Shown piece after piece: positions 1-64,000 of a stretch of 64,000 nucleotides of DNA. The DNA is from Bdellovibrio sp. ArHS (GTDB lineage Bacteria; Bdellovibrionota; Bdellovibrionia; Bdellovibrionales; Bdellovibrionaceae). The notes beneath the pieces were generated by a model. The model ran no database searches, had not been told where the DNA came from, and was given only the letters and a program-made list of their open reading frames with translations. Positions within the stretch are counted from its first letter, which is position 1. Each line of letters begins with the position of its first letter. Location: contig NZ_JTEV01000011.1 of the NCBI RefSeq assembly GCF_000786105.1, positions 1-64,000 on the forward strand, in the 5' to 3' direction. The position numbers and the translations under genes are program-made.

Positions 1-669
1 TGTGGTCCCCACATTCAGCTGCAGCACGGGCGCTAATGTGCTGCTTGTCACTGTGATATAAGAATCGGCCGAGGTCACACTTGTGACCGTACCTCCACCC
101 GCTCCGACAGTTCCCTGACAGGTCAAAGCAGTTCCGTCCCAAGACAGAAAGGTGCCCGCAGCACAAGTCGGTAGACCTGTTTTGATAACAAATTCGGAAG
201 CCTCTTTGCCATCCAACTGGGCCGCGGAGATTGCAAAAGGAACCGAGTGAATCTCCATCGCCGGAGTGATCGAACGCCACGTACTTCCTTCGTAAAATTG
301 CACACGCAATTTGCGTGAACTGCCGATCGCAGGTGTGACAGGTGCGGCCCCATCACAACTTATAGATTTACCGTCAACAAATGCATCACTCAGCTTGAAA
401 GAGGGCGCCAGTGGAAACTGTTTTACACCAGTCCCAACCGCCACGTCGAAAACACCTTTCGTCGTGGATAGATCAACACCATTGAGCTGCTCACGATACA
501 TCACACAAGATTCATCCGAGTTCGTAATCTCGAATGAAAAACTGACGTTGCTGGCGCTCAAAGGGCTCCCATCTGTTTTAAGGATGCGACCTTGATAGTT
601 CAAAGAACTCGGAGCCGCTGACGCCAAAATAGAGAAGAGCATAATAAGGAAAGACGTTCCATATTTCAT
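1..669 (-). CDS. Fibre protein of MAT-like type, N-terminal part (cut by window edge)
   Basis: The frame is open from an ATG at 669 to the window edge, so 223 residues are seen and the C-terminus is missing. Residues 1-18 look like a signal peptide (LFSILASA). The next ~160 residues match the N-terminal domain of the fibre protein at 13729-16023 feature by feature: a QG opening (NYQGRIL), a single Cys before an RE pair (ESCVMYRE), a GVFDVAVGTG strand, then RKLRVQF and VPFAISAAQLDGK. After that comes TVTSVTSADSY, a low-complexity repeat typical of fibre shafts. Known of the family: such proteins in Bdellovibrio form trimeric adhesive fibres with exchangeable tips. Adhesion is inferred; the tip lies outside the window. 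Confidence 0.8.
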   Translation of the reverse strand, partial: MKYGTSFLIMLFSILASAAPSSLNYQGRILKTDGSPLSASNVSFSFEITNSDESCVMYREQLNGVDLSTTKGVFDVAVGTGVKQFPLAPSFKLSDAFVDGKSISCDGAAPVTPAIGSSRKLRVQFYEGSTWRSITPAMEIHSVPFAISAAQLDGKEASEFVIKTGLPTCAAGTFLSWDGTALTCQGTVGAGGGTVTSVTSADSYITVTSSTLAPVLQLNVGTT

Positions 670-1045
670 ACAGATCTCTTCGGTGTACTTTGACCAGGTC
701 TTAACTGGACGATTTTAGAATCATTGAGGTTTTTGACCTAAAAGCTTAAAAAAATGTTCGCTAAAAAGCACTTAGCGGATAAAAATTAGCCGCCTATTCA
801 TCTCCGTTAAGAAGCCTGTTTCCAGGCGAATCCATTAATAATAAATATTCGCATTGTTCTGAGAATTCATTCAGCCCAAAAGGGGTCCAATACAAAGTTT
901 TTTGATACGCCCCCTGCCTAAACCACGCGCCTCCAGCTAAGCGAAATCAATGATGTCTTTTTGTCATGTTTAGTCTGTATTTATTCTTTATTTCCGCTGA
1001 TACAGTCTTTGTCTGATCCATAAACAAGTGCCCCCTCACTTGCTA

Positions 1046-1093
1046 TCGAAAGAAGAGCCTAGGGCCTCATCAAGCCTAAGGCTCTTCTTTCGA
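1046..1093. terminator. Long inverted repeat, terminator or small-RNA 3' end
   Basis: TCGAAAGAAGAGCCT (1046-1060) is the exact reverse complement of 1079-1093, and the stem can extend inward by three more pairs (AGG/CCT) past one unpaired base. The loop is about 11 bases. Neither flanking gene ends here, since both start away from this region, so a plain gene terminator is not expected. It could end an unannotated small transcript or act as an RNA element. Confidence 0.6.
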
Positions 1094-1192
1094 GGGTCAC
1101 ATATAACCACAAAGTTTACTTCAGGAAATAAATTCAACCGGGTAGATCTCGGGATGTCTTTCGATTAGTGTTCATTTTTTGAACACCCACGA

Positions 1193-1203
1193 GGGGGGGG
1201 GGG
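1193..1203 (+). repeat. Homopolymeric G11 tract in a translation-initiation region
   Basis: Eleven consecutive G residues end eight bases before the ATG at 1212 of the secreted protease. The tract overlaps the place where the ribosome-binding site must lie (GAGG...). Poly-G runs of this length are known slippage sites in other bacteria, where a change in length alters expression. Whether it varies here cannot be seen from one sequence. Confidence 0.8.
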
Positions 1204-1211
1204 ATTCTCCG

Positions 1212-2150
1212 ATGACTGTGATTTTCCGATTTGTTTTAAGCTTCACTCTCATGACGCCGTTGTTGAGCCATGCCGATATTTTTGGCCCTGATGATCGAAA
1301 AGATCCACTACAAGTGCCGTCCAAGTCCCACCTTGCGAACTCGGTTGCGGTGGGTGTTTTAAGCAGCCTATGGACTGATCTGGGTAATGGTTTCTCGTCG
1401 CTAGAAGCCAACAGAATGAATGAATTCATGTGCCAAGACGAACGTTTCTCTGAGGAAAACAGCATTGCCTACGCTTGTTCAGGTTTTCTAGTGGCACCGG
1501 ATCTCTTAGTGACGGCTGGACACTGTGCCGTTAACTTCGGCGAGATCCACCATGTTACTGATCAATACTGCGAAGTTTATACTTGGCTGTTCGACTACAA
1601 TAGCAAAATGAATCTCCGAAAAATCAGCAATGACAAGATTTATCGATGCAAAGAAATCATCTACGCCACACTCAGTGAAGCAGAAGAAGTTCAGGACTTC
1701 GCACTCATTCGTCTGGATCGTCACACCGTCAATAGAACGCCTTTTAAAATTGCCGACCACCCTATTCAGATGAATGACTCAGTCGCCTTGTTAGGTTTCC
1801 CTATGGGACTTCCCCTGAAATTCGCCGACAACGCCAAAGTATTTTCTCCCAATCATCGCGGTCGATCCTTTTTAACGGATCTAGATGCTTTTTCAGGGAA
1901 CAGCGGTGGTCCCGTTCTTAATGCAAAAGATGAGGTCGTGGGCCTTCTTATCGCGGGCAATCCCAGTAACTCAACCTACACCGACCCAGTCCAAAGATGC
2001 GAAAGATACAACTCCTGTGATTCGAACGGGGAAAACTGCAAGGCTTTTTCTCCACACTTCCCTCTTCAGGGCTTTCCGAACACTTTCTCTGAAGTACAAA
2101 GCCTGCTGTTTTATCGCGATGTTATTTTAAAAAGTATGGTCTTAAAATAA
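1212..2150 (+). CDS. Secreted trypsin/V8-like serine protease
   Basis: A 312-residue chymotrypsin-fold (peptidase S1 clan) protein. The start at 1212 is chosen because it gives a clean signal peptide (VLSFTLMTPLLSHA), whereas the longer frame from 1179 reads through the G11 run. The catalytic triad is visible: His at about residue 104 in VTAGHC, Asp at about 162 in DFALIRL and Ser at about 231 in GNSGGP. The GNSGGP form and the single-domain layout resemble glutamyl-endopeptidase-like members. Ten cysteines in the mature region suggest disulfides. It probably acts in the periplasm or outside the cell; the substrate is unknown. No partner is obvious in the adjacent genes. Confidence 0.88.
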   Translation: MTVIFRFVLSFTLMTPLLSHADIFGPDDRKDPLQVPSKSHLANSVAVGVLSSLWTDLGNGFSSLEANRMNEFMCQDERFSEENSIAYACSGFLVAPDLLVTAGHCAVNFGEIHHVTDQYCEVYTWLFDYNSKMNLRKISNDKIYRCKEIIYATLSEAEEVQDFALIRLDRHTVNRTPFKIADHPIQMNDSVALLGFPMGLPLKFADNAKVFSPNHRGRSFLTDLDAFSGNSGGPVLNAKDEVVGLLIAGNPSNSTYTDPVQRCERYNSCDSNGENCKAFSPHFPLQGFPNTFSEVQSLLFYRDVILKSMVLK

Positions 2151-2290
2151 AAAGTTCAGGAAAAAACTTCCGTTACAACCAAACTGACGGTGTGGTGACT
2201 TCCTATTCGTGAACTCGCCAACACAATGGGTACAATGTGGTATCCGTTGTGGTCCCCGTCTGGACAAACACTCGTCGTCAATCAGGTCTC

Positions 2291-2331
2291 ATTTTACATG
2301 CTTACACATTCGTGGTTATATAACCGACTAA
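2291..2331 (+). promoter_or_regulatory. Upstream element shared with the paralogue at 9943
   Basis: ATTTTACAT followed by ACA-ATT, TATA and GACTAA is conserved, with small gaps, upstream of both solute-binding protein genes (here and at 9878-9918). This copy contains the perfect 12-base palindrome GGTTATATAACC (2314-2325). It probably holds the promoter or an operator common to both copies; the hexamers cannot be assigned with certainty. Confidence 0.5.
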
Positions 2332-2353
2332 AATAAAGTCTGAGGTGATTTGC

Positions 2354-3148
2354 TTGTTGAAATTGAGCCTTCAGTGCCTTGTAGCTTTCGCTGTGTTTTT
2401 CTGGAACTCCCCAACTCCCTTTGCACAAAAAAAACACTCCTTAAAAGTCATTAATGTTGGCACATCCGAAATTCCGCCTTACTTGAGTTCCTCCATGAAA
2501 AAAGGTGGAGCCCTGGTTTATTCTATGGAAAAAATATTTGCGCAGATTGGGTATAAGCCCGTTGTCCATTATGTCTCTTGGAATAGAACCCGGATCATGG
2601 CCGAAAAAGGGGAAATCGACTGCTACGCCCCTACCATCAGAAACGACCTTCTGCCCGGATTTACTTTCTTTAAAACCTCCTCAAAGGTTCCGTGGGTGAT
2701 CATTCAACGAAAAGAAAAGCCGATTGAATGGCATAAGCTATCTGACCTTTATAAGTACGAAGTGGGTCGTGTGCTTGGCTACTATCTTCGCGACGAGGAA
2801 CGACAGATCTACACACATGGTGTGAAGGTTCAAAGTACGACAGATAACTCTAAAAATCTTCTTATGGTGGCGACAGGACGCATCGATTATGCCGTTATTG
2901 ACCCCATTGTCTTTTCTTTCCTCATGCAGACTGATCCCAGCCTGATTCCATATAAAGACAAGTTGGAAATCAACAAACAGCCGCTGAGTCTCTCCGACTA
3001 TGGCATTGCCATAAGAGACAGCAAAAAATTTGTGGGATTAAAAGATCTCCTGCAAAAACCCGAGACGATTGAAAAGCTTAATCGCTATGTAATAGAATAC
3101 TTAACAAATAAAGATTATATACAAAACTTTATTCTGCCAGGATCGTGA
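2354..3148 (+). CDS. Periplasmic solute-binding protein, family 3 type (copy 1)
   Basis: A 264-residue exported protein of the bacterial extracellular solute-binding family 3 (amino-acid type) fold. The opening VGTSEIPPY, the middle EIDCYAPT and the late DYGIAIR are the usual strand and hinge regions. A signal peptide ends near PFA-QK. A GTG at 2345 overlaps the ribosome-binding site TGAGG (2341-2345), so the TTG at 2354, eight bases downstream of it, is the better start; the paralogue at 9943 has the same arrangement. No ABC permease or ATPase lies beside it. It may be a free-standing receptor or a quorum/effector-type family 3 protein rather than a transporter subunit. It is near-duplicate to 9943-10737, about four residues in five identical by eye. 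Confidence 0.85.
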   Translation: MLKLSLQCLVAFAVFFWNSPTPFAQKKHSLKVINVGTSEIPPYLSSSMKKGGALVYSMEKIFAQIGYKPVVHYVSWNRTRIMAEKGEIDCYAPTIRNDLLPGFTFFKTSSKVPWVIIQRKEKPIEWHKLSDLYKYEVGRVLGYYLRDEERQIYTHGVKVQSTTDNSKNLLMVATGRIDYAVIDPIVFSFLMQTDPSLIPYKDKLEINKQPLSLSDYGIAIRDSKKFVGLKDLLQKPETIEKLNRYVIEYLTNKDYIQNFILPGS

Positions 3149-3196
3149 TAGCTTCCAAGTTGCAGACTCACTGCGAGTGTTACCTTCTGACATCAA

Positions 3197-3224
3197 AGAA
3201 CCCCTAAAATTTCTTAGGGGTTCT
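3197..3224. terminator. Hairpin between convergent genes
   Basis: AGAACCCCTAA (3197-3207) pairs perfectly with TTAGGGGTTCT (3214-3224) around a six-base loop. It sits between two convergent genes ending at 3148 and 3251, so it may stop both. There is no long T run, which lowers certainty. Confidence 0.6.
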
Positions 3225-3250
3225 GCGAACACTGAAAGGACTTCTGTTCG

Positions 3251-4120
3251 TTATCTTGGCGGGCTTAGTTGCTGGTAGTTGATTGGACTATAGTCATCTG
3301 CTTTTTCCATTTTAATCTTACAGTATTTTTCAACAGTCTTGACGATATTCCAAAGTTCGGTGGTGCGATTGATGTAGGGATTGAAGGGATACCAGCCGGC
3401 ATATTGCATCGTTTGACCATAAACATAACTCACCGTTGTTGGATTCAAATAGTTACTATCTACGACTTTTAAATCATAACCATTTTTAGTCTTAACCATG
3501 TCCACCACGAGCCACGCGTGCGCGACGACTCCAGGCATTTGTAAATACTGATAAACAACCTGGCCGCGTTTTACGATACGTTCATAAAGTCGGTCCATAA
3601 TGGAATCGATAAGAGCCGGATCGACACCTTCCAGACCACCAATATTCCCACCTACAAAGCCCAAGCCTAATACACCGTGAGTGATTTGCCAGCTTTCCAG
3701 AAGACCTTGAATTTTCGTTCTATAATCAGAAGTAAATTCACGGAAATTTCTATACCCTGGAATTTCGACAACAGAGTTACCGCTTTTAAGTTTACTTAAA
3801 ATTTTGTCGACTTCGGCATCTGAGGGGCGCGGAAGATCTGGACGATAAATTGCCATATAAGTAGCGTTTCTCGTAAGGCGGGAATGCCACCAGCAAACTC
3901 CTCCATTAAGCAAGCCGCCTTCATTTGTAAAGGCCATAATATTTTCTTCATTGAGCAACAGGGACTGGAAATAGTGTGGATTCTTCGCCGCCTGTTTACA
4001 AAACTCGGCTTTTGATGTCGCTGCTCGCACTCCCGACAACTTAAAAGAATCCGCGAATGCACCAGTAGTTACCAGCAATGAAAGGGCCACAGACATTAAA
4101 GTAATGATTTTCATAGACAT
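3251..4120 (-). CDS. Secreted papain-fold-like cysteine peptidase candidate
   Basis: A 289-residue exported protein; the signal peptide ends near AFA-DS (residue 23). ATG at 4120 is preceded by GAGGT at good spacing. I do not recognise a named family, but a papain-like order of candidate catalytic residues is visible: Cys76 in GGVCWWHS at the start of a helix-like stretch, His201 in VVAHAWLVVD and Asp221/Asn223 in VVDSN. His followed by a hydrophobic strand and then Asp/Asn is what C1/C39-clan folds show. Protease, amidase or transglutaminase-like activity are all possible. It stands alone, convergent with the solute-binding protein and divergent from the small secreted protein at 4424. Confidence 0.75.
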   Translation of the reverse strand: MSMKIITLMSVALSLLVTTGAFADSFKLSGVRAATSKAEFCKQAAKNPHYFQSLLLNEENIMAFTNEGGLLNGGVCWWHSRLTRNATYMAIYRPDLPRPSDAEVDKILSKLKSGNSVVEIPGYRNFREFTSDYRTKIQGLLESWQITHGVLGLGFVGGNIGGLEGVDPALIDSIMDRLYERIVKRGQVVYQYLQMPGVVAHAWLVVDMVKTKNGYDLKVVDSNYLNPTTVSYVYGQTMQYAGWYPFNPYINRTTELWNIVKTVEKYCKIKMEKADDYSPINYQQLSPPR

Positions 4121-4423
4121 CTTAAATACCTCAATCGCCGTTGTTCTCAGATGGAACTTATTTTCCTGTAGCTGACAACGGTCTGAATGGGAGTTGCGAT
4201 TGCGATATTTGTACCAAGGCGAAATCGACTCAGTCCTCTTACAGAACGAGAACTCTATGATTTCTTCAAAGAATGGCCTAGATCGTCACTTGATCGCTGA
4301 GAGAACTTCTGACCCGTTTCACTGTCGGCCAATTAAGAAAATAGAAACTCCATTTTACTTAATATATATGCCGTTGTTCCTCCACAAAAAGGGTGTTATG
4401 CACCACCTCAATAAGGAGCCGCC
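4121..4423. other. Divergent intergenic region
   Basis: 303 bases between two divergent genes. An imperfect inverted repeat (CCGTTGT...ACAACGG, roughly 4138-4171) lies close to the start of the minus-strand gene. An AT-rich stretch (about 4350-4370) lies upstream of the plus-strand gene. No reliable promoter hexamers or coding frames are seen. Confidence 0.4.
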
Positions 4424-4780
4424 ATGAAACATCTGATTACATTTTTACTTCTATTTACTCCAGTTCAGAAAATCTACGCCCAGAATATCGCGGGATGGGA
4501 TTCTTCAATGGGTATAGACAAAGCTTCGACGATCGATATGCTGGAAGAAAACGTCGCGAAAGAGTACGAGCTCAGTGATGAGCGCTACTATTGCGATCTA
4601 GTTGAAACCCGGGATCATGAGTTGCTTGTCAGAGCAAAAACGGAATTCAGATTTCTCATCAGCAGTAAGGCTTATTTCCAAGGGAATAGTTGCCCAAAGA
4701 AGGCCAACCTTCATTGTGAAACAACTTTTATCAGAGACGGTTCGGGCTCTTGGCTTGCGCAATCCAGTGACTGCGAGTGA
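4424..4780 (+). CDS. Small secreted protein of unknown function
   Basis: 118 residues with a signal peptide ending at IYA-QN (residue 19) and a strong ribosome-binding site (AAGGAG) six bases before the ATG. The mature part has four cysteines (YYCDL, NSCPK, LHCET and a Cys next to the last residue), which suggests a disulfide-stabilised periplasmic or extracellular domain. No family is recognised. A short hairpin (TGCTCG/CGAGCA, about 4812-4828) follows the stop and may terminate it. Confidence 0.7.
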   Translation: MKHLITFLLLFTPVQKIYAQNIAGWDSSMGIDKASTIDMLEENVAKEYELSDERYYCDLVETRDHELLVRAKTEFRFLISSKAYFQGNSCPKKANLHCETTFIRDGSGSWLAQSSDCE

Positions 4781-5084
4781 ACATCATCATGCGCACAAGG
4801 ACGTGTAAGCATTGCTCGCTCCGCGAGCATTCATCTTTAAAATCTTGGCTGAATACGCGAGTTTTGCTCAGCCGACTTATTTAGGAAAATTCAAAAAAAG
4901 TACTTCCTGCGAGCTAAATTTCAACTCGACATCGAAGGTACGGTGTCGCAAAAGGGCTTATGGAAAAACACTAGACATCGACTTCTTCGGCAAACCCTCC
5001 TTAATTCCAGTTCATATTGGCAGACTTGTGGCAAATCAAAGGTTTGTTGGATTGGAAAGCCCCCGCTGAGCGAAGGATGTTCTA
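4781..5084. other. Gap with no supported gene
   Basis: 304 bases. A TGCTCG-CTCCG-CGAGCA hairpin (about 4812-4828) near the left end is the only clear structure. An 85-codon frame from a TTG at 4812 crosses most of the gap but has no ribosome-binding site and no recognisable composition, so it is not called. Confidence 0.4.
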
Positions 5085-5747
5085 ATGAAATTACTTTTGA
5101 AACTCGCAGCCTTTTTGCCGTTTCTCATTTTGAGTCAACGGGTATTCGCCGCCACTTTTGAAGTCAAAGAGGTTCCTCGTTCGGAAATGGAGAGCTTCTT
5201 CACAATTAAAATCTCAGGAGAAGTCACTCCCGGATTTGCAGCTCAACTTGATTCAGAATTTTCTAAAATAGATCCCGCCAAAGAAGTGTTACTACATTTG
5301 AACTCTCCGGGTGGCTTGGTCGATGAGGGACTTGAGGCTATCCAGATTATCAAACAACAAAAAGAAAAAGGCCGCGTTGTTGAAACCACTGTGGAAAATG
5401 GCGACAAGTGCGGCAGCATTTGCGTCCCGATTTATGTTCAAGGTAAGAACCGATACGCCGGTGAGGTAGCGGCATTTATGTTCCATGGCGCAAGACCCTG
5501 GCATTCCAACATCCCCAACAAAAGAAAAACCGAGGAACTCCTTAACAAGTTTGTTGAAGCTGGTGTCTCCGAAGCCTGGTTGAAGAAGCTTTTCGGCCTT
5601 GGCGTATTTAGCGAGCCCGGAGAATACTGGGTCTCTGGCAAAGAACTTTCTGCCGAAAGATCCAATGTCGTCACTGAGTTGATACCTAAGCATGTTAAGT
5701 TTAAACCTCAACGACTTCCGATTGATCCCAATATGGGCCCTCGCTAG
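5085..5747 (+). CDS. Periplasmic ClpP/crotonase-fold serine protease-like protein
   Basis: 220 residues with an N-terminal signal peptide (cleavage near VFA-AT). The ClpP/SppA-type fold is shown by LHLNSPGG at residues 70-77, the usual oxyanion glycine segment, by CGSIC with candidate nucleophile Ser111, and by FMFHGA with candidate His134; the spacing fits ClpP (Ser then His about 25 residues later). It resembles the predicted periplasmic proteins of the COG3904 type. The two cysteines flanking the serine are unusual and might form a disulfide or redox switch. The stop is followed within 20 bases by the TPR/winged-helix gene, so the two are probably co-transcribed. Confidence 0.82.
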   Translation: MKLLLKLAAFLPFLILSQRVFAATFEVKEVPRSEMESFFTIKISGEVTPGFAAQLDSEFSKIDPAKEVLLHLNSPGGLVDEGLEAIQIIKQQKEKGRVVETTVENGDKCGSICVPIYVQGKNRYAGEVAAFMFHGARPWHSNIPNKRKTEELLNKFVEAGVSEAWLKKLFGLGVFSEPGEYWVSGKELSAERSNVVTELIPKHVKFKPQRLPIDPNMGPR

Positions 5748-5766
5748 TACAACGGAGAAGCAAAAA

Positions 5767-6891
5767 ATGAGCGCCAAACAAAACAAATACGACACTGCAA
5801 TTCGCGGCCTGCTAGAAGGAGCCTCCCAGATAGCTGCAGAATATTCCCGAGATATACGCGATATTCAGTCTCCGCAACTTGATAATGTTTTAGAGCAAAA
5901 GCTAGTGACATTCCGATTGGCGATGAAAATTGGCAACGGGCGTTTTTTAAACGAACAAGACATCAATCCAAACCTCGCAACGTCTTCCTTTATGAAGGGG
6001 GAATGTTACTTCGTTCGTGGCTCCATCCTTCTGCAAAAAAAATCCTTCGGCGACGCTTCTTATAATTTTGAAGCTGCCGCAAAGGAATATGAAGCCTGTG
6101 ACAAAACGGCAAACTCCTTATTGTGCCAATTCAATTCACTTATCGCTCTGATTAATGGTGGGCTTGTGAAAGCCCCCAAAGCCATTTTTCTCTGCAATAG
6201 AATTCTGGCTCAAGCCGAACAAAAAAATATCTATATCATTCAGGGACTGGCGCTAAGACAGAAGTCCTACATTTATTTTCAACAGAAAAGCTATTTAGCC
6301 AGTTTGGCTGAAATCGAAAAGGCCATTTCCCTCTTTGAGGTGCATGGTCCGGCGTCGGATTATCATCTTTCTCTTGTTCATGCCGCTGACTGCTGTTTCG
6401 ACTTAAAGGATCTGAACCGAGCCCATATGTTTTTGGACTATATTCCAACTGAGCATGACAATCGGGTCGAATTCCCGTTGGCTTATGTACGAGCTCGAAT
6501 AAGCAATTCGACATTAGATACGCAGTTGTTCGCTGACATCAACCCGCACTGGTTACATCGCTATGAGAACCATATCCACGCAATGCAGATCGCGCCCGAA
6601 AAAGAACAATTACGCTGGAGTCAGCGTAGCTCTGTTGTGTTGGATCAAAAAGGCAAAATCCGCGGTCGAATTAAGGCGAGCTCTCTTGAAGGCGTTCTTT
6701 TAAGACAGTTGATCAAGGGCCCTGTCAGTAAGGATCTTTTGTGTGAGTCTCTTTGGCCTGAGTTCTCTTCGGCAAGATCGGTGGACGATCGTTTCTTCAG
6801 ATTAAAAGCCCGCTTGGAACACAAACTGGGTGACATCATTGATTTCGATGGCTGCCAGTATTCTTTAAACTGCTCCATAAAAATTCTGTAG
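5767..6891 (+). CDS. TPR protein with C-terminal winged-helix DNA-binding domain
   Basis: 374 residues, no signal peptide. The start at 5767 is chosen because GGAGAAG sits six bases upstream; the longer frame overlaps the previous gene. Residues ~60-260 are helical repeats of TPR character (FMKGECYFVRGS, SYNFEAAAKEYE, ASLAEIEKAIS). The last ~90 residues look like an OmpR/BTAD-type winged helix: LEGVLLRQLIKGPVSK, LCESLWPE, then DDRFFRLKARL as the recognition-helix region and a final wing (FDGCQYSL). It is therefore a likely cytoplasmic transcription regulator, possibly of the adjacent secreted-protease gene. No receiver domain is present, so the input is probably protein-protein contact through the TPRs. 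Confidence 0.78.
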   Translation: MSAKQNKYDTAIRGLLEGASQIAAEYSRDIRDIQSPQLDNVLEQKLVTFRLAMKIGNGRFLNEQDINPNLATSSFMKGECYFVRGSILLQKKSFGDASYNFEAAAKEYEACDKTANSLLCQFNSLIALINGGLVKAPKAIFLCNRILAQAEQKNIYIIQGLALRQKSYIYFQQKSYLASLAEIEKAISLFEVHGPASDYHLSLVHAADCCFDLKDLNRAHMFLDYIPTEHDNRVEFPLAYVRARISNSTLDTQLFADINPHWLHRYENHIHAMQIAPEKEQLRWSQRSSVVLDQKGKIRGRIKASSLEGVLLRQLIKGPVSKDLLCESLWPEFSSARSVDDRFFRLKARLEHKLGDIIDFDGCQYSLNCSIKIL

Positions 6892-7262
6892 CGGCCTCAC
6901 AGGCGAGGCCCCTCTGACCTCGCCTCCCCGTGACCATTTTCTATTTAGGCTTTCTTTAACACCACACAACTTATTGAAATCAAAGACCTATTTTCAGGTT
7001 CTTTAGTCTGTATCTTTAGCCCTTTACAATTGAGACAACATTCTTGGCTGATCGCTTTGAGGACATGACAGGCGCACTCAGCGAGCAAATTTGCGAAAGA
7101 AGTCATGCGCCAAATGGCTAAACATCTTTTGTGAGTTCAAAAGGAATTCACGCTTGATTAATGAGGGCATGTCTTTCGCATTTTTTTAAAATCGAAGACG
7201 GTTCGAGTCGAGCACAAAGAGGTTCGCCAACCGAGCACAAATAATACCGAAGGAGATTACCT
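6892..7262. other. Intergenic region with hairpin
   Basis: 371 bases between two plus-strand units. The stem AGGCGAGG/CCTCGCCT (6901-6908 with 6918-6925) directly after the preceding stop probably terminates it, although no T run follows. The rest presumably carries the promoter of 7263. No further gene is supported. Confidence 0.5.
6901..6925 (+). terminator. Hairpin after TPR regulator gene
   Basis: An eight-base perfect stem, AGGCGAGG with CCTCGCCT, and a nine-base loop lie ten bases after the stop codon at 6891. The lack of a T run means it could also act as an mRNA 3'-end stabiliser. Confidence 0.5.
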
Positions 7263-8192
7263 ATGAAAATTCTAAAAAGAACTCTGATGGCTGCCGCGAC
7301 TGTCACAATGCTGGCGCAAAGTGCCTTTGCGCAAACTGCGAAAGAAGTGGCCTTGTTGGGCGGGATCAGTGCTTTAGAACAACAAATCTTGGCTTCGATC
7401 ATCGCGGTGAATGCCTTCGGCGGAAAGGTCACATACCAAATCCCAGAACAACTTAAGCCGGATAAGTTGACCGATACGGTGACCACGTCCTACAAGGTTT
7501 CGGCGACTGGTGCACTTCTTTCGGCGTTTCTGCCGTTCTCATTCAAGGGCGCATACCTAAATCCGTTTCCGTTCGGTCCAAAATTTATTTTCCCTGACGT
7601 CCTTATCGATTCTGCGCGGATCACAGGCACGGCAGCCTCATCTTCGTTGTTCTTCGGCAAAACACACTACCAAGATAAAATTGCCTCTGAAGCACGAGTC
7701 ATTGAAGCTATTAATAGCGACAATGAATTGGATAGTCGCTTGAACCAGGCGTTGATGCCGTGGGTTGCCATTTTGAATATGGAACAACAACGTATCCATT
7801 TATTTAAGAGAGCCATAAAAGATAACTTGGTTAAACAAATCCGCGACCAACAATGGAATCCTTTGACGGGGTCCGTTCATAAATCAGATGCCTACGAAAT
7901 TGATGTCGTCGAATCTGCCTTCGAGTCTGGCTTAATTTCTGAGAAAGTCCGTAATAGCGCCAAAGTCGTTATGTCCACAATAATTGCAGACAATTCTCAA
8001 CAATTGCCGACAGATCTAAATGATCTTTTGGCGCTAGATATTTCGACCGCCGAATCCATGAGTCAAGCCTTGGAAATCGCCCTCACTTCAGGCCAAATGG
8101 ATGCAGCCACGGCCATTCGATTCAAAACCGTTCTTCAAAATCTTGAATATCAGATCCAGGCAGCTAAAGACGTCCAAGCGGCGGCTAGATAG
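7263..8192 (+). CDS. Exported protein of unknown function (first gene of pair)
   Basis: 309 residues; the ribosome-binding site AAGGAG precedes the ATG. The signal peptide ends at AFA-QT (residue 23). The mature protein has a hydrophobic, glycine-containing stretch (GALLSAFLPFSF) and a long helical C-terminal half rich in Ala, Gln and Asp/Glu. It has no cysteine and no motif I recognise. It is followed after eight bases by the papain-like gene at 8201, so the two proteins are likely made together and may interact in the periplasm or outside the cell. Confidence 0.75.
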   Translation: MKILKRTLMAAATVTMLAQSAFAQTAKEVALLGGISALEQQILASIIAVNAFGGKVTYQIPEQLKPDKLTDTVTTSYKVSATGALLSAFLPFSFKGAYLNPFPFGPKFIFPDVLIDSARITGTAASSSLFFGKTHYQDKIASEARVIEAINSDNELDSRLNQALMPWVAILNMEQQRIHLFKRAIKDNLVKQIRDQQWNPLTGSVHKSDAYEIDVVESAFESGLISEKVRNSAKVVMSTIIADNSQQLPTDLNDLLALDISTAESMSQALEIALTSGQMDAATAIRFKTVLQNLEYQIQAAKDVQAAAR

Positions 8193-8200
8193 GAAGGCTT

Positions 8201-9820
8201 ATGTTTCGTCGATTGGTTGGCTTTGCAATGGTCCTTTGTAGTACGTGGGCGTTTTCTGCCCACGCGGGGCCTTCTTGCAACAGTATTTTTACGCTCAATG
8301 AAGTGCAAGAAGTCGCCGAAAGCCAATCCGTCTTAAATACCGTCGCTGCGATCCGGAAAGTTCGTATCGAACTTGAAGCAGCTCACCAAGACCAACGCCT
8401 TCACGGTCTTCAGCAAAAAGTTGCAGAAATAAGTCAGATCGCGGCCACTGCCCAGGAGTGGGCCTTAAAGTTTTCTCAGTACTGGCAGATTCGTCCCACC
8501 GGCCTTTATAAGGTTTCATCGAATAAATATGTTCAAGGGGCCGCAAATCAGGTGCAATCTCTTTCGTCTCTGACCTGGTCGCTTCTCTCTCCGCTGGGAG
8601 TTTTTGAAACCACGGGCGACAAGATCTTTAAAAAAATTGAGAAGAACCCACGCTACGAACTAAATAGCCAAGAGGCTTCGCATATTGATCGCATCCAACT
8701 TACAGAGGCTCTGGAAAGACGACGCGATTTCATCGAAAAGCATCCAAAATGGGCCCAGCTGCAACGCTGGACAAAGAACGTGACAAAAGCCGCTTTGATT
8801 GCCTCAAGTCTTCTGGTGGCTAACCACGATCTTCAACTTGCCAAAAATACGGTGACGGTAGATCAATATGCCACGGTTCTATCGAAGAACCAAAACCAGA
8901 GCCAAGTGGATATTATTATTGATATCGGGCTATTTCCTCATCTTGCTGTCTCTATGGACGGCAAGGTTTATTCTTATGGTGTCACAGATCTCAGTGTCAC
9001 TCCTCTTTCTCGATATTTGGCGAAACAACAGGGTGATCCCTCGATTGTTTCCGCGCGCAGTTTACAAGTGATAAGATTAAATCTGAATAGCGACAACAGA
9101 GCTCAATTTAAGAAAGATCTCGAGATGTCCGCTTATAAAGAATACACAAATGTAACTTTCGTAAATGACTGTGCGACGATGATCGCTCGCGCTTTACAAA
9201 GAGAAGCCGGCCTTTCTGTGCCCCGCGCGATCAATGCTTCTCCGTCCCAAATTGGAATGTATTTTTCATTCTTAAATACTCTTGGCGCACAGACTACTGA
9301 CCATCGCCCCTTGGTCGATAGTCAGTATTTAGTGAGCGTGGATGGTCCTAATAACAAATCCTTTCACTTACTTCGTACAAGTTACTACAACCTGGTAGAG
9401 TCCAAATATTTCATTTTATTTGCCCCATCTCTTCAAGCCTCTAAAGTAGGCTTCGATATGCTCCACGATGAAGCCGAATTACAAAGATGGACCCCGGGGG
9501 CTTTGCAAGCTTTTGAAAATATTAAGACCGCGGAAGAAGTCAGCATCAAGAATAGTCCCGAACTCGTTCTTATTAAACAACGGCTTTCAGCTATGGAGGG
9601 GAACTTTTTGCGGGGTCTGCCCTTGAGCGCCGAAGAAGTCCAATTAAAACCCGTTTTAGAACGCATGACCGATCGCTATTTCACTCGAGAAGTTTCTCTT
9701 GCGCAGGCAATGAACTCGCCAGATAACAGTCTTCTTGAGACCATTAAAATTGAACAACGTCTCAACGTTCTGCACAAGGAGCGACGAGATATCGAGCATC
9801 GCCTGAGTCTGCTGAAATAA
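8201..9820 (+). CDS. Exported permuted papain-fold (NlpC/P60-like) enzyme candidate
   Basis: 539 residues with a signal peptide ending near SAHA-GP and AGGAAGG before the ATG. Residues ~40-230 are helical. Residues ~235-330 carry a His-first, Cys-later order: LFPHLAVSMDGKVYSYG (His247) and FVNDCATMIARAL (Cys324), where Cys begins a helix. That order is the signature of circularly permuted NlpC/P60 (LRAT/YiiX/DUF4105-like) domains, which act on peptidoglycan peptides or lipids. A third helical region (380-539) follows. The family assignment is inference from motif order; the substrate is unknown. It forms a two-gene unit with 7263. Confidence 0.72.
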   Translation: MFRRLVGFAMVLCSTWAFSAHAGPSCNSIFTLNEVQEVAESQSVLNTVAAIRKVRIELEAAHQDQRLHGLQQKVAEISQIAATAQEWALKFSQYWQIRPTGLYKVSSNKYVQGAANQVQSLSSLTWSLLSPLGVFETTGDKIFKKIEKNPRYELNSQEASHIDRIQLTEALERRRDFIEKHPKWAQLQRWTKNVTKAALIASSLLVANHDLQLAKNTVTVDQYATVLSKNQNQSQVDIIIDIGLFPHLAVSMDGKVYSYGVTDLSVTPLSRYLAKQQGDPSIVSARSLQVIRLNLNSDNRAQFKKDLEMSAYKEYTNVTFVNDCATMIARALQREAGLSVPRAINASPSQIGMYFSFLNTLGAQTTDHRPLVDSQYLVSVDGPNNKSFHLLRTSYYNLVESKYFILFAPSLQASKVGFDMLHDEAELQRWTPGALQAFENIKTAEEVSIKNSPELVLIKQRLSAMEGNFLRGLPLSAEEVQLKPVLERMTDRYFTREVSLAQAMNSPDNSLLETIKIEQRLNVLHKERRDIEHRLSLLK

Positions 9821-9877
9821 GCCCATCACTTCTACTGATTAGGTTCACTTGGCGCCATGCTAGCTCAGGACCTTCAG

Positions 9878-9918
9878 ATTTTACATATGTACATATTTAC
9901 GCGGATATAGTTGACTAA
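9878..9918 (+). promoter_or_regulatory. Upstream element shared with the paralogue at 2354
   Basis: ATTTTACAT (9878-9886), ATATAG and TTGACTAA align with the region before the first solute-binding protein gene. The palindrome present in that copy is not kept here, so the conserved part is more likely promoter than operator. Confidence 0.45.
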
Positions 9919-9942
9919 GAACATGCAGCAGGAGTGAGTCAC

Positions 9943-10737
9943 TTGTTGAAATTAAGTCTTCAGTTCTTCGTAACTTTCCTTGTCTTTTTCTGGGGCTCGC
10001 CAGAACCCCAGGCTAAGACGGACCAACAACTGGCTGTCATCAATGTTGGTACATCTGAGATTCCTCCCTATTTCAGCGCCTCCATGAAAAAAGGCGGAGC
10101 TCTTGGTTATTCTCTAGAAAAAATATTTGCGCAAATTGGCTACAAACCAGTGGTGCACTATGTGTCCTGGAACAGGGCCAAAATCATGGCGGAAAAAGGG
10201 GAAATCGACTGCTACGCGCCGACAATAAACAATGACCTCTTACCCGGGTTTAAGTTTTTTCAGACGGCCTCAAAGGTGCCTTGGGTGATCATTCAACGTA
10301 AAAAAAATCCAATTGAATGGCAAAACCTGAACGATCTCTACAAATACAAAGTAGGCCGAGTCCTGGGCTACTACTTACGTGATGAGGAACGAAAAATCTA
10401 TACCCACGGTGTGGATGTGCAAAACACAACGGACAATTCTAAAAATCTTCTCATGGTGGCGACGGGGCGTATCGATTACGCCGTTATTGATCCGGTTGTT
10501 TTTTCCTTCCTAGTACAGACCGATCCTACTCTGATTCCTCACAAGGATAAGTTGGAAATCAACAAGCGTCCCCTAAGCTATTCAGATTATGGTATTGCTA
10601 TTCGAGACACCGAAAAGCTCAACACCCTTAAGAAGCATTTTCTGAATCCGCAGACTATTGAAAAGCTTAATGGGTACGCGACGGAGTATCTTAAGAACAA
10701 AAATTACGTGCAGAATTTCAAATTACAAGCGAAGTAA
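9943..10737 (+). CDS. Periplasmic solute-binding protein, family 3 type (copy 2)
   Basis: 264 residues, same length as the copy at 2354-3148 and nearly identical through VGTSEIPPY, the central EIDCYAPT region, VGRVLGYYLRDEER and ATGRIDYAVIDP. The differences concentrate in the signal peptide and the last 40 residues. The ribosome-binding site CAGGAG (9929-9934) overlaps a GTG at 9934, so the TTG at 9943 is taken as start, exactly as in copy 1. Again no permease or ATPase is next to it. The two copies bracket about 6.8 kb of secreted-protein genes, all coherent, which fits an old duplication rather than a mobile element. Confidence 0.85.
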   Translation: MLKLSLQFFVTFLVFFWGSPEPQAKTDQQLAVINVGTSEIPPYFSASMKKGGALGYSLEKIFAQIGYKPVVHYVSWNRAKIMAEKGEIDCYAPTINNDLLPGFKFFQTASKVPWVIIQRKKNPIEWQNLNDLYKYKVGRVLGYYLRDEERKIYTHGVDVQNTTDNSKNLLMVATGRIDYAVIDPVVFSFLVQTDPTLIPHKDKLEINKRPLSYSDYGIAIRDTEKLNTLKKHFLNPQTIEKLNGYATEYLKNKNYVQNFKLQAK

Positions 10738-10787
10738 AAATGCCTTTGGATGATGAAGGCCTATTGCCGCAGATACAGAGATCGGGC

Positions 10788-11039
10788 TTAATAAAAACTA
10801 CCTTCGATAACCACTCCATTTGAAAGTACCTGATTTTCTGAAATCTCTCCGAACGCCCCACGAATAACTGCACCATTCGAGGTCGTTACTATTTCAGCAT
10901 GATGGAATTCAGCTCCGGGACTTTGTTGTAGACCTGGGTCAATCTGAGTCTGCGGCTGGGTGATTGCGACTTCGAGCGAACAGGCGCTGAGAAGTGATAT
11001 AGCTATTAAAAAAAGGATTGTTTTTATCGACCGACCCAA
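10788..11039 (-). CDS. Small lipoprotein of unknown function
   Basis: About 83 residues. A lipobox is visible (SLLSAC), so the mature protein is a lipid-anchored peptide of about 64 residues. The frame extends to a GTG at 11051, but GAGGG lies between that and a TTG at 11039, so the TTG is the better start. A TATAAT lies upstream on this strand. The mature sequence has two related short segments ending in VIRGAF and VIEGSF, perhaps a tiny beta repeat. No function is known. Confidence 0.6.
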   Translation of the reverse strand: MGRSIKTILFLIAISLLSACSLEVAITQPQTQIDPGLQQSPGAEFHHAEIVTTSNGAVIRGAFGEISENQVLSNGVVIEGSFY

Positions 11040-11051
11040 TTCTTCCCTCAC

Positions 11052-11076
11052 GGACCAGATTACGGTCCTGATTATA
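11052..11076 (-). promoter_or_regulatory. -10 box and leader hairpin of the small lipoprotein gene
   Basis: On the minus strand TATAAT occupies 11076-11071, a perfect -10 hexamer. It is followed by GGACC...GGTCC (11068-11064 with 11056-11052), a five-base stem just ahead of the ribosome-binding site. No good -35 match is seen. Confidence 0.4.
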
Positions 11077-11143
11077 CTACATTCTTATCGGATAGACAGC
11101 GAGGTGCCTTTAATTGCCTGACCCAGACTGAAACAAATAAACT

Positions 11144-13666
11144 CTACATGGCCGAGGCGTACTTAAAAGGAGCCTCCGCAAAGGCAATATAAATATACTT
11201 TCCACCTGGTGCATTCAACCCCACACCTGAATCACGAATCTTAAAGCCGTTACTCAAAAAATCTACAAAATCACCACTCCCCTCAGCATCTAGCAAGTTC
11301 GGATAGAGACCATTCGTCTGCACATTATAGCTATTTCGCGCACTATCTAAAACTACCCAACTGCTAGTAGAGTCAATTCGCTTCAGCAACAAATATTTTG
11401 GTTTAAATCCACAATAAACAAAAGGACCATCGGCACTTCCATCGGGCGAGGCGCCATTCCCCGTGTAATAGTCAATTCGCGAATATCCAGGGACTTCAGC
11501 AAATAAATAGAAGATATAGTCACGGCCTGCAGTTCCATTAAACTGGAATTGTGACGTAGTTGGACCTGTTCCCCACAAACCTGCCGAAGATATTTTTGCT
11601 GACGTACTGAATGTCAGGTATTCAGAAGTCGTCAAGGTCGCAGAATACACAAACCAATTTTCAGAGACACCCGTGGTTTTAGCCAAAATCATTTTTGGTG
11701 TGGCACCTAAAGAGTGCGAAATCGTATTTATGCCCGTTGAGGACAAAGTGTTTTGAATTATATCAAAACCCGAGGCAGCACTTTTTCTCCAACACCAGCC
11801 AACATAATTATAGCCCGTCTCATCAACGTTGCGCCAAGGTGTCGCCCCACTATTACCTCGTCCCAAAGTAAATCCATTTGGATCAAGAGACTTAATATAT
11901 CCCGATGGTAACGTCGCTCCGTTTGCCGCAGAGGATGCTGCTGATGAAGGAATACTCAACACACTCGCTCCTCTGACAGAATCTCTTAAAAGATAAGATA
12001 AAGTGCCCTCGTTTCGAGCCTTCATCCAAACCAGGTCTGGAGAAAATTTCAGGCCAGTTTTTGCGGATCCCTGATCAACGGAACCCGAAGTTGTCGTATT
12101 AACACCGGCGTAAGCCAAGATATCAAAATACTGAGCGGGATTTTTAATTGTGGGATTAGAAAGATGAAAAGTACTTAAGGCTTTAAAACCCGATGGTGGA
12201 GAATATTTAAATCTTCCTCCGGCGGCGCTGTAATAAGTCAGACCCGGTTGACCGCCTTGGCCAAAGTTAAGATTATGAACTCCGCCAAGACCGCCAAGAC
12301 GGCACAAGGCTGGAAACCATGGAACAGCTTTACTGATCGCCGTGAAAACGGCCCCTGCTCCTGTCGCTGGATTTCCGCTGTTGACCCAAACGTTATTGAT
12401 ACTAAACCACGCTTTACCCGCATCGACATCAATAGCAATACCAATCACGTCGTTCGCGGAAACCGCGGTATACACGGTCCCCGCGTAGCTTCCGACAGGA
12501 CACGCTTCTCCGTTTGTATAACTGCCGGAAGATGAAGTCACATAGCCGTACTGTGAATGATTACCCAAAACTGGATCTAAGTCGTAGGCGGTGCCGTCCA
12601 ACCGAAATCCAGAGACACCACACAAGGTGGACACTGTGTCTTCCCAATACCATTTACCGAAAGAAACACCAAGTGTCGCCGCAGTCTGTGCGTAATTAGA
12701 ACCAGTTGTAGGTTCAACCCATCTCAAGGCTCCATTATTGATGGTACAACCGTTGTTCGACAACCAGTTCAACGTACAAAAATTATTGGTTGGACTATCT
12801 AAAACTTGATCGTGTGCCTGCAAGTTAACTGGGGTCCAATTATTGTTATTCGCACTCGAATCCTTGCCTAAAGTTGTAGACGTCGTATTCGAGTTGTCGG
12901 CAAATTTTAAATAAAATCCATTTGTACCATAAGTTCCGTTATATCTTTTAGAAACCCATTGCCCCGTCGTCGTATCTACTTTACCGAAATAACTTGAATC
13001 TAAAGCCTGACCATCAACGAAATTGACTTCAGCCATATAGCCATCAAATGGATAAGGCCCTGAGCCGGAGGTATAATTCACTCGACCGAGACAATGCATG
13101 TTCGTCGCATTAATGCCAAGATCCGCAGAAATTGTGGGATCATTTGATTCTGAAAAACTCGTGACCTGAACACCATTACAGAAAATTTTAACTCTGTTCG
13201 CAGCTACAGCATCAGTTGTATCGACAGAACAAACAATATGATACCAAGCCCCTGGATCTCGAAAGACTCGAGAGGTGACTCGCCATCTTACATTCCAACC
13301 AGAAAGAGAAAGGGTATCGTCACTAAAGAAAGTGAGAGCCGTATAAATACTATTAGATCCCGCAGAGTTGTCATAGGCTCCAAAAAGAACCTGATCCCGA
13401 CTTAAGGAGCTTCTCTTAAACCAGCCGCTCCATGTCCATTTTTTTCTATTTCCTGCGGATGTGGGCGTCCAAGACAGGTAAGCTGAATTCACGGAGGCAA
13501 ATCTTAGACTTTGCCCAATAGAATACTTCGTTGGCTGCTGCCAAAAAGCCCCCAATCCTGTCACCTGTGCAAAAGTCTTTTCAGCTTGCGACAGAATAGA
13601 AGTTCCGGCAACAAGCGTCGCCGATCCAAAAATAAATTTTCTGCGGTCGAATTTCTGTGAACTCAT
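11144..13666 (-). CDS. Tat-exported LamG/SPRY-like surface protein with phage-tail-type repeats
   Basis: 840 residues from ATG 13666 (a TTG-started extension to 13705 has no support). The N-terminus carries a twin-arginine signal: DRRKFIFG, a hydrophobic stretch and TFA-Q. Next comes a concanavalin-A/LamG-like domain (residues ~50-210, WTWSGWFKRSS, AWYHIVCSVD), then a SPRY-like segment (~300-460, FGKWYWEDTVS). The C-terminal half holds repeats of the DUF7483-like kind seen in phage tail proteins (FSPDLVWMKARN, GATPKMILAKTT, FKPKYLLLKRID). It follows the fibre gene at 13729 by 62 bases in the same direction, so it is probably its operon partner, possibly a carbohydrate-binding tip or accessory. 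Domain names are by pattern recognition; function is inferred. Confidence 0.78.
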   Translation of the reverse strand: MSSQKFDRRKFIFGSATLVAGTSILSQAEKTFAQVTGLGAFWQQPTKYSIGQSLRFASVNSAYLSWTPTSAGNRKKWTWSGWFKRSSLSRDQVLFGAYDNSAGSNSIYTALTFFSDDTLSLSGWNVRWRVTSRVFRDPGAWYHIVCSVDTTDAVAANRVKIFCNGVQVTSFSESNDPTISADLGINATNMHCLGRVNYTSGSGPYPFDGYMAEVNFVDGQALDSSYFGKVDTTTGQWVSKRYNGTYGTNGFYLKFADNSNTTSTTLGKDSSANNNNWTPVNLQAHDQVLDSPTNNFCTLNWLSNNGCTINNGALRWVEPTTGSNYAQTAATLGVSFGKWYWEDTVSTLCGVSGFRLDGTAYDLDPVLGNHSQYGYVTSSSGSYTNGEACPVGSYAGTVYTAVSANDVIGIAIDVDAGKAWFSINNVWVNSGNPATGAGAVFTAISKAVPWFPALCRLGGLGGVHNLNFGQGGQPGLTYYSAAGGRFKYSPPSGFKALSTFHLSNPTIKNPAQYFDILAYAGVNTTTSGSVDQGSAKTGLKFSPDLVWMKARNEGTLSYLLRDSVRGASVLSIPSSAASSAANGATLPSGYIKSLDPNGFTLGRGNSGATPWRNVDETGYNYVGWCWRKSAASGFDIIQNTLSSTGINTISHSLGATPKMILAKTTGVSENWFVYSATLTTSEYLTFSTSAKISSAGLWGTGPTTSQFQFNGTAGRDYIFYLFAEVPGYSRIDYYTGNGASPDGSADGPFVYCGFKPKYLLLKRIDSTSSWVVLDSARNSYNVQTNGLYPNLLDAEGSGDFVDFLSNGFKIRDSGVGLNAPGGKYIYIAFAEAPFKYASAM

Positions 13667-13728
13667 ATAAAAATACTTTCGTAAAATCTGCGAGTGGGAA
13701 TTCAAAATCGCCTGTCACTTCAATGAAG

Positions 13729-16023
13729 TTAGAAGCTGACCCAAGTAACGAAGACATCAGAACCTGTACGCATGAAGGTAAAGACGGTCTTCGCGGTGAT
13801 CGCATCAGGTGCCGTGCCTCCTGCATAGTTGACGGTTAAAGCACCTGTCCCGTTGCCAGAGTAAGCCGTGAAAGTGCACGAACCACTCGTTCCATTCACA
13901 GCTAACGTGTATGACGCTCCATCAAGCATATTATTCAAAGTAAAGCTGGCACAACCATTCGAACCGCCAGTGTACTGAATATTGCCATTATGCCAATCCA
14001 CTGTTGTCGCACCATTAAGATCGTTTGTCTTCGCTCGAATCTGACCATCGACATCAAGTTTTGCAGAGGGGCTGGCAACCCCTAGTCCGACATTTCCACC
14101 GGAATATTCAATCCCTCCCGTGGCCGCGCTCCAGTAAGTCGCTGATGCTGGCAAGCGTGCTGAGTCAATTGTTCCACCAGTAATTACCGAGGCATTCAGT
14201 CCCGCGATATTCGAACAGGTAAACGCATCTGTCACCGCCGACCAAGTTAAAGTCTGAGAAGCCGTACAACTTGTTGCAAACTGACTGGCACCAACAGATG
14301 TTCTTAAGTCATCAATACCAAAATACACAGGCACTAAGCTTGTACCATCAAATTTATAAACTTGATCTGTCAAAGGTGCCGTCGAAGATACCGCTATATT
14401 CTGAACTTTCGCCACTGTAGGATTCGGATAAGTTCCAGATAAATCTCCCCCAGCCGAACCAGTAGGAGTACGAGAATTAGAAAATCTTGAATCATCGCCG
14501 GCAGCCACCGTATTGACAGCCGTTCCCACAGGCAACCGTGCATAAGGCACTTGACCGGACGCCAACTGTGTTGCATTTAAATTCGTTAAGTTCACAGCAC
14601 TCACCGGGGGAAGCTCTGCTGACGAATTCAGCTGCACGATCTGACTGGCCCCTGTTCCCATGTTGACGCTTGCAACACCACTGGATACAACCATTCCTGA
14701 CGTCGTGGCATTTGTATTAAACTGCACAATACCTTTGGCTGCGTAACTAGCATCTGAAGGCGCACCCGCCGAATTATCAGTAGCACACTTCCAACCTCCA
14801 GAACCGGCATTCAGAGTTGAATCATACTTCAAAACCTCGGAGTCGCTACAGGCGATATTATTAGGTTTATAGTTTAAATATTTTCCTGCACCATTCAGAA
14901 GCTTATCAACAGACAAACCTGCAAGAAAACTGTCTGTAAAAGTTCCACTGGTGATTTTTGCCACATCCAAAGCCGGAATATCTGAAGCACTCAGTGTTGT
15001 TCCTGATGTCACACGGCCTTGCGCATCTGTGGTGACCTTGGTAAATGTTCCAGCAGTACCAACGTTGGATAAATTCACAGTGACGGAGCCCGTCGTTCCA
15101 CCACCACTAAGACCTGTGCCTGCCACAACTTCAGTGATAGTTCCTGAACCACCCCCTGCAACGGTAGCCCATGACAACGCAGAACCATCCGTTGTTAAAT
15201 ACTTACCACCATTACCCGTTTGGCTTGGAATCGAAGGAATCGTGGGTTTATTACTTAAATCATTATAACTGCCACTGGTTGCAACAGTAGCGAGACCCGT
15301 TACCTTATTCGCGGCAACAGTTCCAACAATCGTTGTCGCCGTTGGCGCGTTATAAGTATTCGCAATGAGCTGCCCCATCACCGTGCTGGCAAACCAGGTT
15401 TCAACAGCCGTTTGCGTAATATTCGCGCTCACATTTACAAAACTATTCTCTGTACGGCCATTTAAACTTTCTGCATTAATGGCATAGGCCACTGAGCGCA
15501 TATTAAAGTCAGCAACAATCGGCACGGAGTCGATTGTCACACTCAATCTGAATTTTCTTGCGCCATTGCCTGAAGCTGGATTGTAACTTGTGACGGCACC
15601 GTTCACCGATCCGTCAGCTAACAGGCAAGTTAAGCCCGCCGGCTGTGAAGGACCACTTGATATCACCGTCGAGTTGTCCATCACCTGCTTAAACGACAAT
15701 CCCGGATCATAACCACCCGCGACTCCCGTACCTATTGCAAGATTGATATATCCGTTGGAAATATTAACATTCGTAAACTGTTCTTCTCTGAGGATGCAAC
15801 CGTTTGGAGACAACACCAAAGCATCAACAGTCAATCCTGCTCTGGTAGGGTATTCACCATTGGGAAGTTTAATCACACCTTGAAACGAAATACCCTTATG
15901 AGACTGAGCCAATGAAGCTGCGGTAAAAAAAGAAACAGCCAGAAATCCGACTCTTTTTCTAAAATCGAAGATTCTATTCCAACGACGTTCCTTAAATAGA
16001 TTTCTTAACTGAAGCTGATACAA
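13729..16023 (-). CDS. MAT-like trimeric fibre protein
   Basis: 764 residues. The start is a TTG at 16023, supported by GGAGGAA six bases upstream. The N-terminus is long and basic before the hydrophobic core (KERRWNRIFDFRKR, then VGFLAVSFFTAASLAQ), like the extended signal peptides of large surface proteins. Residues ~40-190 match the N-terminal domain of the gene at 1-669. The shaft (~200-660) consists of Gly/Thr/Ser-rich repeats with phage-tail-fibre character (GTGLSGGGTTGSVTVNL, GGDLSGTYPNPTV). The last ~130 residues form a separate beta-rich tip (GNVGLGVASPSAKLDVDG, then SFTLNNMLDG). Family knowledge: Bdellovibrio MAT fibres recognise prey envelopes. That role is inferred here. Confidence 0.82.
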   Translation of the reverse strand: MYQLQLRNLFKERRWNRIFDFRKRVGFLAVSFFTAASLAQSHKGISFQGVIKLPNGEYPTRAGLTVDALVLSPNGCILREEQFTNVNISNGYINLAIGTGVAGGYDPGLSFKQVMDNSTVISSGPSQPAGLTCLLADGSVNGAVTSYNPASGNGARKFRLSVTIDSVPIVADFNMRSVAYAINAESLNGRTENSFVNVSANITQTAVETWFASTVMGQLIANTYNAPTATTIVGTVAANKVTGLATVATSGSYNDLSNKPTIPSIPSQTGNGGKYLTTDGSALSWATVAGGGSGTITEVVAGTGLSGGGTTGSVTVNLSNVGTAGTFTKVTTDAQGRVTSGTTLSASDIPALDVAKITSGTFTDSFLAGLSVDKLLNGAGKYLNYKPNNIACSDSEVLKYDSTLNAGSGGWKCATDNSAGAPSDASYAAKGIVQFNTNATTSGMVVSSGVASVNMGTGASQIVQLNSSAELPPVSAVNLTNLNATQLASGQVPYARLPVGTAVNTVAAGDDSRFSNSRTPTGSAGGDLSGTYPNPTVAKVQNIAVSSTAPLTDQVYKFDGTSLVPVYFGIDDLRTSVGASQFATSCTASQTLTWSAVTDAFTCSNIAGLNASVITGGTIDSARLPASATYWSAATGGIEYSGGNVGLGVASPSAKLDVDGQIRAKTNDLNGATTVDWHNGNIQYTGGSNGCASFTLNNMLDGASYTLAVNGTSGSCTFTAYSGNGTGALTVNYAGGTAPDAITAKTVFTFMRTGSDVFVTWVSF

Positions 16024-16374
16024 AAATGTTCCTCCGAGCAGACATAAGTTTATCGGTCTGCTAAGGAAAAGCCTTTAATGTGCACTCTCGGCGAGCATTT
16101 CTATTTTAAACATCATATTTCGATTGCAGCGAGTCGGCCTGCCCGCCAAACAACACATGAGGAATTTTCGAAATTTTCGATCTTGAAGAACATCACTTAC
16201 CGCGATTCTGGCAGGATTTTCGTTCTCGCATTTGCGGATTGTGAGAAAGAACTGCCCGAATGCACTCTGTGTGAGAAAATAGATCACCAAGGACAAGACT
16301 GATGCGAGAATAGCGAAACACAAGGCGACGGGCCTTATGCTTACGCTTGGTTGAATTTGACTTTAAAGAATTCC
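16024..16374. other. Leader and promoter region of the fibre operon
   Basis: 351 bases upstream of the minus-strand fibre gene and downstream of the lipoprotein gene at 16375. It contains the leader hairpin at 16037-16062 and an AT-rich near-palindrome (GAATTTTCGAAATTTTCG, about 16160-16177). No coding frame is convincing and no promoter hexamers were assigned. Confidence 0.4.
16037..16062 (-). promoter_or_regulatory. Leader hairpin abutting the fibre gene ribosome-binding site
   Basis: In the transcript, AGCAGAC and GTCTGCT form a seven-base stem with a 12-base loop that ends one base before the GGAGGAA ribosome-binding site of the TTG-started fibre gene. Its position would let it influence initiation or protect the 5' end. 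Confidence 0.4.
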
Positions 16375-16962
16375 TTACTCACAGTTCATTTCCGACCAAT
16401 GCAGTCGGAGGTGAGCGACGTAGGCTTGGAAAACATCCGTCAAAGCGCCGCAAAGATCTTTACGTCCTTTGCCGCAGGAGTCTCGTTCTTCGCCAAGTTT
16501 GACCCGCTCTTCATTGACATAAAGAGCTGCATACCAAGGTTTGTAGCGCATGGAGCAAATCTGATCATCATCTTGGGTTTGCGCTTCACATATACTGGAA
16601 CCACTTAGAATAGTTTTCAACTCTTCCAAATTGCCCGCGCTTAAACAACGATTTTCTAATACGGCATTAGCGTCGTCCACCAACTGAATAGAACCCGACT
16701 CAGTTGAAATCACCAAGCGATAAGGAGTCGCCTCAATGGCTTTCGAGGAAAAAGAAGTTTCGCCGTCGGCGATGTTGGGAATTTCAATATAAGTAACAGC
16801 TTTCGGAGCGGAGGCATTGCCATCTTCGACGATTTGTGGAGGCATATTGATCGAAACGTCATTGGACGCTAAATCCCCTTGCCCTTGCAACGAGCTTTGG
16901 CTGCAATTTTGGAATCCCAAAACGAGACACAGTATCCCGATGAGTGCCAAACCTCTTTTCAC
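16375..16962 (-). CDS. Lipoprotein with FQNC lipobox, unknown function
   Basis: 195 residues. The start is a GTG at 16962, placed by an AGGGGGGA site just upstream; an ATG-less extension to 17010 lacks one. A hydrophobic signal ends in LGFQNC, the same atypical lipobox as the protein at 30928. The mature part is polar at first, then has a C-terminal domain with about seven cysteines (NRCLS, SSICEA, QICSM, DSCGK, DLCGA and a Cys next to the end), suggesting disulfides. No family is recognised. It lies between the hybrid kinase gene and the fibre operon on the same strand. Confidence 0.72.
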   Translation of the reverse strand: MKRGLALIGILCLVLGFQNCSQSSLQGQGDLASNDVSINMPPQIVEDGNASAPKAVTYIEIPNIADGETSFSSKAIEATPYRLVISTESGSIQLVDDANAVLENRCLSAGNLEELKTILSGSSICEAQTQDDDQICSMRYKPWYAALYVNEERVKLGEERDSCGKGRKDLCGALTDVFQAYVAHLRLHWSEMNCE

Positions 16963-17065
16963 AAATCCCCCCTTTTTCCCCGTCTCGTAATGAATACAGG
17001 CAAGATTCATTCCGACCCCAGGCCTTTGTAATATCGGGATAAGGTGTTAGAAACTTAACGCTGTC

Positions 17066-19363
17066 TTAGGAGTTCACAGGGGACGTTTCTTCCTTGGAGA
17101 CACAGTACTTTTGCACGAGCTCTATCACCGTTTGCTTGCGAACAGGCTTACCCGCGTGGTTGTCGGCACCAGCCGCCAGACTCTTCTCGATATCTTCCGC
17201 AAAACTGTTTGCAGATACAACAATCACGGGTGTTCTTCTTCGTCCTTCAATACGCTCTAGGTCACGCAGCTTGCGGATCGTATCAAGACCTGACATCTCA
17301 GGCATCTGGACGTCCATAAAGATCAAATCATATCTATTGCGTTCCCACTTTTCTAGGCACTCATATCCGGTAAAAGCAGAGTCAGCATGAATATTATCGA
17401 GCTTGCGAATGTAAGCTTTAAGAAGGGTGTGATTTTCTTCCATATCATCGACGATTAGAATACGAAAAACACTGTCTGTTTCTGTCTTCGGAACTTCTTT
17501 AGGCAGTGCCGAACTCATTTTTGTCGTCCATCTGACATTCCAAGCTTCTGCCTGACGACTTTGCATCTGGACCGAAAAGTAGAACCGTGACCCCAAGAAG
17601 CGTTCGCTTTCGCAATGAAGTTCTCCGCCCATCTCATTCACTATTTTCTTGGAAATACTTAGACCAAGCCCAGTTCCACCAAAGCGACGAGTCACAGACG
17701 AGTCTTCCTGCCCAAATTCATCAAATATTTTTTTCAAATTTTCTTTCGCAATGCCTACGCCCGTGTCTTTCACCTCAAAAAGAAAATATTCCGATTGCGG
17801 ATCTTTGCCCGGATACGGCTGCACCGTGAGTTCAATACTACCCCGATCCGTGAATTTCACGGCATTACCTAAAAGATTCATTAGAACCTGTTTTAAGCGC
17901 AATGAATCGCCAATGATCCAACGATCCTGTTCAGGTCCATGAAAGTAGAATTGCAAGCCCTTCCTAAAGACCGATGTGGAGACAAGCGCTTCCACCTCTC
18001 GCACCAGATCACTCAGCAAAAATTCTCTCTTTTCCAACTGCATACGACCGGATTCAAATTTTGAAAAATCCAGAATGTTATTGAGCATACTAAGAAGGGT
18101 CTCGCCGGAACTTTGCAAAGATCTTAGAAGTTCATTTTGTTCTAACGTCAAAGATGTTTCTGCCAAAAGTTCGGACGAGCCCAACATCGAGTTCAGCGGC
18201 GTGCGAATTTCATGGCTCATAGTGGATAGAAACAGAGACTTGATTTTAGTTGCCGCTTCCGCCTTATCCCGCGATTCCCGAAGCTCTTTCAAAACAGCTT
18301 TGTCCTGATTAACCACATACTTACCTGTCAACCATACCGTCAGGGTTAACAAAAAATACGCGGCAAGAGTCACGAATCCAAAGAAAAACATTCGAAAGTA
18401 TAAGCCCGCATAGGCTTCAGACTTTTCCTGAAAAATAACCATGTGCCAAGGCCGCCCCTTGATGGGCTTCGCATAAGTGATATAGGTCTTGCCATCAGCA
18501 CCTGAAAAGTCCTGCAGCTTTGCCCCTTGAATATTGAAGAACTTCTGCGAGAGCGCCGGCATTTTTTTAAATTCATCACGAGTGAATGCGCGCAAATATG
18601 TATAATCGATTAACGGCAAATCGCGGGCAATCAACGGCAAAACCGGTCGTCCGTGGTTATCTACGATGATGACACCACCGGTCTCTCCCATGCGAAAAGC
18701 TCCCAAACGGTGAGCGATATCTCCGGCTAAAGTATCTATCCCAACAACGGCCATCAGTTTACCGTCTTTGTAGGTTCCCGTGGTCGTGCTGAACATCACC
18801 TTTTCCATGTAACCCTTGTCGAAATAAAAATCGGAAAAGTTGATACCCATGTTTTTTTCATTCATGTGCCACCATTGCATATCAGGATCAGTGTTGTAGC
18901 CAGGAGCTAAAAACTCCTCATGAATAAAATACTGCGGATCATTGTAGCGGGTGTTGGCAAAAAGCGAATAGTCTCGCAATACCACGTAAACATATGAACT
19001 TTTTCCGAAATACTTCTTCGCAAGATCCGGTCCCAAAGCAAAATAGGCATTAAACTGAGTTGAGTGAGGGGCAATTGTCAATGCAGCGAAGTTGCGAAAC
19101 TTTTCCACGCGCAAAGAAGCAGGCATCACTTCGAAAAGATCGACGATACTTTTAAGCCGTAACACATTAGCTTCAAGACTGGCGATCTCATTGTTGGTTC
19201 TTTCAACTTCGCGGCTTAGCGATGGTTCCATTCGTTCGCGAATCGAGCGTTGCTCAGAAATAAACAAATGAGTTCCATAAACACCGATCACTAGCAACAA
19301 GACTAGAGTCGTTGCCAGCTGATTTAACAGAAATATATGCACAAGAGTCAGCGTTTTCTTCAT
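17066..19363 (-). CDS. Hybrid sensor histidine kinase with periplasmic Cache domain
   Basis: 765 residues. TM1 at ~12-35, a periplasmic double-Cache-like sensor at ~40-320 (FIHEEFLAPGYN, VVGIDTLAGDIA, GGVIIVDNHG), TM2 at ~323-347, then a HisKA domain with the phospho-acceptor His384 in STMSHEIRTPL. The HATPase domain follows with the N box MNLLGNAVKF (~495-504) and the G boxes DTGVGI and GGTGLGLSI. A receiver domain (~633-755) has the acidic pair VDD and Asp684 in FMDVQMP. It probably passes phosphate to a separate Hpt protein or regulator not in this window. The gene starts 17 bases after the end of the barrel protein gene 19381, so they likely share an mRNA. Confidence 0.92.
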   Translation of the reverse strand: MKKTLTLVHIFLLNQLATTLVLLLVIGVYGTHLFISEQRSIRERMEPSLSREVERTNNEIASLEANVLRLKSIVDLFEVMPASLRVEKFRNFAALTIAPHSTQFNAYFALGPDLAKKYFGKSSYVYVVLRDYSLFANTRYNDPQYFIHEEFLAPGYNTDPDMQWWHMNEKNMGINFSDFYFDKGYMEKVMFSTTTGTYKDGKLMAVVGIDTLAGDIAHRLGAFRMGETGGVIIVDNHGRPVLPLIARDLPLIDYTYLRAFTRDEFKKMPALSQKFFNIQGAKLQDFSGADGKTYITYAKPIKGRPWHMVIFQEKSEAYAGLYFRMFFFGFVTLAAYFLLTLTVWLTGKYVVNQDKAVLKELRESRDKAEAATKIKSLFLSTMSHEIRTPLNSMLGSSELLAETSLTLEQNELLRSLQSSGETLLSMLNNILDFSKFESGRMQLEKREFLLSDLVREVEALVSTSVFRKGLQFYFHGPEQDRWIIGDSLRLKQVLMNLLGNAVKFTDRGSIELTVQPYPGKDPQSEYFLFEVKDTGVGIAKENLKKIFDEFGQEDSSVTRRFGGTGLGLSISKKIVNEMGGELHCESERFLGSRFYFSVQMQSRQAEAWNVRWTTKMSSALPKEVPKTETDSVFRILIVDDMEENHTLLKAYIRKLDNIHADSAFTGYECLEKWERNRYDLIFMDVQMPEMSGLDTIRKLRDLERIEGRRRTPVIVVSANSFAEDIEKSLAAGADNHAGKPVRKQTVIELVQKYCVSKEETSPVNS

Positions 19364-19380
19364 ACACCTTTATGGAACTC

Positions 19381-21180
19381 TTAAAAGTTGATGCCCAAAC
19401 CTACGGTTCCATAGAAAGTTGTTAGCTTAGCGCCACTGCCATCGGACTTTTTCTCGAAATAGTAGTTTTTAAGACCAAACCCGGCTTCGCCAAAAAAGCT
19501 CGGCGTCCACAGAACCTTGCCATGGAAATTTAGAACATAGTCATCACCCAAAGTGATGTCACTGTCTGTGGAAGAAATATATTTTACGAACTCCATATCC
19601 ACCCATTTGGGGTAGTTCATAAATGGAATTTTGCTGAACCAGTTATCTATGGACTTCGGCATAGACCGCGCCCAGAAAAGACCGATTCCTAGTTTTGGCA
19701 CATTGGCATCTCCCAGGGCCATAGCTTCATAAGCGACAATCGCACCCAAGGTTTCGTCTTTTTCCCAAAGACCCGGCGTAAAACGATAGCGCAAATCTGC
19801 CTCTGCCACTTTCAAATCAACATTTTCACTTGCACCTGACTCATCCGACGCAGGCAACTGGGTCAAGGACGTGAAGTACCGGGCGCTCATTCCCCATCTT
19901 TGTTTGGAAAGCCAATAGTTTTGTGAACTAAAAATATCATTGAACCACCAAGAAACGTGGCCTTCCCCCAGCATAACGAAGTCTCCATTGCTGGTAACCA
20001 CGCCGGTTAAACGCAAGCTTGCTTCACCCGCACCGGCTCTATAAATCTCAAGATAAGATCGATGTGACCGTTTTTCACCTGGAATATCAAGATAGACGGT
20101 ATTATTGGCAAACTTCTGAGGAGCCACAAATTCCCAGGTCTGAAGATTGCCGACACCATCACGGACCTGCATCTGATCCTGGGCTTTATAAGTGCCCTTG
20201 ATGGCTCTTTCAGAAATAAATCGGCGATCTTGACGACGTGGAGGATTTTGAATTTCAAGCTCATAGCTAAAAACGCCACCAGACTTTCCGGGGATCACCA
20301 GACGTGCTTTCTTGGCGGGATATTCCGCCTCCCACAAATCTTGGTTCTCGGCGATGGTGCTTTGAAAACCCAAAATTTGCGTGATTTTCCCGTAGTCGTT
20401 ACCAGAGATAATCTTGGCTTCGGTCTTCAGAGGTTTTGGCAATTCACCCGTGATAATAACATGATCCTTCTTTTCCGACTCGATCAGGTCTTTCACCAAA
20501 GGCACGATGGGCTCAGAAACAAATTCATAAGTGGCACTGGTTTTCAGTGTCGCCAAAAACTGCACCGGAAGACCCACGGCAACTTCCTCGCCACCTTTTA
20601 GCTTTTTTTCATCATTTTGAAAAATCACACGTGGCGTGGTCGCGGATTTCGCAAGACCTAAACTAACTTCCGAGTCTTTGATTTCGACGGCATAAGTTTG
20701 AGTACACATGCCCGAATAACCACGACCTACTTCAGAACGAATGCAGAAATGAAATTTTTCGCCGTTTTTCCACTGAGGACCATCTGATCCACGCACACCC
20801 TTGAATGACCAAACACCCTGGCCTTTCACAGGTTTCTTCCACAATTCTTTCCCCTGCTCGTTGATCACAGAGACTTCTCCGCCTGGTACAAGTTCCGTAT
20901 CCCATGCAAAGCTTAAAGTGTCTTGCTCAATCTTGGCGGTGAATGATTTGTTGTTGAAAACAACACCATTGATATCAAGCTCTTCGCCTTGAGATTTCTG
21001 TAAATCAAAATCTACCCGGGGGCTTTTGACCTTAAGTTCCTGATCAACAACAGAGAAAAAAAGAGGTCTGTTATATTCAGATTCATTCTTTTCGGCAGCC
21101 GGCGTAGGGGAAACTTCTTGAGCTAAGACAAAATGTGAAAGTCCCAGGTTGCAAATCAATGATGCAATAATCAGTTTCAC
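19381..21180 (-). CDS. Exported beta-rich protein with C-terminal outer-membrane barrel
   Basis: 599 residues starting at a GTG with AAAGGGAC upstream. The signal peptide ends at VLA-QE. The N-terminal ~340 residues are beta-rich, with repeated strand-turn patterns (SFAWDTELVPGGEVSV, KNGEKFHFCIRS) and two cysteines. The last ~260 residues alternate like outer-membrane strands, and the protein ends in LGINF with a terminal Phe, the usual barrel-insertion signal. No family is recognised. Its position directly before the hybrid kinase suggests a role in sensing or in an envelope process that the kinase monitors; this is inference. Confidence 0.75.
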   Translation of the reverse strand: MKLIIASLICNLGLSHFVLAQEVSPTPAAEKNESEYNRPLFFSVVDQELKVKSPRVDFDLQKSQGEELDINGVVFNNKSFTAKIEQDTLSFAWDTELVPGGEVSVINEQGKELWKKPVKGQGVWSFKGVRGSDGPQWKNGEKFHFCIRSEVGRGYSGMCTQTYAVEIKDSEVSLGLAKSATTPRVIFQNDEKKLKGGEEVAVGLPVQFLATLKTSATYEFVSEPIVPLVKDLIESEKKDHVIITGELPKPLKTEAKIISGNDYGKITQILGFQSTIAENQDLWEAEYPAKKARLVIPGKSGGVFSYELEIQNPPRRQDRRFISERAIKGTYKAQDQMQVRDGVGNLQTWEFVAPQKFANNTVYLDIPGEKRSHRSYLEIYRAGAGEASLRLTGVVTSNGDFVMLGEGHVSWWFNDIFSSQNYWLSKQRWGMSARYFTSLTQLPASDESGASENVDLKVAEADLRYRFTPGLWEKDETLGAIVAYEAMALGDANVPKLGIGLFWARSMPKSIDNWFSKIPFMNYPKWVDMEFVKYISSTDSDITLGDDYVLNFHGKVLWTPSFFGEAGFGLKNYYFEKKSDGSGAKLTTFYGTVGLGINF

Positions 21181-21405
21181 GAAACGTCCCTTTTTGTGAA
21201 ATTGCTGTCGATTGTCCTAAGAATAAACTAATTAGGCCTCCCAGAAACATTAAATCCTCGGCACCTCAGACCTTGTGCCAGATGCCCGTGGTCACTTTTG
21301 CTGGGGTGGATCAACAAACCGTCCACAAATAGTGCGTTGCATTTGCATTGCCTGCCATGGCTGCGTGAAATAGCCTGCCAAGCGCAATCAACCTTAGGAG
21401 GGTTT

Positions 21406-21789
21406 ATGAAAAAGCTTATCGTAGCTGCTTTGGTTCTTATGGGTTCTTCTGCAATGGCAGACACTGTTTTGAATTGTGCTGTTCCTGAAAGCCAATTTGT
21501 TTCTTTGAACATCGATCTAGCAGATGATCAATCTGTTGATTTCGTCACTGTTTCTTTGAGCGAGAAAACGAAACAATCGATTTTCTTCTCGCAAATGGAC
21601 AAAGGCACTGTTGTCGAGCAAATGAACAACGGTTTCTTGCAACTTCTAGCTTTGACTGACAAGTCTGCTCAAGAAGACGGCGTCATCAAAAACACAGGTT
21701 TCCTAGCTCTTGGTAAAGAAGCTAATGGTTCTTTCGGTGGTTTCCTTGCTGCTAACGGCAATATCTACCCACTTTCTTGCACTAAGTAA
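21406..21789 (+). CDS. Small secreted protein, likely highly expressed
   Basis: 127 residues from ATG 21406, preceded by a consensus AGGAGG; the frame extends upstream to 21298 but without a site. The signal peptide ends at AMA-DT. The mature ~108 residues have two cysteines (LNCAV and LSCTK at the end) that could close the domain. Codon choice is narrow (many GCT, TCT, GTT), as in abundant proteins. A strong terminator follows. No family is recognised. Confidence 0.75.
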   Translation: MKKLIVAALVLMGSSAMADTVLNCAVPESQFVSLNIDLADDQSVDFVTVSLSEKTKQSIFFSQMDKGTVVEQMNNGFLQLLALTDKSAQEDGVIKNTGFLALGKEANGSFGGFLAANGNIYPLSCTK

Positions 21790-21813
21790 TTAGAGCAGAA
21801 AAAGGAAGGTTCT

Positions 21814-21838
21814 AAAGGCACCGAAAGGTGCCTTTTTT
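21814..21838 (+). terminator. Intrinsic terminator of the small secreted protein gene
   Basis: AAAGGCACC-GAAA-GGTGCCTTT: a nine-base perfect stem, a GAAA tetraloop and a run of six T. It lies 25 bases after the stop. Confidence 0.9.
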
Positions 21839-21865
21839 ATTTGCGAATGGTCTAGTTCGAAAAGT

Positions 21866-21914
21866 TGAATCAGGATTGAAGTCTTTCCCTGATTCACTAC
21901 CGCCACCGTGGCGG
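21866..21914. repeat. Two adjacent inverted repeats in an intergenic gap
   Basis: TGAATCAGG/CCTGATTCA (nine-base arms, 13-base spacer) is followed four bases later by CCGCCAC-C-GTGGCGG. They lie beyond the terminator of the upstream gene and far from the rpsI end, so they may belong to a separate small transcript or be a protein-binding site. Confidence 0.5.
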
Positions 21915-22082
21915 CAAGCGATTGCGTCAGAATACAAGTGGATTTCACCATCGTCCGAAAACAAAGCCTGCAATCTCTATTTTTGAATCACAAAAGCATG
22001 AATTCCGAATTCGGCAGCGGACGCATGGGCAAAAGCCCTGCTCGGCAAATCCGTCACGCCAACGACACTGCCGAAAGCAAAA

Positions 22083-22111
22083 AAAAAGGGAGCTGAAACA
22101 GCTCCCTTTTT
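22083..22111 (-). terminator. Intrinsic terminator of rplM-rpsI
   Basis: A 13-base perfect stem, AAAAAGGGAGCTG with CAGCTCCCTTTTT, and a three-base loop lie about 20 bases beyond the rpsI stop. A/T runs on both sides make it usable on both strands. Confidence 0.9.
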
Positions 22112-22131
22112 CGTCCGAAAACTCGCAACGA

Positions 22132-22530
22132 TTAACGTTTAGAGTATTGGAATCTACGACGAGCGCCGGCTTTACCGTATTTTTTACGCTCAACCATACG
22201 AGGATCACGCATAACGAATCCAGCTTTCTTAAGAGTTCCTTTGAACTCTGCATTGAAAGCGATCAACGCGCGAGTGATACCCAAACGGATTGCACCAGCT
22301 TGTCCAGACTCACCACCACCAGAAACAGTGATTTTAGCGTCGAACTTGCCAAGTTGGCCCAATAGATCAAGAGGCTGTACGATCACCATGCGTGATTGCA
22401 TACGGCTCAAATAATCATCAGATTTTTTTCCGTTGATTGTGATGTTGCCTTTACCAGGCTTCAAGAAAACGCGCGCAGAGCTCGTTTTTCTTCTTCCAGT
22501 TGCATAATAGAATTTATCTGCTGCTGCCAT
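22132..22530 (-). CDS. rpsI: 30S ribosomal protein S9
   Basis: 132 residues, normal length. Recognised from [16 protein letters not shown] at the N-terminus, [19 protein letters not shown] in the middle and the conserved tail ending in QYSKR, which in S9 reaches the P-site tRNA. It follows rplM after 13 bases, the universal L13-S9 pair, and ends at a strong terminator. Confidence 0.98.
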
Positions 22531-22543
22531 TGTCTATCTCCAA

Positions 22544-22984
22544 TTACTTCTTAGAAGGAAGTGTGTAAAGAGCTGGCTTTTGAGCAGCATGAGGATGCTC
22601 AGCACCAGTGTATGCCTTCATTTTCATGATAACTTGGCGAGAAAGCTTGTTTGTAGGAAGCATTCCGCGAACAGCTTCGTGAATGATGAAAGTTGAATCT
22701 TTCTCTTTCGCTTGAGCTGCAGTCATCTCTTTCAAAGAACCGAAGAAACGAGAGTGACGGTAGTATTTTTTGTCATCCCATTTTGTTCCAGAAAGTTCCA
22801 TTTTGTCCGTGTTGATAACGACAACGAAGTCGCCAGTATCAACGTTAGGAGTGAAAATAGGTTTATTCTTTCCACGAAGAATGTTTGCAACAGTTGTCGC
22901 TACACGACCGACCTTTTGGTCAGCGGCATCAACGATCCACCATTTTCTTTCAACTTCATCTGCTTTTGCATTGAAAGTTTTCAT
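22544..22984 (-). CDS. rplM: 50S ribosomal protein L13
   Basis: 146 residues. Recognised from WWIVDAADQKVGRVAT, the LRGKNKP segment, YYRHSRFFGSLK and AVRGMLPTNKLSRQ. It binds 23S rRNA early in large-subunit assembly. The start has GGAGA upstream. It is the first gene of the two-gene rplM-rpsI operon; the promoter should lie in the 111 bases before it. Confidence 0.98.
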   Translation of the reverse strand: MKTFNAKADEVERKWWIVDAADQKVGRVATTVANILRGKNKPIFTPNVDTGDFVVVINTDKMELSGTKWDDKKYYRHSRFFGSLKEMTAAQAKEKDSTFIIHEAVRGMLPTNKLSRQVIMKMKAYTGAEHPHAAQKPALYTLPSKK

Positions 22985-23095
22985 TAAGGGTCTCCAGTTT
23001 CATATTGAACGTGTCAGTTTTACCGTCTGCACATTCGGCAAAAAATGTTTGAGTTTAACAACGGGCTCTTACACTATTTTGCGGGAAGGGATGTT

Positions 23096-23884
23096 TTAAA
23101 GTTCTATACACCCATTGTCAAGGTCCTGGGGATAATAAACCTTCATTAAATAAAGGCCTTCCGCAGGGGCTGGGGGACCAGCTTGGCGACGGTCTTTCAG
23201 ACTTAAAATACGTTCCATTTCCAGTGGTTCCAGGTGTTTACGCTCCAGCATAAGAGACGTTCCCACGATGTTTCGTACCATCTGCTTTAGAAACCCACTG
23301 CCAGTCACCGTGAACTGAAGGACGTCGGGACGGCGCCATTCCCAATCAGCCTGATAGATCTCGCGAACCGTGTCCTGAACCGGAGTCCCCACCGATTGAA
23401 AGCTCTTAAAGTCATGATTTCCCAAAAGAAATTCAGAACTCGAGATCAAATGATGAATATCGATGGGCCGACGCTCCCAAGCCATATACCGACTTAAATG
23501 AGCGCTAGGTCGCGGTCGGTTTAAAAGAAGATAGCGATAAGTCTTGTGAGTTGCCGACAACGTCGCATGGAATTCCTGGGGCGCAATCCAGGCCTTTTTG
23601 ACCACGATGGAGGCTGGAAGTTGAGAATTCAGGGCCCAGCAAAGGTCCCACTTCTTAGCCGGATCGATCTTGCGATGCGTAGAAAAGTGGCAGACTTGGT
23701 TCAGAGCATGAACCCCCGCATCCGTGCGTCCAGATGCAAAAAGGGTGATCTTTTCAGCAAAAACCTTTTCCAGGGCCTTTTCAATAACATGGGCCACGGA
23801 AATCTGATCTTCTTGCTTTTGCTTCTGCCAGCCGCAGAATCCCGTGCCATCGTAGGCCACGGTGAATTTCACTTTCGTCAACAT
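23096..23884 (-). CDS. truA: tRNA pseudouridine(38-40) synthase
   Basis: 262 residues, usual length. VAYDGTGFCGWQKQ opens the fold, and SGRTDAGVHALNQV contains the catalytic Asp. FTVTGSGFLKQMVRNIVG is the conserved C-terminal core. It makes pseudouridine at positions 38-40 of the anticodon arm. It lies upstream of rplM on the same strand with a 111-base gap, a common neighbour order (truA-rplM-rpsI) in many bacteria. Confidence 0.97.
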   Translation of the reverse strand: MLTKVKFTVAYDGTGFCGWQKQKQEDQISVAHVIEKALEKVFAEKITLFASGRTDAGVHALNQVCHFSTHRKIDPAKKWDLCWALNSQLPASIVVKKAWIAPQEFHATLSATHKTYRYLLLNRPRPSAHLSRYMAWERRPIDIHHLISSSEFLLGNHDFKSFQSVGTPVQDTVREIYQADWEWRRPDVLQFTVTGSGFLKQMVRNIVGTSLMLERKHLEPLEMERILSLKDRRQAGPPAPAEGLYLMKVYYPQDLDNGCIEL

Positions 23885-23967
23885 GGTCGCAAAGTACCAG
23901 CTTCGGTTCTTTGCGACAAGGCTATGTTTTTATAGGTGCCAATTCTGAATTTTTTTAAAGGTGCGAC

Positions 23968-24612
23968 TTATTTATCGTCTGATTGAGCCGGGTCTTCGGG
24001 TTGCGATGGCTTCTGCGGTTTCGGAGTCATCTTACAAATCTCAATGGCCGTTCCCTGCTGAACGAGATTGTAGATTTCATAAATTTCCTGGTCGGTCACC
24101 GCGATACAGCCCGCGGTCCAATTGCTTGGATGGATGATCCCTACGAATCTATTGAAATCTGGACGTGCCTTCGCATTTGGAAAGCCGTGAATCATGATAT
24201 CTCCACCCGCCGACTTCCCTTTTGACTTAGCATATTCAACATCTTGTTTATTGGGATAAGATACATGCAAAGAAAGATAGTACGCACTTTTCGGATTCTT
24301 CCCGTCGATGTAGTAAAGGCCTTCGGGTGTTTTGCTGTCGCCCTCGAATTGTTTGTGTCCTTCCGGAACAAGTCCGAATGCCACCTGATAAGTTTTAACT
24401 ACAACGTCTTTGCTAAGAAGATAAAGTTCTTTGCGGTCCTTGCTGACAAGAATACGGTCGATCTTGTTCTTCTTATCCAAACCAAAACGTTTGAATTGGT
24501 CTGAATTCAAGCGTGGAAAGTTATCAACCCGCTGGATGTCATCACAGTAACGAGTTTGAGCGAAAGACAACGAAGTAAGAAAAAGTCCGGCAAATAGAAT
24601 TAGTTTTTTCAT
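23968..24612 (-). CDS. Periplasmic L,D-transpeptidase (YkuD fold)
   Basis: 214 residues with signal peptide (SLSFA-QT). The YkuD core spans ~50-195: ILVSKDRKELYLL, KTPEGLYYIDGKN, the conserved His142 in IMIHGFP and the catalytic Cys169 in NWTAGCIAVTD. The spacing of His and Cys is right for the YafK/ErfK branch. These enzymes make or cut 3-3 crosslinks or attach proteins to peptidoglycan. In Bdellovibrio, L,D-transpeptidases are known to act on the prey wall as well as the self wall; which applies here is not visible. The C-terminal tail is Pro/Lys/Asp-rich and probably disordered. Confidence 0.9.
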   Translation of the reverse strand: MKKLILFAGLFLTSLSFAQTRYCDDIQRVDNFPRLNSDQFKRFGLDKKNKIDRILVSKDRKELYLLSKDVVVKTYQVAFGLVPEGHKQFEGDSKTPEGLYYIDGKNPKSAYYLSLHVSYPNKQDVEYAKSKGKSAGGDIMIHGFPNAKARPDFNRFVGIIHPSNWTAGCIAVTDQEIYEIYNLVQQGTAIEICKMTPKPQKPSQPEDPAQSDDK

Positions 24613-24825
24613 AGCGGAATTGATAGCACAGACCTGGCAAAACCTCTAAAAATTAATGGCGTAATTCATGGAACAGGTACTAATACATTCAGCACGAATT
24701 TAAATGGACTTCGCGGTGTCTAGACTGTAGTCACCTCTGTTCTCTTTTCACGGTGTATTGACCGTCCTGAAGGAACGTCGTACTCCATGCCATCTTTTTA
24801 AAGAACCTGAATCAAGGAGTAATTC

Positions 24826-25083
24826 ATGAAATCATTAATCGTAGGTCTGTTACTAGTCGTTTCTTCCGCAGCAATGGCCCAAGAAGATCTCATTAGCTAT
24901 CGCGAAGACGACTTCCAAGTTGATGTTCTTAGCTGGTGTGACGGCAACAATGTTATGGGGCAAAATTCAAAAGGCGAAGTTGAGCTTCGTTACAACTGTT
25001 CAGAGCAAGGTTTGAAATGCAAATCCGGCTCTTATCACCGCCTACATCGCACTATGCACTTCGCTTCTTGCCAACTTCAGTAG
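24826..25083 (+). CDS. Small secreted cysteine-containing protein
   Basis: 85 residues, ribosome-binding site AAGGAG, signal peptide ending at AMA-QE. The mature ~66 residues have four cysteines (SWCDG, YNCSE, LKCKS, ASCQL), suggesting two disulfides. Its stop overlaps the end of the convergent gene 25077-26153 by seven bases. No family is recognised. The signal peptide resembles that of the small protein at 21406 (both near LLVVSSAAMA/LVLMGSSAMA). Confidence 0.7.
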   Translation: MKSLIVGLLLVVSSAAMAQEDLISYREDDFQVDVLSWCDGNNVMGQNSKGEVELRYNCSEQGLKCKSGSYHRLHRTMHFASCQLQ

Positions 25084-26153
25084 TCCACAGTGATTCCGGC
25101 ACCAGCGATGCCGGAAGTAAACTCCAGATCTTCGTTGAAGGTCTGGAGATATCGATAGTCCAAAGACACCCACAAGTTGGCGATGCCGTATTCGGACTTC
25201 AAAGTAAATGCAGTTTCCCGATCCATCGCTGAAATATTAATTAGCATCCCAACGGCTCCGTAAGCACCAGGTGTTCCCACCGCGGATGGCGTTGCCCCGT
25301 CATCGCGGAATTCAGCGACACCGATGTAAGTGCCACCGCCAGAAACATAAGGAGCAAACCATTGACGATCCATCCACTCCAACCGGTAGACTAAACCCAA
25401 ATTTAAAGGAACAGCTAAAAAGGTGTAACTTTCTTTAGCTTCCTGTCCGGCCAGATCCCCTTCAATAAATCGCCCTTTACCATTAGCGATCATAAAGCCA
25501 AATCCCGCCTGGATACCGAACTTTCCGTAGCCATTGAAAGGTTGCCATTCATAATCAAACATAAAAAGAGGCTGCGAAGAGCCGGAATACATCGTATCGA
25601 AACTTGTAGTTCCATCGGCGGAAATAATTCGCGGTGGGTCGATCAAACCCAAGCGGAAACTTCCGGTATGATTGTATTCACCCGTATCTTTAGTTCGATA
25701 AATGTAAGATCCGTCTTTGGTGATCGCCATCAAGCCATTGGCGGCCTGAGGATGTTCAATATATTCCACCCCGCCACGAGCCGAGCGTCGCAAGACCTTC
25801 GGCTTTTGCAGAGGACTTGATGGTTTCACATCCACGACCGGCACGGGCGTGGGGGTGACTGCGGGTTCCTCTGCGATCACGGGCTCTTCATCTTCGATGG
25901 ACAGTTCTTCCTCGATATTCTTATTGGGATCGGTTTCTTCATTCAGATTGACGGCTTCTTTTTTGGGCGGCTGAAGATTTGTTTCCGGCGTCGCATTTTG
26001 AATTTCGTCTTCGATACTAAGAGCTTCCGAATCAAATTCCGTTTCCTCTTGAATATAAGGAGGTTCTTGAGGAGCCGATTCGGCTTCTTGCGCTCGTGCC
26101 GTATGAAAAGAAACAACAGCCAAAAGTGCGACGAAATATTTCGACCAAGTCAC
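25077..26153 (-). CDS. Outer-membrane barrel protein with acidic Pro/Glu-rich linker
   Basis: 358 residues. Signal peptide (FHTARA-QE), then ~100 residues rich in Glu and Pro with a duplicated LSIEDE element, probably a disordered periplasmic linker. From ~160 the sequence alternates in beta-strand fashion (GKFGIQAGFGFMIANG, FAPYVSGGGTYIGVAEF, GAGITVDY at the end), as in 8-10-strand barrels; the terminal aromatic Tyr fits barrel insertion. The start overlaps the stop of the CFI-box protein gene by four bases (ATGA), so the two are translationally coupled. No specific function is known. Confidence 0.78.
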   Translation of the reverse strand: MTWSKYFVALLAVVSFHTARAQEAESAPQEPPYIQEETEFDSEALSIEDEIQNATPETNLQPPKKEAVNLNEETDPNKNIEEELSIEDEEPVIAEEPAVTPTPVPVVDVKPSSPLQKPKVLRRSARGGVEYIEHPQAANGLMAITKDGSYIYRTKDTGEYNHTGSFRLGLIDPPRIISADGTTSFDTMYSGSSQPLFMFDYEWQPFNGYGKFGIQAGFGFMIANGKGRFIEGDLAGQEAKESYTFLAVPLNLGLVYRLEWMDRQWFAPYVSGGGTYIGVAEFRDDGATPSAVGTPGAYGAVGMLINISAMDRETAFTLKSEYGIANLWVSLDYRYLQTFNEDLEFTSGIAGAGITVDY

Positions 26154-27478
26154 AGCTCACCTCGGAACCGGCGAGCTACAAGCAGATGGCGATAAAGTCC
26201 GTATATTGCCAGCACACCGAAAGAAAGAAGGGCAAAGGCCGTCCAGAATCCCAAAGCAACACTGGCACGGGCAAAAAGAAGTAAAGGCCACAAGCCAACT
26301 CGAACTGCGGCTTTAGCCACTTCACTTTCAGCGATCAGATTGGCGTAGTATGGACTGTGCTTATAGTAGAATTTTACAAAGGCCTTTCCCCAAGCGTTGG
26401 GCAAAAGATATTTGTTACGAAATTCACGGAAGCTTTCCACTTCAGGGGCCATTTGACTGCCGAAAGCCGCCGTAGCGATGAAACAACTTTTATCATCCAA
26501 CAACCCAACGACCGCGGCGGGAGTTCCGCAAAGTTCTGAAGCCGTAACCGGTGAACCTGGGGTTCCCGGAATGGGAGTGAAAAAAGAGATATTACCCGTC
26601 ATGTCCATATTTGCCATGACCATGCAGTAGCGCTGACCATTGAGCAATCCATCAACACGATCGTCTACGATAGGTGGATCGGCCGAACGATTTACTGGGA
26701 GTTCAAACATCGCAGACGCATTGCTGATACTTGAAATCGTGGTGTTGTCGTCTGTGACAAAAGGCTCATAAAAGAACACAACCGAACGATATTCCACCCC
26801 GGGAGCGGGAGACGCCGGATACCCCGCAGAGTAAACCAGATTTTCTACATATAGTTTTTCATCTCCCGGGAAAACATTGAAGTGACAGAAACCCTGATTT
26901 TCCGCTACTTCAGCTGAGTTACAATCCGTATAAAAAGTGTCAGAGGCATCAGCTTCTGTAACACGCACATTCAGTCGAAACGTCGCTGAATCCGTGGTTG
27001 CGGAACCGCCAGAGGAAGTATTGATCCCCACGACAAGATCTTTATTGAAGTTACTAGTACAGTTGCCAGCACCGGCCGCCTGGCAGATTTCAGACCAGGT
27101 GGCCTGAAAAGTCAGAACACCGCTATCGAAAGTCCAAGGCAGCGTCGAACTCACATCGGTATCGCCGAGCTTTGCATAGACCGTTCCTGTGGTGTTCGTC
27201 GAGGTCATCTGGATGACTAGGCGAAGATTTGGATAAGCGCTGGTTTTATTGCACGAAAAAATCTTCCCACCGGCAGATGTTCCCGTGCAGCTGTCACAAG
27301 TAAACGCGCCATCACCCGTACAAGGTGTCGCCGGATTGAATCCCGCATAGATAATCGGCTTCGCGGGGTCGGAAAGATCACGGTTAGAGTCGCCAGAAAT
27401 AGAGTTCAAAGTCATGGTCGCATGACTGCTCAAAGAAAAAAGAAAAATGCTGGCTGCCGTGAATACAGAAAGCTTCAT
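26150..27478 (-). CDS. Exported protein with CFI-box C-terminal anchoring domain
   Basis: 442 residues from ATG 27478; the longer frame would put the signal peptide (FLFSLSSHA-TM) inside. The mature region is beta-rich and cysteine-rich at first (CTGDGAFTCDSCTG). Near the C-terminus CFIATAAFGSQMAPEV begins a domain followed by FREFRNKYLL, GKAFVKFYYKHSPYYA, two hydrophobic helices and a basic tail (RHLLVARRFRGEL). This matches the CFI-box-CTERM type of C-terminal domain, thought to act in membrane anchoring or sorting. The transmembrane-plus-basic end supports retention in the inner membrane. It overlaps the next gene, the barrel protein, by four bases. Confidence 0.82.
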   Translation of the reverse strand: MKLSVFTAASIFLFSLSSHATMTLNSISGDSNRDLSDPAKPIIYAGFNPATPCTGDGAFTCDSCTGTSAGGKIFSCNKTSAYPNLRLVIQMTSTNTTGTVYAKLGDTDVSSTLPWTFDSGVLTFQATWSEICQAAGAGNCTSNFNKDLVVGINTSSGGSATTDSATFRLNVRVTEADASDTFYTDCNSAEVAENQGFCHFNVFPGDEKLYVENLVYSAGYPASPAPGVEYRSVVFFYEPFVTDDNTTISSISNASAMFELPVNRSADPPIVDDRVDGLLNGQRYCMVMANMDMTGNISFFTPIPGTPGSPVTASELCGTPAAVVGLLDDKSCFIATAAFGSQMAPEVESFREFRNKYLLPNAWGKAFVKFYYKHSPYYANLIAESEVAKAAVRVGLWPLLLFARASVALGFWTAFALLSFGVLAIYGLYRHLLVARRFRGEL

Positions 27479-27558
27479 TCTTTTAATCGAACCATGCGAA
27501 GGTCGAGATGTCAAAAAAAGCTCAAACCCACGACCTTCGTCGAATCCGCAGCCTCGAT

Positions 27559-27590
27559 AAAAAAAAGCGGGGATTTCCCGCCTTTTTTTA
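27559..27590 (-). terminator. Intrinsic terminator of asd
   Basis: Read on the minus strand, AAAAAAAGGCGGG pairs with CCCGC followed by eight T. It overlaps the asd stop codon. Confidence 0.85.
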
Positions 27591-28595
27591 GCTGAAGAAG
27601 ATCTGTTCAGCTATTTGAATCCCGTTGAGGGCGGCACCCTTCCGGATGTTGTCGGAAACAACCCACATCAACCACATTTTTGGATTTTCGGGGTCACGGT
27701 GGACTCGACCGACGTAAACCGGGTCCTTACCAGAGACATCGCGGGCCAACGGATAAACACCTTTTTTAGGGTCATCCTGAAGAACGATACCTTTGAACTC
27801 TGAAAGCGTCGCCATCATATGGTCGCGACTGACTTCCTTGTTTAAGGTCACCCAAACAGATTCGCTATGAGCATTCAGTGCAGGAATACGCACCGTAAAC
27901 GCGGACACTTTCAGTTTATCCTGCCCCAGAATCTTGCGGGTTTCGTTCATAATCTTCACTTCTTCGCTGCAATACCCATCGTCATTAAAGGAGCCAATTT
28001 GCGGAATGCAGTTAAAGAGAATGGTATGAGGAAAAGTTTTTGGCTGAGGATCGTTTTTATGATTGGAGGTTTGCTCCATCAACTCATCATAACCACCCTG
28101 ACCAGCGCCACTGACTGCCTGATAAGTGCTCACGCGAACTTCTTCCAGGCCAAATTTATCCAAAAGAGGTTTCAGAGCGACAACCAACTGAATCGTCGAA
28201 CAATTCGGATTTGCGATAATTTGCGGCTTAGATTCTTTAGATACCAGATGACCGTTCACTTCCGGAACTACCAAAACAGTGTTTGGGTCCATACGAAATG
28301 CAGCAGAGTTATCGACAGCGAAAGCTCCTGCTTGCACGGCTTTGGGAGCCCACTCTTTAGAAATGTCGTCACCGGAGGAAAAGAACACCAAATCAAGACC
28401 ATCAAAGCAGCCTTCTTTAAGAACTTGCACTGGCCAAGATGCCCCCTGCAAGTCGATTTTTTTTCCTAACGAGTTCTCAGATGCGAAAGGGCGCAGTTCC
28501 TCAATTGGAAAACGGCGCTCTTCAAGAATATTCATGAATGTCTGGCCGACCATTCCGGTCGCGCCAACAACACCAACTTTAAGTTTTCTTTTCAT
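27588..28595 (-). CDS. asd: Aspartate-semialdehyde dehydrogenase
   Basis: 335 residues, normal length. NADP-binding GVVGATGMVGQTF at the N-terminus, the active-site Cys in NPNCSTIQLV and the SGAGQGGYDEL loop identify it. It reduces aspartyl phosphate to the semialdehyde, the branch point to lysine/diaminopimelate, threonine and methionine. Its first 17 bases overlap the end of pssA, so translation is probably coupled. Confidence 0.97.
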   Translation of the reverse strand: MKRKLKVGVVGATGMVGQTFMNILEERRFPIEELRPFASENSLGKKIDLQGASWPVQVLKEGCFDGLDLVFFSSGDDISKEWAPKAVQAGAFAVDNSAAFRMDPNTVLVVPEVNGHLVSKESKPQIIANPNCSTIQLVVALKPLLDKFGLEEVRVSTYQAVSGAGQGGYDELMEQTSNHKNDPQPKTFPHTILFNCIPQIGSFNDDGYCSEEVKIMNETRKILGQDKLKVSAFTVRIPALNAHSESVWVTLNKEVSRDHMMATLSEFKGIVLQDDPKKGVYPLARDVSGKDPVYVGRVHRDPENPKMWLMWVVSDNIRKGAALNGIQIAEQIFFS

Positions 28596-29433
28596 CTTTC
28601 TTCGCCTCTTCTTCCTCTTCTTCGAGGACTAAGTCGCTCTCATGCACTTGCGCGGGAGCATACACACTAGGCTTGATCTTACGAATGTTCTTTCCCAACT
28701 TGAAGACACCAAAAACGGCGCCCAAAGCGGCATAACCCATGAAAAGCACGAACAACATGACTTCCGGGCGAAGAGCGACGATCACTAAAACACCGACACC
28801 TAGGATAAGGTAACGGAATGGAAGACGCTCTTTAAGATCCAAATCCTTAAAGCTACGGAAGCGGAAGTTACTAACCATTACAAGAGCCAAAAGAATCGTC
28901 ATGATCAAAAGACCATAGTTGCCCAATGGTTCCAGCTCCAAGTCTTGGAACGCTAGAACTGAAGACGCCACGATACCCGCCGCCATAGGGATTGGTAAAC
29001 CTTGGAAATAGTTTTTTTCAACAACATTGGCTTGAACATTAAAGCGGGCCAAACGAAGGGCTCCGCAGGCCACAAAAAGGAAACAAGCAACCCAGCCTAA
29101 GCGTCCGAAAGGCTGAAGCGCCCATAAGAACAACAAAACACCCGGAGCCATACCAAAACTGACAAGGTCGCACAGTGAATCGTATTCAGCTCCAAACTTA
29201 CTTGTAGAGCGAGTCAAACGAGCCAAGCGCCCATCCAACTGGTCAAAAACAGCGGCGACGACAATTGCATAAGCGGCGTAAAGATAATTTCCCTTGATAG
29301 ATTGGATCACTGCGAAGAAACCAGAGAACAAGTTTCCTGTGGTCATCAAGTTAGGAAGAATATAAATGTACATTGCCAAGCGCTGTGCTCTGGCATCTTC
29401 GGAATCAATTTTTTCTAGATGAGTATCTACCAT
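28579..29433 (-). CDS. pssA: CDP-diacylglycerol-serine O-phosphatidyltransferase
   Basis: 284 residues, several membrane segments. The CDP-alcohol phosphotransferase signature is complete: DGRLARL, then GAEYDSLCD with both aspartates. This is the membrane type (PssA II). It makes phosphatidylserine, the precursor of phosphatidylethanolamine. The C-terminus ends in a highly acidic then basic tail (LEEEEEEAKKDEKK), which is unusual and probably cytoplasmic. It overlaps asd and lies 37 bases after the dolichol-kinase-like gene. Confidence 0.93.
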   Translation of the reverse strand: MVDTHLEKIDSEDARAQRLAMYIYILPNLMTTGNLFSGFFAVIQSIKGNYLYAAYAIVVAAVFDQLDGRLARLTRSTSKFGAEYDSLCDLVSFGMAPGVLLFLWALQPFGRLGWVACFLFVACGALRLARFNVQANVVEKNYFQGLPIPMAAGIVASSVLAFQDLELEPLGNYGLLIMTILLALVMVSNFRFRSFKDLDLKERLPFRYLILGVGVLVIVALRPEVMLFVLFMGYAALGAVFGVFKLGKNIRKIKPSVYAPAQVHESDLVLEEEEEEAKKDEKKT

Positions 29434-29470
29434 TGTCGTCTCCCGCCATGTGGTCCATGGCAGGGAAACA

Positions 29471-30136
29471 TTATCCTACAGTGGCAAAAAATCCAAAGAA
29501 ATAAAACAGGATGGTGAGGCCAACGGCACTCATCACGGGCAGGGTCAGATTGTCATCAAGCTTACCGATAGGAATCAGTTCTGCGAATGCACCAACAAGT
29601 CCGGCGAACAAACTCACCACAACGATGCGATCCATTAAATAATTGTGATACAGCAAATAGAAAAAGGTCAAAGCCGCACAAACAAAGAAGGCCGCCATAA
29701 AACCTTGTATCGATTTGTGCCCGAAAATTTTATCTTTGCCGTAAAGAATTCCAAAGTAACTTGCGATAGGATCTGCGAAAGCCAAGAACAACAAAGTCAA
29801 AGCCACGATGGGACGAGGAAACAAAATATCCACAAGAAGAACACCGGAAAGTAAAAAAGTCGTTCCCGCTAATTTTTTTACTTCACTTTGTCGCATGATG
29901 GGCTTGAAGGCATGCACAGCCCAATCGTTCAAAGCGGGTTTTCTCTGACGCAAAAAATCGAAGGGGACAAAGAGCATCCATGCGACCGCAAGAATGGTCA
30001 TGGACACAGCTGGCGGAAGATAAACATAGGCCAGGAACATCACGAAGACTCCCGACATATGCCAAATTTTTCGAGCATAATGAATGTCCGAACGCTTTTT
30101 TAAATCCACTGGCTGTAAAAACCCTTCAAGTAACAT
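29471..30136 (-). CDS. Dolichol kinase/CDP-DAG synthase-like membrane protein
   Basis: 221 residues from ATG 30136, which has GTGGGAT seven bases upstream. About seven hydrophobic segments. FADPIASYFGILYGK followed by KSIQGFMAAF matches the cytidylyl-transferase/dolichol-kinase (SEC59/VTE5/CdsA-related) core, in which Asp and the Lys-Ser-x-x-Gly motif bind CTP. It uses CTP to phosphorylate a polyprenol or to activate a lipid. Being directly upstream of pssA it may feed phospholipid synthesis, but the exact substrate cannot be told. Confidence 0.82.
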   Translation of the reverse strand: MLLEGFLQPVDLKKRSDIHYARKIWHMSGVFVMFLAYVYLPPAVSMTILAVAWMLFVPFDFLRQRKPALNDWAVHAFKPIMRQSEVKKLAGTTFLLSGVLLVDILFPRPIVALTLLFLAFADPIASYFGILYGKDKIFGHKSIQGFMAAFFVCAALTFFYLLYHNYLMDRIVVVSLFAGLVGAFAELIPIGKLDDNLTLPVMSAVGLTILFYFFGFFATVG

Positions 30137-30284
30137 CAATTTATCCCACGTTTGACGCCCGCAAGGAAGGCCTTGAGTGTGCCAAATTTGCAACGCCGGC
30201 GGCTACCTTAAAGGCTGCGGAACGGAAGATCAATTTAATTGATCCTACTCTAGCCGATCGCATTAAGATATTGATTTATTTATG

Positions 30285-30791
30285 TTAAATCTTAGACGAG
30301 TGGACTCGAAGGACCTCTTCAACAGGTTTTCCAGAGCGTTCACGATAACGAATCGCGATTTCATTATCACCATTCTGAAGCTGAATAAGGTCCGTTTGAT
30401 ATTTGTCAATGCCGCTACTAAAAATAGAGGCCGTGTAGCCATTGCTCTTGTTAATAATTTCAAGATCACCATCTTTAACATTTTTAAGACAGTTTTTGCC
30501 CTGAAGTTGCACATACCCACCAGTGACATTTACTTTCGCGGTGGCCCGTTTTGCACAATTCAAATCATAATGTGCTAACTGGGACAAAGCCGGCTGCACA
30601 GAAACGGCCGCAGCTTGGGGAACACTGGCGGGTTGACGCTGCGAAAGATTTTGCGTGGAAGACACCTCTCCGAACTCCGTTTTTACAGCTTCATTGCCGG
30701 TCAGAGTAAAAAACGTTGGAATGCCCAAAAGCACGACAAGAAAGGACGTAATAATCAGGAAATGAGTGTCTGTTGGCTGACTCTTAAACAT
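30285..30791 (-). CDS. Membrane-anchored periplasmic protein of unknown function
   Basis: 168 residues. One N-terminal transmembrane segment (FLIITSFLVVLLGIPTFFTL), then a Gln/Ser/Pro-rich linker to ~85, then a compact domain with two cysteines (LNCAKRAT, GKNCLKNV) and beta-like pattern (GYVQLQGKNC, DLEIINKSNG, NEIAIRYRER). The layout anchor-linker-domain is that of a wall-reaching periplasmic module. The family is not recognised. Confidence 0.65.
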   Translation of the reverse strand: MFKSQPTDTHFLIITSFLVVLLGIPTFFTLTGNEAVKTEFGEVSSTQNLSQRQPASVPQAAAVSVQPALSQLAHYDLNCAKRATAKVNVTGGYVQLQGKNCLKNVKDGDLEIINKSNGYTASIFSSGIDKYQTDLIQLQNGDNEIAIRYRERSGKPVEEVLRVHSSKI

Positions 30792-30927
30792 AATATCCTG
30801 ATCGGATAACTATTCCCGGACTTTAGCCGTATCAAAATGAGAATCTAAACAGAAAGACCGGGCGTTTCCTCAAGTTTTTCCACATTTCATCCGTATTTAA
30901 GTCTAGTCACTTTCGGGGGAATGTTTG

Positions 30928-32025
30928 ATGAACACGCGTATTCTCAAAAAGATCCGCAAATTTCGCGTATTCTCTGGTCTTTTGATCATGTCCCTCACAG
31001 TTCTTTCATTCCAGAACTGTGCCCCTGCTCCTATGGAAGAAAAAACCGAAGGCTCTACTTCTAGTTCTTCGACCAGCAAAGATTCGACCTCTATTTGGAA
31101 TTCTCGTCCTTCAAGCGGTGGGAATAATGGCGTCTCTATTGGCGGCGGCAGTGGCGGTTCTTCCGGAAGCGGTGGTTCGGTGGGAGTGGGTTCTGGATCT
31201 GGCGGCAACTCCGGATCTGGCGGCGGCAGCATCGGTGTCGGTGGTGGCGGCGCTTCAGGCAGCGGTTCTGGGGGCGGCGTCGGCACGGGAGGCGGAGGAA
31301 CACCCAGCCAAACAGGTTTTCGAATTGCAAAACAACCCGAGGGAGTCACGGTCGTCGAAGGTGGCGACATCAATCTTGAAGTCGTCGCTACCGGTGGTGT
31401 GCAACCCTACACTTATCAATGGTACAAAGACAGCAAAGCGATGACCGGTGTTTGGGGTACTTATAGTTTTATTAGCGATAGTGCCACCAGCTATACCAAA
31501 GAAGGCACCTACTACGTCGTCGTCAAAGATGCTTCAGGCAAAAGCGTGCAGAGTGTTTTAGCGCGCGTTTCAATTACCGAACCCGCGGTTGGTTGCACGG
31601 CCGGCTCTTACTTTACCTTTACAGAGGCATCCTATGATGCGGCTTATGGATATTTTCCAGAATACTTCGATGGACCGCGCGGAAAATTTCTGCTTCATTC
31701 CAGCTACGACACTTTGAATTTCCTTTACAACAATCGAAGCTTCACAAAACTTTCCGACTATAACGTCCCGTCAACATTGTCGTACCTGCAACAGACATTT
31801 GTCTCTTGCCGCACAACGATTCCTCGCATTCACTCACCCCAACCCAACCCTTCGTATCAGTATGAATGGGGTGTCGATCGTTATGCTGACAATGGTTACT
31901 GGAACTATCATGGCCGTATTACTTTTGAATGTCGTAATAAGAAATTGAAATTGGTCTCAAATACCTGCCAATGGGTTCAAGACCCGAACTACAATAGTGG
32001 TGGTGGCGGCGGAGGCGGGAACTAA
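30928..32025 (+). CDS. FQNC-type lipoprotein with Gly-rich linker and Ig-like domain
   Basis: 365 residues from ATG 30928 (GGGGGA upstream). A hydrophobic signal ends in VLSFQNC, a lipobox with Gln and Asn at -2 and -1. A ~75-residue Gly/Ser linker follows (SGGSSGSGGS type). Residues ~130-215 form an Ig-like domain (VTVVEGGDINLEV, YTYQWYKD, GTYYVVVKD). The C-terminal ~140 residues hold a cysteine-containing domain (VGCTAGSYF, VSCRTT, FECRNK, NTCQWV) and a final poly-Gly. It is likely displayed on the outer membrane as a binding protein; the ligand is unknown. Confidence 0.8.
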   Translation: MNTRILKKIRKFRVFSGLLIMSLTVLSFQNCAPAPMEEKTEGSTSSSSTSKDSTSIWNSRPSSGGNNGVSIGGGSGGSSGSGGSVGVGSGSGGNSGSGGGSIGVGGGGASGSGSGGGVGTGGGGTPSQTGFRIAKQPEGVTVVEGGDINLEVVATGGVQPYTYQWYKDSKAMTGVWGTYSFISDSATSYTKEGTYYVVVKDASGKSVQSVLARVSITEPAVGCTAGSYFTFTEASYDAAYGYFPEYFDGPRGKFLLHSSYDTLNFLYNNRSFTKLSDYNVPSTLSYLQQTFVSCRTTIPRIHSPQPNPSYQYEWGVDRYADNGYWNYHGRITFECRNKKLKLVSNTCQWVQDPNYNSGGGGGGGN

Positions 32026-32039
32026 AAAGATTTGAAATT

Positions 32040-32067
32040 AAAAAGGGCTCTTTGTAGAGCCCTTTTT
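32040..32067. terminator. Bidirectional terminator between convergent genes
   Basis: AAAAAGGGCTCT-TTGT-AGAGCCCTTTTT is a perfect 12-base stem. It separates the lipoprotein gene (end 32025) from the ExbD gene (end 32068). Confidence 0.92.
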
Positions 32068-32475
32068 CTATTTTTTATCGATACTGATCGCAAACTTCTT
32101 CACACCGGAACCCTTGACGATATCAAGAACTCCGACCACTTTTCCGTGCGGAACATCTTTATCCGCAGAAATAATGGCTTGCACATCGGCATTCTTCGCC
32201 ACTTCCTCTTGCGCTTTGGCTTGCACCTCAGCCTCACTGACAAAAGATCCGTTAAGATTAATTCTGCCGTCGGCGGTCAAGGCAATATTCAATTTGCTAG
32301 GAGCCGTTTGGTCTCCGCTAGCAGCCTTAGGCAGATTCACGTTGATCGTGGGCTTCATAAACATCGGGGCTGTCACCATAAAGATGATCAGAACCACCAA
32401 GATGATATCCACGAGCGGAACGACGTTGATATCCGCTATGGCTTCGTTATCATTTCCACCGTCTTTGAATGCCAT
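32068..32475 (-). CDS. ExbD/TolR-family proton-channel subunit
   Basis: 135 residues: a single N-terminal transmembrane helix (INVVPLVDIILVVLIIFMV) with the conserved channel Asp in PLVDI, then a periplasmic domain (INLNGSFVSEAEVQ, AIISADKDVPHGKVV). It uses the proton gradient with an ExbB/TolQ partner to power a TonB or TolA-like protein. Its partner gene 32479 ends three bases before its start. No TonB, TolA or TolB lies in the window. Confidence 0.92.
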   Translation of the reverse strand: MAFKDGGNDNEAIADINVVPLVDIILVVLIIFMVTAPMFMKPTINVNLPKAASGDQTAPSKLNIALTADGRINLNGSFVSEAEVQAKAQEEVAKNADVQAIISADKDVPHGKVVGVLDIVKGSGVKKFAISIDKK

Positions 32476-32478
32476 GGT

Positions 32479-33108
32479 TTAAACACCTTTTTTCTTAGCA
32501 TAAGCAAGGCAAAGCTCTTTAACACTTTCTAAGTTCTGGAAAATGCCTTTCACTTGTTTGCTATAATAATTGTAGAAGGCTACTGCGGGGATCGCGACGA
32601 AAAGACCTGCGGCTGTTGCGACAAGGGCCATGGAAATACCCGCCATCACCGTCTGTTGTCCCGCTTCCGGAGTTGTTGCCAAATCGTTAAAGGCTTTCAT
32701 GATACCCAAAACCGTACCGAAAAGACCGATGTAAGGCGCATTGGAACCGACAGTCGCAAGGAAACCCAGGAATTTTTCCAACTCTGGACGCTCCGTCAAA
32801 GCGAAAGTGTTAAAGATTTCTTCCAAACCTTTACTGCCCGCTTCGCGCATGTGCTTCAAGGCATAACCCGCCGCTCGACCCTCGATAGAATTAGGATCTT
32901 TTGCCAAATCTTCGACATCATCAAGACTGTTGCTTTGCAAAGCCAGCTTGATACGCGCGCGCACTCGCTGCGACTCCGCCGCGACTTTCTTCAAAGCGAA
33001 ATAGCGTTCCAAAATCATCCCGATGCTAAGCACACTGAGCACAAGCAAGATCCATAAAACGACCTGATCGGCCAGATGAGCTACTGTAAATATTTTTTCT
33101 GTGAGCAC
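32479..33108 (-). CDS. ExbB/TolQ-family proton-channel subunit
   Basis: 209 residues. The start is a GTG at 33108, with GGAGGAA six bases ahead; a TTG at 33123 would itself be part of that site. Three transmembrane helices: ~16-38, ~120-142 (APYIGLFGTVLGIMKAF) and ~155-180 (GISMALVATAAGLFVAIP), the last two forming the ExbB/MotA signature. It forms the channel with the following ExbD gene. Confidence 0.93.
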   Translation of the reverse strand: MLTEKIFTVAHLADQVVLWILLVLSVLSIGMILERYFALKKVAAESQRVRARIKLALQSNSLDDVEDLAKDPNSIEGRAAGYALKHMREAGSKGLEEIFNTFALTERPELEKFLGFLATVGSNAPYIGLFGTVLGIMKAFNDLATTPEAGQQTVMAGISMALVATAAGLFVAIPAVAFYNYYSKQVKGIFQNLESVKELCLAYAKKKGV

Positions 33109-33184
33109 GGTGATTTCCTCCAAATCTTTGACTGCGCAAAATTATTGATCCATTATCTCTAAAACCATTACTTCTGGTCAAGGT

Positions 33185-34996
33185 ATGCAGAAAGTCATTT
33201 TAACTCTTCTTCTCTCACTCCTGAGCTTGGTCCAGCTTTCTTGCAAGGCGAATGACAAAAACTCCGTTTTAGTCATCGCGGTTGATGAGCTGACGACAAG
33301 TGACGTCTTATGCAGCCAGGAAGAGGCTGAACGATCCGGTTTTCAATTGCTTTGCAATGAATCCGTTCGCTTCACTCACGCTTTTTCGCCCTCGACCCTG
33401 TCGGTTCCTGCCATGGCGTCCTTGTTGACCGGCCTTTATCCTTATCAGCACAAAGTTCGACACAATGGTCGCCCAGGTCTAGCTCCCGAGTTAGAGCTGG
33501 CTTCGGAGCTTGCTCTGCAACAGGACTATCGTACAAGCTTTTTTTCCGGCGGCGCCCCGGTGTTTCGCCGATCGGGATTGAATCAAGGGTTTGAACTCTT
33601 CGAGGACAACCTTGTGCCCACCTTCTCTAGTTTGTTTCGCCCCTTCAAAAAGAATGCGGACGCCTTTATGCAGTGGCTGCATCAGGATGTGGGGCCTGAT
33701 TCTTTCTTCAGCGTATTTTACGTTCCCGATCTGATCTTCACAACGACTGTGACAATGACAGATCTCGGGGAAACCCGAAACTTAAGCTTTGAAAGCCAAC
33801 TTGATGAACTTGATGAAAGCCTTTATGAACTCTTCCAGAGTCTTAAAGCCGCGAATCGCTGGGACAACACGACCGTAGTTCTTGTTGGACTTAATGGACA
33901 CACGACGAGCGAACGATACAAGGAGCTTTCTCCTTTAAACTTACACGGCGAAAACACCCAGGTCGCGCTATTTATAAAACCCTCTCAAAAAAGAAAACGC
34001 GATCTCGCCATTCACTGGAAAGTGGATCAGAATGTCTCTTTGGTTGACGTCGGTCGCACTCTTTTTGAACTTCTTGGTGAAAGCATTATCGACAACGATG
34101 CGGCCTCCTTTCCCGCCCTTTCTTTACAAGGAGCATTGAAAAGCCCTAATGTGACCTGGGCCGAGGACAGACCGCTTTTAATTGAGTCGGGTTGGGCCTT
34201 TTGGCGTAAGGCGGGACCGATTCGCAGCGCGGGGATCTCGCACCATGTTCTTTATATCAATGATGAAAGTCCGCTGCTTTACAATACGCTGGTCGATCGC
34301 TTTGAAGTGAATCCCCTGCCTTTGTTGCAGGAAAGTATTTTACCGACGACCCAGAAGCTGCAAAATTTGCTTAGCAAAAATCAGTTCCCGGCATTTCCTC
34401 CAATTCAATCCGAATGGACAAAGAAGCTAAGCCTGCCTTTTTCGCGCTGGATGCGTCCGGATCAAGAGGCGGATCTGCTACGGGATCTCAAACGTCTTTT
34501 GGCGCAACAACCCCAAAGTTTAGATCTGTTGAACTGGACGGCGCAAATAGCCTTAAATCAAAGGGATTGGGAAACGCTCAAAAATCTGGGAACTAAGAAC
34601 AAGATCTCGGTATGGCAGTACGTCGCCGAAAAAAACCTAAATAGTAAAACCGCCAAAGTCACTGACAGCTGCTTTCCTTTGTTAACCGTGGCGACTATCG
34701 AAACAGAACAACTGAAAAACTGCACGGATCCGCTCTTTCTGGAACTGGTTGACTGGCTTCGCGCAGAGGCGCGTGGGTTTTCCCGGGATGCGCAAAGAAA
34801 ACGCTTTGAACGTTCATTCAGAAATTACATGTTGGATCAACAGATTCAGCGGGCCAATATTGCCGCCGGTTTGATTTGGGACACGTCACGGGAAAATATC
34901 TTTGCTCCCTCACGAACAGAATTCGCGCTCAGCCTTCCTGAATACGCGCGCGTGCGAGCACAAGCCTATAAGGCCATCCAAACTGACGAATACTAA
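33185..34996 (+). CDS. Sulfatase-fold lipoprotein, probably inactive
   Basis: 603 residues. A lipobox ends at Cys20 (VQLSC). The alkaline-phosphatase/sulfatase fold is recognisable from VLVIAVDELTTSD, STLSVPAMASLLTGLYP and the late VVLVGLNGH. Key residues are changed: the nucleophile site reads S-V-P-A-M (Ser73) where sulfatases have C/S-x-P-x-R; the first metal-site Asp pair reads Asp-Glu; and the usual Asp-His-Gly of the later metal site reads Leu-Asn-Gly. The last ~200 residues are helical (LLRDLKRLLAQQPQS), TPR-like. It may have become a binding or scaffold protein on the outer membrane. Confidence 0.8.
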   Translation: MQKVILTLLLSLLSLVQLSCKANDKNSVLVIAVDELTTSDVLCSQEEAERSGFQLLCNESVRFTHAFSPSTLSVPAMASLLTGLYPYQHKVRHNGRPGLAPELELASELALQQDYRTSFFSGGAPVFRRSGLNQGFELFEDNLVPTFSSLFRPFKKNADAFMQWLHQDVGPDSFFSVFYVPDLIFTTTVTMTDLGETRNLSFESQLDELDESLYELFQSLKAANRWDNTTVVLVGLNGHTTSERYKELSPLNLHGENTQVALFIKPSQKRKRDLAIHWKVDQNVSLVDVGRTLFELLGESIIDNDAASFPALSLQGALKSPNVTWAEDRPLLIESGWAFWRKAGPIRSAGISHHVLYINDESPLLYNTLVDRFEVNPLPLLQESILPTTQKLQNLLSKNQFPAFPPIQSEWTKKLSLPFSRWMRPDQEADLLRDLKRLLAQQPQSLDLLNWTAQIALNQRDWETLKNLGTKNKISVWQYVAEKNLNSKTAKVTDSCFPLLTVATIETEQLKNCTDPLFLELVDWLRAEARGFSRDAQRKRFERSFRNYMLDQQIQRANIAAGLIWDTSRENIFAPSRTEFALSLPEYARVRAQAYKAIQTDEY

Positions 34997-35683
34997 TTAG
35001 ACATCAAGTTTGATCAGCCCCAACCAAAAAGGAGCTTCAGGATCTTCTTGAATCATTTTTGTCGTGACTGCCCCAAGTTCTGCGGGTTCAGCCTGAGAAG
35101 TCCACAGCGACGTCGCAATCGAGGTGCTTGCCAAAAGAACCAGACGATCCCCGTCGTTCACGAGGGTGTGGCCACATTGAATGGAACACGTCGGTTCTAG
35201 CCCCAAAAGTTGGGCTGGCAGCGGTGGTAATTTTTCGTCTGGTTCGACGCACTCACTGGATAAGTCCAACCCTATAGACAAGGGCTGAAGACTTTTGTTT
35301 TTTCGCTGAATTAAAAGACTGGGGCAACCCACCTGAGCCCACGCGATTTGCGAGCCGCGACGGAACAGGGCAAGAATTTCCACCCCTGAAAAATACTCCA
35401 TCTTGTTTTCGCCACGATAAAGAATGTCATTGGCAATCAAGATACCGGTTCTGACGTAATTGACTTCGTCTGTCAGGCAACTCAGGAACTCAAACGGCGA
35501 CGTCACTTCGACGTCGGATTTAGCTGCACTGACATACTTAACGACTTCATCCAAAGCCCTTTGCGCATGTTCTGGCTGCCCCCAAGAAGTGGCAATGACG
35601 ATCAACGAGCCATCCTCTTCCTGATGTACCAGGGGTTTGGGGCGAAGGATCTTTGTGCTGTAGGATCTTTCTTGCAGCTTCAC
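34997..35683 (-). CDS. PP2C-fold protein lacking metal-binding aspartates
   Basis: 228 residues from a GTG that shares one base with the stop of the FHA-FHA gene (TAGTG). The middle and end follow PP2C phosphatase strands: GVEILALFRRGSQIAWAQVG, then LQPLSIGLDLS, then NDGDRLVLLAS. In active PP2C enzymes those strands continue as VGDS and SDG; here they read VGCPS and STS, so the metal aspartates are missing. It is therefore a candidate pseudophosphatase, perhaps an inhibitor, scaffold or phospho-binding partner of the FHA proteins encoded in the same operon. The family assignment is inference from pattern. Confidence 0.7.
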   Translation of the reverse strand: MKLQERSYSTKILRPKPLVHQEEDGSLIVIATSWGQPEHAQRALDEVVKYVSAAKSDVEVTSPFEFLSCLTDEVNYVRTGILIANDILYRGENKMEYFSGVEILALFRRGSQIAWAQVGCPSLLIQRKNKSLQPLSIGLDLSSECVEPDEKLPPLPAQLLGLEPTCSIQCGHTLVNDGDRLVLLASTSIATSLWTSQAEPAELGAVTTKMIQEDPEAPFWLGLIKLDV

Positions 35684-37719
35684 TAAAGAGCTCCGTATTT
35701 CTTCAATTTGATGTAAGCTTTTTTATAATATTCCCCATCGGGAATATCGAGCTCCAGAATTTTTCGCCACTTGTCTTTTGCGCCCGCCTTGGATTCTCCA
35801 CCATCAACGTTACCAAAACTTTCCTCAAGAATTCCCTCTTGATAAATCGTCATCATCTGCTTACGCAGCTCCGTAGTATAACGTTCGATCTTTTCGGGAA
35901 GGTCTGGGTTCGTCGGGTCCATCACGCGAGCTTTACGCAATGACAAGATGGCGCCTTTTATGTTCTGGGCCTGATAATACTTTTCCGCCTCGCTTTGTAA
36001 CGTTGCCGTCTTGGAGTTCATCATTTGTCGGATCGAAGCGATGTTTCTTTTCGCCTGTCCCTTAAACCCGTTGGGGTCCGGCAAGGACGATGCAATGACA
36101 CGCTCGTAAGCGGCAATGGCATCCAAAGGTTTTCCTTTTTTGTGAACATTCTCAGCGCTCGTATAAATAGCGCGCAGCTTGGACACCTGCGTCTGATAGG
36201 CCATTCTTTCGGCAGCCTTCGCATCCCTTTGGGTCGTGATACTTTCCACCTGCATTTTCAAATCCACGATTTTAGGATGTTCGGGATTGAATTGCATAAC
36301 ATCACTTAAACACTCCTCCATCTCTGGCAGAGTGATATCCGGATTGACCTTCTTCTGGCATTCCGCCGCGACTTTTTGAATTTTCTCTTCTGTCTCTATC
36401 TTCGCTTTTTCAATCTGTTCTTGGCGACGTTGTTGCTCTTGAATAAAGATCGCTTCTTTTGAAAGACGTTCGATCTCGCGAATGTCTTCATAATCCGGCA
36501 CCAGTTCTTGAATCTTGACGATTTCATCCTGCGCTAACTGATATTTCCCCTGCATATACAGATTCTTGGCGTCTTTATAGCGCTGACGAACCAGAGCCTG
36601 CTTCTCGGGGGGAAGTTTGTTGAATATCTCAAGCGGAGATCCAGGCAAACTTATAGCGCCCGGTTGAGGCGCCGGAGGTTTCGCAGAGTTGTCGCCGCTA
36701 AAGAAGTACGCCAAAGCCAGCAAGGCCACTGCGCCCGCGATGATTTTTGGGCGATTTTTCTGGAAATCAAACTTTCCAGGTGCTGGAGTGGGAGCTGGCA
36801 TCGGCGCCCCAGGATACTGCATCGGCGGCTGATACGGCATAGGCGCCATAGCACCCTGATAAGGCATCAACTCATGGTGTTGCTGCTGATACTCCATCGG
36901 CAAGGCCTCGCTCCCCACCTGCACCAATGGATTTGGCGGCGGAACATTGACAAGCTCAAGACGACTTTGAAAACCGGCATCATGCAACTCGAAATACAAA
37001 TAATTCGTCAGAACACTGATCGCGTCCCCAGAACGAATGGGCGTAGGCTCGCTGGAAGAAATCGGATTTCCATTCAGCAAAGTGCCATTGACGCTGCCCA
37101 GATCAATAATCACATATTGAGAACCCGCGCGGCGAATTTCAAACTGACGTCGACTGACTCGTTGGTCACGAATTTGAATATGACAAGAAGATTCCCGTCC
37201 AGCGACCCATGACTCGCCAGCATCAAGACGAATCAGCTCTTTCGCTTCATTGTTTTGGCCATCCATGATTTTGATGTAGGCCACTTGTGGAGCCACACCA
37301 ATCACAGTCTTTTCTTCGCTGCCGCCAAACCCATCCGAACTTTCTCCGGGAACGGCTGGTAGATTCGCAGAAGTGCCACTGTATTCGGGCGCCGGTGGCG
37401 CGACGGATTCATCCGATGTGGCCGATGCAGTTGCCATATACTCAAATTCATAAGGAGAAATCACAAATTGACTGCCGTGATCTAAAGTGAACTGTTGAGT
37501 TTGTTCCCCATTGTAAGTCACATCTCCATAGCGGGAGATGACGTCCACGGTCCATGCACCATTGACGAAAGACACCTTAAAGTGTTCGCGAGAAATACCC
37601 TTTTCGGGTTGCAGAACAATATCACAGTCTTCTTTACGACCGGCGATGTACGTGCGGTCTTCAGCAAGCTGGATATCATAAACTGGTTTGCCTCGAAGGC
37701 GGACTTTAAGGCGGGCCAT
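35683..37719 (-). CDS. Membrane protein with two FHA domains and periplasmic repeats
   Basis: 678 residues. FHA-1 (~1-95) has IAGRKEDCD and ISREHF; FHA-2 (~145-245) has VAGRESSCH, VSRRQF (the conserved His is replaced by Gln) and SVNGTLLNG. A Pro/Met/Gln-rich linker (~270-320) leads to one transmembrane helix (~328-345, IIAGAVALLALAYFF). The rest is helical, TPR-like and charged (KNLYMQGKYQLAQDEI, ENVHKKGKPLDAIAAYE, YYQAQNIKGAILSLRKA). The FHA side is expected in the cytoplasm and binds phosphothreonine peptides; the repeats then lie in the periplasm. The start overlaps the stop of the preceding gene by one base (TAATG). Confidence 0.9.
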   Translation of the reverse strand: MARLKVRLRGKPVYDIQLAEDRTYIAGRKEDCDIVLQPEKGISREHFKVSFVNGAWTVDVISRYGDVTYNGEQTQQFTLDHGSQFVISPYEFEYMATASATSDESVAPPAPEYSGTSANLPAVPGESSDGFGGSEEKTVIGVAPQVAYIKIMDGQNNEAKELIRLDAGESWVAGRESSCHIQIRDQRVSRRQFEIRRAGSQYVIIDLGSVNGTLLNGNPISSSEPTPIRSGDAISVLTNYLYFELHDAGFQSRLELVNVPPPNPLVQVGSEALPMEYQQQHHELMPYQGAMAPMPYQPPMQYPGAPMPAPTPAPGKFDFQKNRPKIIAGAVALLALAYFFSGDNSAKPPAPQPGAISLPGSPLEIFNKLPPEKQALVRQRYKDAKNLYMQGKYQLAQDEIVKIQELVPDYEDIREIERLSKEAIFIQEQQRRQEQIEKAKIETEEKIQKVAAECQKKVNPDITLPEMEECLSDVMQFNPEHPKIVDLKMQVESITTQRDAKAAERMAYQTQVSKLRAIYTSAENVHKKGKPLDAIAAYERVIASSLPDPNGFKGQAKRNIASIRQMMNSKTATLQSEAEKYYQAQNIKGAILSLRKARVMDPTNPDLPEKIERYTTELRKQMMTIYQEGILEESFGNVDGGESKAGAKDKWRKILELDIPDGEYYKKAYIKLKKYGAL

Positions 37720-38867
37720 TAGAATCTACCCTCCAAGTTTAAAGTACACTCTTCATAGAACTGCTTGGCTTCCTTAAAGGAAGGATCGTCTTTACGATTT
37801 TGCAGCATCGTCATCACATTTTGATAATTGGATTGGCACATCCGCCAATTCTTCTTCTCTCTGTAACGATTGCCCTGAATCATATTAAATTTAACCAACT
37901 CATCAAACTTGATCTTAGATAAATGATAATAGCGTTTTGCCAACTCGTTGTCAGGGTCCAGATTAAGAACGACCTGAAAGGCTTCTCGAGCACGGGCGTA
38001 CTGACCTTGCTGAAAGTCTCGGAAGCCCTTGATAAAGTTTTCTTGCGCTCGACGGTACTGAATAGAATCATACTTCTCTTTTTTTATCGTTAAAAGCTCT
38101 TGGGAACGCTTTTCCGCATCCATCACGTCCTGCATGCTGATCGAACTGGTGCGAATAGCATTCGGATCTTTTTTTCCCTTATTGCCAGAGGACGAAAAGA
38201 ACCACCATCCCACCAACGCAACTATGGCAATGATGCCATAAAAGCGAACTTTAGGATTCGCTAACGGCCCTCCGCCCGCAGCGCGAGGCCCAGAACCTGG
38301 CATCGGGCCAGCCCCAGGAGGCGGCGGTTGATAACCGCCATAGCCCATGGGTTGCGCCGGTGGCATTCCCTGCGCAGGCATCGTCGGCAAACCCTGACCG
38401 TAAGGCATACTGGAATTTGCGGTCGGCATCGGGCGCGGCGGCATTTGCGGCTTCGGTATCTGCGCAGTCGGAGCCGGTGCTGGCGTTAAAATCGACGCTG
38501 TCGGTGACGCCAACGGCGCCGATTGTGAAACCGACGGCGGCAGTTCCGCTTGAAAGCGAATTTCTGTATCACCAATCTGAATCACCGAATCATTGTTAAT
38601 GATTTCGGACTGAATGCTTTGGCCATTGACCAAAACAAAATTTTTCTGACTTAGATTGACGATCACAAACTCGTGACCCGAGCGTTGCTTGATCTCTGCG
38701 TGTTGTCGACTGGTGCGCGGATCACTGGAAAGAACGATGTCGTTTTCAGGACCGCGACCGATTGTGACGGACCCCTTTGCAAAGGTGGACTTCAACCCCG
38801 CATGGGGACCTTTCGTCACTTCAATACTGAATTTCAAAGCATCTTTCACTTGAGGGGCCGCGCTCAT
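37719..38867 (-). CDS. Membrane protein with one FHA domain and TPR-like tail
   Basis: 382 residues. FHA domain ~10-105 (VTIGRGPENDI, TSRQHAEI, LVNGQSI; the NGT triplet is altered). A long Pro/Met/Gly-rich linker (~110-205) precedes one transmembrane helix (~208-228, GIIAIVALVGWWFF). The last ~150 residues are TPR-like (ENFIKGFRDFQQGQYARAREAF, NRYREKKNWRMCQSNY). It is a shorter version of the neighbour at 35683 with the same order of parts. Start and stop each overlap a neighbour by one base, so translation is coupled throughout. Confidence 0.9.
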   Translation of the reverse strand: MSAAPQVKDALKFSIEVTKGPHAGLKSTFAKGSVTIGRGPENDIVLSSDPRTSRQHAEIKQRSGHEFVIVNLSQKNFVLVNGQSIQSEIINNDSVIQIGDTEIRFQAELPPSVSQSAPLASPTASILTPAPAPTAQIPKPQMPPRPMPTANSSMPYGQGLPTMPAQGMPPAQPMGYGGYQPPPPGAGPMPGSGPRAAGGGPLANPKVRFYGIIAIVALVGWWFFSSSGNKGKKDPNAIRTSSISMQDVMDAEKRSQELLTIKKEKYDSIQYRRAQENFIKGFRDFQQGQYARAREAFQVVLNLDPDNELAKRYYHLSKIKFDELVKFNMIQGNRYREKKNWRMCQSNYQNVMTMLQNRKDDPSFKEAKQFYEECTLNLEGRF

Positions 38868-40537
38868 TACGAACCTCCCTCAGTTGGTGAAACTGTGACG
38901 ATGTAATAGTCTATCTCTTGACCACTGGAACACATTGCCTGACAGCTTAAAATACACAGATGCCCGCTGAACTCAAGTTGATCAGTGTGAATGGCGCGTG
39001 GATTTTCCCGCGTGCGCGCCAAAAGACCATCAAGATTCTGCTGAAGAGCCGCATCGGGAATTGTATTAAACATTTGCCCCTGAAGCTGCGCCACTTCCGC
39101 ATGCGCCACCTGAGCAAAAGAGGCACTGCATGCGATAATTCGACCTTCTCGTGAAATGGCGATGGAAGGAAAGCCAATCAACTGAACCAGATTTTCCGCC
39201 TCACCATCTTTATTCATGAAACCCGCAGCCCCCGGCCCCCCACTGTCAGATTCACCGTGAATATAGCGAGTCAGAAGACTGTTGATGTTGCCAATCAATG
39301 CCTGAAGTGCAGGGAATTGAAAATTCACTTCGGTATTGTCTTTCTTCTCTCTCATGGCTGTATCTAATTGCGCATTTAAAGTAACAATCGGATATTCAAT
39401 CAGCTTGTACATGAAGAAATAAATAAGCAATCCCACCAGCGACGCGATCACCAAAGTTTGCATGAACAGACTGATGGCCCTGCCGTCATCGAAAGCCAGA
39501 CTTCCAATATCATAAAGAACGATGGCATGGGCTTTTACCGCCTGTTCCCCGGTGTTGGGATCAAACAATCCAATCGGAAAACTGGCGCCAATTGTGGACG
39601 AGTCCACTTCCACCGATTGTGGTCGCATTTCTGTGCGTGCCTTATGCACAAAGGGTAAATCCGGTGTCGTTCCCGCCCGGGTCGCCGGCGCCAGAATCAT
39701 CCCATCAGATTGCTGAACAATAAGAACTTGCTTCACGCCATCTTCGGCTTCCGCTGCATTCGTACTTAAAGACGAATAACTGTTTTGCAAAAGAGCCGCT
39801 TGATTGATCGTGGCCAACGTACGCGCTATGGAAGCCGCCCGACGCTTACTTTCACTCACGATGCTAGCCCGGGTGATTGCCACCATCGGAATCATCGATA
39901 ACAAAGTCGTCGAAAAAATAAATAGAGCCACGAAACCCAGTAAGACCAGTTTCAACTCGAGGAACTGTGGCAGCTTGTAAACACCAGGCAAAGCCACACG
40001 ATCTAAATAGTCATTGACCTTATCCAACAACCCTTTGAATCCGCCTTGTTGGTAAGCGGGCGCCGGTGCTGGGCCGGGAGCGGCTCCAGGCATTGCGCCC
40101 ATGGGTTGAGGCATTCCGTGAGGCATTCCCATCTGTTGTGGCAGGCCCATTTGTTGTGGCATTTGCGGCGCGGCTCCTCCTCCGTAATAAGGCATCGGCG
40201 CAGGAACACCCTGACCTGCCTGAGAACGAGGTGCCTGTGGTCGCGCCTCCGGAGCCGGAATAACATCCACCAAAATATCGTGAATACCCAGCTTATCACC
40301 CAATCTCATGATACCGTTTTGAATACGAATACCATTAAGATAAGTTCCGTTACTGGATTTCAAATCTGTGATAACAATTTTTTCTTTAAAGACGGCAACT
40401 TCAGTGTGCTCCTTAGAAACACCGGGCGACACCAACTTAATGTCACATTGTGGAGCACGGCCGATGAGGTTTTTCCCCATCTTCAGCTCCACAATCTGTC
40501 CTGCCTGAGGGCCGGTTAAAATTCTAAGCGCCCACAT
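38867..40537 (-). CDS. FHA-domain membrane sensor with HAMP/PAS-like region
   Basis: 556 residues from ATG 40537 (GGGAG upstream; an ATG at 40555 is less well placed). FHA domain ~1-95 is canonical (LIGRAPQCD, VSKEHTEV, SSNGTYLNG). A Pro/Gln/Met/Gly linker, a first transmembrane helix (~197-222), a periplasmic segment (~225-345), a second helix (~350-372) and a HAMP-like stretch follow. The C-terminus (~435-550) is PAS-like (IGFPSIAISREGRIIACS). No kinase, cyclase or methyl-accepting domain follows, so output must be through protein contacts. Its start lies inside the end of the DUF192 gene. Confidence 0.88.
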   Translation of the reverse strand: MWALRILTGPQAGQIVELKMGKNLIGRAPQCDIKLVSPGVSKEHTEVAVFKEKIVITDLKSSNGTYLNGIRIQNGIMRLGDKLGIHDILVDVIPAPEARPQAPRSQAGQGVPAPMPYYGGGAAPQMPQQMGLPQQMGMPHGMPQPMGAMPGAAPGPAPAPAYQQGGFKGLLDKVNDYLDRVALPGVYKLPQFLELKLVLLGFVALFIFSTTLLSMIPMVAITRASIVSESKRRAASIARTLATINQAALLQNSYSSLSTNAAEAEDGVKQVLIVQQSDGMILAPATRAGTTPDLPFVHKARTEMRPQSVEVDSSTIGASFPIGLFDPNTGEQAVKAHAIVLYDIGSLAFDDGRAISLFMQTLVIASLVGLLIYFFMYKLIEYPIVTLNAQLDTAMREKKDNTEVNFQFPALQALIGNINSLLTRYIHGESDSGGPGAAGFMNKDGEAENLVQLIGFPSIAISREGRIIACSASFAQVAHAEVAQLQGQMFNTIPDAALQQNLDGLLARTRENPRAIHTDQLEFSGHLCILSCQAMCSSGQEIDYYIVTVSPTEGGS

Positions 40538-40874
40538 AAAGTTGATCTCCCACACTGACTTTCGTTTTGCTGACAGTGCCCGCTGCCATTTCGATCACCG
40601 AGCTGGCTCCCCACACAGGAAATACCAGGCGCCCGGGTCGAACATCTTCGTAGATGGCTTTCACCTTCAGGTTTTTATCCACGAAAACACAATCAATCGG
40701 AAACTGCATAAAGAACGTGTGAATACTATTGCACCGAAGAATCCATAAAGCTTCTTCGCCAGGCAACGAAGCACGTCCTAAAAGTCCCTTACCACGTGAC
40801 CAAAAAGTTTTAGCGACTTTCAGATCCGGAATTAAAGTTTGATTTGTCGTTTTGTTAATCAAAGCTGCCATCAT
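40524..40874 (-). CDS. DUF192 family protein
   Basis: 116 residues, nearly all DUF192 (COG1430): FWSRGKGLLGRASL, LRCNSIHTFFMQFPID, VFVDKNLKVKAIYEDV and PGRLVFPVWGASSVIEMAAG. The family role is not established. Many members have a signal peptide; this one does not. It sits two bases after the TadC-like gene and overlaps the FHA/PAS gene by 14 bases, so it belongs to that operon. DUF192 genes are often found near Tad/Flp pilus genes in other bacteria. Confidence 0.9.
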   Translation of the reverse strand: MMAALINKTTNQTLIPDLKVAKTFWSRGKGLLGRASLPGEEALWILRCNSIHTFFMQFPIDCVFVDKNLKVKAIYEDVRPGRLVFPVWGASSVIEMAAGTVSKTKVSVGDQLYVGA

Positions 40875-40876
40875 CT

Positions 40877-41785
40877 TTATTTCCCGCCGTACATAAAGGA
40901 AACCGCCACCGGTCCAAAGACGATAATGAAAACCGCTGGCAAAATAAACATCATCAAAGGAATCAAAATCGTTTGCGAAGCCTTGGCCCCGGCTTTTTCC
41001 GCGCGCACGAATCTTTCCAGGCGCATTTGCACGGATTGATCTTTCAAGACTTGAGAAATACTGGCGCCCGTCGACTCTGCATCCACAAGAACCGCGACGA
41101 AACTGGTGATCTCGTTCATATCCAGGCGTTCCGACATATCTTTCAAAGCCTGAGTTTTTGAAGCACCGATTTTAATATCTTTAAGAACAGTTCCCAATTC
41201 ATCCGCCAGCACACTTTCTGTCCCTTGCGCTTTATCCACGATCTTTTGAATTGCAGAGAAAAAGTCCAAACCGGCTTCCACGGAAAGGGCTAAAAGATCA
41301 ATGAAGAACGGAAGGTCCGCACGCACCGAAAGCTCACGACGTTTCTTTTCCCCTTTGGCGTGAATCTGGGGAAGATAAAATCCAATAAGCCCAACCCCGA
41401 CCAACATGGGAGCCGGCAAACCCAACTGCAACGAGAAGTTCATGATCAAAAGAAAGATCGGAAACATCACGCCCCAAAGAAGCTGTAAGCCAATAAATTC
41501 ATCTTCATTCAATTCAGCAGAAAGGCCCGAAGTTTTAATATATTTGCGCACACGCTTGCGATAACCTTCGCTGCGAATTCTTAAGGCATGCTGTAATGTG
41601 AATTGGTGTACCAAAGGACGCGAAAAGTTGATGATCGCGTTTTTGGACTTCACCGGCTCATCATTGTTGGCCCACGAAAGCTGCTGCTTGTCGGTGTTGC
41701 TTGCGAAAATAGAATTAACAAAGAGAAACACCGCCACTCCCGCGAGCAGCAAGCCAAGAATCAACATTAATTCTGCGCTTCCCAT
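40877..41785 (-). CDS. TadC-like type II secretion F-domain protein
   Basis: 302 residues: one helix at the N-terminus (LMLILGLLLAGVAVFLFV), two more near 105-145, a T2SSF cytoplasmic domain at ~165-275 (LPFFIDLLALSVEAGLDFFSAI, SFVAVLVDAESTGASISQVL) and a last helix at ~280-300. This matches TadC, one of the two inner-membrane platform proteins of Tad/Flp pilus systems. AGAGG lies six bases before the ATG. No TadA ATPase, TadB, flp pilin or secretin is found in this window, so it is the first gene of the FHA operon. The partner TadB-like protein may be encoded elsewhere. Confidence 0.88.
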   Translation of the reverse strand: MGSAELMLILGLLLAGVAVFLFVNSIFASNTDKQQLSWANNDEPVKSKNAIINFSRPLVHQFTLQHALRIRSEGYRKRVRKYIKTSGLSAELNEDEFIGLQLLWGVMFPIFLLIMNFSLQLGLPAPMLVGVGLIGFYLPQIHAKGEKKRRELSVRADLPFFIDLLALSVEAGLDFFSAIQKIVDKAQGTESVLADELGTVLKDIKIGASKTQALKDMSERLDMNEITSFVAVLVDAESTGASISQVLKDQSVQMRLERFVRAEKAGAKASQTILIPLMMFILPAVFIIVFGPVAVSFMYGGK

Positions 41786-41814
41786 TTATGCCTCTTTGTG
41801 TTCAAGTAAATCTC

Positions 41815-42429
41815 ATGACACCACTTCAACTTGTTTTGGCATCCGAGTCGCCACGTCGTCGGGCACTTCTTAAAGAAGCAGGCTTCGACTTTGACGTGGT
41901 TCCAGTTAAAGTATCGGAAATTCCTAACAAAAACCTGAATGCAAACGACCAAATTTTGGATATTGCTAGACGTAAAGCCAGAGCGGCCTTCGAAGTCCTG
42001 AAGGTCGATCGCAAAGCTCCCTTTATCGTCTTAACGGCTGACACTGAAGTGATCTTTGGCGGAGGCCCCCTCGGAAAACCCCAGGACAAAGACGACGCTT
42101 ATCGCATTTTAAAACTTTTGTCGGGGCGCTTTCACGAAGTGATCACCGGAGTTTGCGTTATCAATAGTGAAACCGGCCTGGAATTTTCTCAAACTGAGAC
42201 AACCCAGATCTACTTTAAACACCTTCAAGACCAGGAAATCTGGGACTACATAAATACGGGTGAACCCATGGACAAAGCAGGAGCTTACGGCATCCAGGGA
42301 CGGGGTGGAGATTTTGTCGAAAAATATGTGGGACCCTTCGACAATGTGGTTGGTCTCCCTATGGATCTTGTAAAAATTTTGCTGCAAAAAGGTGGCTGGC
42401 CACCCCCTTCTTCAGCCGGTTGTAAATAA
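41815..42429 (+). CDS. maf: Maf-family nucleoside triphosphate pyrophosphatase
   Basis: 204 residues. LASESPRRRALLKEAG is the Maf signature; TADTEVIFGG and GAYGIQGRGGDFVEK are the other conserved parts. Family members hydrolyse modified or canonical NTPs (dTTP/UTP type) to monophosphates. An in-frame ATG at 41788 is possible, but neither start has a good ribosome-binding site. The start lies 29 bases from the divergent TadC-like start, so the two promoters must overlap or lie inside the opposite gene. Confidence 0.93.
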   Translation: MTPLQLVLASESPRRRALLKEAGFDFDVVPVKVSEIPNKNLNANDQILDIARRKARAAFEVLKVDRKAPFIVLTADTEVIFGGGPLGKPQDKDDAYRILKLLSGRFHEVITGVCVINSETGLEFSQTETTQIYFKHLQDQEIWDYINTGEPMDKAGAYGIQGRGGDFVEKYVGPFDNVVGLPMDLVKILLQKGGWPPPSSAGCK

Positions 42430-42519
42430 TTCTGCTCGAACTTTTTTTACCTTAGATCGTTTCGGATTTTTTAGAATATCTGGTACCTTTCGGGGCGCGC
42501 CTACCCGAGGGGGATTCTT

Positions 42520-43362
42520 ATGAACATCCGGTCTGCATCACTTTTACTTTCTACCGCTCTACTTTTTACCGCCTGCACCCAAAACAAAGCCGGCTTAATG
42601 GAGCTTTCTCGTCAAAACACGGCCATCGTCAACGGTACAGCCGCTTTACCTCAAGACTTGGTGACGGCCTCTACGGTAGCGCTCATCGCAGAGTTTGAGG
42701 GCCAGCCCTATTCATTTTGCACAGGCACTCTGATTTCAGAAGATTTGATTCTAACGGCCAGCCACTGTTTGGAATATACAGAAAAGGCTTCTGATGTTTC
42801 TATTTTCTTCGGCGCCACCCTACCCACACAGATGAGCGATGCGCGAATTTTGAAAGTTGCGAACTTCGAAAGACATTCCGGCTATGAAATGATTTATGAT
42901 GACAGCGGTGATCCGGTCACTGCCATCAATGACGTCGCCGTTATTCGCTTGAGCGAAAAAGCTCCGACAGAAAAAGTTGTCACCTCTATTCTTGCACCGG
43001 AAACAGAGCTTAAAGCAGGTCAGTCCTTGCTTCTGGCCGGTTACGGTTTGATTGATGACGTGAAAGGCGTCCGCGCTCAGGGTCTGTACTTTACTTCTGT
43101 TCCGCTGGCTAAGGTGTGGGATACGATTTTAGTCACTGATCAGGGACGTTCGGGCGCTTGCAGCGGGGACTCAGGCGGACCTGCCTTCCTAGAGACCGCA
43201 AACGGACTTGTCGTCGCCGGCGTCACCCGTGGCCCCCACGATAAAGCGACGGATTGTCATTCTTACGGTGAATACACTTATGCCTCTAAGCACAAGCAAT
43301 TCATTTTGGACTCTGCGAAAAAGCTGGGCGCGCAACCTCCTCAATTTGTCGACCTTAAGTAG
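42520..43362 (+). CDS. Trypsin-like serine protease lipoprotein
   Basis: 280 residues with a lipobox (LLFTAC). Mature trypsin fold starting near IVNGTAA, the position where a zymogen would be cleaved. Triad: His in LTASHC, Asp in NDVAVIRL and Ser in GACSGDSGGP. Six bases of spacing and GAGGGGGA precede the ATG. The Asp six residues before the Ser, seen in trypsin specificity, is not clear here. It probably acts at the outer membrane surface. It differs from the soluble protease at 1212 in being lipid-anchored and in having GDSGGP instead of GNSGGP. Confidence 0.92.
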   Translation: MNIRSASLLLSTALLFTACTQNKAGLMELSRQNTAIVNGTAALPQDLVTASTVALIAEFEGQPYSFCTGTLISEDLILTASHCLEYTEKASDVSIFFGATLPTQMSDARILKVANFERHSGYEMIYDDSGDPVTAINDVAVIRLSEKAPTEKVVTSILAPETELKAGQSLLLAGYGLIDDVKGVRAQGLYFTSVPLAKVWDTILVTDQGRSGACSGDSGGPAFLETANGLVVAGVTRGPHDKATDCHSYGEYTYASKHKQFILDSAKKLGAQPPQFVDLK

Positions 43363-43384
43363 TCCTTCATGCTAACCTTTGGGC

Positions 43385-44044
43385 ATGGACTTAAAGGCGA
43401 TACAACAGCAAGTGACCCCCGCCCGCATCTTGGCGGTTTCTAAACTTCAACCCGAAGAAAAAATCCGTGCTCTTTATCAGGAAGGGCAGCGGATGTTTGG
43501 CGAAAACTACGTCCAAGAGGCCTTAGATAAAATTGAGCATTTGCAAGACCTACACGATCTGCAGTGGCATCTGATTGGCCATCTTCAAAAGAACAAAGCA
43601 AAGTATGTCGCCGGAAAATTCGCTCTGATTCATTCGGTGGATTCGTTGGAACTTGCGCAGGTCCTGAGTCGGCAATGTGCAACCAAGAACGTTCAGCAAA
43701 ACATTCTGATTCAGGTCAATCTGGCCAAGGAAGAAACAAAGAGCGGTTTTGACAAAGATAGTCTGAAAGAAGCCTGGAACGAGTTGGTGCTTCTTCCCCA
43801 CCTAAAAATAAAAGGTTTTATGACCATGCCGCCATTAACCGAAAACCCCGAGGATGTACGTCCTTACTTTAAGGAGTTGCGCGAGCTCCGAGATCTTCTG
43901 AAGACTCAGACGGATCTGAATCTTCATCCTCTTGATGAGCTGTCAATGGGCACGAGTCACGACTATAGCGTCGCTGTCGAAGAGGGAGCGACAATCCTGC
44001 GTCTTGGGACTATTTTGTTTGGCGAACGCCCCATCAGAAGGTAG
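43385..44044 (+). CDS. PLP-binding homeostasis protein (YggS/PLPBP family)
   Basis: 219 residues, usual length. PLP lysine in ILAVSKLQP; MFGENYVQEA, WHLIGHLQKNK and SMGTSHDYSVAVEEGATILRLG are diagnostic. It binds pyridoxal phosphate and balances vitamin B6 and amino/keto acid pools. The start at 43385 has no strong ribosome-binding site and follows the protease by 22 bases, so it may be read through. It begins a run with proC, divIVA and yggU. Confidence 0.95.
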   Translation: MDLKAIQQQVTPARILAVSKLQPEEKIRALYQEGQRMFGENYVQEALDKIEHLQDLHDLQWHLIGHLQKNKAKYVAGKFALIHSVDSLELAQVLSRQCATKNVQQNILIQVNLAKEETKSGFDKDSLKEAWNELVLLPHLKIKGFMTMPPLTENPEDVRPYFKELRELRDLLKTQTDLNLHPLDELSMGTSHDYSVAVEEGATILRLGTILFGERPIRR

Positions 44045-44088
44045 GATTATTTTAGTCGCAGATATATCAGGCTGCGTTCTGGAGTAAC

Positions 44089-44916
44089 ATGAACCCACTG
44101 TTGAAAACACAAAAAGTAGGATTTCTGGGTGCAGGAAACATGGCACAGGCCATGATCAAGGGGCTGGTTGAAGGCGGCATTCCGGCAAAAAACATCTACG
44201 CGTCCAATCGCACGCCCGGCAAGCTGCAAAAGTTAGAGGAACAATTTAAAATCAACACCGTGTCCAGTAATGACGAACTCATTGACCGTTGTGACATCAT
44301 TATTCTTGCGGTGAAACCCCAAGATCTTTTGAATGCTCTCGAACCCGTCACCCGCGCTTTTGATGAACATAAGATCGTCATCAGCGTCGCGGCTGGCATT
44401 CGCATGGAAAAGCTGGAACGTTTTATTCAAGGCGCCCGCCTGGCGCGAGTCATGCCGAACACTCCGTCGCTGATCGGTCGCGGAGTCATTGGGTATCTTC
44501 TGAATGACGATGACGACAGCGCCCTTGAAAGCACCGTCGAAGATCTTTTTGCACCCTTGGGCCGCGTGATCAAAGTGGGCGACGAAGATCAATTTGAAGC
44601 CTTGATGATTTCCTGCTCCAGCGGTACGGGATTTGTTTTTGAAATGATGATGTACTGGCAGGATTGGATTGAAGAACACGGCTTTTCCAACGAGGAAGCC
44701 CGTTTGATGACCATCGAAACCTTTGTCGGTGCGTCTTTACTGGCAGCTCAAGCGCGCGAAGGCGTGGAAGACCTGCAAGCTCGTGTGACCTCAAAGAAAG
44801 GTGTGACCGCAGCTGGACTTCAGTCTATGAGAGAACTGGAAATCGAGCGCGCTTTGCGCATTAGCTTTGAAAAAGCGGCCATGAGGAACAAAGAAATGGC
44901 GAGGGAAATCAAATAA
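44089..44916 (+). CDS. proC: Pyrroline-5-carboxylate reductase
   Basis: 275 residues. NAD(P)-binding VGFLGAGNMAQAMIKG, then VKPQDLLNAL, ARVMPNTPSLIGRG and the C-terminal P5CR helix region (VTSKKGVTAAGLQSM). It carries out the last step of proline synthesis. GGAG precedes the ATG. It lies 44 bases after yggS. The yggS-proC order is common in many bacteria. Confidence 0.96.
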   Translation: MNPLLKTQKVGFLGAGNMAQAMIKGLVEGGIPAKNIYASNRTPGKLQKLEEQFKINTVSSNDELIDRCDIIILAVKPQDLLNALEPVTRAFDEHKIVISVAAGIRMEKLERFIQGARLARVMPNTPSLIGRGVIGYLLNDDDDSALESTVEDLFAPLGRVIKVGDEDQFEALMISCSSGTGFVFEMMMYWQDWIEEHGFSNEEARLMTIETFVGASLLAAQAREGVEDLQARVTSKKGVTAAGLQSMRELEIERALRISFEKAAMRNKEMAREIK

Positions 44917-44976
44917 CCTTGCCCTGGCACAGACTCGGCCTTTATCCTTAAATCATGTTGTTCAAGGAGGAACAAA

Positions 44977-45519
44977 ATGAGAATCACTCCTATAGATATT
45001 GCTCATAAGTCTTTCGGAAAAAAGATGATGGGTCTTGATGCTGATGAGGTTATGGATTTCCTTCAGCAAGTCGCGTCCCAAATGGAGTCTTTAATTCAAG
45101 AGCGTAATGCTTTGAAAGAAGGCATCCGCGAAAAAGAACTTTCCTTGATGGAATACAAAGAGCGCGACCAGGTTCTAAAAGAAACCATTGCGACGGCTTC
45201 GCAAATGGCAGAACGTCTGCGCCAGGACGCGGATCGCGAAGCCAAGTTGATTATCGCCGATGCTCAGCAAAAAGCGGAAATTATCACTCGTGATTCCCGC
45301 GACTCGTTGAAAAAAATGTATCAAGAAGTGACCGAGCTAAAACGCGCTCGCATGCAATTTGAAGCCAACTTAAAAGCTTTGGCGCAAGCACATCTTTCGT
45401 TGCTTGAACAAGGCGAAAAGTACATGCCGCAAATGCAGCTTCCCAACCATAATATTGCTAACGGCAATGGCAACGGCGCGGGCCGCTCACCCAATGTGTC
45501 TCCGCTGTCTGCAGAATAA
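44977..45519 (+). CDS. DivIVA-domain coiled-coil protein
   Basis: 180 residues, strong AAGGAGGAA site. The N-terminal DivIVA domain (ITPIDIAHKSFGKKMMGLD, DEVMDFLQQV) is the membrane-curvature binding part. It is followed by a long coiled coil (~35-150) and a Gly/Asn-rich tail (NGNGNGAGRS). DivIVA homologues mark poles and septa; in Gram-positive bacteria they are encoded near yggS and yggU homologues, and the same neighbours occur here. In a Bdellovibrio-like cell it could mark poles or coordinate filament division; this is inference. Confidence 0.93.
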   Translation: MRITPIDIAHKSFGKKMMGLDADEVMDFLQQVASQMESLIQERNALKEGIREKELSLMEYKERDQVLKETIATASQMAERLRQDADREAKLIIADAQQKAEIITRDSRDSLKKMYQEVTELKRARMQFEANLKALAQAHLSLLEQGEKYMPQMQLPNHNIANGNGNGAGRSPNVSPLSAE

Positions 45520-45536
45520 AAGGGATTCATTCGTTC

Positions 45537-45821
45537 ATGTTAGAAACGATAGAAGGTGGAGTTCGACTCCACCTTTTTATTCAACCTAAAGCCTCGAAAA
45601 ACGAAGTTGTGGGACCCCACAACGGAGAACTCAAAATTAAAATCACGGCACCCCCTGTAGACGGAAAAGCCAACGAAACTTTGATCGAATTTCTATCTGA
45701 TTATTTCGATATTCCCAAACGCCGGGTGCTTTTAGTTAAAGGCGATACGGGCCGCCATAAGACGGTCGACCTTTTAGGCGTGGATGCCCCCACGGCACGC
45801 GAGTTGTTAAAAATTCCCTAA
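45537..45821 (+). CDS. DUF167/YggU family protein
   Basis: 94 residues, nearly all DUF167: HLFIQPKASKNEVVGPHNG, LKIKITAPPVDGKANETLIEFL and VLLVKGDTGRHKTVDLLG. The molecular role is unknown. It follows divIVA by 17 bases and ends at the terminator 45825-45858. The run yggS-proC-divIVA-yggU is therefore one unit. Confidence 0.93.
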   Translation: MLETIEGGVRLHLFIQPKASKNEVVGPHNGELKIKITAPPVDGKANETLIEFLSDYFDIPKRRVLLVKGDTGRHKTVDLLGVDAPTARELLKIP

Positions 45822-45824
45822 AAT

Positions 45825-45858
45825 AAAAAAGGCACCGTGTCTTAACGGTTCCTTTTTT
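45825..45858. terminator. Bidirectional terminator
   Basis: AAAAAAGGCACCGT pairs with ACGGTTCCTTTTTT except for one mismatch, with a six-base loop. It terminates the divIVA unit and also overlaps the last codons of the convergent gene 45842-46993. Confidence 0.88.
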
Positions 45859-46993
45859 TCTTCTTATCAGCTTTCAACTCTATCTGAAATTCTGCATCGT
45901 CCAGTTGCTGCTGCAACTGAGTGTCGACAGGCTTTTTACGAGGTTTCTTTGTGGGGCGAGGCTTAAATAGGTTCTGGTCGATACCGTCGTCAGTTTGTTC
46001 ACGGAACGTCGGCACTTGTTTTTCAGAACTTAACTCTGACTCGTGCATTTGCGAGCGGTAATTCGGAACAGGAGAATTCACGGGCTCGTAAGCGGGCTCT
46101 TCAGAATATCCTTCAGTCATATCAAAAGAATACCGTAGGAAGCCGCCGACATGAAATCCCGCAGCCGCGTTGGATCCGGCTAAGGTCGCTCCGCCATTCA
46201 CCTGCACGGTCCACTTCGGAGAAATCAGCCAATTCCCATAAACCTGAGAATCCAGAATATTGGGATTCACCGAATAAAACTTCATCGAGCCCGCGTTCGC
46301 ACTGTTGATGTACCCGGTGCGCAGAATCGTATCTTCCGTGTCATCTGTAATACTGCGGTACCCAAAGAGTTCAGCCCCTAAACGCATCCGTGGAAGTTTC
46401 AGTTGTGCACCAATACCGTAGGGCAACAAAAAGGACCGGCCATCACCGCGATAGTTGAATCCAACCCAGGCATAACCTCGATAGGTGCCAAAATCTTTTT
46501 GCGCTATTAAACGAGAGAGAAGCTCAAAAACACCCTCTGAATTCAAGACCGAATCTGACTTGGGGTCCACCTCTTCTAAGGGCACAACGGCAATAAACTC
46601 GGGCACCAACTGAAATGAACCATCATACATCAGAAAGTCCATCCCCGCCGCCACTTCCGTGATCGAACTGTTAGAGCGCGTGGCTAGTGAGTCCTTGCTT
46701 TCAGAATTACTCATCTTACCCCACGCCAAAACGGACCAATCCGAACGCGGCATATAACGCGACTCTAGATCCATATCCCAAAGGGAGTAATGATTTCCGC
46801 TCGGAAGATTTTGCGACCCGCCTCCTGACGAGGGGTAATTGGCTTCAGAATAAAAGTACTGGGTATTGAACTCAAAGTCCCAGCGATCTCGACGGTATTC
46901 TTTGTAATTATCCACAGCCCAGGCCGGTAACGACACGAGCGATAAGACTGCAATGAGGAGCTGCCAATGCGGAAGAGTATTTGCCATTTTCAT
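45842..46993 (-). CDS. Outer-membrane beta-barrel protein with basic C-terminal tail
   Basis: 383 residues with signal peptide (LSLVSLPAWA-VD). Residues ~25-285 have amphipathic strand patterns (WDFEFNTQYFYSEANY, RGYAWVGFNYRGDGR, KWTVQVNGGATLAG, HVGGFLRYSFDM). The tail (~290-383) is polar and very rich in Lys/Arg at the end (RPTKKPRKKP, KADKKKKRNR). Such a basic tail after a barrel is unusual; it may contact peptidoglycan, LPS or nucleic acid. A second ATG six bases later is an alternative start. It is divergent from the MFS gene. The family is not recognised. Confidence 0.75.
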   Translation of the reverse strand: MKMANTLPHWQLLIAVLSLVSLPAWAVDNYKEYRRDRWDFEFNTQYFYSEANYPSSGGGSQNLPSGNHYSLWDMDLESRYMPRSDWSVLAWGKMSNSESKDSLATRSNSSITEVAAGMDFLMYDGSFQLVPEFIAVVPLEEVDPKSDSVLNSEGVFELLSRLIAQKDFGTYRGYAWVGFNYRGDGRSFLLPYGIGAQLKLPRMRLGAELFGYRSITDDTEDTILRTGYINSANAGSMKFYSVNPNILDSQVYGNWLISPKWTVQVNGGATLAGSNAAAGFHVGGFLRYSFDMTEGYSEEPAYEPVNSPVPNYRSQMHESELSSEKQVPTFREQTDDGIDQNLFKPRPTKKPRKKPVDTQLQQQLDDAEFQIELKADKKKKRNR

Positions 46994-47016
46994 AACTTCC
47001 TAATATTAACAACCCT

Positions 47017-48234
47017 ATGACTTCGACATCAAACAAATCACAGCTCGCGATTATCTTTTTTACTGTTTTTCTGTATTTAGTGGGCTTTGGTGTAGTCATT
47101 CCCATTCTTCCCATTCTAAGTCGAAACTTCGGCGCAACGGCTTTGCAAACGGGTTTGTTATTATCCGTGTATTCATTGATGCAGTTTTTGTTTTCGCCGT
47201 TTTGGGGCAGATTGAGCGACCGCTTAGGCCGTCGTCCCATTCTGCTTTTCTGCCTTTTGGGCGAAGGGCTTTCCTATATCGTGTTTGCGCTGTCACGCAG
47301 TTTAGAATGGCTTTTTGTCGCCCGCATTCTGGCGGGATTTTTTGGCGCCAGCCTTTCCACCGCTTCTGCTTACATCTCTGATATCACACCGAAGCAAGAA
47401 CGCTCTAAAGGGATGGCTTTAATTGGTGCAGCCTTTGGGTTGGGCTTTGTTGTCGGTCCTGCGTTAGGCGGCGGTTTGGCGGTCTGGGGCCAGTCCATTT
47501 CTTCTGAACCGCACTTTGACACTTCTTTCGCTGCCTACTGGGTCGCAGCCTTGTGCTTCGCCAATCTGCTTTTCGGCATCAAATATTTGAAAGAATCTTT
47601 AAGCGATAAAAGTGAATCCGCAGAAAAGAAAAAAAGATTTTCAGTCATGTGGCATTATCTCAATCTGAAAACTGTCGGCGCCTTGATGACGGTTTTCCTG
47701 CTGACATCATTTGCCATGTCATCCATGGAAGCCACTCTGATCCTTTATATGGGTGAAAAGTTTCAGTGGAATATCAAACAAGTCAGCTTCGGCTTCGCGT
47801 ACATCGGCGTGATCATCGTCTTTACCCAGGGATTCCTGGTGCGCCGTCTTCTGCCAAAGTGGGGAGAAAGAAAAGTTCTTCGTTTGGGACTTGCTCTCTT
47901 CGCCATGGGACTGACAACGATTGCCTTCGCCAACAGCATAGGCATGATGGCCATTGCGATGACGCTGCTTTCTTTAGGAAACGGTCTTTCCAATCCGAGC
48001 ATTCTGGGAAGTGTCAGTCTGTTAACCGACAGCAAAGAACAAGGGGTCACGATGGGTGTCACCCAGAGCATGGCTTCTTTAGGTCGAATCATCGGACCTG
48101 CTTTTGGTGGTTTTTTGTACGGAGCTGTGGCCATGACGGCACCCTTTTGGGCCTCAGGAGCTTTGGCATTCTTAGGCTTCGCCATTGTTCTTTACATCTA
48201 CAAATTCATTCCTGAACACGGAAGAGTGAAATAA
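47017..48234 (+). CDS. MFS drug exporter, TetA-like
   Basis: 405 residues, 12 predicted membrane helices. The MFS motif A lies in FWGRLSDRLGRRP and the antiporter motif C region in GAAFGLGFVVGPALGG, both as in the DHA1/tetracycline-exporter group. It would use the proton gradient to export a small molecule; the substrate cannot be told. The ATG has no strong ribosome-binding site. It is two bases upstream of the rhodanese-like gene. Confidence 0.93.
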   Translation: MTSTSNKSQLAIIFFTVFLYLVGFGVVIPILPILSRNFGATALQTGLLLSVYSLMQFLFSPFWGRLSDRLGRRPILLFCLLGEGLSYIVFALSRSLEWLFVARILAGFFGASLSTASAYISDITPKQERSKGMALIGAAFGLGFVVGPALGGGLAVWGQSISSEPHFDTSFAAYWVAALCFANLLFGIKYLKESLSDKSESAEKKKRFSVMWHYLNLKTVGALMTVFLLTSFAMSSMEATLILYMGEKFQWNIKQVSFGFAYIGVIIVFTQGFLVRRLLPKWGERKVLRLGLALFAMGLTTIAFANSIGMMAIAMTLLSLGNGLSNPSILGSVSLLTDSKEQGVTMGVTQSMASLGRIIGPAFGGFLYGAVAMTAPFWASGALAFLGFAIVLYIYKFIPEHGRVK

Positions 48235-48236
48235 TT

Positions 48237-48569
48237 ATGTTTAACACTATTGGATACTTTCAATTTAATAACCTTATCCAAGGGCGTATTCCGATGTTGT
48301 TGGTGCTTTTAGACAACATCGATTTGAATCCATGGTTTAACCACGTGACACGTCTTCATCTGGAAAATATCACGGTCCACTCTCAGCCGGACGATGTTTT
48401 GTCTTTGATTCAACAGCGCAAGCTTCCTTTGCATTATGCCGTTTTGGTGCTCGACAATGATGGGGCGAAAAGTGCGAACGTCGTCGCGTCACTAGAAAAG
48501 GCCGGCTTCACAAACGCTTACTATATCAAGGGTGGATTCGCGGAACTGTCCACTGATCGTCATCAGTAA
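48237..48569 (+). CDS. Rhodanese-like domain protein without catalytic cysteine
   Basis: 110 residues. The C-terminal half follows a rhodanese fold (YAVLVLDNDGAKSANVVASL, then YYIKGGFAEL). The active-site loop, normally C-R-x-G-x-R-S, reads DNDGAKS, with no cysteine anywhere in the protein. It is therefore probably a binding module rather than a sulfurtransferase. It is coupled to the MFS gene (two-base gap), so it may modulate it. No export signal is visible. Confidence 0.7.
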   Translation: MFNTIGYFQFNNLIQGRIPMLLVLLDNIDLNPWFNHVTRLHLENITVHSQPDDVLSLIQQRKLPLHYAVLVLDNDGAKSANVVASLEKAGFTNAYYIKGGFAELSTDRHQ

Positions 48570-48603
48570 AATGTGATAAAACTCATAAAATTAAAAAAAG
48601 AAA

Positions 48604-48620
48604 GCGTTGTTACTCAACGC
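48604..48620 (+). promoter_or_regulatory. Inverted repeat upstream of the porin gene
   Basis: GCGTTG-TTACT-CAACGC (six-base arms, five-base spacer) lies 58 bases before the porin start and after the rhodanese gene. Without a T run it is a poor terminator; it could be an operator or leader hairpin. Confidence 0.4.
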
Positions 48621-48678
48621 ACTTGTTTGTAGCATAAAGTACATCGAAACGACTTAAAACTTTACACAAGGATGTACT

Positions 48679-49740
48679 ATGAAAAAGTTTTTGCTAACGT
48701 CATTGATATCAACTGCGACCGCCGTGTCTGCCCAAGCAGGTTCTTTGAATCTGGACATGAGAGCAGACTACAACTCAACAACATACACAGATTCCACTCT
48801 GCCAGATCAAACGAAGTTCTACTTCAAGACCGGCCGTTTGGATTACCAAGCTAAAGCTTTGGAAGACTTGTCCTTCCGCGTTCGCTTGGCCTTTAATAAA
48901 GACGCAACTCGTGGCGTAGATGCAACACAAACAGCTGTTGAGTACGCTTATTTGACACACAAAATGAATGACACGTTCTCTTTGAGCTTCGGTAAGTTCA
49001 ACACTGAGTTCGGTGGCTTCGAAGGTTCGACAAGTGGCGCGGATCTGTATCTGACATCTGAATTTTATACTCGCGCAAATCTAACAGGTGCAGCGACGGC
49101 AGCTCTGGGCGCTAACAACGTGGGAACTGCGTCTCTTCTTTATCAAACAGGTGTAAAGGGAACATTCACTTTCTCTGGTCAAACAGTTCACGTTCTTGCG
49201 ACCAATGAGGCTGGTGGCAACACCGCAGTAGGTCCGACAGATTCACAAAACTCTTCTATGTACGGCGTGATTTATCGTGGCGCTTTCGTAGACAAAGCTT
49301 TGAACCTGAACCTGAGCTATCACACAATGGCCGGCCCTACTGCTGATGATAAGCATCAATTCATGGCGGCAGGTGTGATGTGGAACTCTTCTCCGATTAT
49401 GTTCCAGTTCGACTACCTGGTATCTGAATTTAAGCAAGATGCAACCAGCAACAAAGACACAACTTCATCGATGGTGGCAAAACTGGCTTACACGGGCTGG
49501 GAACAATGGACTCCGCGTCTTGAGTTCACATCCACTGAAGATAAGCAGGAAATTGCCGGCGATATCACTCAAAAATTTATGGGTTACGGCGTGGTTGTTG
49601 AATACAAACCTTACGTAGACACAAACTTCCGCTACCACCTTTCTTATAACAACATCACAGAAAAGCCAGAAACTGGCGACGATGTTAAAAGAGACGAAGT
49701 GGTGGTCGGTGCCCGCTTGATGGCTGACTTCTTGAAGTAA
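48679..49740 (+). CDS. Porin-like outer-membrane barrel protein
   Basis: 353 residues, signal peptide ending at AQA-GS. The whole mature protein alternates as 14-16 strands: LNLDMRADYNSTTY, DLSFRVRLAFNKD, FSLSFGKFNTEFGGFEG, QFDYLVSEF and RLMADFLK at the end. FGKFNTEFGGFEG resembles the conserved early strand of phosphate-selective/general porins. Codon choice is narrow, and it has its own ribosome-binding site (AAGG) and a strong terminator, so it is probably abundant. It likely forms a general diffusion channel; substrate preference is not visible. Confidence 0.85.
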   Translation: MKKFLLTSLISTATAVSAQAGSLNLDMRADYNSTTYTDSTLPDQTKFYFKTGRLDYQAKALEDLSFRVRLAFNKDATRGVDATQTAVEYAYLTHKMNDTFSLSFGKFNTEFGGFEGSTSGADLYLTSEFYTRANLTGAATAALGANNVGTASLLYQTGVKGTFTFSGQTVHVLATNEAGGNTAVGPTDSQNSSMYGVIYRGAFVDKALNLNLSYHTMAGPTADDKHQFMAAGVMWNSSPIMFQFDYLVSEFKQDATSNKDTTSSMVAKLAYTGWEQWTPRLEFTSTEDKQEIAGDITQKFMGYGVVVEYKPYVDTNFRYHLSYNNITEKPETGDDVKRDEVVVGARLMADFLK

Positions 49741-50073
49741 AAACACTCCATCAATCAAATAAGCCGCAAAAACCCACAACAGAAATGTTGTGGGTTTTTT
49801 TATGCGCACAGTGCCGATAGCTTTTGCCTGTCATTCAAGACACGAAAAACCTAATCACGGGCAATTGAACGGTCTCGACTCCACCAAATCCTCTTCCTGA
49901 AGCGATCTAAATCGCGCCTAAAAGCGCTCAAGACCAAAGGCTGTGACGCAGGAAGAAAGGAAGGTCCAAGGAAGGGCATTAGAACTATCACAAAACCCTT
50001 GAGTTTGCTAATCTCTAAAGGTTAAAAAACCCAAGAATATCTTGTTCTTAAATGTCTGTTAGAGGTCGCTTAA
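49741..50073. other. Intergenic region before valS
   Basis: 333 bases between the porin terminator and valS. Apart from the terminator at 49768-49801 I see no gene. A cloverleaf or T-box-like leader could not be recognised, although the stretch ~49930-49985 is purine-rich. The valS promoter should lie in the last ~100 bases. Confidence 0.4.
49768..49801 (+). terminator. Intrinsic terminator of the porin gene
   Basis: AAACCCACAAC pairs perfectly with GTTGTGGGTTT around a six-base loop and is followed by more T. Confidence 0.93.
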
Positions 50074-52752
50074 ATGTCACAACAATTATCGGATCGTTAT
50101 AATCCAGCTGAAGTTGAAAGTCGTACGTATCAGTGGTGGGAAAATTCTGGCTACTTCAAAGCTCAGGATCAGTCCACGAAACCTCCGTTTTCCATTATCT
50201 TACCTCCTCCGAATGTCACGGGCTTCTTGCACATGGGTCACGCTTTGGATCATACGATTCAAGACATTCTGATTCGCTGGAAAAGAATGAACGGTTACAA
50301 CGCCATGTGGTTGCCTGGAACGGACCACGCCGGCATTGCCACTCAATCCGTCGTTGAAAGAGAACTCAAAAAAGAAGGTGTCACTCGTCACGATTTGGGC
50401 CGCGAAAAGTTCGTGGAAAAAGTCTGGGAGTGGAAACATCAATATGGCGATCGTATTTATTCACAAATGCGTCGTCTGGGGGATTCTTGTGATTGGGATC
50501 GCGCCGTATTTACTTTAGATGAAGGCGTGTCCAAAGCCGTTCGCAAAGTATTCGTCGCTTTACACAAAAAAGGTTTGATCTATCGCGGTCAACGTTTGGT
50601 GAATTGGTCTGGCCCACTGGAAACGGCTATCTCTGACTTGGAAGTTGAACACAAGCAAGTCAAAGGCTCCCTTTATCATATCTCTTATCCGATTGAAGGC
50701 ACGCAAGAGACCGTGACCGTCGCCACCACCCGTCCTGAAACCATGCTGGGTGATACCGCTTTGTGCGTTCATCCCGAGGACGAACGTTACCAGCACTTGA
50801 TTGGTAAAAATGCGATCATTCCGTTGATAAACCGGAAGATCAAAATTATCGCCGATACTTATGTCGATAAATCATTCGGCTCAGGCGTGGTTAAAATCAC
50901 ACCGGCTCATGACTTTAACGATTACAAGATTGGAAAATCTCACAATCTTGAATTCATCAATATCCTGACCAAAAAAGCGGAACTGAATGAAAATGCCGGT
51001 TCTTACAAAGGACTCAAAGTTCAAGAGGCCCGCAAGCGTATTCTTGAAGATCTTAAAGACTTGAACTTCCTGATTAAGGAAGAACCTCACGTGCATTCTG
51101 TAGGTCACTGTTCTCGTTCTGGCGCCGTTGTCGAACCTTTCTTGTCTGAACAATGGTTCGTCAAGATGGAGCAACTTGCAACACCAGCGAAACGTGTTGT
51201 TGAAAGCGGCACAATTCGCTTTGAACCTGAGTCATGGACAAAAGTGTATTTGCACTGGATGAACAACATCGAAGACTGGTGCATTTCCCGTCAATTGTGG
51301 TGGGGACATCGTATTCCTGTGTGGTATTGCAGTGACTGCGAACATCAGACAGTGAGCGAAGCTGATATCACGACTTGTGAAAAATGTGGCAGCTCGAAGA
51401 TCCACCAGGACGAAGACGTTCTGGATACGTGGTTCAGTTCAGGCTTATGGCCTTTCTCAACAATGGGATGGCCTGAAGATACAGAGACGCAAAAAACATT
51501 CTATCCGACAAATTATCTGGTCACCGGCCACGACATCATCTTCTTCTGGGTCGCCCGCATGATTATGTTGGGTCTGGAGTTCAAGCGTGATGTTCCGTTC
51601 CGCACGGTATACATCCATGGTTTGGTTCGCGATTCTCAGGGTCGCAAAATGTCCAAGTCATTGGGGAACTCTGTTGATCCCGTAGAGATGATTGAAAAAT
51701 ACGGAGCGGATGCTTTGCGCTTCACCTTCTCGGCTCATTTGTATTCCGGAAAAGACTTCAAATTCAGCGAACAGAGACTTGAGGGCTACCGCAATTTCAT
51801 GAATAAGATCTGGAATGCGGCCCGCTTTGCGTTGTCCAACTTGTCAGACTTCCAAGCTCCGGCAGAGGGTGTAAAAGCCCTTCCTAAACAGGCTGATATC
51901 AGCGTGTTTGACCAATGGATCATCACCAAGCTTGCCGAAGTGACGAAAGAAGTTGAAGAGGCGATGGAGACCGAAAGATTCTCAGACGCCGCAAACGCGC
52001 TTTATCATTTCATTTGGAATCAATTCTGTGACTGGTACATCGAATTTACGAAACCGATCATGAACGGTTCCAATGCGGATGAAAAGAAAGCCACCCAATT
52101 GGTAATCGCGCAGGTTCTCAACCGCATTACTCGTTTATTGCATCCATTTGCTCCATTTATCTCGGAAGAAATCTACCAGAAGCTTCCGATTAAAGGCGCC
52201 GCTTGTATCGTGGATCAATTCCCGAACACTCGTAACGACAAAGAATTCTTAAGTCTTGGCTCGGCACAGGCCGCTTTGGAAATTGATATCGTTAAAGAAG
52301 TGATCACAGCGATTCGCAATATCCGCGGTGAAAATCGCATCAGCCCGGCCACGAAAATCAACGCACGCCTGGGTGTGATGAACGACCAAGTCCAAAAAAT
52401 TCTGGGCAACAACAAAACCGCCATCATGACGATGGGACGCCTGGAAAATCTGGATATCGGAGAAGAAGGCAACTTGATGAAGTGTGCCGTCGCACCGGTT
52501 GTCGTTAAGGATGCCAGCGTGAAAGTTATCATCCCGCTTGAAGGCCTCGTGGATTTCGATGAAGAAGTGAAACGTATCAATAAAACGATCGAGAAGCTTC
52601 AGAAAGATATCACGATGCTGACCGGCAAGCTTTCCAACGAAAAGTTCATCGCCAACGCGGATGAAGAAGTTGTTGCGACTGACAAAGCTTTGTTGGTGCA
52701 GTCTAAAATTCAATTGGAGTCTTTGCGTGAAGCTTTGACTCGTTTCCAGTAA
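50074..52752 (+). CDS. valS: Valyl-tRNA synthetase
   Basis: 892 residues, normal for the family. HIGH motif in PPPNVTGFLHMGHALD, KMSKS motif in GRKMSKSLGN, the editing domain (TVATTRPETMLGDTALCV) and a C-terminal coiled-coil arm (residues ~830-890, VKRINKTIEKLQKDI). A Cys pair region (CSDCEHQ, CEKCGSS) is a zinc-ribbon-like insertion. It charges tRNA-Val. It stands alone with its own terminator. Confidence 0.98.
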   Translation: MSQQLSDRYNPAEVESRTYQWWENSGYFKAQDQSTKPPFSIILPPPNVTGFLHMGHALDHTIQDILIRWKRMNGYNAMWLPGTDHAGIATQSVVERELKKEGVTRHDLGREKFVEKVWEWKHQYGDRIYSQMRRLGDSCDWDRAVFTLDEGVSKAVRKVFVALHKKGLIYRGQRLVNWSGPLETAISDLEVEHKQVKGSLYHISYPIEGTQETVTVATTRPETMLGDTALCVHPEDERYQHLIGKNAIIPLINRKIKIIADTYVDKSFGSGVVKITPAHDFNDYKIGKSHNLEFINILTKKAELNENAGSYKGLKVQEARKRILEDLKDLNFLIKEEPHVHSVGHCSRSGAVVEPFLSEQWFVKMEQLATPAKRVVESGTIRFEPESWTKVYLHWMNNIEDWCISRQLWWGHRIPVWYCSDCEHQTVSEADITTCEKCGSSKIHQDEDVLDTWFSSGLWPFSTMGWPEDTETQKTFYPTNYLVTGHDIIFFWVARMIMLGLEFKRDVPFRTVYIHGLVRDSQGRKMSKSLGNSVDPVEMIEKYGADALRFTFSAHLYSGKDFKFSEQRLEGYRNFMNKIWNAARFALSNLSDFQAPAEGVKALPKQADISVFDQWIITKLAEVTKEVEEAMETERFSDAANALYHFIWNQFCDWYIEFTKPIMNGSNADEKKATQLVIAQVLNRITRLLHPFAPFISEEIYQKLPIKGAACIVDQFPNTRNDKEFLSLGSAQAALEIDIVKEVITAIRNIRGENRISPATKINARLGVMNDQVQKILGNNKTAIMTMGRLENLDIGEEGNLMKCAVAPVVVKDASVKVIIPLEGLVDFDEEVKRINKTIEKLQKDITMLTGKLSNEKFIANADEEVVATDKALLVQSKIQLESLREALTRFQ

Positions 52753-52766
52753 AGTCATCAGCACAC

Positions 52767-52803
52767 AAAAAAGGCGAGGTCAGTTTCTGATCTCGCCTTT
52801 TTT
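52767..52803. terminator. Bidirectional terminator after valS
   Basis: AAAAAAGGCGAG pairs with CTCGCCTTTTTT, with a further inner TCAG/CTGA stem. It separates valS from the convergent gene 52819-53586. Confidence 0.9.
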
Positions 52804-52818
52804 ATTTCTAATTTACAG

Positions 52819-53586
52819 CTATTTACAAGAACAAGACATCGTGACGGCAGAGTCCGCCCCGGTGCAAGTGAACACTTTCCCATCATGCGGAAGTTCAAAA
52901 GAGTACATCTTCCCGTCTCTTTCAACCAGCAGCAAGTCATCCCCATTCTGATAGAAAATTCTTCGTGAGTTGGCTTTACCAATGATACTGCCGTCCGACT
53001 CCAGACTTGCAATCAAAGTGTCAGTGGGGTTGTTAGCTTGTTCAGCGGCTAAAGGAATCTCTTTTTGCGCGCCCCCTGGCCCCATCACTGAATACTTTAA
53101 AGTGCGAGAAGCCTCGCCACCGGGCTGCCCGGAATTTTCGACATAAATCCGACGAACTTCCCCTGCGGGAGTCTTAAGATCCACCGTAAACCATTCGTCA
53201 CTTTGCGCGACAACGTCGCCTAGATCGGCCGAGATGGCGGCATTGAAATTTTCAAAGTTAATCTCAGCTTGGGGATCCAACGCCGAAATCTTCATGTTCA
53301 GGCAAGATGCCATCTCTTGTAAATGGCGCTGATAGGCTGCGAATTTCTTAGGATCTTCCATTTGCGTGGGCAAGAAGCCCGCGGCTGTTCCAGTGGGTAC
53401 GGCTGCATCCATCGGCGGTGGCGGAGCCGCTTTGTTTAAACGAGCCCCTGAATGAGGCGCCGCCGTCCCCATGGTTTCAGGATTCACCGAAGGTTCTTCC
53501 GGCGTATTGGCAGGTTTTAGGTAAAAGAAAATAGCAAGCGCAATAAGGACAGCTACGATAAGGAAGGCAATATTTCTTTTATGCAT
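52819..53586 (-). CDS. Membrane-anchored periplasmic protein of unknown function
   Basis: 255 residues. One N-terminal helix (IAFLIVAVLIALAIFFYL), a Pro/Ala-rich linker (~25-75), then a domain with beta-like pattern (EWFTVDLKTPAGEVRRIYV, DDLLLVERDGKMYSFEL) and a final CTGADSAVTMSCSCK with three cysteines. The ribosome-binding site AAGGA directly abuts the ATG, which is odd; coupling to the previous gene (seven-base gap) may explain it. The family is not recognised. Confidence 0.7.
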   Translation of the reverse strand: MHKRNIAFLIVAVLIALAIFFYLKPANTPEEPSVNPETMGTAAPHSGARLNKAAPPPPMDAAVPTGTAAGFLPTQMEDPKKFAAYQRHLQEMASCLNMKISALDPQAEINFENFNAAISADLGDVVAQSDEWFTVDLKTPAGEVRRIYVENSGQPGGEASRTLKYSVMGPGGAQKEIPLAAEQANNPTDTLIASLESDGSIIGKANSRRIFYQNGDDLLLVERDGKMYSFELPHDGKVFTCTGADSAVTMSCSCK

Positions 53587-53593
53587 TCCTTAA

Positions 53594-54064
53594 CTATCGG
53601 CTGATCTCAACCGCCACGTCAATGGGTTCGAAGTTGATGAGTGACACATCTAGGAATCGCAGACGTATTTGCAGATAGTCAAAATAGCGAGCGACTCTTT
53701 GGCAACCAGGCCCTTGCAGGGTCATATACATCAGATAATGAGGCAACCCCGGGGAGTATTCGAAATGCCAGTCGGAAATGACTTTGCAGTTCTCGCCAAT
53801 TTCCGGCCAGTCCTTCGCCACAAATTCAGCTTTTCTTGCTGATGAAAAAGAGATGTTTTTACCTTCTAAGACCGGGTCCACCTGGTCAATCACCAGCCCG
53901 ACCCGCAGAAGAGCCTCTTCGGTCACAGGGTTCCACATCGAAGAGTATTCGTACTGATTCGGAGCCAATTCGCGAATGCGAAAACTCATTTTACTATCAA
54001 GTGCTTGAGACTGCGCGGACCACAAGCCCACCAAAAGCATCATTAAAAACACAAAATATCTCAT
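53594..54064 (-). CDS. Small exported protein of unknown function
   Basis: 156 residues with signal peptide (LLVGLWSAQSQA-LD); AGGGGGA seven bases before the ATG. The mature part is beta-rich (KMSFRIRELAPNQYEYSSM, YLMYMTLQGPGCQRVARYFDYL) with two cysteines (ENCKVI, PGCQRV). It is the first gene of a two-gene unit with 52819. No family is recognised. Confidence 0.68.
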   Translation of the reverse strand: MRYFVFLMMLLVGLWSAQSQALDSKMSFRIRELAPNQYEYSSMWNPVTEEALLRVGLVIDQVDPVLEGKNISFSSARKAEFVAKDWPEIGENCKVISDWHFEYSPGLPHYLMYMTLQGPGCQRVARYFDYLQIRLRFLDVSLINFEPIDVAVEISR

Positions 54065-54130
54065 GGCATTCCCCCTGCATGGATCTTCGTGAAGACATGT
54101 TAGTATTATTCAACATACCTCTTGGAATGC

Positions 54131-54160
54131 AAGAAAGGGATCTCCAAAGATCCCTTTCTT
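54131..54160. terminator. Terminator of the 2OG oxygenase gene
   Basis: AAGAAAGGGATCT pairs perfectly with AGATCCCTTTCTT, with a four-base loop. It lies between the oxygenase stop (54194) and the next minus-strand gene start (54064). Confidence 0.85.
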
Positions 54161-54193
54161 GAAGTGATTTCAGTTTCAGTGACAAGAAGTGTC

Positions 54194-55177
54194 TTATTTA
54201 ATAAGACCGATCTCACGCAAACGCTGCATCAAGAAGTCATGCCCAGTGATATCAGGATACTTGGCACCTGTCCCTTTACAAGATGGCAAGCAGCTCAACA
54301 AAGCCTCTGGATGTGGATGCATAAAGAATGGCATCGAGTAACGACTCTGATTCGTTCCATCTTGAGGATTGATCACCCGGTGAGTTGTCGAGGGAAGAAC
54401 ATCGTTGGTCAAGCGCGCCAGCATGTCGCCGACGTCGACAATCAGCGTATCCGGCTCAGATACAATGTCCAGCCATTCGCCATCGCGATCTTTTAATTGC
54501 AGACCAGAAGCCGTCGCCGCCGGAAGGATTGTGATGAAATTGATATCTTCGTGGGCAGCCGCTCTGACACAACGAGGGTCCACACCTTCTGGGATTGGTG
54601 GGTAGTGAAGAAGACGCAGGATCGAGTTTCCGTCCTTGGTCATTTTCGCAAAGAAGTCTTTTTCAACCTCCAAAGGCATCGTCAAAGCTTCCAACATGAC
54701 ATTCCCCGCCTCTTCAAGCGCACTGTACAAGGCCGTAAAGTGAGATTTGAATTCAGGGATTTCAGTGGGCCACACGTTCTCAGGATAAACATTTTTTAAA
54801 GGATTTCCGTCTTCAAGCACACGACCGACATGCCAAAACTCTTTAAGATCCATAACCGGGGAATCTTTAGCGTGCTCTTGTCCAAAGGGCGTATAACCGC
54901 GCTGAAAACCCGCGTTTGGAGAAATATAAGATTTTTTAACTTCCGTAGGCAAAGCGTAGAATCTTTTAAGAATATCGTAAGCTTTGTGAAGATCGTCCGC
55001 CTTCACATTGTGATCTTTAAGAATGATAAAACCGTATTCTTTAAGACCTGTGAATAAACTATCGATAAACTTCGCGCGGTCTGCATCGGTGCCTTTAGTA
55101 TAACTTGCCAGGCTCAATGTCGGAACTTTACGAAGAGTGCTTTGTTCAGAATGAGAAGCCGTTTCCATTGTTCTCAC
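54194..55177 (-). CDS. 2-oxoglutarate/Fe(II) oxygenase, isopenicillin-N-synthase type
   Basis: 327 residues. GTG 55177 is taken as start because GGAGG lies at the right distance; an ATG at 55168 is nine bases further. The N-terminal DIOX_N region (PTLSLASYTKG, LKEYGFIILKDH) is followed by the 2OG-Fe(II) domain with the iron ligands His-x-Asp in AAHEDINFITILP and the second His in PSTTHRVINP, then Arg-x-Ser in QSRYSMPFF for 2-oxoglutarate. It oxidises a small substrate at the cost of 2-oxoglutarate; the substrate is unknown. The gene has a private terminator and no cluster partners. Confidence 0.93.
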   Translation of the reverse strand: MRTMETASHSEQSTLRKVPTLSLASYTKGTDADRAKFIDSLFTGLKEYGFIILKDHNVKADDLHKAYDILKRFYALPTEVKKSYISPNAGFQRGYTPFGQEHAKDSPVMDLKEFWHVGRVLEDGNPLKNVYPENVWPTEIPEFKSHFTALYSALEEAGNVMLEALTMPLEVEKDFFAKMTKDGNSILRLLHYPPIPEGVDPRCVRAAAHEDINFITILPAATASGLQLKDRDGEWLDIVSEPDTLIVDVGDMLARLTNDVLPSTTHRVINPQDGTNQSRYSMPFFMHPHPEALLSCLPSCKGTGAKYPDITGHDFLMQRLREIGLIK

Positions 55178-55242
55178 GATATTCCTCCCTTGTTAGGTTC
55201 ACAGCGAATCTAGCAAGGTGCGCAAATAAAAGGCAACTGCAA

Positions 55243-55950
55243 CTAATTATGCGTAAAAAGAATATCTAATACGCGCACCAGAGTGGGCGTCTCGAACTTA
55301 AAGTGAATGTCTCCGTCGAACAATCGAACAGCGTGTTCACTGCGATAGGGCGATTCTTTTTCTTCGTACCCCCGATAAATCACAGGACGCGGGTCCAACT
55401 GCAAAGTCCCCACGACGATTTCACGAAGAGCTTTGTCGGGATTGCGCTCTTCCCAGGAGCACAGGACATTTTCCGCGTGCTCAGTAAATTCTACACGGAT
55501 TTTTTCTTTAGCCACTTCTGCAGGCCATCCCGTGCGGGCGTCGGGGATAGATTCTATCTCGGGTAAATAAGGCTTAATATCCAGAATGGGAGTACCGTCG
55601 ACAAGATCCGCGCCGGAAACAACGATCCCGTCTTTTTCCACGGCAATCAGTTCCACCAAAGACAGGCCGATGGGGTTGGGCCGATGGGGGCTGCGCGTGG
55701 CAAAAAGGCCCATGGTTTTTCCTCCCAAGCGCGGAGGATGAACTTTCGCGTGATAACGAGCTGTTTTATTTTGATGGAAAATCCACACCAGCCAAACGTG
55801 ACTGAAACCTTCAAGGCCCTGCAAAGACTCCTCGGGCTGAAGATCTGGTCGTATTTTCAGGCGCGCCCACGCCTTCTTCACCAACCCCGGTTGTCGAGGC
55901 GTGCCGAATTTATCTTTAAAGCAGGATTCTAAATAGCCAATAGGTTCCAT
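55243..55950 (-). CDS. trmO: tRNA (t6A37) N6-methyltransferase, TrmO/TsaA family
   Basis: 235 residues. MEPIGYLESCFKDKFGTPRQ is the typical N-terminus; HPPRLGGKTMGLFATRSPHRPNPIGLSL contains the SAM-binding signature (split here: HPPRLGG, GLFATRSPHRPN, PIGLSL). GTPILDIKPYLPEIES is also diagnostic. It methylates threonylcarbamoyl-adenosine 37 in tRNA-Thr. It is convergent with nothing and separated by ~65 bases from the oxygenase. Confidence 0.95.
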   Translation of the reverse strand: MEPIGYLESCFKDKFGTPRQPGLVKKAWARLKIRPDLQPEESLQGLEGFSHVWLVWIFHQNKTARYHAKVHPPRLGGKTMGLFATRSPHRPNPIGLSLVELIAVEKDGIVVSGADLVDGTPILDIKPYLPEIESIPDARTGWPAEVAKEKIRVEFTEHAENVLCSWEERNPDKALREIVVGTLQLDPRPVIYRGYEEKESPYRSEHAVRLFDGDIHFKFETPTLVRVLDILFTHN

Positions 55951-56024
55951 CTCAGATAAGGCCGTACCTTTTTAAATTGCCTTGCGTCAAGAACTTTCAC
56001 AAGCAAGGGGCCTCTCAGAAAAAC

Positions 56025-56056
56025 AAAAAGCCCATATCCACGGGACAGGGCTTTTT
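56025..56056 (-). terminator. Terminator of the Crp/Fnr gene
   Basis: AAAAAGCCC pairs with GGGCTTTTT; the 14-base interior can form a second small stem (TCC/GGA). It lies 27 bases beyond the stop at 56084. Confidence 0.85.
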
Positions 56057-56083
56057 GCTTCAATGTGTTTTTAAAAGAACGGA

Positions 56084-56800
56084 TTAGAAATTTCCAGATC
56101 TTCGCATCAAGCCCTCTTTGTTCTTGATGATGATCTCTTTCCCATTCAAGTCGATAAGACCTTCATTTTTAAACTCAGTTAAATGACGAGACAAAGATTC
56201 ATTGATGGTGCTCGCCAACTGAGCGAACTCGTTGCGAGTCAATTTAAGATTCAGCGAAATGCCATTGGGAGTCTGTACTCCAAATTTGTCAGAAAGCAGC
56301 ACAAGCTGATAAGCAATGCGCTCTTGCACGGACGCCAAGTAGTGCAATTGGCTGGTGGTTTCAAAAGATTCAAGGTCATTCACCGCTTGATTTAAAAGAA
56401 GTTTGATCAAGGGGCTCGCCTGAGCCATCGCCACCTGAATAAGTTCGCGTGGATACAACCACAATACGGTCGACTTCACAGCCTTGGCATGGGATTGAAC
56501 AGGAGCGCCTTTCACCAATGCTTTGTAGCCAAAATATTCGCCTGGCGATACGAGCTTTGTTACGTACTCGTTCGTTGTTGTGCGTCCGCGCGCGTGACTG
56601 CGGTTAACGACAACTTTGACACATCCAGATTGCACATAATACAGACCCTTCGCTGGTTCCCCTTCTTTGTAAATCATTTCTTCTTCTTTCAAGTGAATGA
56701 CTTCGTAGGGAACGCTTGAAGTATTCGGAATGTTTAAGTTTTGATTGCCCATAAAACCAAGGGAGTTTACTCCGCCGTTGAGTATTGTCTGAGATTCCAT
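56084..56800 (-). CDS. Crp/Fnr-family transcription regulator
   Basis: 238 residues; strong GGAGGAA before the ATG. A cyclic-nucleotide-binding-like domain (~35-150: MIYKEGEPAKGLYYVQSG, VSPGEYFGYKALV) is joined by a dimer helix to a winged helix (~170-235: LTRNEFAQLASTINESLSRHL). There is no cysteine cluster, so it is not an Fnr iron-sulfur sensor. The Arg-Ser pair that binds the cAMP phosphate is not clear, so the ligand is unknown. An inverted repeat in its leader (56838-56856) could be its own operator. Confidence 0.92.
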   Translation of the reverse strand: MESQTILNGGVNSLGFMGNQNLNIPNTSSVPYEVIHLKEEEMIYKEGEPAKGLYYVQSGCVKVVVNRSHARGRTTTNEYVTKLVSPGEYFGYKALVKGAPVQSHAKAVKSTVLWLYPRELIQVAMAQASPLIKLLLNQAVNDLESFETTSQLHYLASVQERIAYQLVLLSDKFGVQTPNGISLNLKLTRNEFAQLASTINESLSRHLTEFKNEGLIDLNGKEIIIKNKEGLMRRSGNF

Positions 56801-56837
56801 ACTCTATTTCCTCCGCACTTTCTTCTTTGGGTTAAAT

Positions 56838-56856
56838 GTTTAGGTCGATCCTAAAC
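56838..56856. promoter_or_regulatory. Inverted repeat in the Crp/Fnr gene leader
   Basis: GTTTAGG-TCGAT-CCTAAAC (seven-base arms, five-base spacer) lies 38 bases upstream of the ATG. It is not a Crp (TGTGA-N6-TCACA) or Fnr (TTGAT-N4-ATCAA) consensus. It could bind this or another regulator, or form a leader hairpin. Confidence 0.45.
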
Positions 56857-57060
56857 TGGCTTTAAACAAGAGCCTAATTGAAATTTCGACATAACTTACT
56901 TGTAACGGGCTCGTGTTAAGACGCTGACATGCTTTTGACTTGACTCATATGGCCGCCTCTCCTAACTTCTGCCTCACATAAATTTTAAGATTTTTTTGTG
57001 ATATCAATCGCTTAATTGCTGCCAAAACGCAGCCAAGTTAGCTGATTCTGTGGGGCTTAG

Positions 57061-58044
57061 ATGATGTTAAAAACGTTCCTTACCACCCTGTTAATCTTGT
57101 CTTTTAACATAGTTTCACACGCTAAAACGCTGAAAGTCGGTTTGGTCTTAGATAAGGGTGGTAAAGACGATAAATCCTTCAACTCCGCAGCCTATCTTGG
57201 CGCTACCAAAGCTGAAAAAGATCTGAAAATCGAACTGAAATATGTCGAAGCCACAGATACGAATGCCGTGGAAAATCTTCTACGCTCTTTTGCGCGAAAA
57301 AACTTTGATCTAGTCATTGGAATTGGCTTCGGACAAAAAGAGCCCGTAAAAAAAGTGGCTCCGCAATTTCCTCAAGTTAAATTTGCCGTGGTTGATTCCG
57401 AGGTCAGCCTTCCGAATGTACGTTCGTTGCTGTTTGAAGAACACGAAGGATCTTTCCTCGTCGGCGCTTTGGCGGCAATGGCTTCAAAAAATAATTCTGT
57501 CGGATACGTTGGCGGAATGGACATTCCACTCATCCGGCGTTTTGCCATGGGCTACGCGGCGGGTGCAAAGTACGTAAACCCCAAAATCAAAGTCACAGAA
57601 AATTATATCGGCGTAACCGGTGAAGCCTGGAATAATCCTGCCAAAGCTAAGGAGCTCGCTCTTTCACAATTCGCCGCGGGTACGGATGTGATTTTCGTTG
57701 CCGCAGGAGCCTCGAACACCGGCGTTTTTGATGCCGCTGAAGAAAAGAAGAAATGGGCGATCGGAGTTGATTCCAATCAGAACTGGATTAAACCGGGAGT
57801 GATCCTGACCAGTATGATGAAAGCGGTCGATGTGGCCGTCTACGACACCATCAAAGAAACCAGCGAAGGAAAGTTCGCACCGGGTATCATCCGCTACGGT
57901 CTTAAAAATAAGGGCGTCGACTACACTCTGGATCAGTACAACGAAAAACTGATCACTCCGGAAATGAAAAACAAAGTCGAAGAAATCAAAAAGAAAATAA
58001 TCGCTGGTCAGATCACTGTTCCTGACTTTTACAAAAAGAAATAG
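57061..58044 (+). CDS. BMP-family nucleoside-binding protein of an ABC transporter
   Basis: 327 residues with signal peptide (IVSHA-KT); no lipobox. BMP/PnrA fold: VGLVLDKGGKDDKSFN at the start, AVVDSEVSLPNV, then EGSFLVGALAAM, VGYVGGMDIPLIRRF and a late VDSNQNWI. Family members bind purine nucleosides. The next four genes complete a transporter and a nuclease with overlaps or short gaps. GGGG precedes the ATG at 57061; an ATG three bases later is also possible. Confidence 0.93.
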   Translation: MMLKTFLTTLLILSFNIVSHAKTLKVGLVLDKGGKDDKSFNSAAYLGATKAEKDLKIELKYVEATDTNAVENLLRSFARKNFDLVIGIGFGQKEPVKKVAPQFPQVKFAVVDSEVSLPNVRSLLFEEHEGSFLVGALAAMASKNNSVGYVGGMDIPLIRRFAMGYAAGAKYVNPKIKVTENYIGVTGEAWNNPAKAKELALSQFAAGTDVIFVAAGASNTGVFDAAEEKKKWAIGVDSNQNWIKPGVILTSMMKAVDVAVYDTIKETSEGKFAPGIIRYGLKNKGVDYTLDQYNEKLITPEMKNKVEEIKKKIIAGQITVPDFYKKK

Positions 58045-58046
58045 TG

Positions 58047-59516
58047 ATGGCCGTTCCAGCGCTCGAGTTCAAAAAGGTTTCAAAATTCTTTGGTGAAGTC
58101 CGCGCCAATACGGATGTTTCTTTCTTTGTCGAACGAGGCGCTATTCACGCTATTGTCGGCGAAAATGGCGCCGGCAAATCCACGGCCATGAAAATTCTTT
58201 TTGGCATGTATCGCCCGGATGAGGGCGAAGTATTTGTGCAGGGACAAAAGGTCCACTTCCAATCGCCTATTGACGCCATGGCCGCTAAAATCGGAATGGT
58301 TCATCAGCACTTCATGCTCGCGGAACCGCTAACAGCCTTAGACAACATTCTTCTGCATCAAAAGGGCTCGGCATTTTCCCTTCTACCGCGTGCGGAACAA
58401 AAAAAACGTTTGGAAGAAATCGCCCGGCGCTATGGATTTGAAATAGATCTTCAGGCCAAGGTCGAAGATCTTTCCGTTGGCGAACAACAGCGGTTGGAAA
58501 TTTTGAAAATCCTTTCTCAAGATTCTGAAATTTTAATTCTGGATGAGCCTACTGCCGTTTTGACTCCACAAGAAGTGCAGGATCTTTTTAAAAATCTGCG
58601 CCGTTTGCGTGAAGAGGGTAAAACGATTTTAATCATCACGCACAAACTTAAGGAAGTGATGGCCCTAACGGATTCGGTGACTGTTTTCAGAGCCGGCCAC
58701 GTCATCGGCCACAAGTGGACTCGCGAAACAAATGCGGACGAACTCGCGGAAATGATGGTCGGTCGTCATCTGCAAAAACCTCAAGAACGCGCCTCTTCCA
58801 TCGATTCTGCAAAAACAGTTTTACGCTTTGAATCGGTTTCAGGGCGATTGGGAACTCACACCATCGAAGACATCCAGCTTTCCGTTCATGCCCGCGAAAT
58901 CGTCGGGATCGCCGGTGTTGAAGGCAATGGACAGGATGTTCTGATACGCGCTTTATTGGACGCTCCGGCTTTGGATTCATTTCAAGGCAAAGTCAGCAAA
59001 CTGGGCTCGGTGGGAGCTTTTCCGGAAGATCGTTTGCGCTTCGGCGTTCTGCCGTCACGACCAGTTTACGAGAACTTTATTTTAGGTCAGCAAAGGTCCG
59101 CTCCGTTTGCCAAAGGTCTTTTTTTAAAAACGAAAGACATTTTAAAAAAAACCAAAGACATCATGAACAAGTACGACATTCGCCCGCACGATCCTTATCT
59201 GCCCTTTGAGAAAATGTCCGGGGGCAACCAACAGAAGCTGGTCGTCGCGCGAGCCCTTTCGCAACATCCGCAGATCATCGTCGCAGCTCAGCCGACTCGT
59301 GGCGTGGATATTGGTGCCATTGAATTCATTCACAATGAACTTCGCAAATCACGGGATGAAGGTGCTGGCGTGCTGCTGATCTCTTCAGAGTTGGACGAGT
59401 TGATGGCTCTTTCAGATCGCATTCTGGTTCTTTATAAAGGCCGTTTCGTAAAAGAATTCACTCGGGCCCAGTTTGATGAAATAGCCCTGGGCAAGGCGAT
59501 GGGATGTGGCGCATGA
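58047..59516 (+). CDS. ABC transporter ATPase with two nucleotide-binding domains
   Basis: 489 residues. Domain 1 has Walker A GENGAGKST (~36-44), signature LSVGEQQRLEI and Walker B ILILDEPTAVL. Domain 2 (~255-490) has a degraded Walker A (GVEGNGQD, without the Lys-Thr/Ser) but an intact signature MSGGNQQKLVVARAL. This is the usual state of the sugar/nucleoside (RbsA/NupA) class, where one site is inactive. Start ATG 58047; the frame overlaps the binding-protein stop by one base if a GTG at 58044 is used. It energises the two permeases that follow. Confidence 0.96.
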   Translation: MAVPALEFKKVSKFFGEVRANTDVSFFVERGAIHAIVGENGAGKSTAMKILFGMYRPDEGEVFVQGQKVHFQSPIDAMAAKIGMVHQHFMLAEPLTALDNILLHQKGSAFSLLPRAEQKKRLEEIARRYGFEIDLQAKVEDLSVGEQQRLEILKILSQDSEILILDEPTAVLTPQEVQDLFKNLRRLREEGKTILIITHKLKEVMALTDSVTVFRAGHVIGHKWTRETNADELAEMMVGRHLQKPQERASSIDSAKTVLRFESVSGRLGTHTIEDIQLSVHAREIVGIAGVEGNGQDVLIRALLDAPALDSFQGKVSKLGSVGAFPEDRLRFGVLPSRPVYENFILGQQRSAPFAKGLFLKTKDILKKTKDIMNKYDIRPHDPYLPFEKMSGGNQQKLVVARALSQHPQIIVAAQPTRGVDIGAIEFIHNELRKSRDEGAGVLLISSELDELMALSDRILVLYKGRFVKEFTRAQFDEIALGKAMGCGA

Positions 59517-60544
59517 AACGTCTGATCGGTTTTGCCATTGGTCTTATTGCCGCCTTACTTTTGACTTTCTTCGCTGGGGAAAATCCTTGGAACATTTTTA
59601 TGATCCTTCTGCGGAGTGCTTTTGGCTCTATGTATGATCTGGGACTCACTTTGTCCTATACAACACCTCTGATTTTTTGCGGTCTTTCTGTCGCTATCTG
59701 CTTCCATGCCGGACTGTTTAATATCGGCGCCGAGGGCCAACTAACCATGGCAGCGGTCACGGCGGCTGCAGTGGGAATACTGCTGCCGCAAGTTCCTTTT
59801 CCGATAGCGCCTGTTCTGGCTTTCACGGCCGCGCTTCTTGCGGGGGGACTGTGGGGCTGGGTCGCAGGCTGGCTGCGCGCCGTGCGTGGCAGCCACGAAG
59901 TCATCATCACGATTATGCTCAACTTTATTGCGGCGGGACTGGCAAGTTGGTTCACTCTTAAGGTGATTCCGAATCCTAATTCGCAGAGTCCCGAAACGGC
60001 GATGGTTTCTGCGAACTATATGTTCAAAGATTTTGATTTGATTGCCCGTCTATTCCCCGATACTCCAGCCAATGCCTCCTTAGGTTTTGCTATTGTGTTT
60101 GCCGTTTTGATGTGGATATTTCTCTGGAAAACCACGTGGGGCTTTGATTTGCGCGCGGTCGGCGCGAATGCGGAAGCGGCTCACCGCGCAGGAATTTCTG
60201 AAAAGAAAGTGCGGATTTGGGCTATGGCTTTAGGTGGTGGCCTGGCTGGCTGTGTGGCTTTGTCAGAAGTCTTAGGCAGTGCCGGCCAATATCGCATTGG
60301 TTTTTCACCGGACTATGGCTTCATCGGCATCGCAGTAGCGCTGTTGGCAAACAACAATCCTTTGGGAATTATTGCGGCGGCATTTTTAATGGGGGCTCTT
60401 CACAAAGGAGCTTCTGATCTGGATTTGGAAACGTCGACCATCACGCGTGATTTTTCTCGCATCATTCAGGCTTTCATCATTCTCGGTGTCGCTGCGCAAG
60501 CTTATTGGGAATGGTTGAAAAAGAACCGCAAGAGGAAGTCGTAA
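59513..60544 (+). CDS. Nucleoside ABC transporter permease 1
   Basis: 343 residues, about 9-10 membrane helices. The start is an ATGA overlap with the ATPase stop. The BPD_transp_2 family core is shown by CFHAGLFNIGAEGQLTMAAV, then GSHEVIITIMLNFIAAGLAS and RAVGANAEAAHRAGIS (the coupling helix to the ATPase). It pairs with the next permease in the membrane. Confidence 0.95.
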   Translation: MKRLIGFAIGLIAALLLTFFAGENPWNIFMILLRSAFGSMYDLGLTLSYTTPLIFCGLSVAICFHAGLFNIGAEGQLTMAAVTAAAVGILLPQVPFPIAPVLAFTAALLAGGLWGWVAGWLRAVRGSHEVIITIMLNFIAAGLASWFTLKVIPNPNSQSPETAMVSANYMFKDFDLIARLFPDTPANASLGFAIVFAVLMWIFLWKTTWGFDLRAVGANAEAAHRAGISEKKVRIWAMALGGGLAGCVALSEVLGSAGQYRIGFSPDYGFIGIAVALLANNNPLGIIAAAFLMGALHKGASDLDLETSTITRDFSRIIQAFIILGVAAQAYWEWLKKNRKRKS

Positions 60545-61422
60545 TGGAAACAGCCTCTGTCATCCTCGCATTGATATTTGCGACACTCCGACTAGCCACG
60601 CCGTTGATCTTTGCGACCACCGGAGGCCTGATGAGCGAACGCTCGGGCATCGTGAACATTGCCTTGGAAGGCTTTATGCTTTTCGGAGCTTTCGCAGGTG
60701 CTGTTGTCGGTCAATACTTCGCTTCGGCCTGGATGGGCTGGGGGGCCGCTTTGCTGGCGGGACTTCTGATTGGCGCGCTTTACGCTTTATTTGTGATCGA
60801 ACTTAAAGCAGATCAAATCGTTACGGGTATGGCGTTCAACTTGCTAGCCATGGGGGTCATCCCTTTTCTAACTAAAATTCTTTATAACTCTACGGGCACC
60901 ACGCCGGCTCTGCTTGTCGAAGATCGCTTCACCTTTGAACCTCTGCTTATGGGTTTCCTATTGGTGGCGCTGGTCGCCTTCTGGCTTTATAAATCCCGGT
61001 CGGGCCTTTGGCTGTTGTTCGCGGGTGAGCATCCTGAAGCCTTGCTGGCAAGCGGAGTCAGCGTCCGCAAAGTGCGCTGGAGTGCAGTCTGCGCCAGTGG
61101 TGTTTTTGCGGCTTGGGGCGGAGCCAGTCTTTCGCTGTTTCTTTCTTCGGCATACTCTCCGATGATGACAAGCGGTCGCGGATATATGGCGCTCGCCGCT
61201 TTGATCTTCGGTAAATGGCGGCCTTTTCCTGCACTGGGCGCCTGTTTGCTTTTTGCCTTTGCCGATGCCGTGCAGATCCGTCTGCAAGGGGTGCGTTTCG
61301 GTGACACCGAAATTCCTGTGCAGTTTGTTCAAATTCTTCCCTATCTTGTGACTATCATTGCCTTGGCAGGCTTCATTGGAAAAAGCCGCGCGCCAAAGGC
61401 GTTGGGTCGCGAAGGGTTCTAG
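60544..61422 (+). CDS. Nucleoside ABC transporter permease 2
   Basis: 292 residues, about 8 helices. TAATG overlap with the first permease and AGAGGAAG upstream. BPD_transp_2 core: LMSERSGIVNIALEGFMLFG, DQIVTGMAFNLLAMGV and the coupling helix region AGEHPEALLASGVSVRKV. It completes the heterodimeric channel. Confidence 0.95.
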   Translation: METASVILALIFATLRLATPLIFATTGGLMSERSGIVNIALEGFMLFGAFAGAVVGQYFASAWMGWGAALLAGLLIGALYALFVIELKADQIVTGMAFNLLAMGVIPFLTKILYNSTGTTPALLVEDRFTFEPLLMGFLLVALVAFWLYKSRSGLWLLFAGEHPEALLASGVSVRKVRWSAVCASGVFAAWGGASLSLFLSSAYSPMMTSGRGYMALAALIFGKWRPFPALGACLLFAFADAVQIRLQGVRFGDTEIPVQFVQILPYLVTIIALAGFIGKSRAPKALGREGF

Positions 61423-61443
61423 ATTTTTAAAAGCGAGGTTTCA

Positions 61444-62514
61444 ATGAAAAGTCTTCTTCTTGTTTTACTGATGACCACAGCCACTCAAGCATTTGCCTGG
61501 GGCGGTCGCGGTCATGATTCCATCTGCCGTGCAGCTAGTTTTCTGGTAAAAGAACCCGGCTTAAAAGAATATCTGAAAAACAAACCCCAAATGATGGGGC
61601 ACTTGTGCAACATGCCTGACTTTTATTGGAAAAGCTTAGGCGGAGAAGCAAATCAGCTTGGCAATCCGACCCACTTCATTGATATCGAAGTGATCGGTCT
61701 TGAAGTGAAAGACATCCCGGTTGACTTTAAAAAACTCACGGCAGATTTCACCGGTAAGCCGAATAAGTTTAAAAACGATGGCACGACGATAAAATCCATC
61801 CCCCAGGAATTTGGCTCCTCTTGGTGGAGAGCCGATCAATTCATGCGTATTATCGCAAGTCTGCAAAAAGAATTTGCGTTGGCAACACCTCCGGCGAACT
61901 TTAAGGAAGAACAGAACAATGATCTTCCCTACAATAAACTGGCGTATCAAATGGTTGTTTCTATGGGTCTAATGGGGCACTTCGTTGCAGACAATGCTCA
62001 ACCCTTCCACACTTCTGCAGATTACGATGGGTATGCGGCAGGTCACGGCGGAATTCACGCCTATTTTGAAGATGCTGTCGTCGGCGAATTCGACGGTGAT
62101 TTGGATGCATTGGTCTTGAAAGAAGCCCGCACGATGAAAAATCCCGAATTCTTAAAGCCCAAAACGACCATTGAAAAAATGAAAATTCTGAGCGTGATTT
62201 CAAATAAAGAAATCGTGAAGCTGCTGAAGCTGGATCCTATTAAGAAAAAATCTGAACTTAAAAAAGAAAAGGGCATGGAGCTTAAAACCGCTGCTGAAAG
62301 AGAACCTGCGAGCGTCGCTTTCAAAAAGATGAAACCTTACATCGTAACTGAAATGGCGCGAGGGGCCGTCCTTTTAGCAAATCTTTGGGATGAAGCTTAT
62401 GTCAGCGCTGGCCGTCCAAAAATCGGTGCTTACAAGTCTTATAAATATCCGTTCACTGTGGACTTCGTGGCTCCGGATTACATCACACCCGAGACTTCTT
62501 CAGATAAGAAATAG
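61444..62514 (+). CDS. Secreted S1/P1 nuclease
   Basis: 356 residues. The signal peptide ends at AFA-WGGRGH, so the mature protein starts with Trp, the first zinc ligand of S1/P1 nucleases. Further ligands are visible: His in GRGHDSICR, His and Asp in THFIDIE, and His/Asp/His in MGHFVADNAQPFHTSADYD. Such enzymes cut single-stranded DNA and RNA to 5'-nucleotides. It is longer than the typical ~265-residue core by an insertion of about 60 residues rich in Lys/Glu (~250-300). It starts 21 bases after the nucleoside permease, so it probably belongs to the same operon. Confidence 0.93.
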   Translation: MKSLLLVLLMTTATQAFAWGGRGHDSICRAASFLVKEPGLKEYLKNKPQMMGHLCNMPDFYWKSLGGEANQLGNPTHFIDIEVIGLEVKDIPVDFKKLTADFTGKPNKFKNDGTTIKSIPQEFGSSWWRADQFMRIIASLQKEFALATPPANFKEEQNNDLPYNKLAYQMVVSMGLMGHFVADNAQPFHTSADYDGYAAGHGGIHAYFEDAVVGEFDGDLDALVLKEARTMKNPEFLKPKTTIEKMKILSVISNKEIVKLLKLDPIKKKSELKKEKGMELKTAAEREPASVAFKKMKPYIVTEMARGAVLLANLWDEAYVSAGRPKIGAYKSYKYPFTVDFVAPDYITPETSSDKK

Positions 62515-62654
62515 TCGCGTCTCATTCTGAGATTGGCTAACCATCTAGGGCTGCTGTCAGTTTGCTAAACACTGAAAGCGGCCCTATTTCTTTTTAAGAT
62601 AGGTACAGCCTTCGCACTGACTCCAGTTGGATAAAATCCACGAGGAGAGAATTT

Positions 62655-63125
62655 ATGAAAAAGCGTATTTTATTGGCGATGGCAGTGATCATGGTTTTAG
62701 GTTCCGTTAAGGCAATGGCGGAAGAGGTGGATGATATCTCTTTGATGATCACCGAAGGAAAAATTCAAGCGGCACAAGCTGCTGCAGTCAGAGACGGCTG
62801 TATGGAGTGTGGGTTTAATGCTCAAGGCAAGTGGGACGCCGCTGAATTCGACATGAATCTCATCACCATCCAAACCCAGATTAAAGAAATGGAAAAGATG
62901 CAGGACGAACTAAACGACGTGGAAAACACCCATGGACTAATGAGTGCTCTGGGACAGACAATCACCACGGCGGAATCTGTTCGAAAAGAAATTGAGCAAT
63001 CCGTCGATTTAGATAAGTCACGCCAACTGATTAAAGAGCTGAACAAATCTTTAAGAGAATTTAAAGCCCAGCTTCCGGCGAATCAAATTCGTGGCGTGAA
63101 AGTGCACGACGAATTATCTTTTTAA
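62655..63125 (+). CDS. Small secreted coiled-coil protein of unknown function
   Basis: 156 residues, GAGGAGA site, signal peptide ending at AMA-EE. A CMEC pair (residues ~49-52) precedes a long helical region (~70-145: ITIQTQIKEMEKMQDELNDV, SRQLIKELNKSLREFKAQL). The end is polar. It has the look of a periplasmic helical hairpin with a disulfide-prone CxxC. No family is recognised. It lies 140 bases after the nuclease and has its own terminator. Confidence 0.7.
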   Translation: MKKRILLAMAVIMVLGSVKAMAEEVDDISLMITEGKIQAAQAAAVRDGCMECGFNAQGKWDAAEFDMNLITIQTQIKEMEKMQDELNDVENTHGLMSALGQTITTAESVRKEIEQSVDLDKSRQLIKELNKSLREFKAQLPANQIRGVKVHDELSF

Positions 63126-63148
63126 AAAAACTTCCAAAGTGACATATC

Positions 63149-63187
63149 AAACCCCGGTTTTTCGCCGGGGTTTTTCGCCGGGGTTTT
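63149..63187 (+). terminator. Tandem terminator with duplicated TTTTTCGCCGGGG unit
   Basis: ACCCCGG pairs with CCGGGGT to give a terminator followed by T5. The unit TTTTTCGCCGGGG then repeats once, giving a second CCGGGG-T5 that the same left arm can also reach. It also lies next to the end of the minus-strand exporter gene. Confidence 0.8.
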
Positions 63188-63188
63188 T

Positions 63189-64000
63189 CTATTTTGCAGA
63201 CAGCGTACTACCCGCCGAAGCTGCAATGATACACGAAACCGCGCACCATTGCGTGAAAGTCAGTGTTTCATTTAATATCAAAAATCCAATAAGTATCGCC
63301 ACCACTGGCTCCATACTCATCAGAATGCCGAAAGTTTTTGTAGGAATACTTTTCATCGCCTTCATCTCTAACGAATAGGGAATGGCGCTAGAGAGCAACG
63401 CAATCGCAAACCCCATAGGTAACAACGAAGGGTTCTGTATTTGCGCGCCATTAAAAAATAGGCCCGTAGGAACCGTGACTAAAGCGGCAAACCACATCCC
63501 CCAGGTTGTAACCGGAAGACTGGCTTCTGTCTTGGCGATGCGCTTTCCAAAAACAATGTACAAGGCCCAAAAAAATCCCGCGGCCAAAGCTAAAAACAAC
63601 CCGAGGACATCCAGACTTTCCTGCGTTGTTGCGGAAGGCACCAAAAGATAAATACCCATGGCCGCCAATCCCACCCATACGACGTCCCAGGATTTTTTTG
63701 ATGCAAACAAAGCCACTGCTAAGGGGCCGGTAAATTCAACGGCAACTGCAATTCCTAAAGGAATGCGCTCTAAAGAAAAATAGAAAAGCAGATTCATCGC
63801 GCCCAAGGCGATTCCGTAAGCCGCAACTGGAAGAATCTCGTTTCTGGAAATCTTATGTTTCCAAATTTTTGAGACGACAGAAAGAATCAAAGCAGAGATG
63901 AAAACCCGCAATGCCGTCGTACCTGCCGCCCCGGCTTGAGGAAAGATCTGCTTAGCGATGGATGCCCCAGTTTGAATCGAAAACATGGCGATCAATAAAA
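63189..64000 (-). CDS. EamA/RhtA-like amino-acid exporter (5' end outside window)
   Basis: The frame is open to the window edge; the 268 residues visible lack the first ~18 seen in RhtA, so the start lies beyond 64000. MFSIQTGASIAKQIFPQAGAA corresponds to the RhtA N-terminus (split: FSIQTGASIAK, FPQAGAAGTTALR). About nine helices of the two EamA repeats are present. RhtA exports threonine/homoserine; substrate here is inferred. It is convergent with the small coiled-coil protein gene across the tandem terminator. Confidence 0.88.
   Translation of the reverse strand, partial: LLIAMFSIQTGASIAKQIFPQAGAAGTTALRVFISALILSVVSKIWKHKISRNEILPVAAYGIALGAMNLLFYFSLERIPLGIAVAVEFTGPLAVALFASKKSWDVVWVGLAAMGIYLLVPSATTQESLDVLGLFLALAAGFFWALYIVFGKRIAKTEASLPVTTWGMWFAALVTVPTGLFFNGAQIQNPSLLPMGFAIALLSSAIPYSLEMKAMKSIPTKTFGILMSMEPVVAILIGFLILNETLTFTQWCAVSCIIAASAGSTLSAK

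Follow-up and report, generated by a model that had tools for sequence, protein, structure and literature searches.

The classical Tad/Flp pilus, as in the Cpa system of Caulobacter and the Tad system of Aggregatibacter, shares Flp, RcpC, RcpA, TadA, TadB, and TadC with the system described here. In type VI secretion of Pseudomonas aeruginosa, an envelope machine is controlled by kinase, PP2C, and FHA logic (PppA/PpkA-Fha1). The Kil system of Myxococcus xanthus, a Tad-like predation pilus for contact-dependent killing, has its Tad core split over two clusters with several FHA proteins, and its authors group the systems of Bdellovibrionales with it (PMC8460266, PMC12075869). Kil-like systems occur in Bdellovibrionales, FHA proteins are encoded in the Myxococcus kil clusters, and Seef et al. 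suggested that these take part in an upstream signalling cascade for Kil (PMC8460266). Bdellovibrio bacteriovorus has an operon, Bd0470-Bd0475, that begins with TadC and includes the FHA proteins Bd0473 and Bd0474 and the 228-aa hypothetical protein Bd0475 (PMC6561027, PMC12034629). It is expressed in attack phase, and Bd0474 binds Bd0075 (PMC12034629). Predation depends on both Bd0470 and Bd0474: attachment, killing, and rounding are all lost in Bd0470::tn, whereas Bd0474::tn still attaches but has lost killing and rounding (PMC6561027). The pilin genes flp1, flp2, and flp4 are also needed for predation, yet flp mutants still attach (PMC5430801), which conflicts with the need of tadC for attachment (PMC6561027). 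How prey contact leads to the assembly of a killing or invasion pilus in predatory bacteria is the open question addressed here. The need for Bd0470-Bd0475 in predation is already known; we extend it to a linkage with the Tad locus across the phylum.

The window, a 64,000-nucleotide stretch of contig NZ_JTEV01000011.1 from Bdellovibrio sp. ArHS, carries six overlapping or abutting genes on the minus strand (34997-41785), and all six open reading frames of the one-strand operon in the preliminary description, with gaps of at most 2 bases or overlaps of 1-14 bases, were confirmed. From the 5' end, these encode the inner-membrane platform protein TadC (T2SSF, 302 aa, 40877..41785, PF00482 E 3.4e-15), a DUF192 protein (116 aa, 40524..40874, PF02643 E 4.2e-20), a 562-aa FHA protein with an extracytoplasmic sensor (38867..40555, FHA E 4.4e-14), a 382-aa FHA protein with a single transmembrane helix (TM) and a periplasmic TPR-like region (37719..38867, FHA E 4.3e-15, TPR_2 E 2e-5 and below cut-off), a 678-aa protein of the same layout with two FHA matches (35683..37719, E 2.2e-28), and a 228-aa PP2C-fold pseudophosphatase (34997..35683). 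A 2-base gap separates the TadC-like gene from the DUF192 gene, and the last three junctions are 1-base overlaps. The gene for the 562-aa protein can start at GTG 40555 or ATG 40537; the latter is the likely start and gives a 14-base overlap with the DUF192 gene. Pfam matches above cut-off comprise T2SSF, DUF192, and four FHA domains, while TPR and PAS are weak matches below it. A literature search for DUF192 together with pili returned nothing relevant by title. Gene order and close protein lengths (Bd0473, 386 aa; Bd0474, 674 aa; Bd0475, 228 aa) equate TadC with Bd0470 and the last three proteins with Bd0473, Bd0474, and Bd0475, and the gene set is the same as far as that of B. bacteriovorus has been described. 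The two reports on Bd0470-Bd0475 (PMC6561027, PMC12034629) describe no DUF192, sensor, or PP2C identities, no loss of the PP2C active site, and no phylum-wide tad linkage.

One other Tad locus is present in the genome (contig C15), encoding a Flp pilin, RcpC (PF16976, RcpC/CpaB, E 1.3e-19), the secretin RcpA (PF00263, E 2.6e-19), a TadZ-TadA fusion, and TadB. The pilin gene (L016:5810-6265) matches Flp1_like with an E value of 1.6e-7, just below the Pfam cut-off, and its GQGATEYILL segment fits the GXXXXEY motif. A genome-wide PF00482 search recovered only two PilC-type proteins, TadB on C15 and the TadC of the window, plus a weak match below the cut-off. The only TadC candidate for the C15 locus is the window protein; its proposed role as a platform protein is supported. 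Because the C15 locus has no TadC of its own, we regard the system as split: the window operon is probably one of two loci that make up a Tad (type IVb, Kil-like) pilus system and supplies its TadC, and the other five genes would form a module for control and scaffolding of the pilus, for which we infer the kinase-FHA wiring, the signal, and an adaptor role. The TadA ATPase and TadB-TadC platform that a Tad system requires are then all present, the first two at C15 and TadC in the window. The preliminary description had found the operon to be short of parts, which had to be encoded elsewhere unless the module worked differently from a Tad pilus; the former holds, since TadZ-TadA, TadB, RcpA, RcpC, and Flp lie together at a locus without tadC, and Ser/Thr kinases are encoded elsewhere in the genome. 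The division differs from that of Kil: there, one cluster encodes both platform proteins and the second encodes the ATPase and the secretin, whereas here only TadC is separated from the rest, together with the FHA genes. Compared with the classical Tad/Flp pilus, TadZ and TadA are fused, the locus includes a YD/RHS-repeat protein as well as five additional genes (for DUF192, PP2C, and three FHA proteins), and there is no TadV in the genome. No TadV prepilin peptidase was found in the tad loci and the single Peptidase_A24 of the genome is on contig C2, in agreement with the absence of TadV from all Bdellovibrio (PMC5430801); TadV-like small multi-TM proteins do occur in the linked tad loci of other families. 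A shared PilD-type peptidase may take the place of TadV.

The FHA proteins retain the residues of a phosphothreonine site. The GR..SxxH core is kept in 60/60, 55/57, and 53/56 FHA domains and in 37/56 second FHA domains of the 678-aa protein, whose window copy has Q in place of H. Eight of the nine invariant columns of the 562-aa protein fall within its FHA domain (including G32, R33, S47, S67, N69, and G70), and on these residues the module can be expected to read phosphorylated threonines. AlphaFold2 modelled this protein with a pLDDT of 85.7 as an FHA domain, a disordered linker, a TM, an extracytoplasmic CitA/DcuS-like (single Cache) sensor, a second TM, a HAMP-like helix, and a PAS domain; residues 7-100 match GarA (Z 18.8) and residues 226-356 the CitA sensor (Z 14.6). 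The sensor-TM-HAMP-PAS chassis is common to sensor histidine kinases of the WalK/CitA type, but Pfam gave no HisKA/HATPase kinase domain after HAMP/PAS and the AlphaFold2 model ends with PAS. In the 382-aa and 678-aa proteins, the TM and its positive-inside flank recur in orthologues, so that the TPR repeats are predicted to be periplasmic, as first proposed for this locus and as also predicted for Bd0474 (PMC12034629). The single-TM FHA proteins with large periplasmic parts have an SctD-like layout, each FHA match is overlapped by one to Pfam Yop-YscD_cpl, and the fold matches include FHA-like domains of YscD/PscD, all of which would suit a purely structural role as an SctD/YscD-like inner-membrane scaffold around the Tad platform that reads no phosphothreonine. 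We consider this unlikely: the phosphothreonine site holds the most conserved residues of the 562-aa protein, the operons of other classes include a PP2C with its catalytic core, and neither the type_III_yscD model nor the TagH model reaches its cut-off.

Pfam returned no match at all for the 228-aa protein, so that before modelling its assignment to the PP2C fold was a matter of judgement. Its AlphaFold2 model (pLDDT 92.8, pTM 0.90) matches PP2C folds, with a Foldseek E value of 3.9e-13 to tPphA and a Z score of 20.7, and PppA is among the matches. None of the four metal-binding aspartates (ED, DGxGG, DG, and DN motifs) is present in the window protein or in 30/30 orthologues of its own order, and it is therefore a pseudophosphatase, as its description as a dead-looking PP2C-fold protein had anticipated. 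DGxGG is kept in 21/21 orthologues from other families, and in other classes the same operon encodes a PP2C with the core catalytic motifs. As read from these motifs, the protein is a once-active PP2C predicted to have lost its catalytic activity in this order. Families f9, f12, and f20 yielded no PP2C, and the protein is therefore not indispensable. The genome encodes one canonical PP2C. The uniform loss of the aspartates and the patchy detection in other families would also suit a decaying, functionless relic carried along in the operon, a reading compatible with our preferred explanation of the other five genes. It is improbable in our view, given the cleanly predicted fold, the open reading frame and operon position that the gene retains in own-order neighbourhoods, and the AlphaFold-Multimer pairing of Bd0475 with Bd0473 (ipTM 0.604; PMC12034629).

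The operon is conserved across Bdellovibrionota and not scattered: the six-gene set and its order are kept in 50/60 fetched neighbourhoods and in most of 80 further loci, a recurrence that, judged by gene order, is far beyond chance. In almost every neighbourhood, tadC and the first FHA gene have a DUF192 gene between them. TadC was found in 190/192 genomes, and the genes sought as its partners co-occur, with the TadZ-TadA fusion in 46/46 genomes tested and a Ser/Thr kinase in 141/144. In other families, the six genes and Flp-RcpC-RcpA-TadZA-TadB form a single locus, with the six immediately upstream. In nine such genomes, tadC and tadZA share a contig and a strand, with tadC 10-16 kb upstream, and Flp, pseudopilin, RcpC, and RcpA genes lie between PP2C and tadZA. 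The earlier suggestion of a mode of action unlike that of a Tad pilus is not supported, since in these families the module lies within the tad locus itself. One genome (G110) has tadC relocated while DUF192-FHA-FHA-FHA-PP2C still runs into RcpC-RcpA-TadZA-TadB; the FHA module therefore stays with the Tad locus rather than with tadC alone. An alternative is that the operon belongs to a different machine, for gliding motility or secretion for example, and that tadC is a chance neighbour or was recruited. This reading draws on the FHA proteins known from gliding (GltG), type VI, and type III secretion and on weak matches to their models. It is very improbable and already largely refuted by the linkage, which is seen in several families and holds even where tadC is elsewhere, by the window TadC being the only one for C15, and by best scores far under the cut-offs (type VI TagH, 64.8 against 120.25 bits; type III SctD, 29.9 against 86; gliding GltG, 34.9 against 650). 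In a tree of TadC and the sensor-FHA protein, which has a midpoint root only, linked loci appear in two places (f13/f17/f22 and f10/f18) with unlinked groups between them, and this would fit an ancestral joined locus that was broken more than once. The five-gene FHA/PP2C/DUF192 module is tied physically to the Tad pilus across the whole phylum; neither this linkage nor the pseudophosphatase or the sensor architecture appears to have been described before.

In the neighbourhoods read, none of the genes beside the operon was recognised as a kinase gene, and one conserved kinase is present in 31/36 genomes tested. Relative to PppA/PpkA-Fha1 of P. aeruginosa, TagH is below cut-off, the kinase is unlinked, and the PP2C has no catalytic residues in this order. 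For the split Tad pilus, we infer control of the machine by phosphorylation. TadC would be the second inner-membrane platform subunit of a pilus with a TadZ-TadA motor, TadB, RcpA secretin, RcpC, and Flp pilins. Most likely, a Ser/Thr kinase from elsewhere in the genome would phosphorylate a threonine on a pilus component or a module member, and binding of this threonine by the cytoplasmic FHA heads would recruit the TadC/TadB/TadA platform or set it free. The sensor-bearing FHA protein would couple this binding to a periplasmic cue such as prey contact, and the two FHA-TM-TPR proteins would contact partners such as Bd0075 through their periplasmic parts. The PP2C of other classes would reverse the phosphorylation; in this order, where its catalytic residues are gone, it is probably a binding adaptor. 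Tentatively, there may be a phylum-wide Tad pilus subtype whose assembly is gated on contact by a built-in phosphothreonine relay consisting of a kinase in trans, a sensor-FHA receptor, two periplasmic FHA-TPR struts, and a PP2C switch. In Bdellovibrionales, the eraser of this relay would have become a pseudophosphatase, and a switch that could be reversed would have become a trigger for prey invasion that works one way or under adaptor control. The analysis names the sensor-bearing receptor, a candidate for the conserved kinase at C10:212925, and the only canonical PP2C of the genome, at C11:86910, and it locates the point within the group at which the phosphatase active site was lost.

One genome of the same order (G029, rated 100% complete, ~100 contigs) has TadZA but gave no match to TadC or to the 562-aa and 678-aa FHA proteins, which is either a gap or a real loss. 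In plasmid records of relatives, the sensor-FHA protein retrieved one short FHA match only, and two TadC matches belong to ordinary Tad loci with no FHA or DUF192 neighbours in the listed annotation. A scan for sigma-70 promoters and terminators stayed at chance level. FliA-type promoters (3 mismatches) gave 83 matches in the window against 61 expected, with no outstanding match near the tadC start and chance level around the C15 locus; the scan says nothing about the operon. Upstream, the operon is flanked by maf on the opposite strand, with its start 2 bases away, and downstream by a sulfatase-like gene whose end directly abuts the PP2C-like gene.

All six genes that the preliminary description placed on the minus strand at 34997-41785 were found exactly there: tadC, a DUF192 gene, and genes for a sensor-FHA protein (562 aa), an FHA-TPR protein (382 aa), an FHA-FHA-TPR protein (678 aa), and a PP2C-like protein (228 aa). 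The junctions comprise one 2-base gap, three 1-base overlaps, and one 14-base overlap, the last counted from the ATG at 40537 of the sensor-FHA gene, whose longest frame opens at a GTG at 40555. Pfam identified T2SSF in the first protein, DUF192 in the second, and four FHA domains in total in the third to fifth; TPR and PAS matches fell under the cut-off, and the PP2C-like protein had no Pfam match. NCBIfam at its cut-offs named none of the six, and its TagH, SctD, and GltG models scored far under cut-off.

TadC was detected in 190 of 192 Bdellovibrionota genomes (E <= 1e-8) and a TadZ-TadA fusion in 46/46 genomes tested. Profiles built from the window's proteins were used to assign the ORFs in 60 neighbourhoods sampled from across the phylum. 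All six genes occur in the same order in 50 of them, including one with a 2.5-kb insert after tadC (L080, genome G102), which bears out the expectation that the gene order is co-conserved. Among the ten incomplete neighbourhoods, nearby contig ends cut the operon in four (L068, L074, L077, and L098); L078 (genome G110) holds tadC only, and no PP2C gene was detected in L066, L069, L073, L079, and L082 (families f9, f12, and f20). The same picture emerged from 80 further loci in public genome records, the best 80 of 514 relatives. Loci L071, L139, and L143 carry an additional small FHA ORF (~101 aa in L071) between the DUF192 and sensor-FHA genes. Genome G029, a member of the Bdellovibrionales rated 100% complete, has TadZA, and TadC, the sensor-FHA protein, and the 678-aa FHA protein had no match in it; either the assembly has a gap or the block was lost.

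The Tad parts missing beside the operon are encoded elsewhere, one of the two alternatives raised earlier. Across the genome, T2SSE and T2SSF domains mark two PilB/PilC-type pairs, the window TadC, and one Tad locus on contig C15 (L016), which encodes a Flp-like pilin, small pseudopilin-like proteins, RcpC, the secretin RcpA, a 738-aa TadZ-TadA fusion, TadB, and a YD/RHS-repeat protein; no TadC was found at this locus. The locus corresponds to a TAD operon in the literature, bd0109-bd0119, likewise without TadV (PMC5430801), and the sole prepilin peptidase of the genome lies on contig C2. The YD/RHS-repeat protein (L016:13531-15183, 550 aa, with DUF6531 and RHS repeats) directly follows tadB and corresponds by position to Bd0109 of the hit locus. 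Proteins of 540-620 aa occupy the same position in nearly all Tad loci read, and this protein is probably a general extra component of this Tad system.

In other genomes the two halves are joined. In G003, G020, G023, G038, G074, G087, G101, G102, and G146, tadC and tadZA share a contig and strand, tadC being 10-16 kb upstream, and the intervening DNA runs from PP2C through Flp and TadE-like genes to RcpC, RcpA, TadZA, TadB, and the YD-repeat protein; several joined loci also have a TadV-like gene. In G110, tadC is on a separate contig and DUF192-FHA-FHA-FHA-PP2C still runs into RcpC-RcpA-TadZA-TadB. Within the Bdellovibrionales, the halves are separate in every genome compared, ~220 kb or more apart when on one contig and otherwise on different contigs. 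The simplest reading is that the ancestral locus was joined and later came apart, both in the Bdellovibrionales and in other orders, with which a tree of TadC and the sensor-FHA protein, its root not established, is compatible. The Myxococcus Kil system is likewise split, but at a different place (PMC8460266).

A sensor-FHA model built from 43 orthologues comprises an FHA domain, a long disordered linker, a TM helix, a compact extracytoplasmic domain, a second TM helix continuing into a HAMP-like helix, and a PAS domain. With an overall pTM of only 0.51, the model does not fix how these domains are arranged. GarA/OdhI match the FHA part (Z 18-19), and the sensor domains of CitA, DcuS, and WalK match the extracytoplasmic domain (Z 13.6-14.6); as modelled, the whole protein resembles WalK minus the kinase. 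Eight of its nine invariant alignment columns (G32, R33, S47, D64, S67, N69, G70, G75, and P290) fall in the FHA domain. The FHA core motif GR..SxxH is present in 60/60 sensor-FHA and 55/57 FHA-TPR proteins, and in the first and second domains of 53/56 and 37/56 FHA-FHA-TPR proteins, respectively; in the second domain, H is often replaced by Q in the Bdellovibrionales. In the FHA-TPR and FHA-FHA-TPR proteins, the FHA part is followed by a single hydrophobic segment, with more positive charge on its N-terminal than on its C-terminal side in 49/56 and 42/56 orthologues, respectively. This charge pattern predicts cytoplasmic FHA heads and favours the periplasmic placement of the TPR repeats proposed earlier; the same topology was predicted for Bd0474, the B. 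bacteriovorus FHA-FHA-TPR protein (PMC12034629).

The PP2C-like model, from 36 orthologues (pLDDT 92.8, pTM 0.90), has PP2C phosphatases as its top Foldseek matches, tPphA first and PstP and the type VI regulator PppA included; VIA-align gave Z 20.7 over 214 residues, and a profile search reached PP2C sequences at 8e-28. We aligned 51 sequences, 30 from the Bdellovibrionales (window included) and 21 from other families. None of the 30 has any of the four metal-binding aspartates, and the protein was rightly described as dead-looking. In the other families, DGxGG is kept in 21/21 and the Asp of the ED motif in 20/21, and ten sequences have all or nearly all four aspartates. Judged from this alignment, the loss is therefore a property of the whole order. 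The genome's one PP2C_2 match is a canonical PP2C with intact motifs on the same contig, ~23 kb past the window (C11:86910; L212:1366-2130), and is a possible replacement for the dead copy.

The Ser/Thr kinase missing beside the operon also has candidates elsewhere: the genome encodes two clear kinases, one of 646 aa with a C-terminal PEGA domain (L113:6923-8863) and one of 492 aa. The C10:212925 kinase has a relative in 31/36 genomes tested, which would be the natural candidate in genomes with a single kinase. Several genomes of the phylum have a relative of the PEGA kinase as their single kinase. Nine FHA domains in the genome exceed the cut-off, four of them in the window operon.

The operon and its role in predation are already known in B. 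bacteriovorus. Mutants showed that Bd0470 (tadC) is required for attachment, killing, and rounding, and Bd0474 for killing and rounding and not attachment (PMC6561027); Bd0474 is reported to be attack-phase specific and to bind the TPR protein Bd0075, and Bd0473 (FHA-TPR) and Bd0475 (PP2C-like) are predicted to pair, with an ipTM of 0.604 (PMC12034629). For Bdellovibrionales, assignment to a Kil-like Tad system has also been put forward (PMC8460266). On the strength of these mutants, the binding and pairing reports, and the gene linkage, the five-gene module is best read as the control and scaffold module of a Tad/Kil pilus. A kinase encoded in trans would write phosphothreonine, to be read at the platform by the FHA heads; the Cache-bearing FHA protein may sense a periplasmic cue, the TPR parts may connect the platform with partners in the periplasm, and the PP2C-fold protein may be an adaptor here and an eraser elsewhere. 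In a literature search that most subscription journals lay outside, we found neither the physical link that joins the FHA module and the tad locus across the phylum, nor the sensor architecture of the FHA protein, nor the order-wide pseudophosphatase.

At the operon's borders, the starts of tadC and the divergent maf lie 2 bases apart (41785-41788), and the end of the PP2C-like gene abuts a convergent sulfatase-like gene (34996-34997), which adjoins ExbD and ExbB/TolQ-type proton-channel genes (32068-33123). Because of this spacing and because maf and the sulfatase-like gene are kept across much of the Bdellovibrionales, maf presumably contains the tadC promoter. Contig C3 encodes a stand-alone CpaF/TadA-type ATPase (L112:9430-10545, 371 aa) with no pilus genes nearby and a histidine-kinase-like membrane protein next after it. 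Similar extra copies occur in nearly every genome of the TadZA search; in loci L064 and L140 a CpaF/TadA-type ATPase lies just downstream of the PP2C gene.
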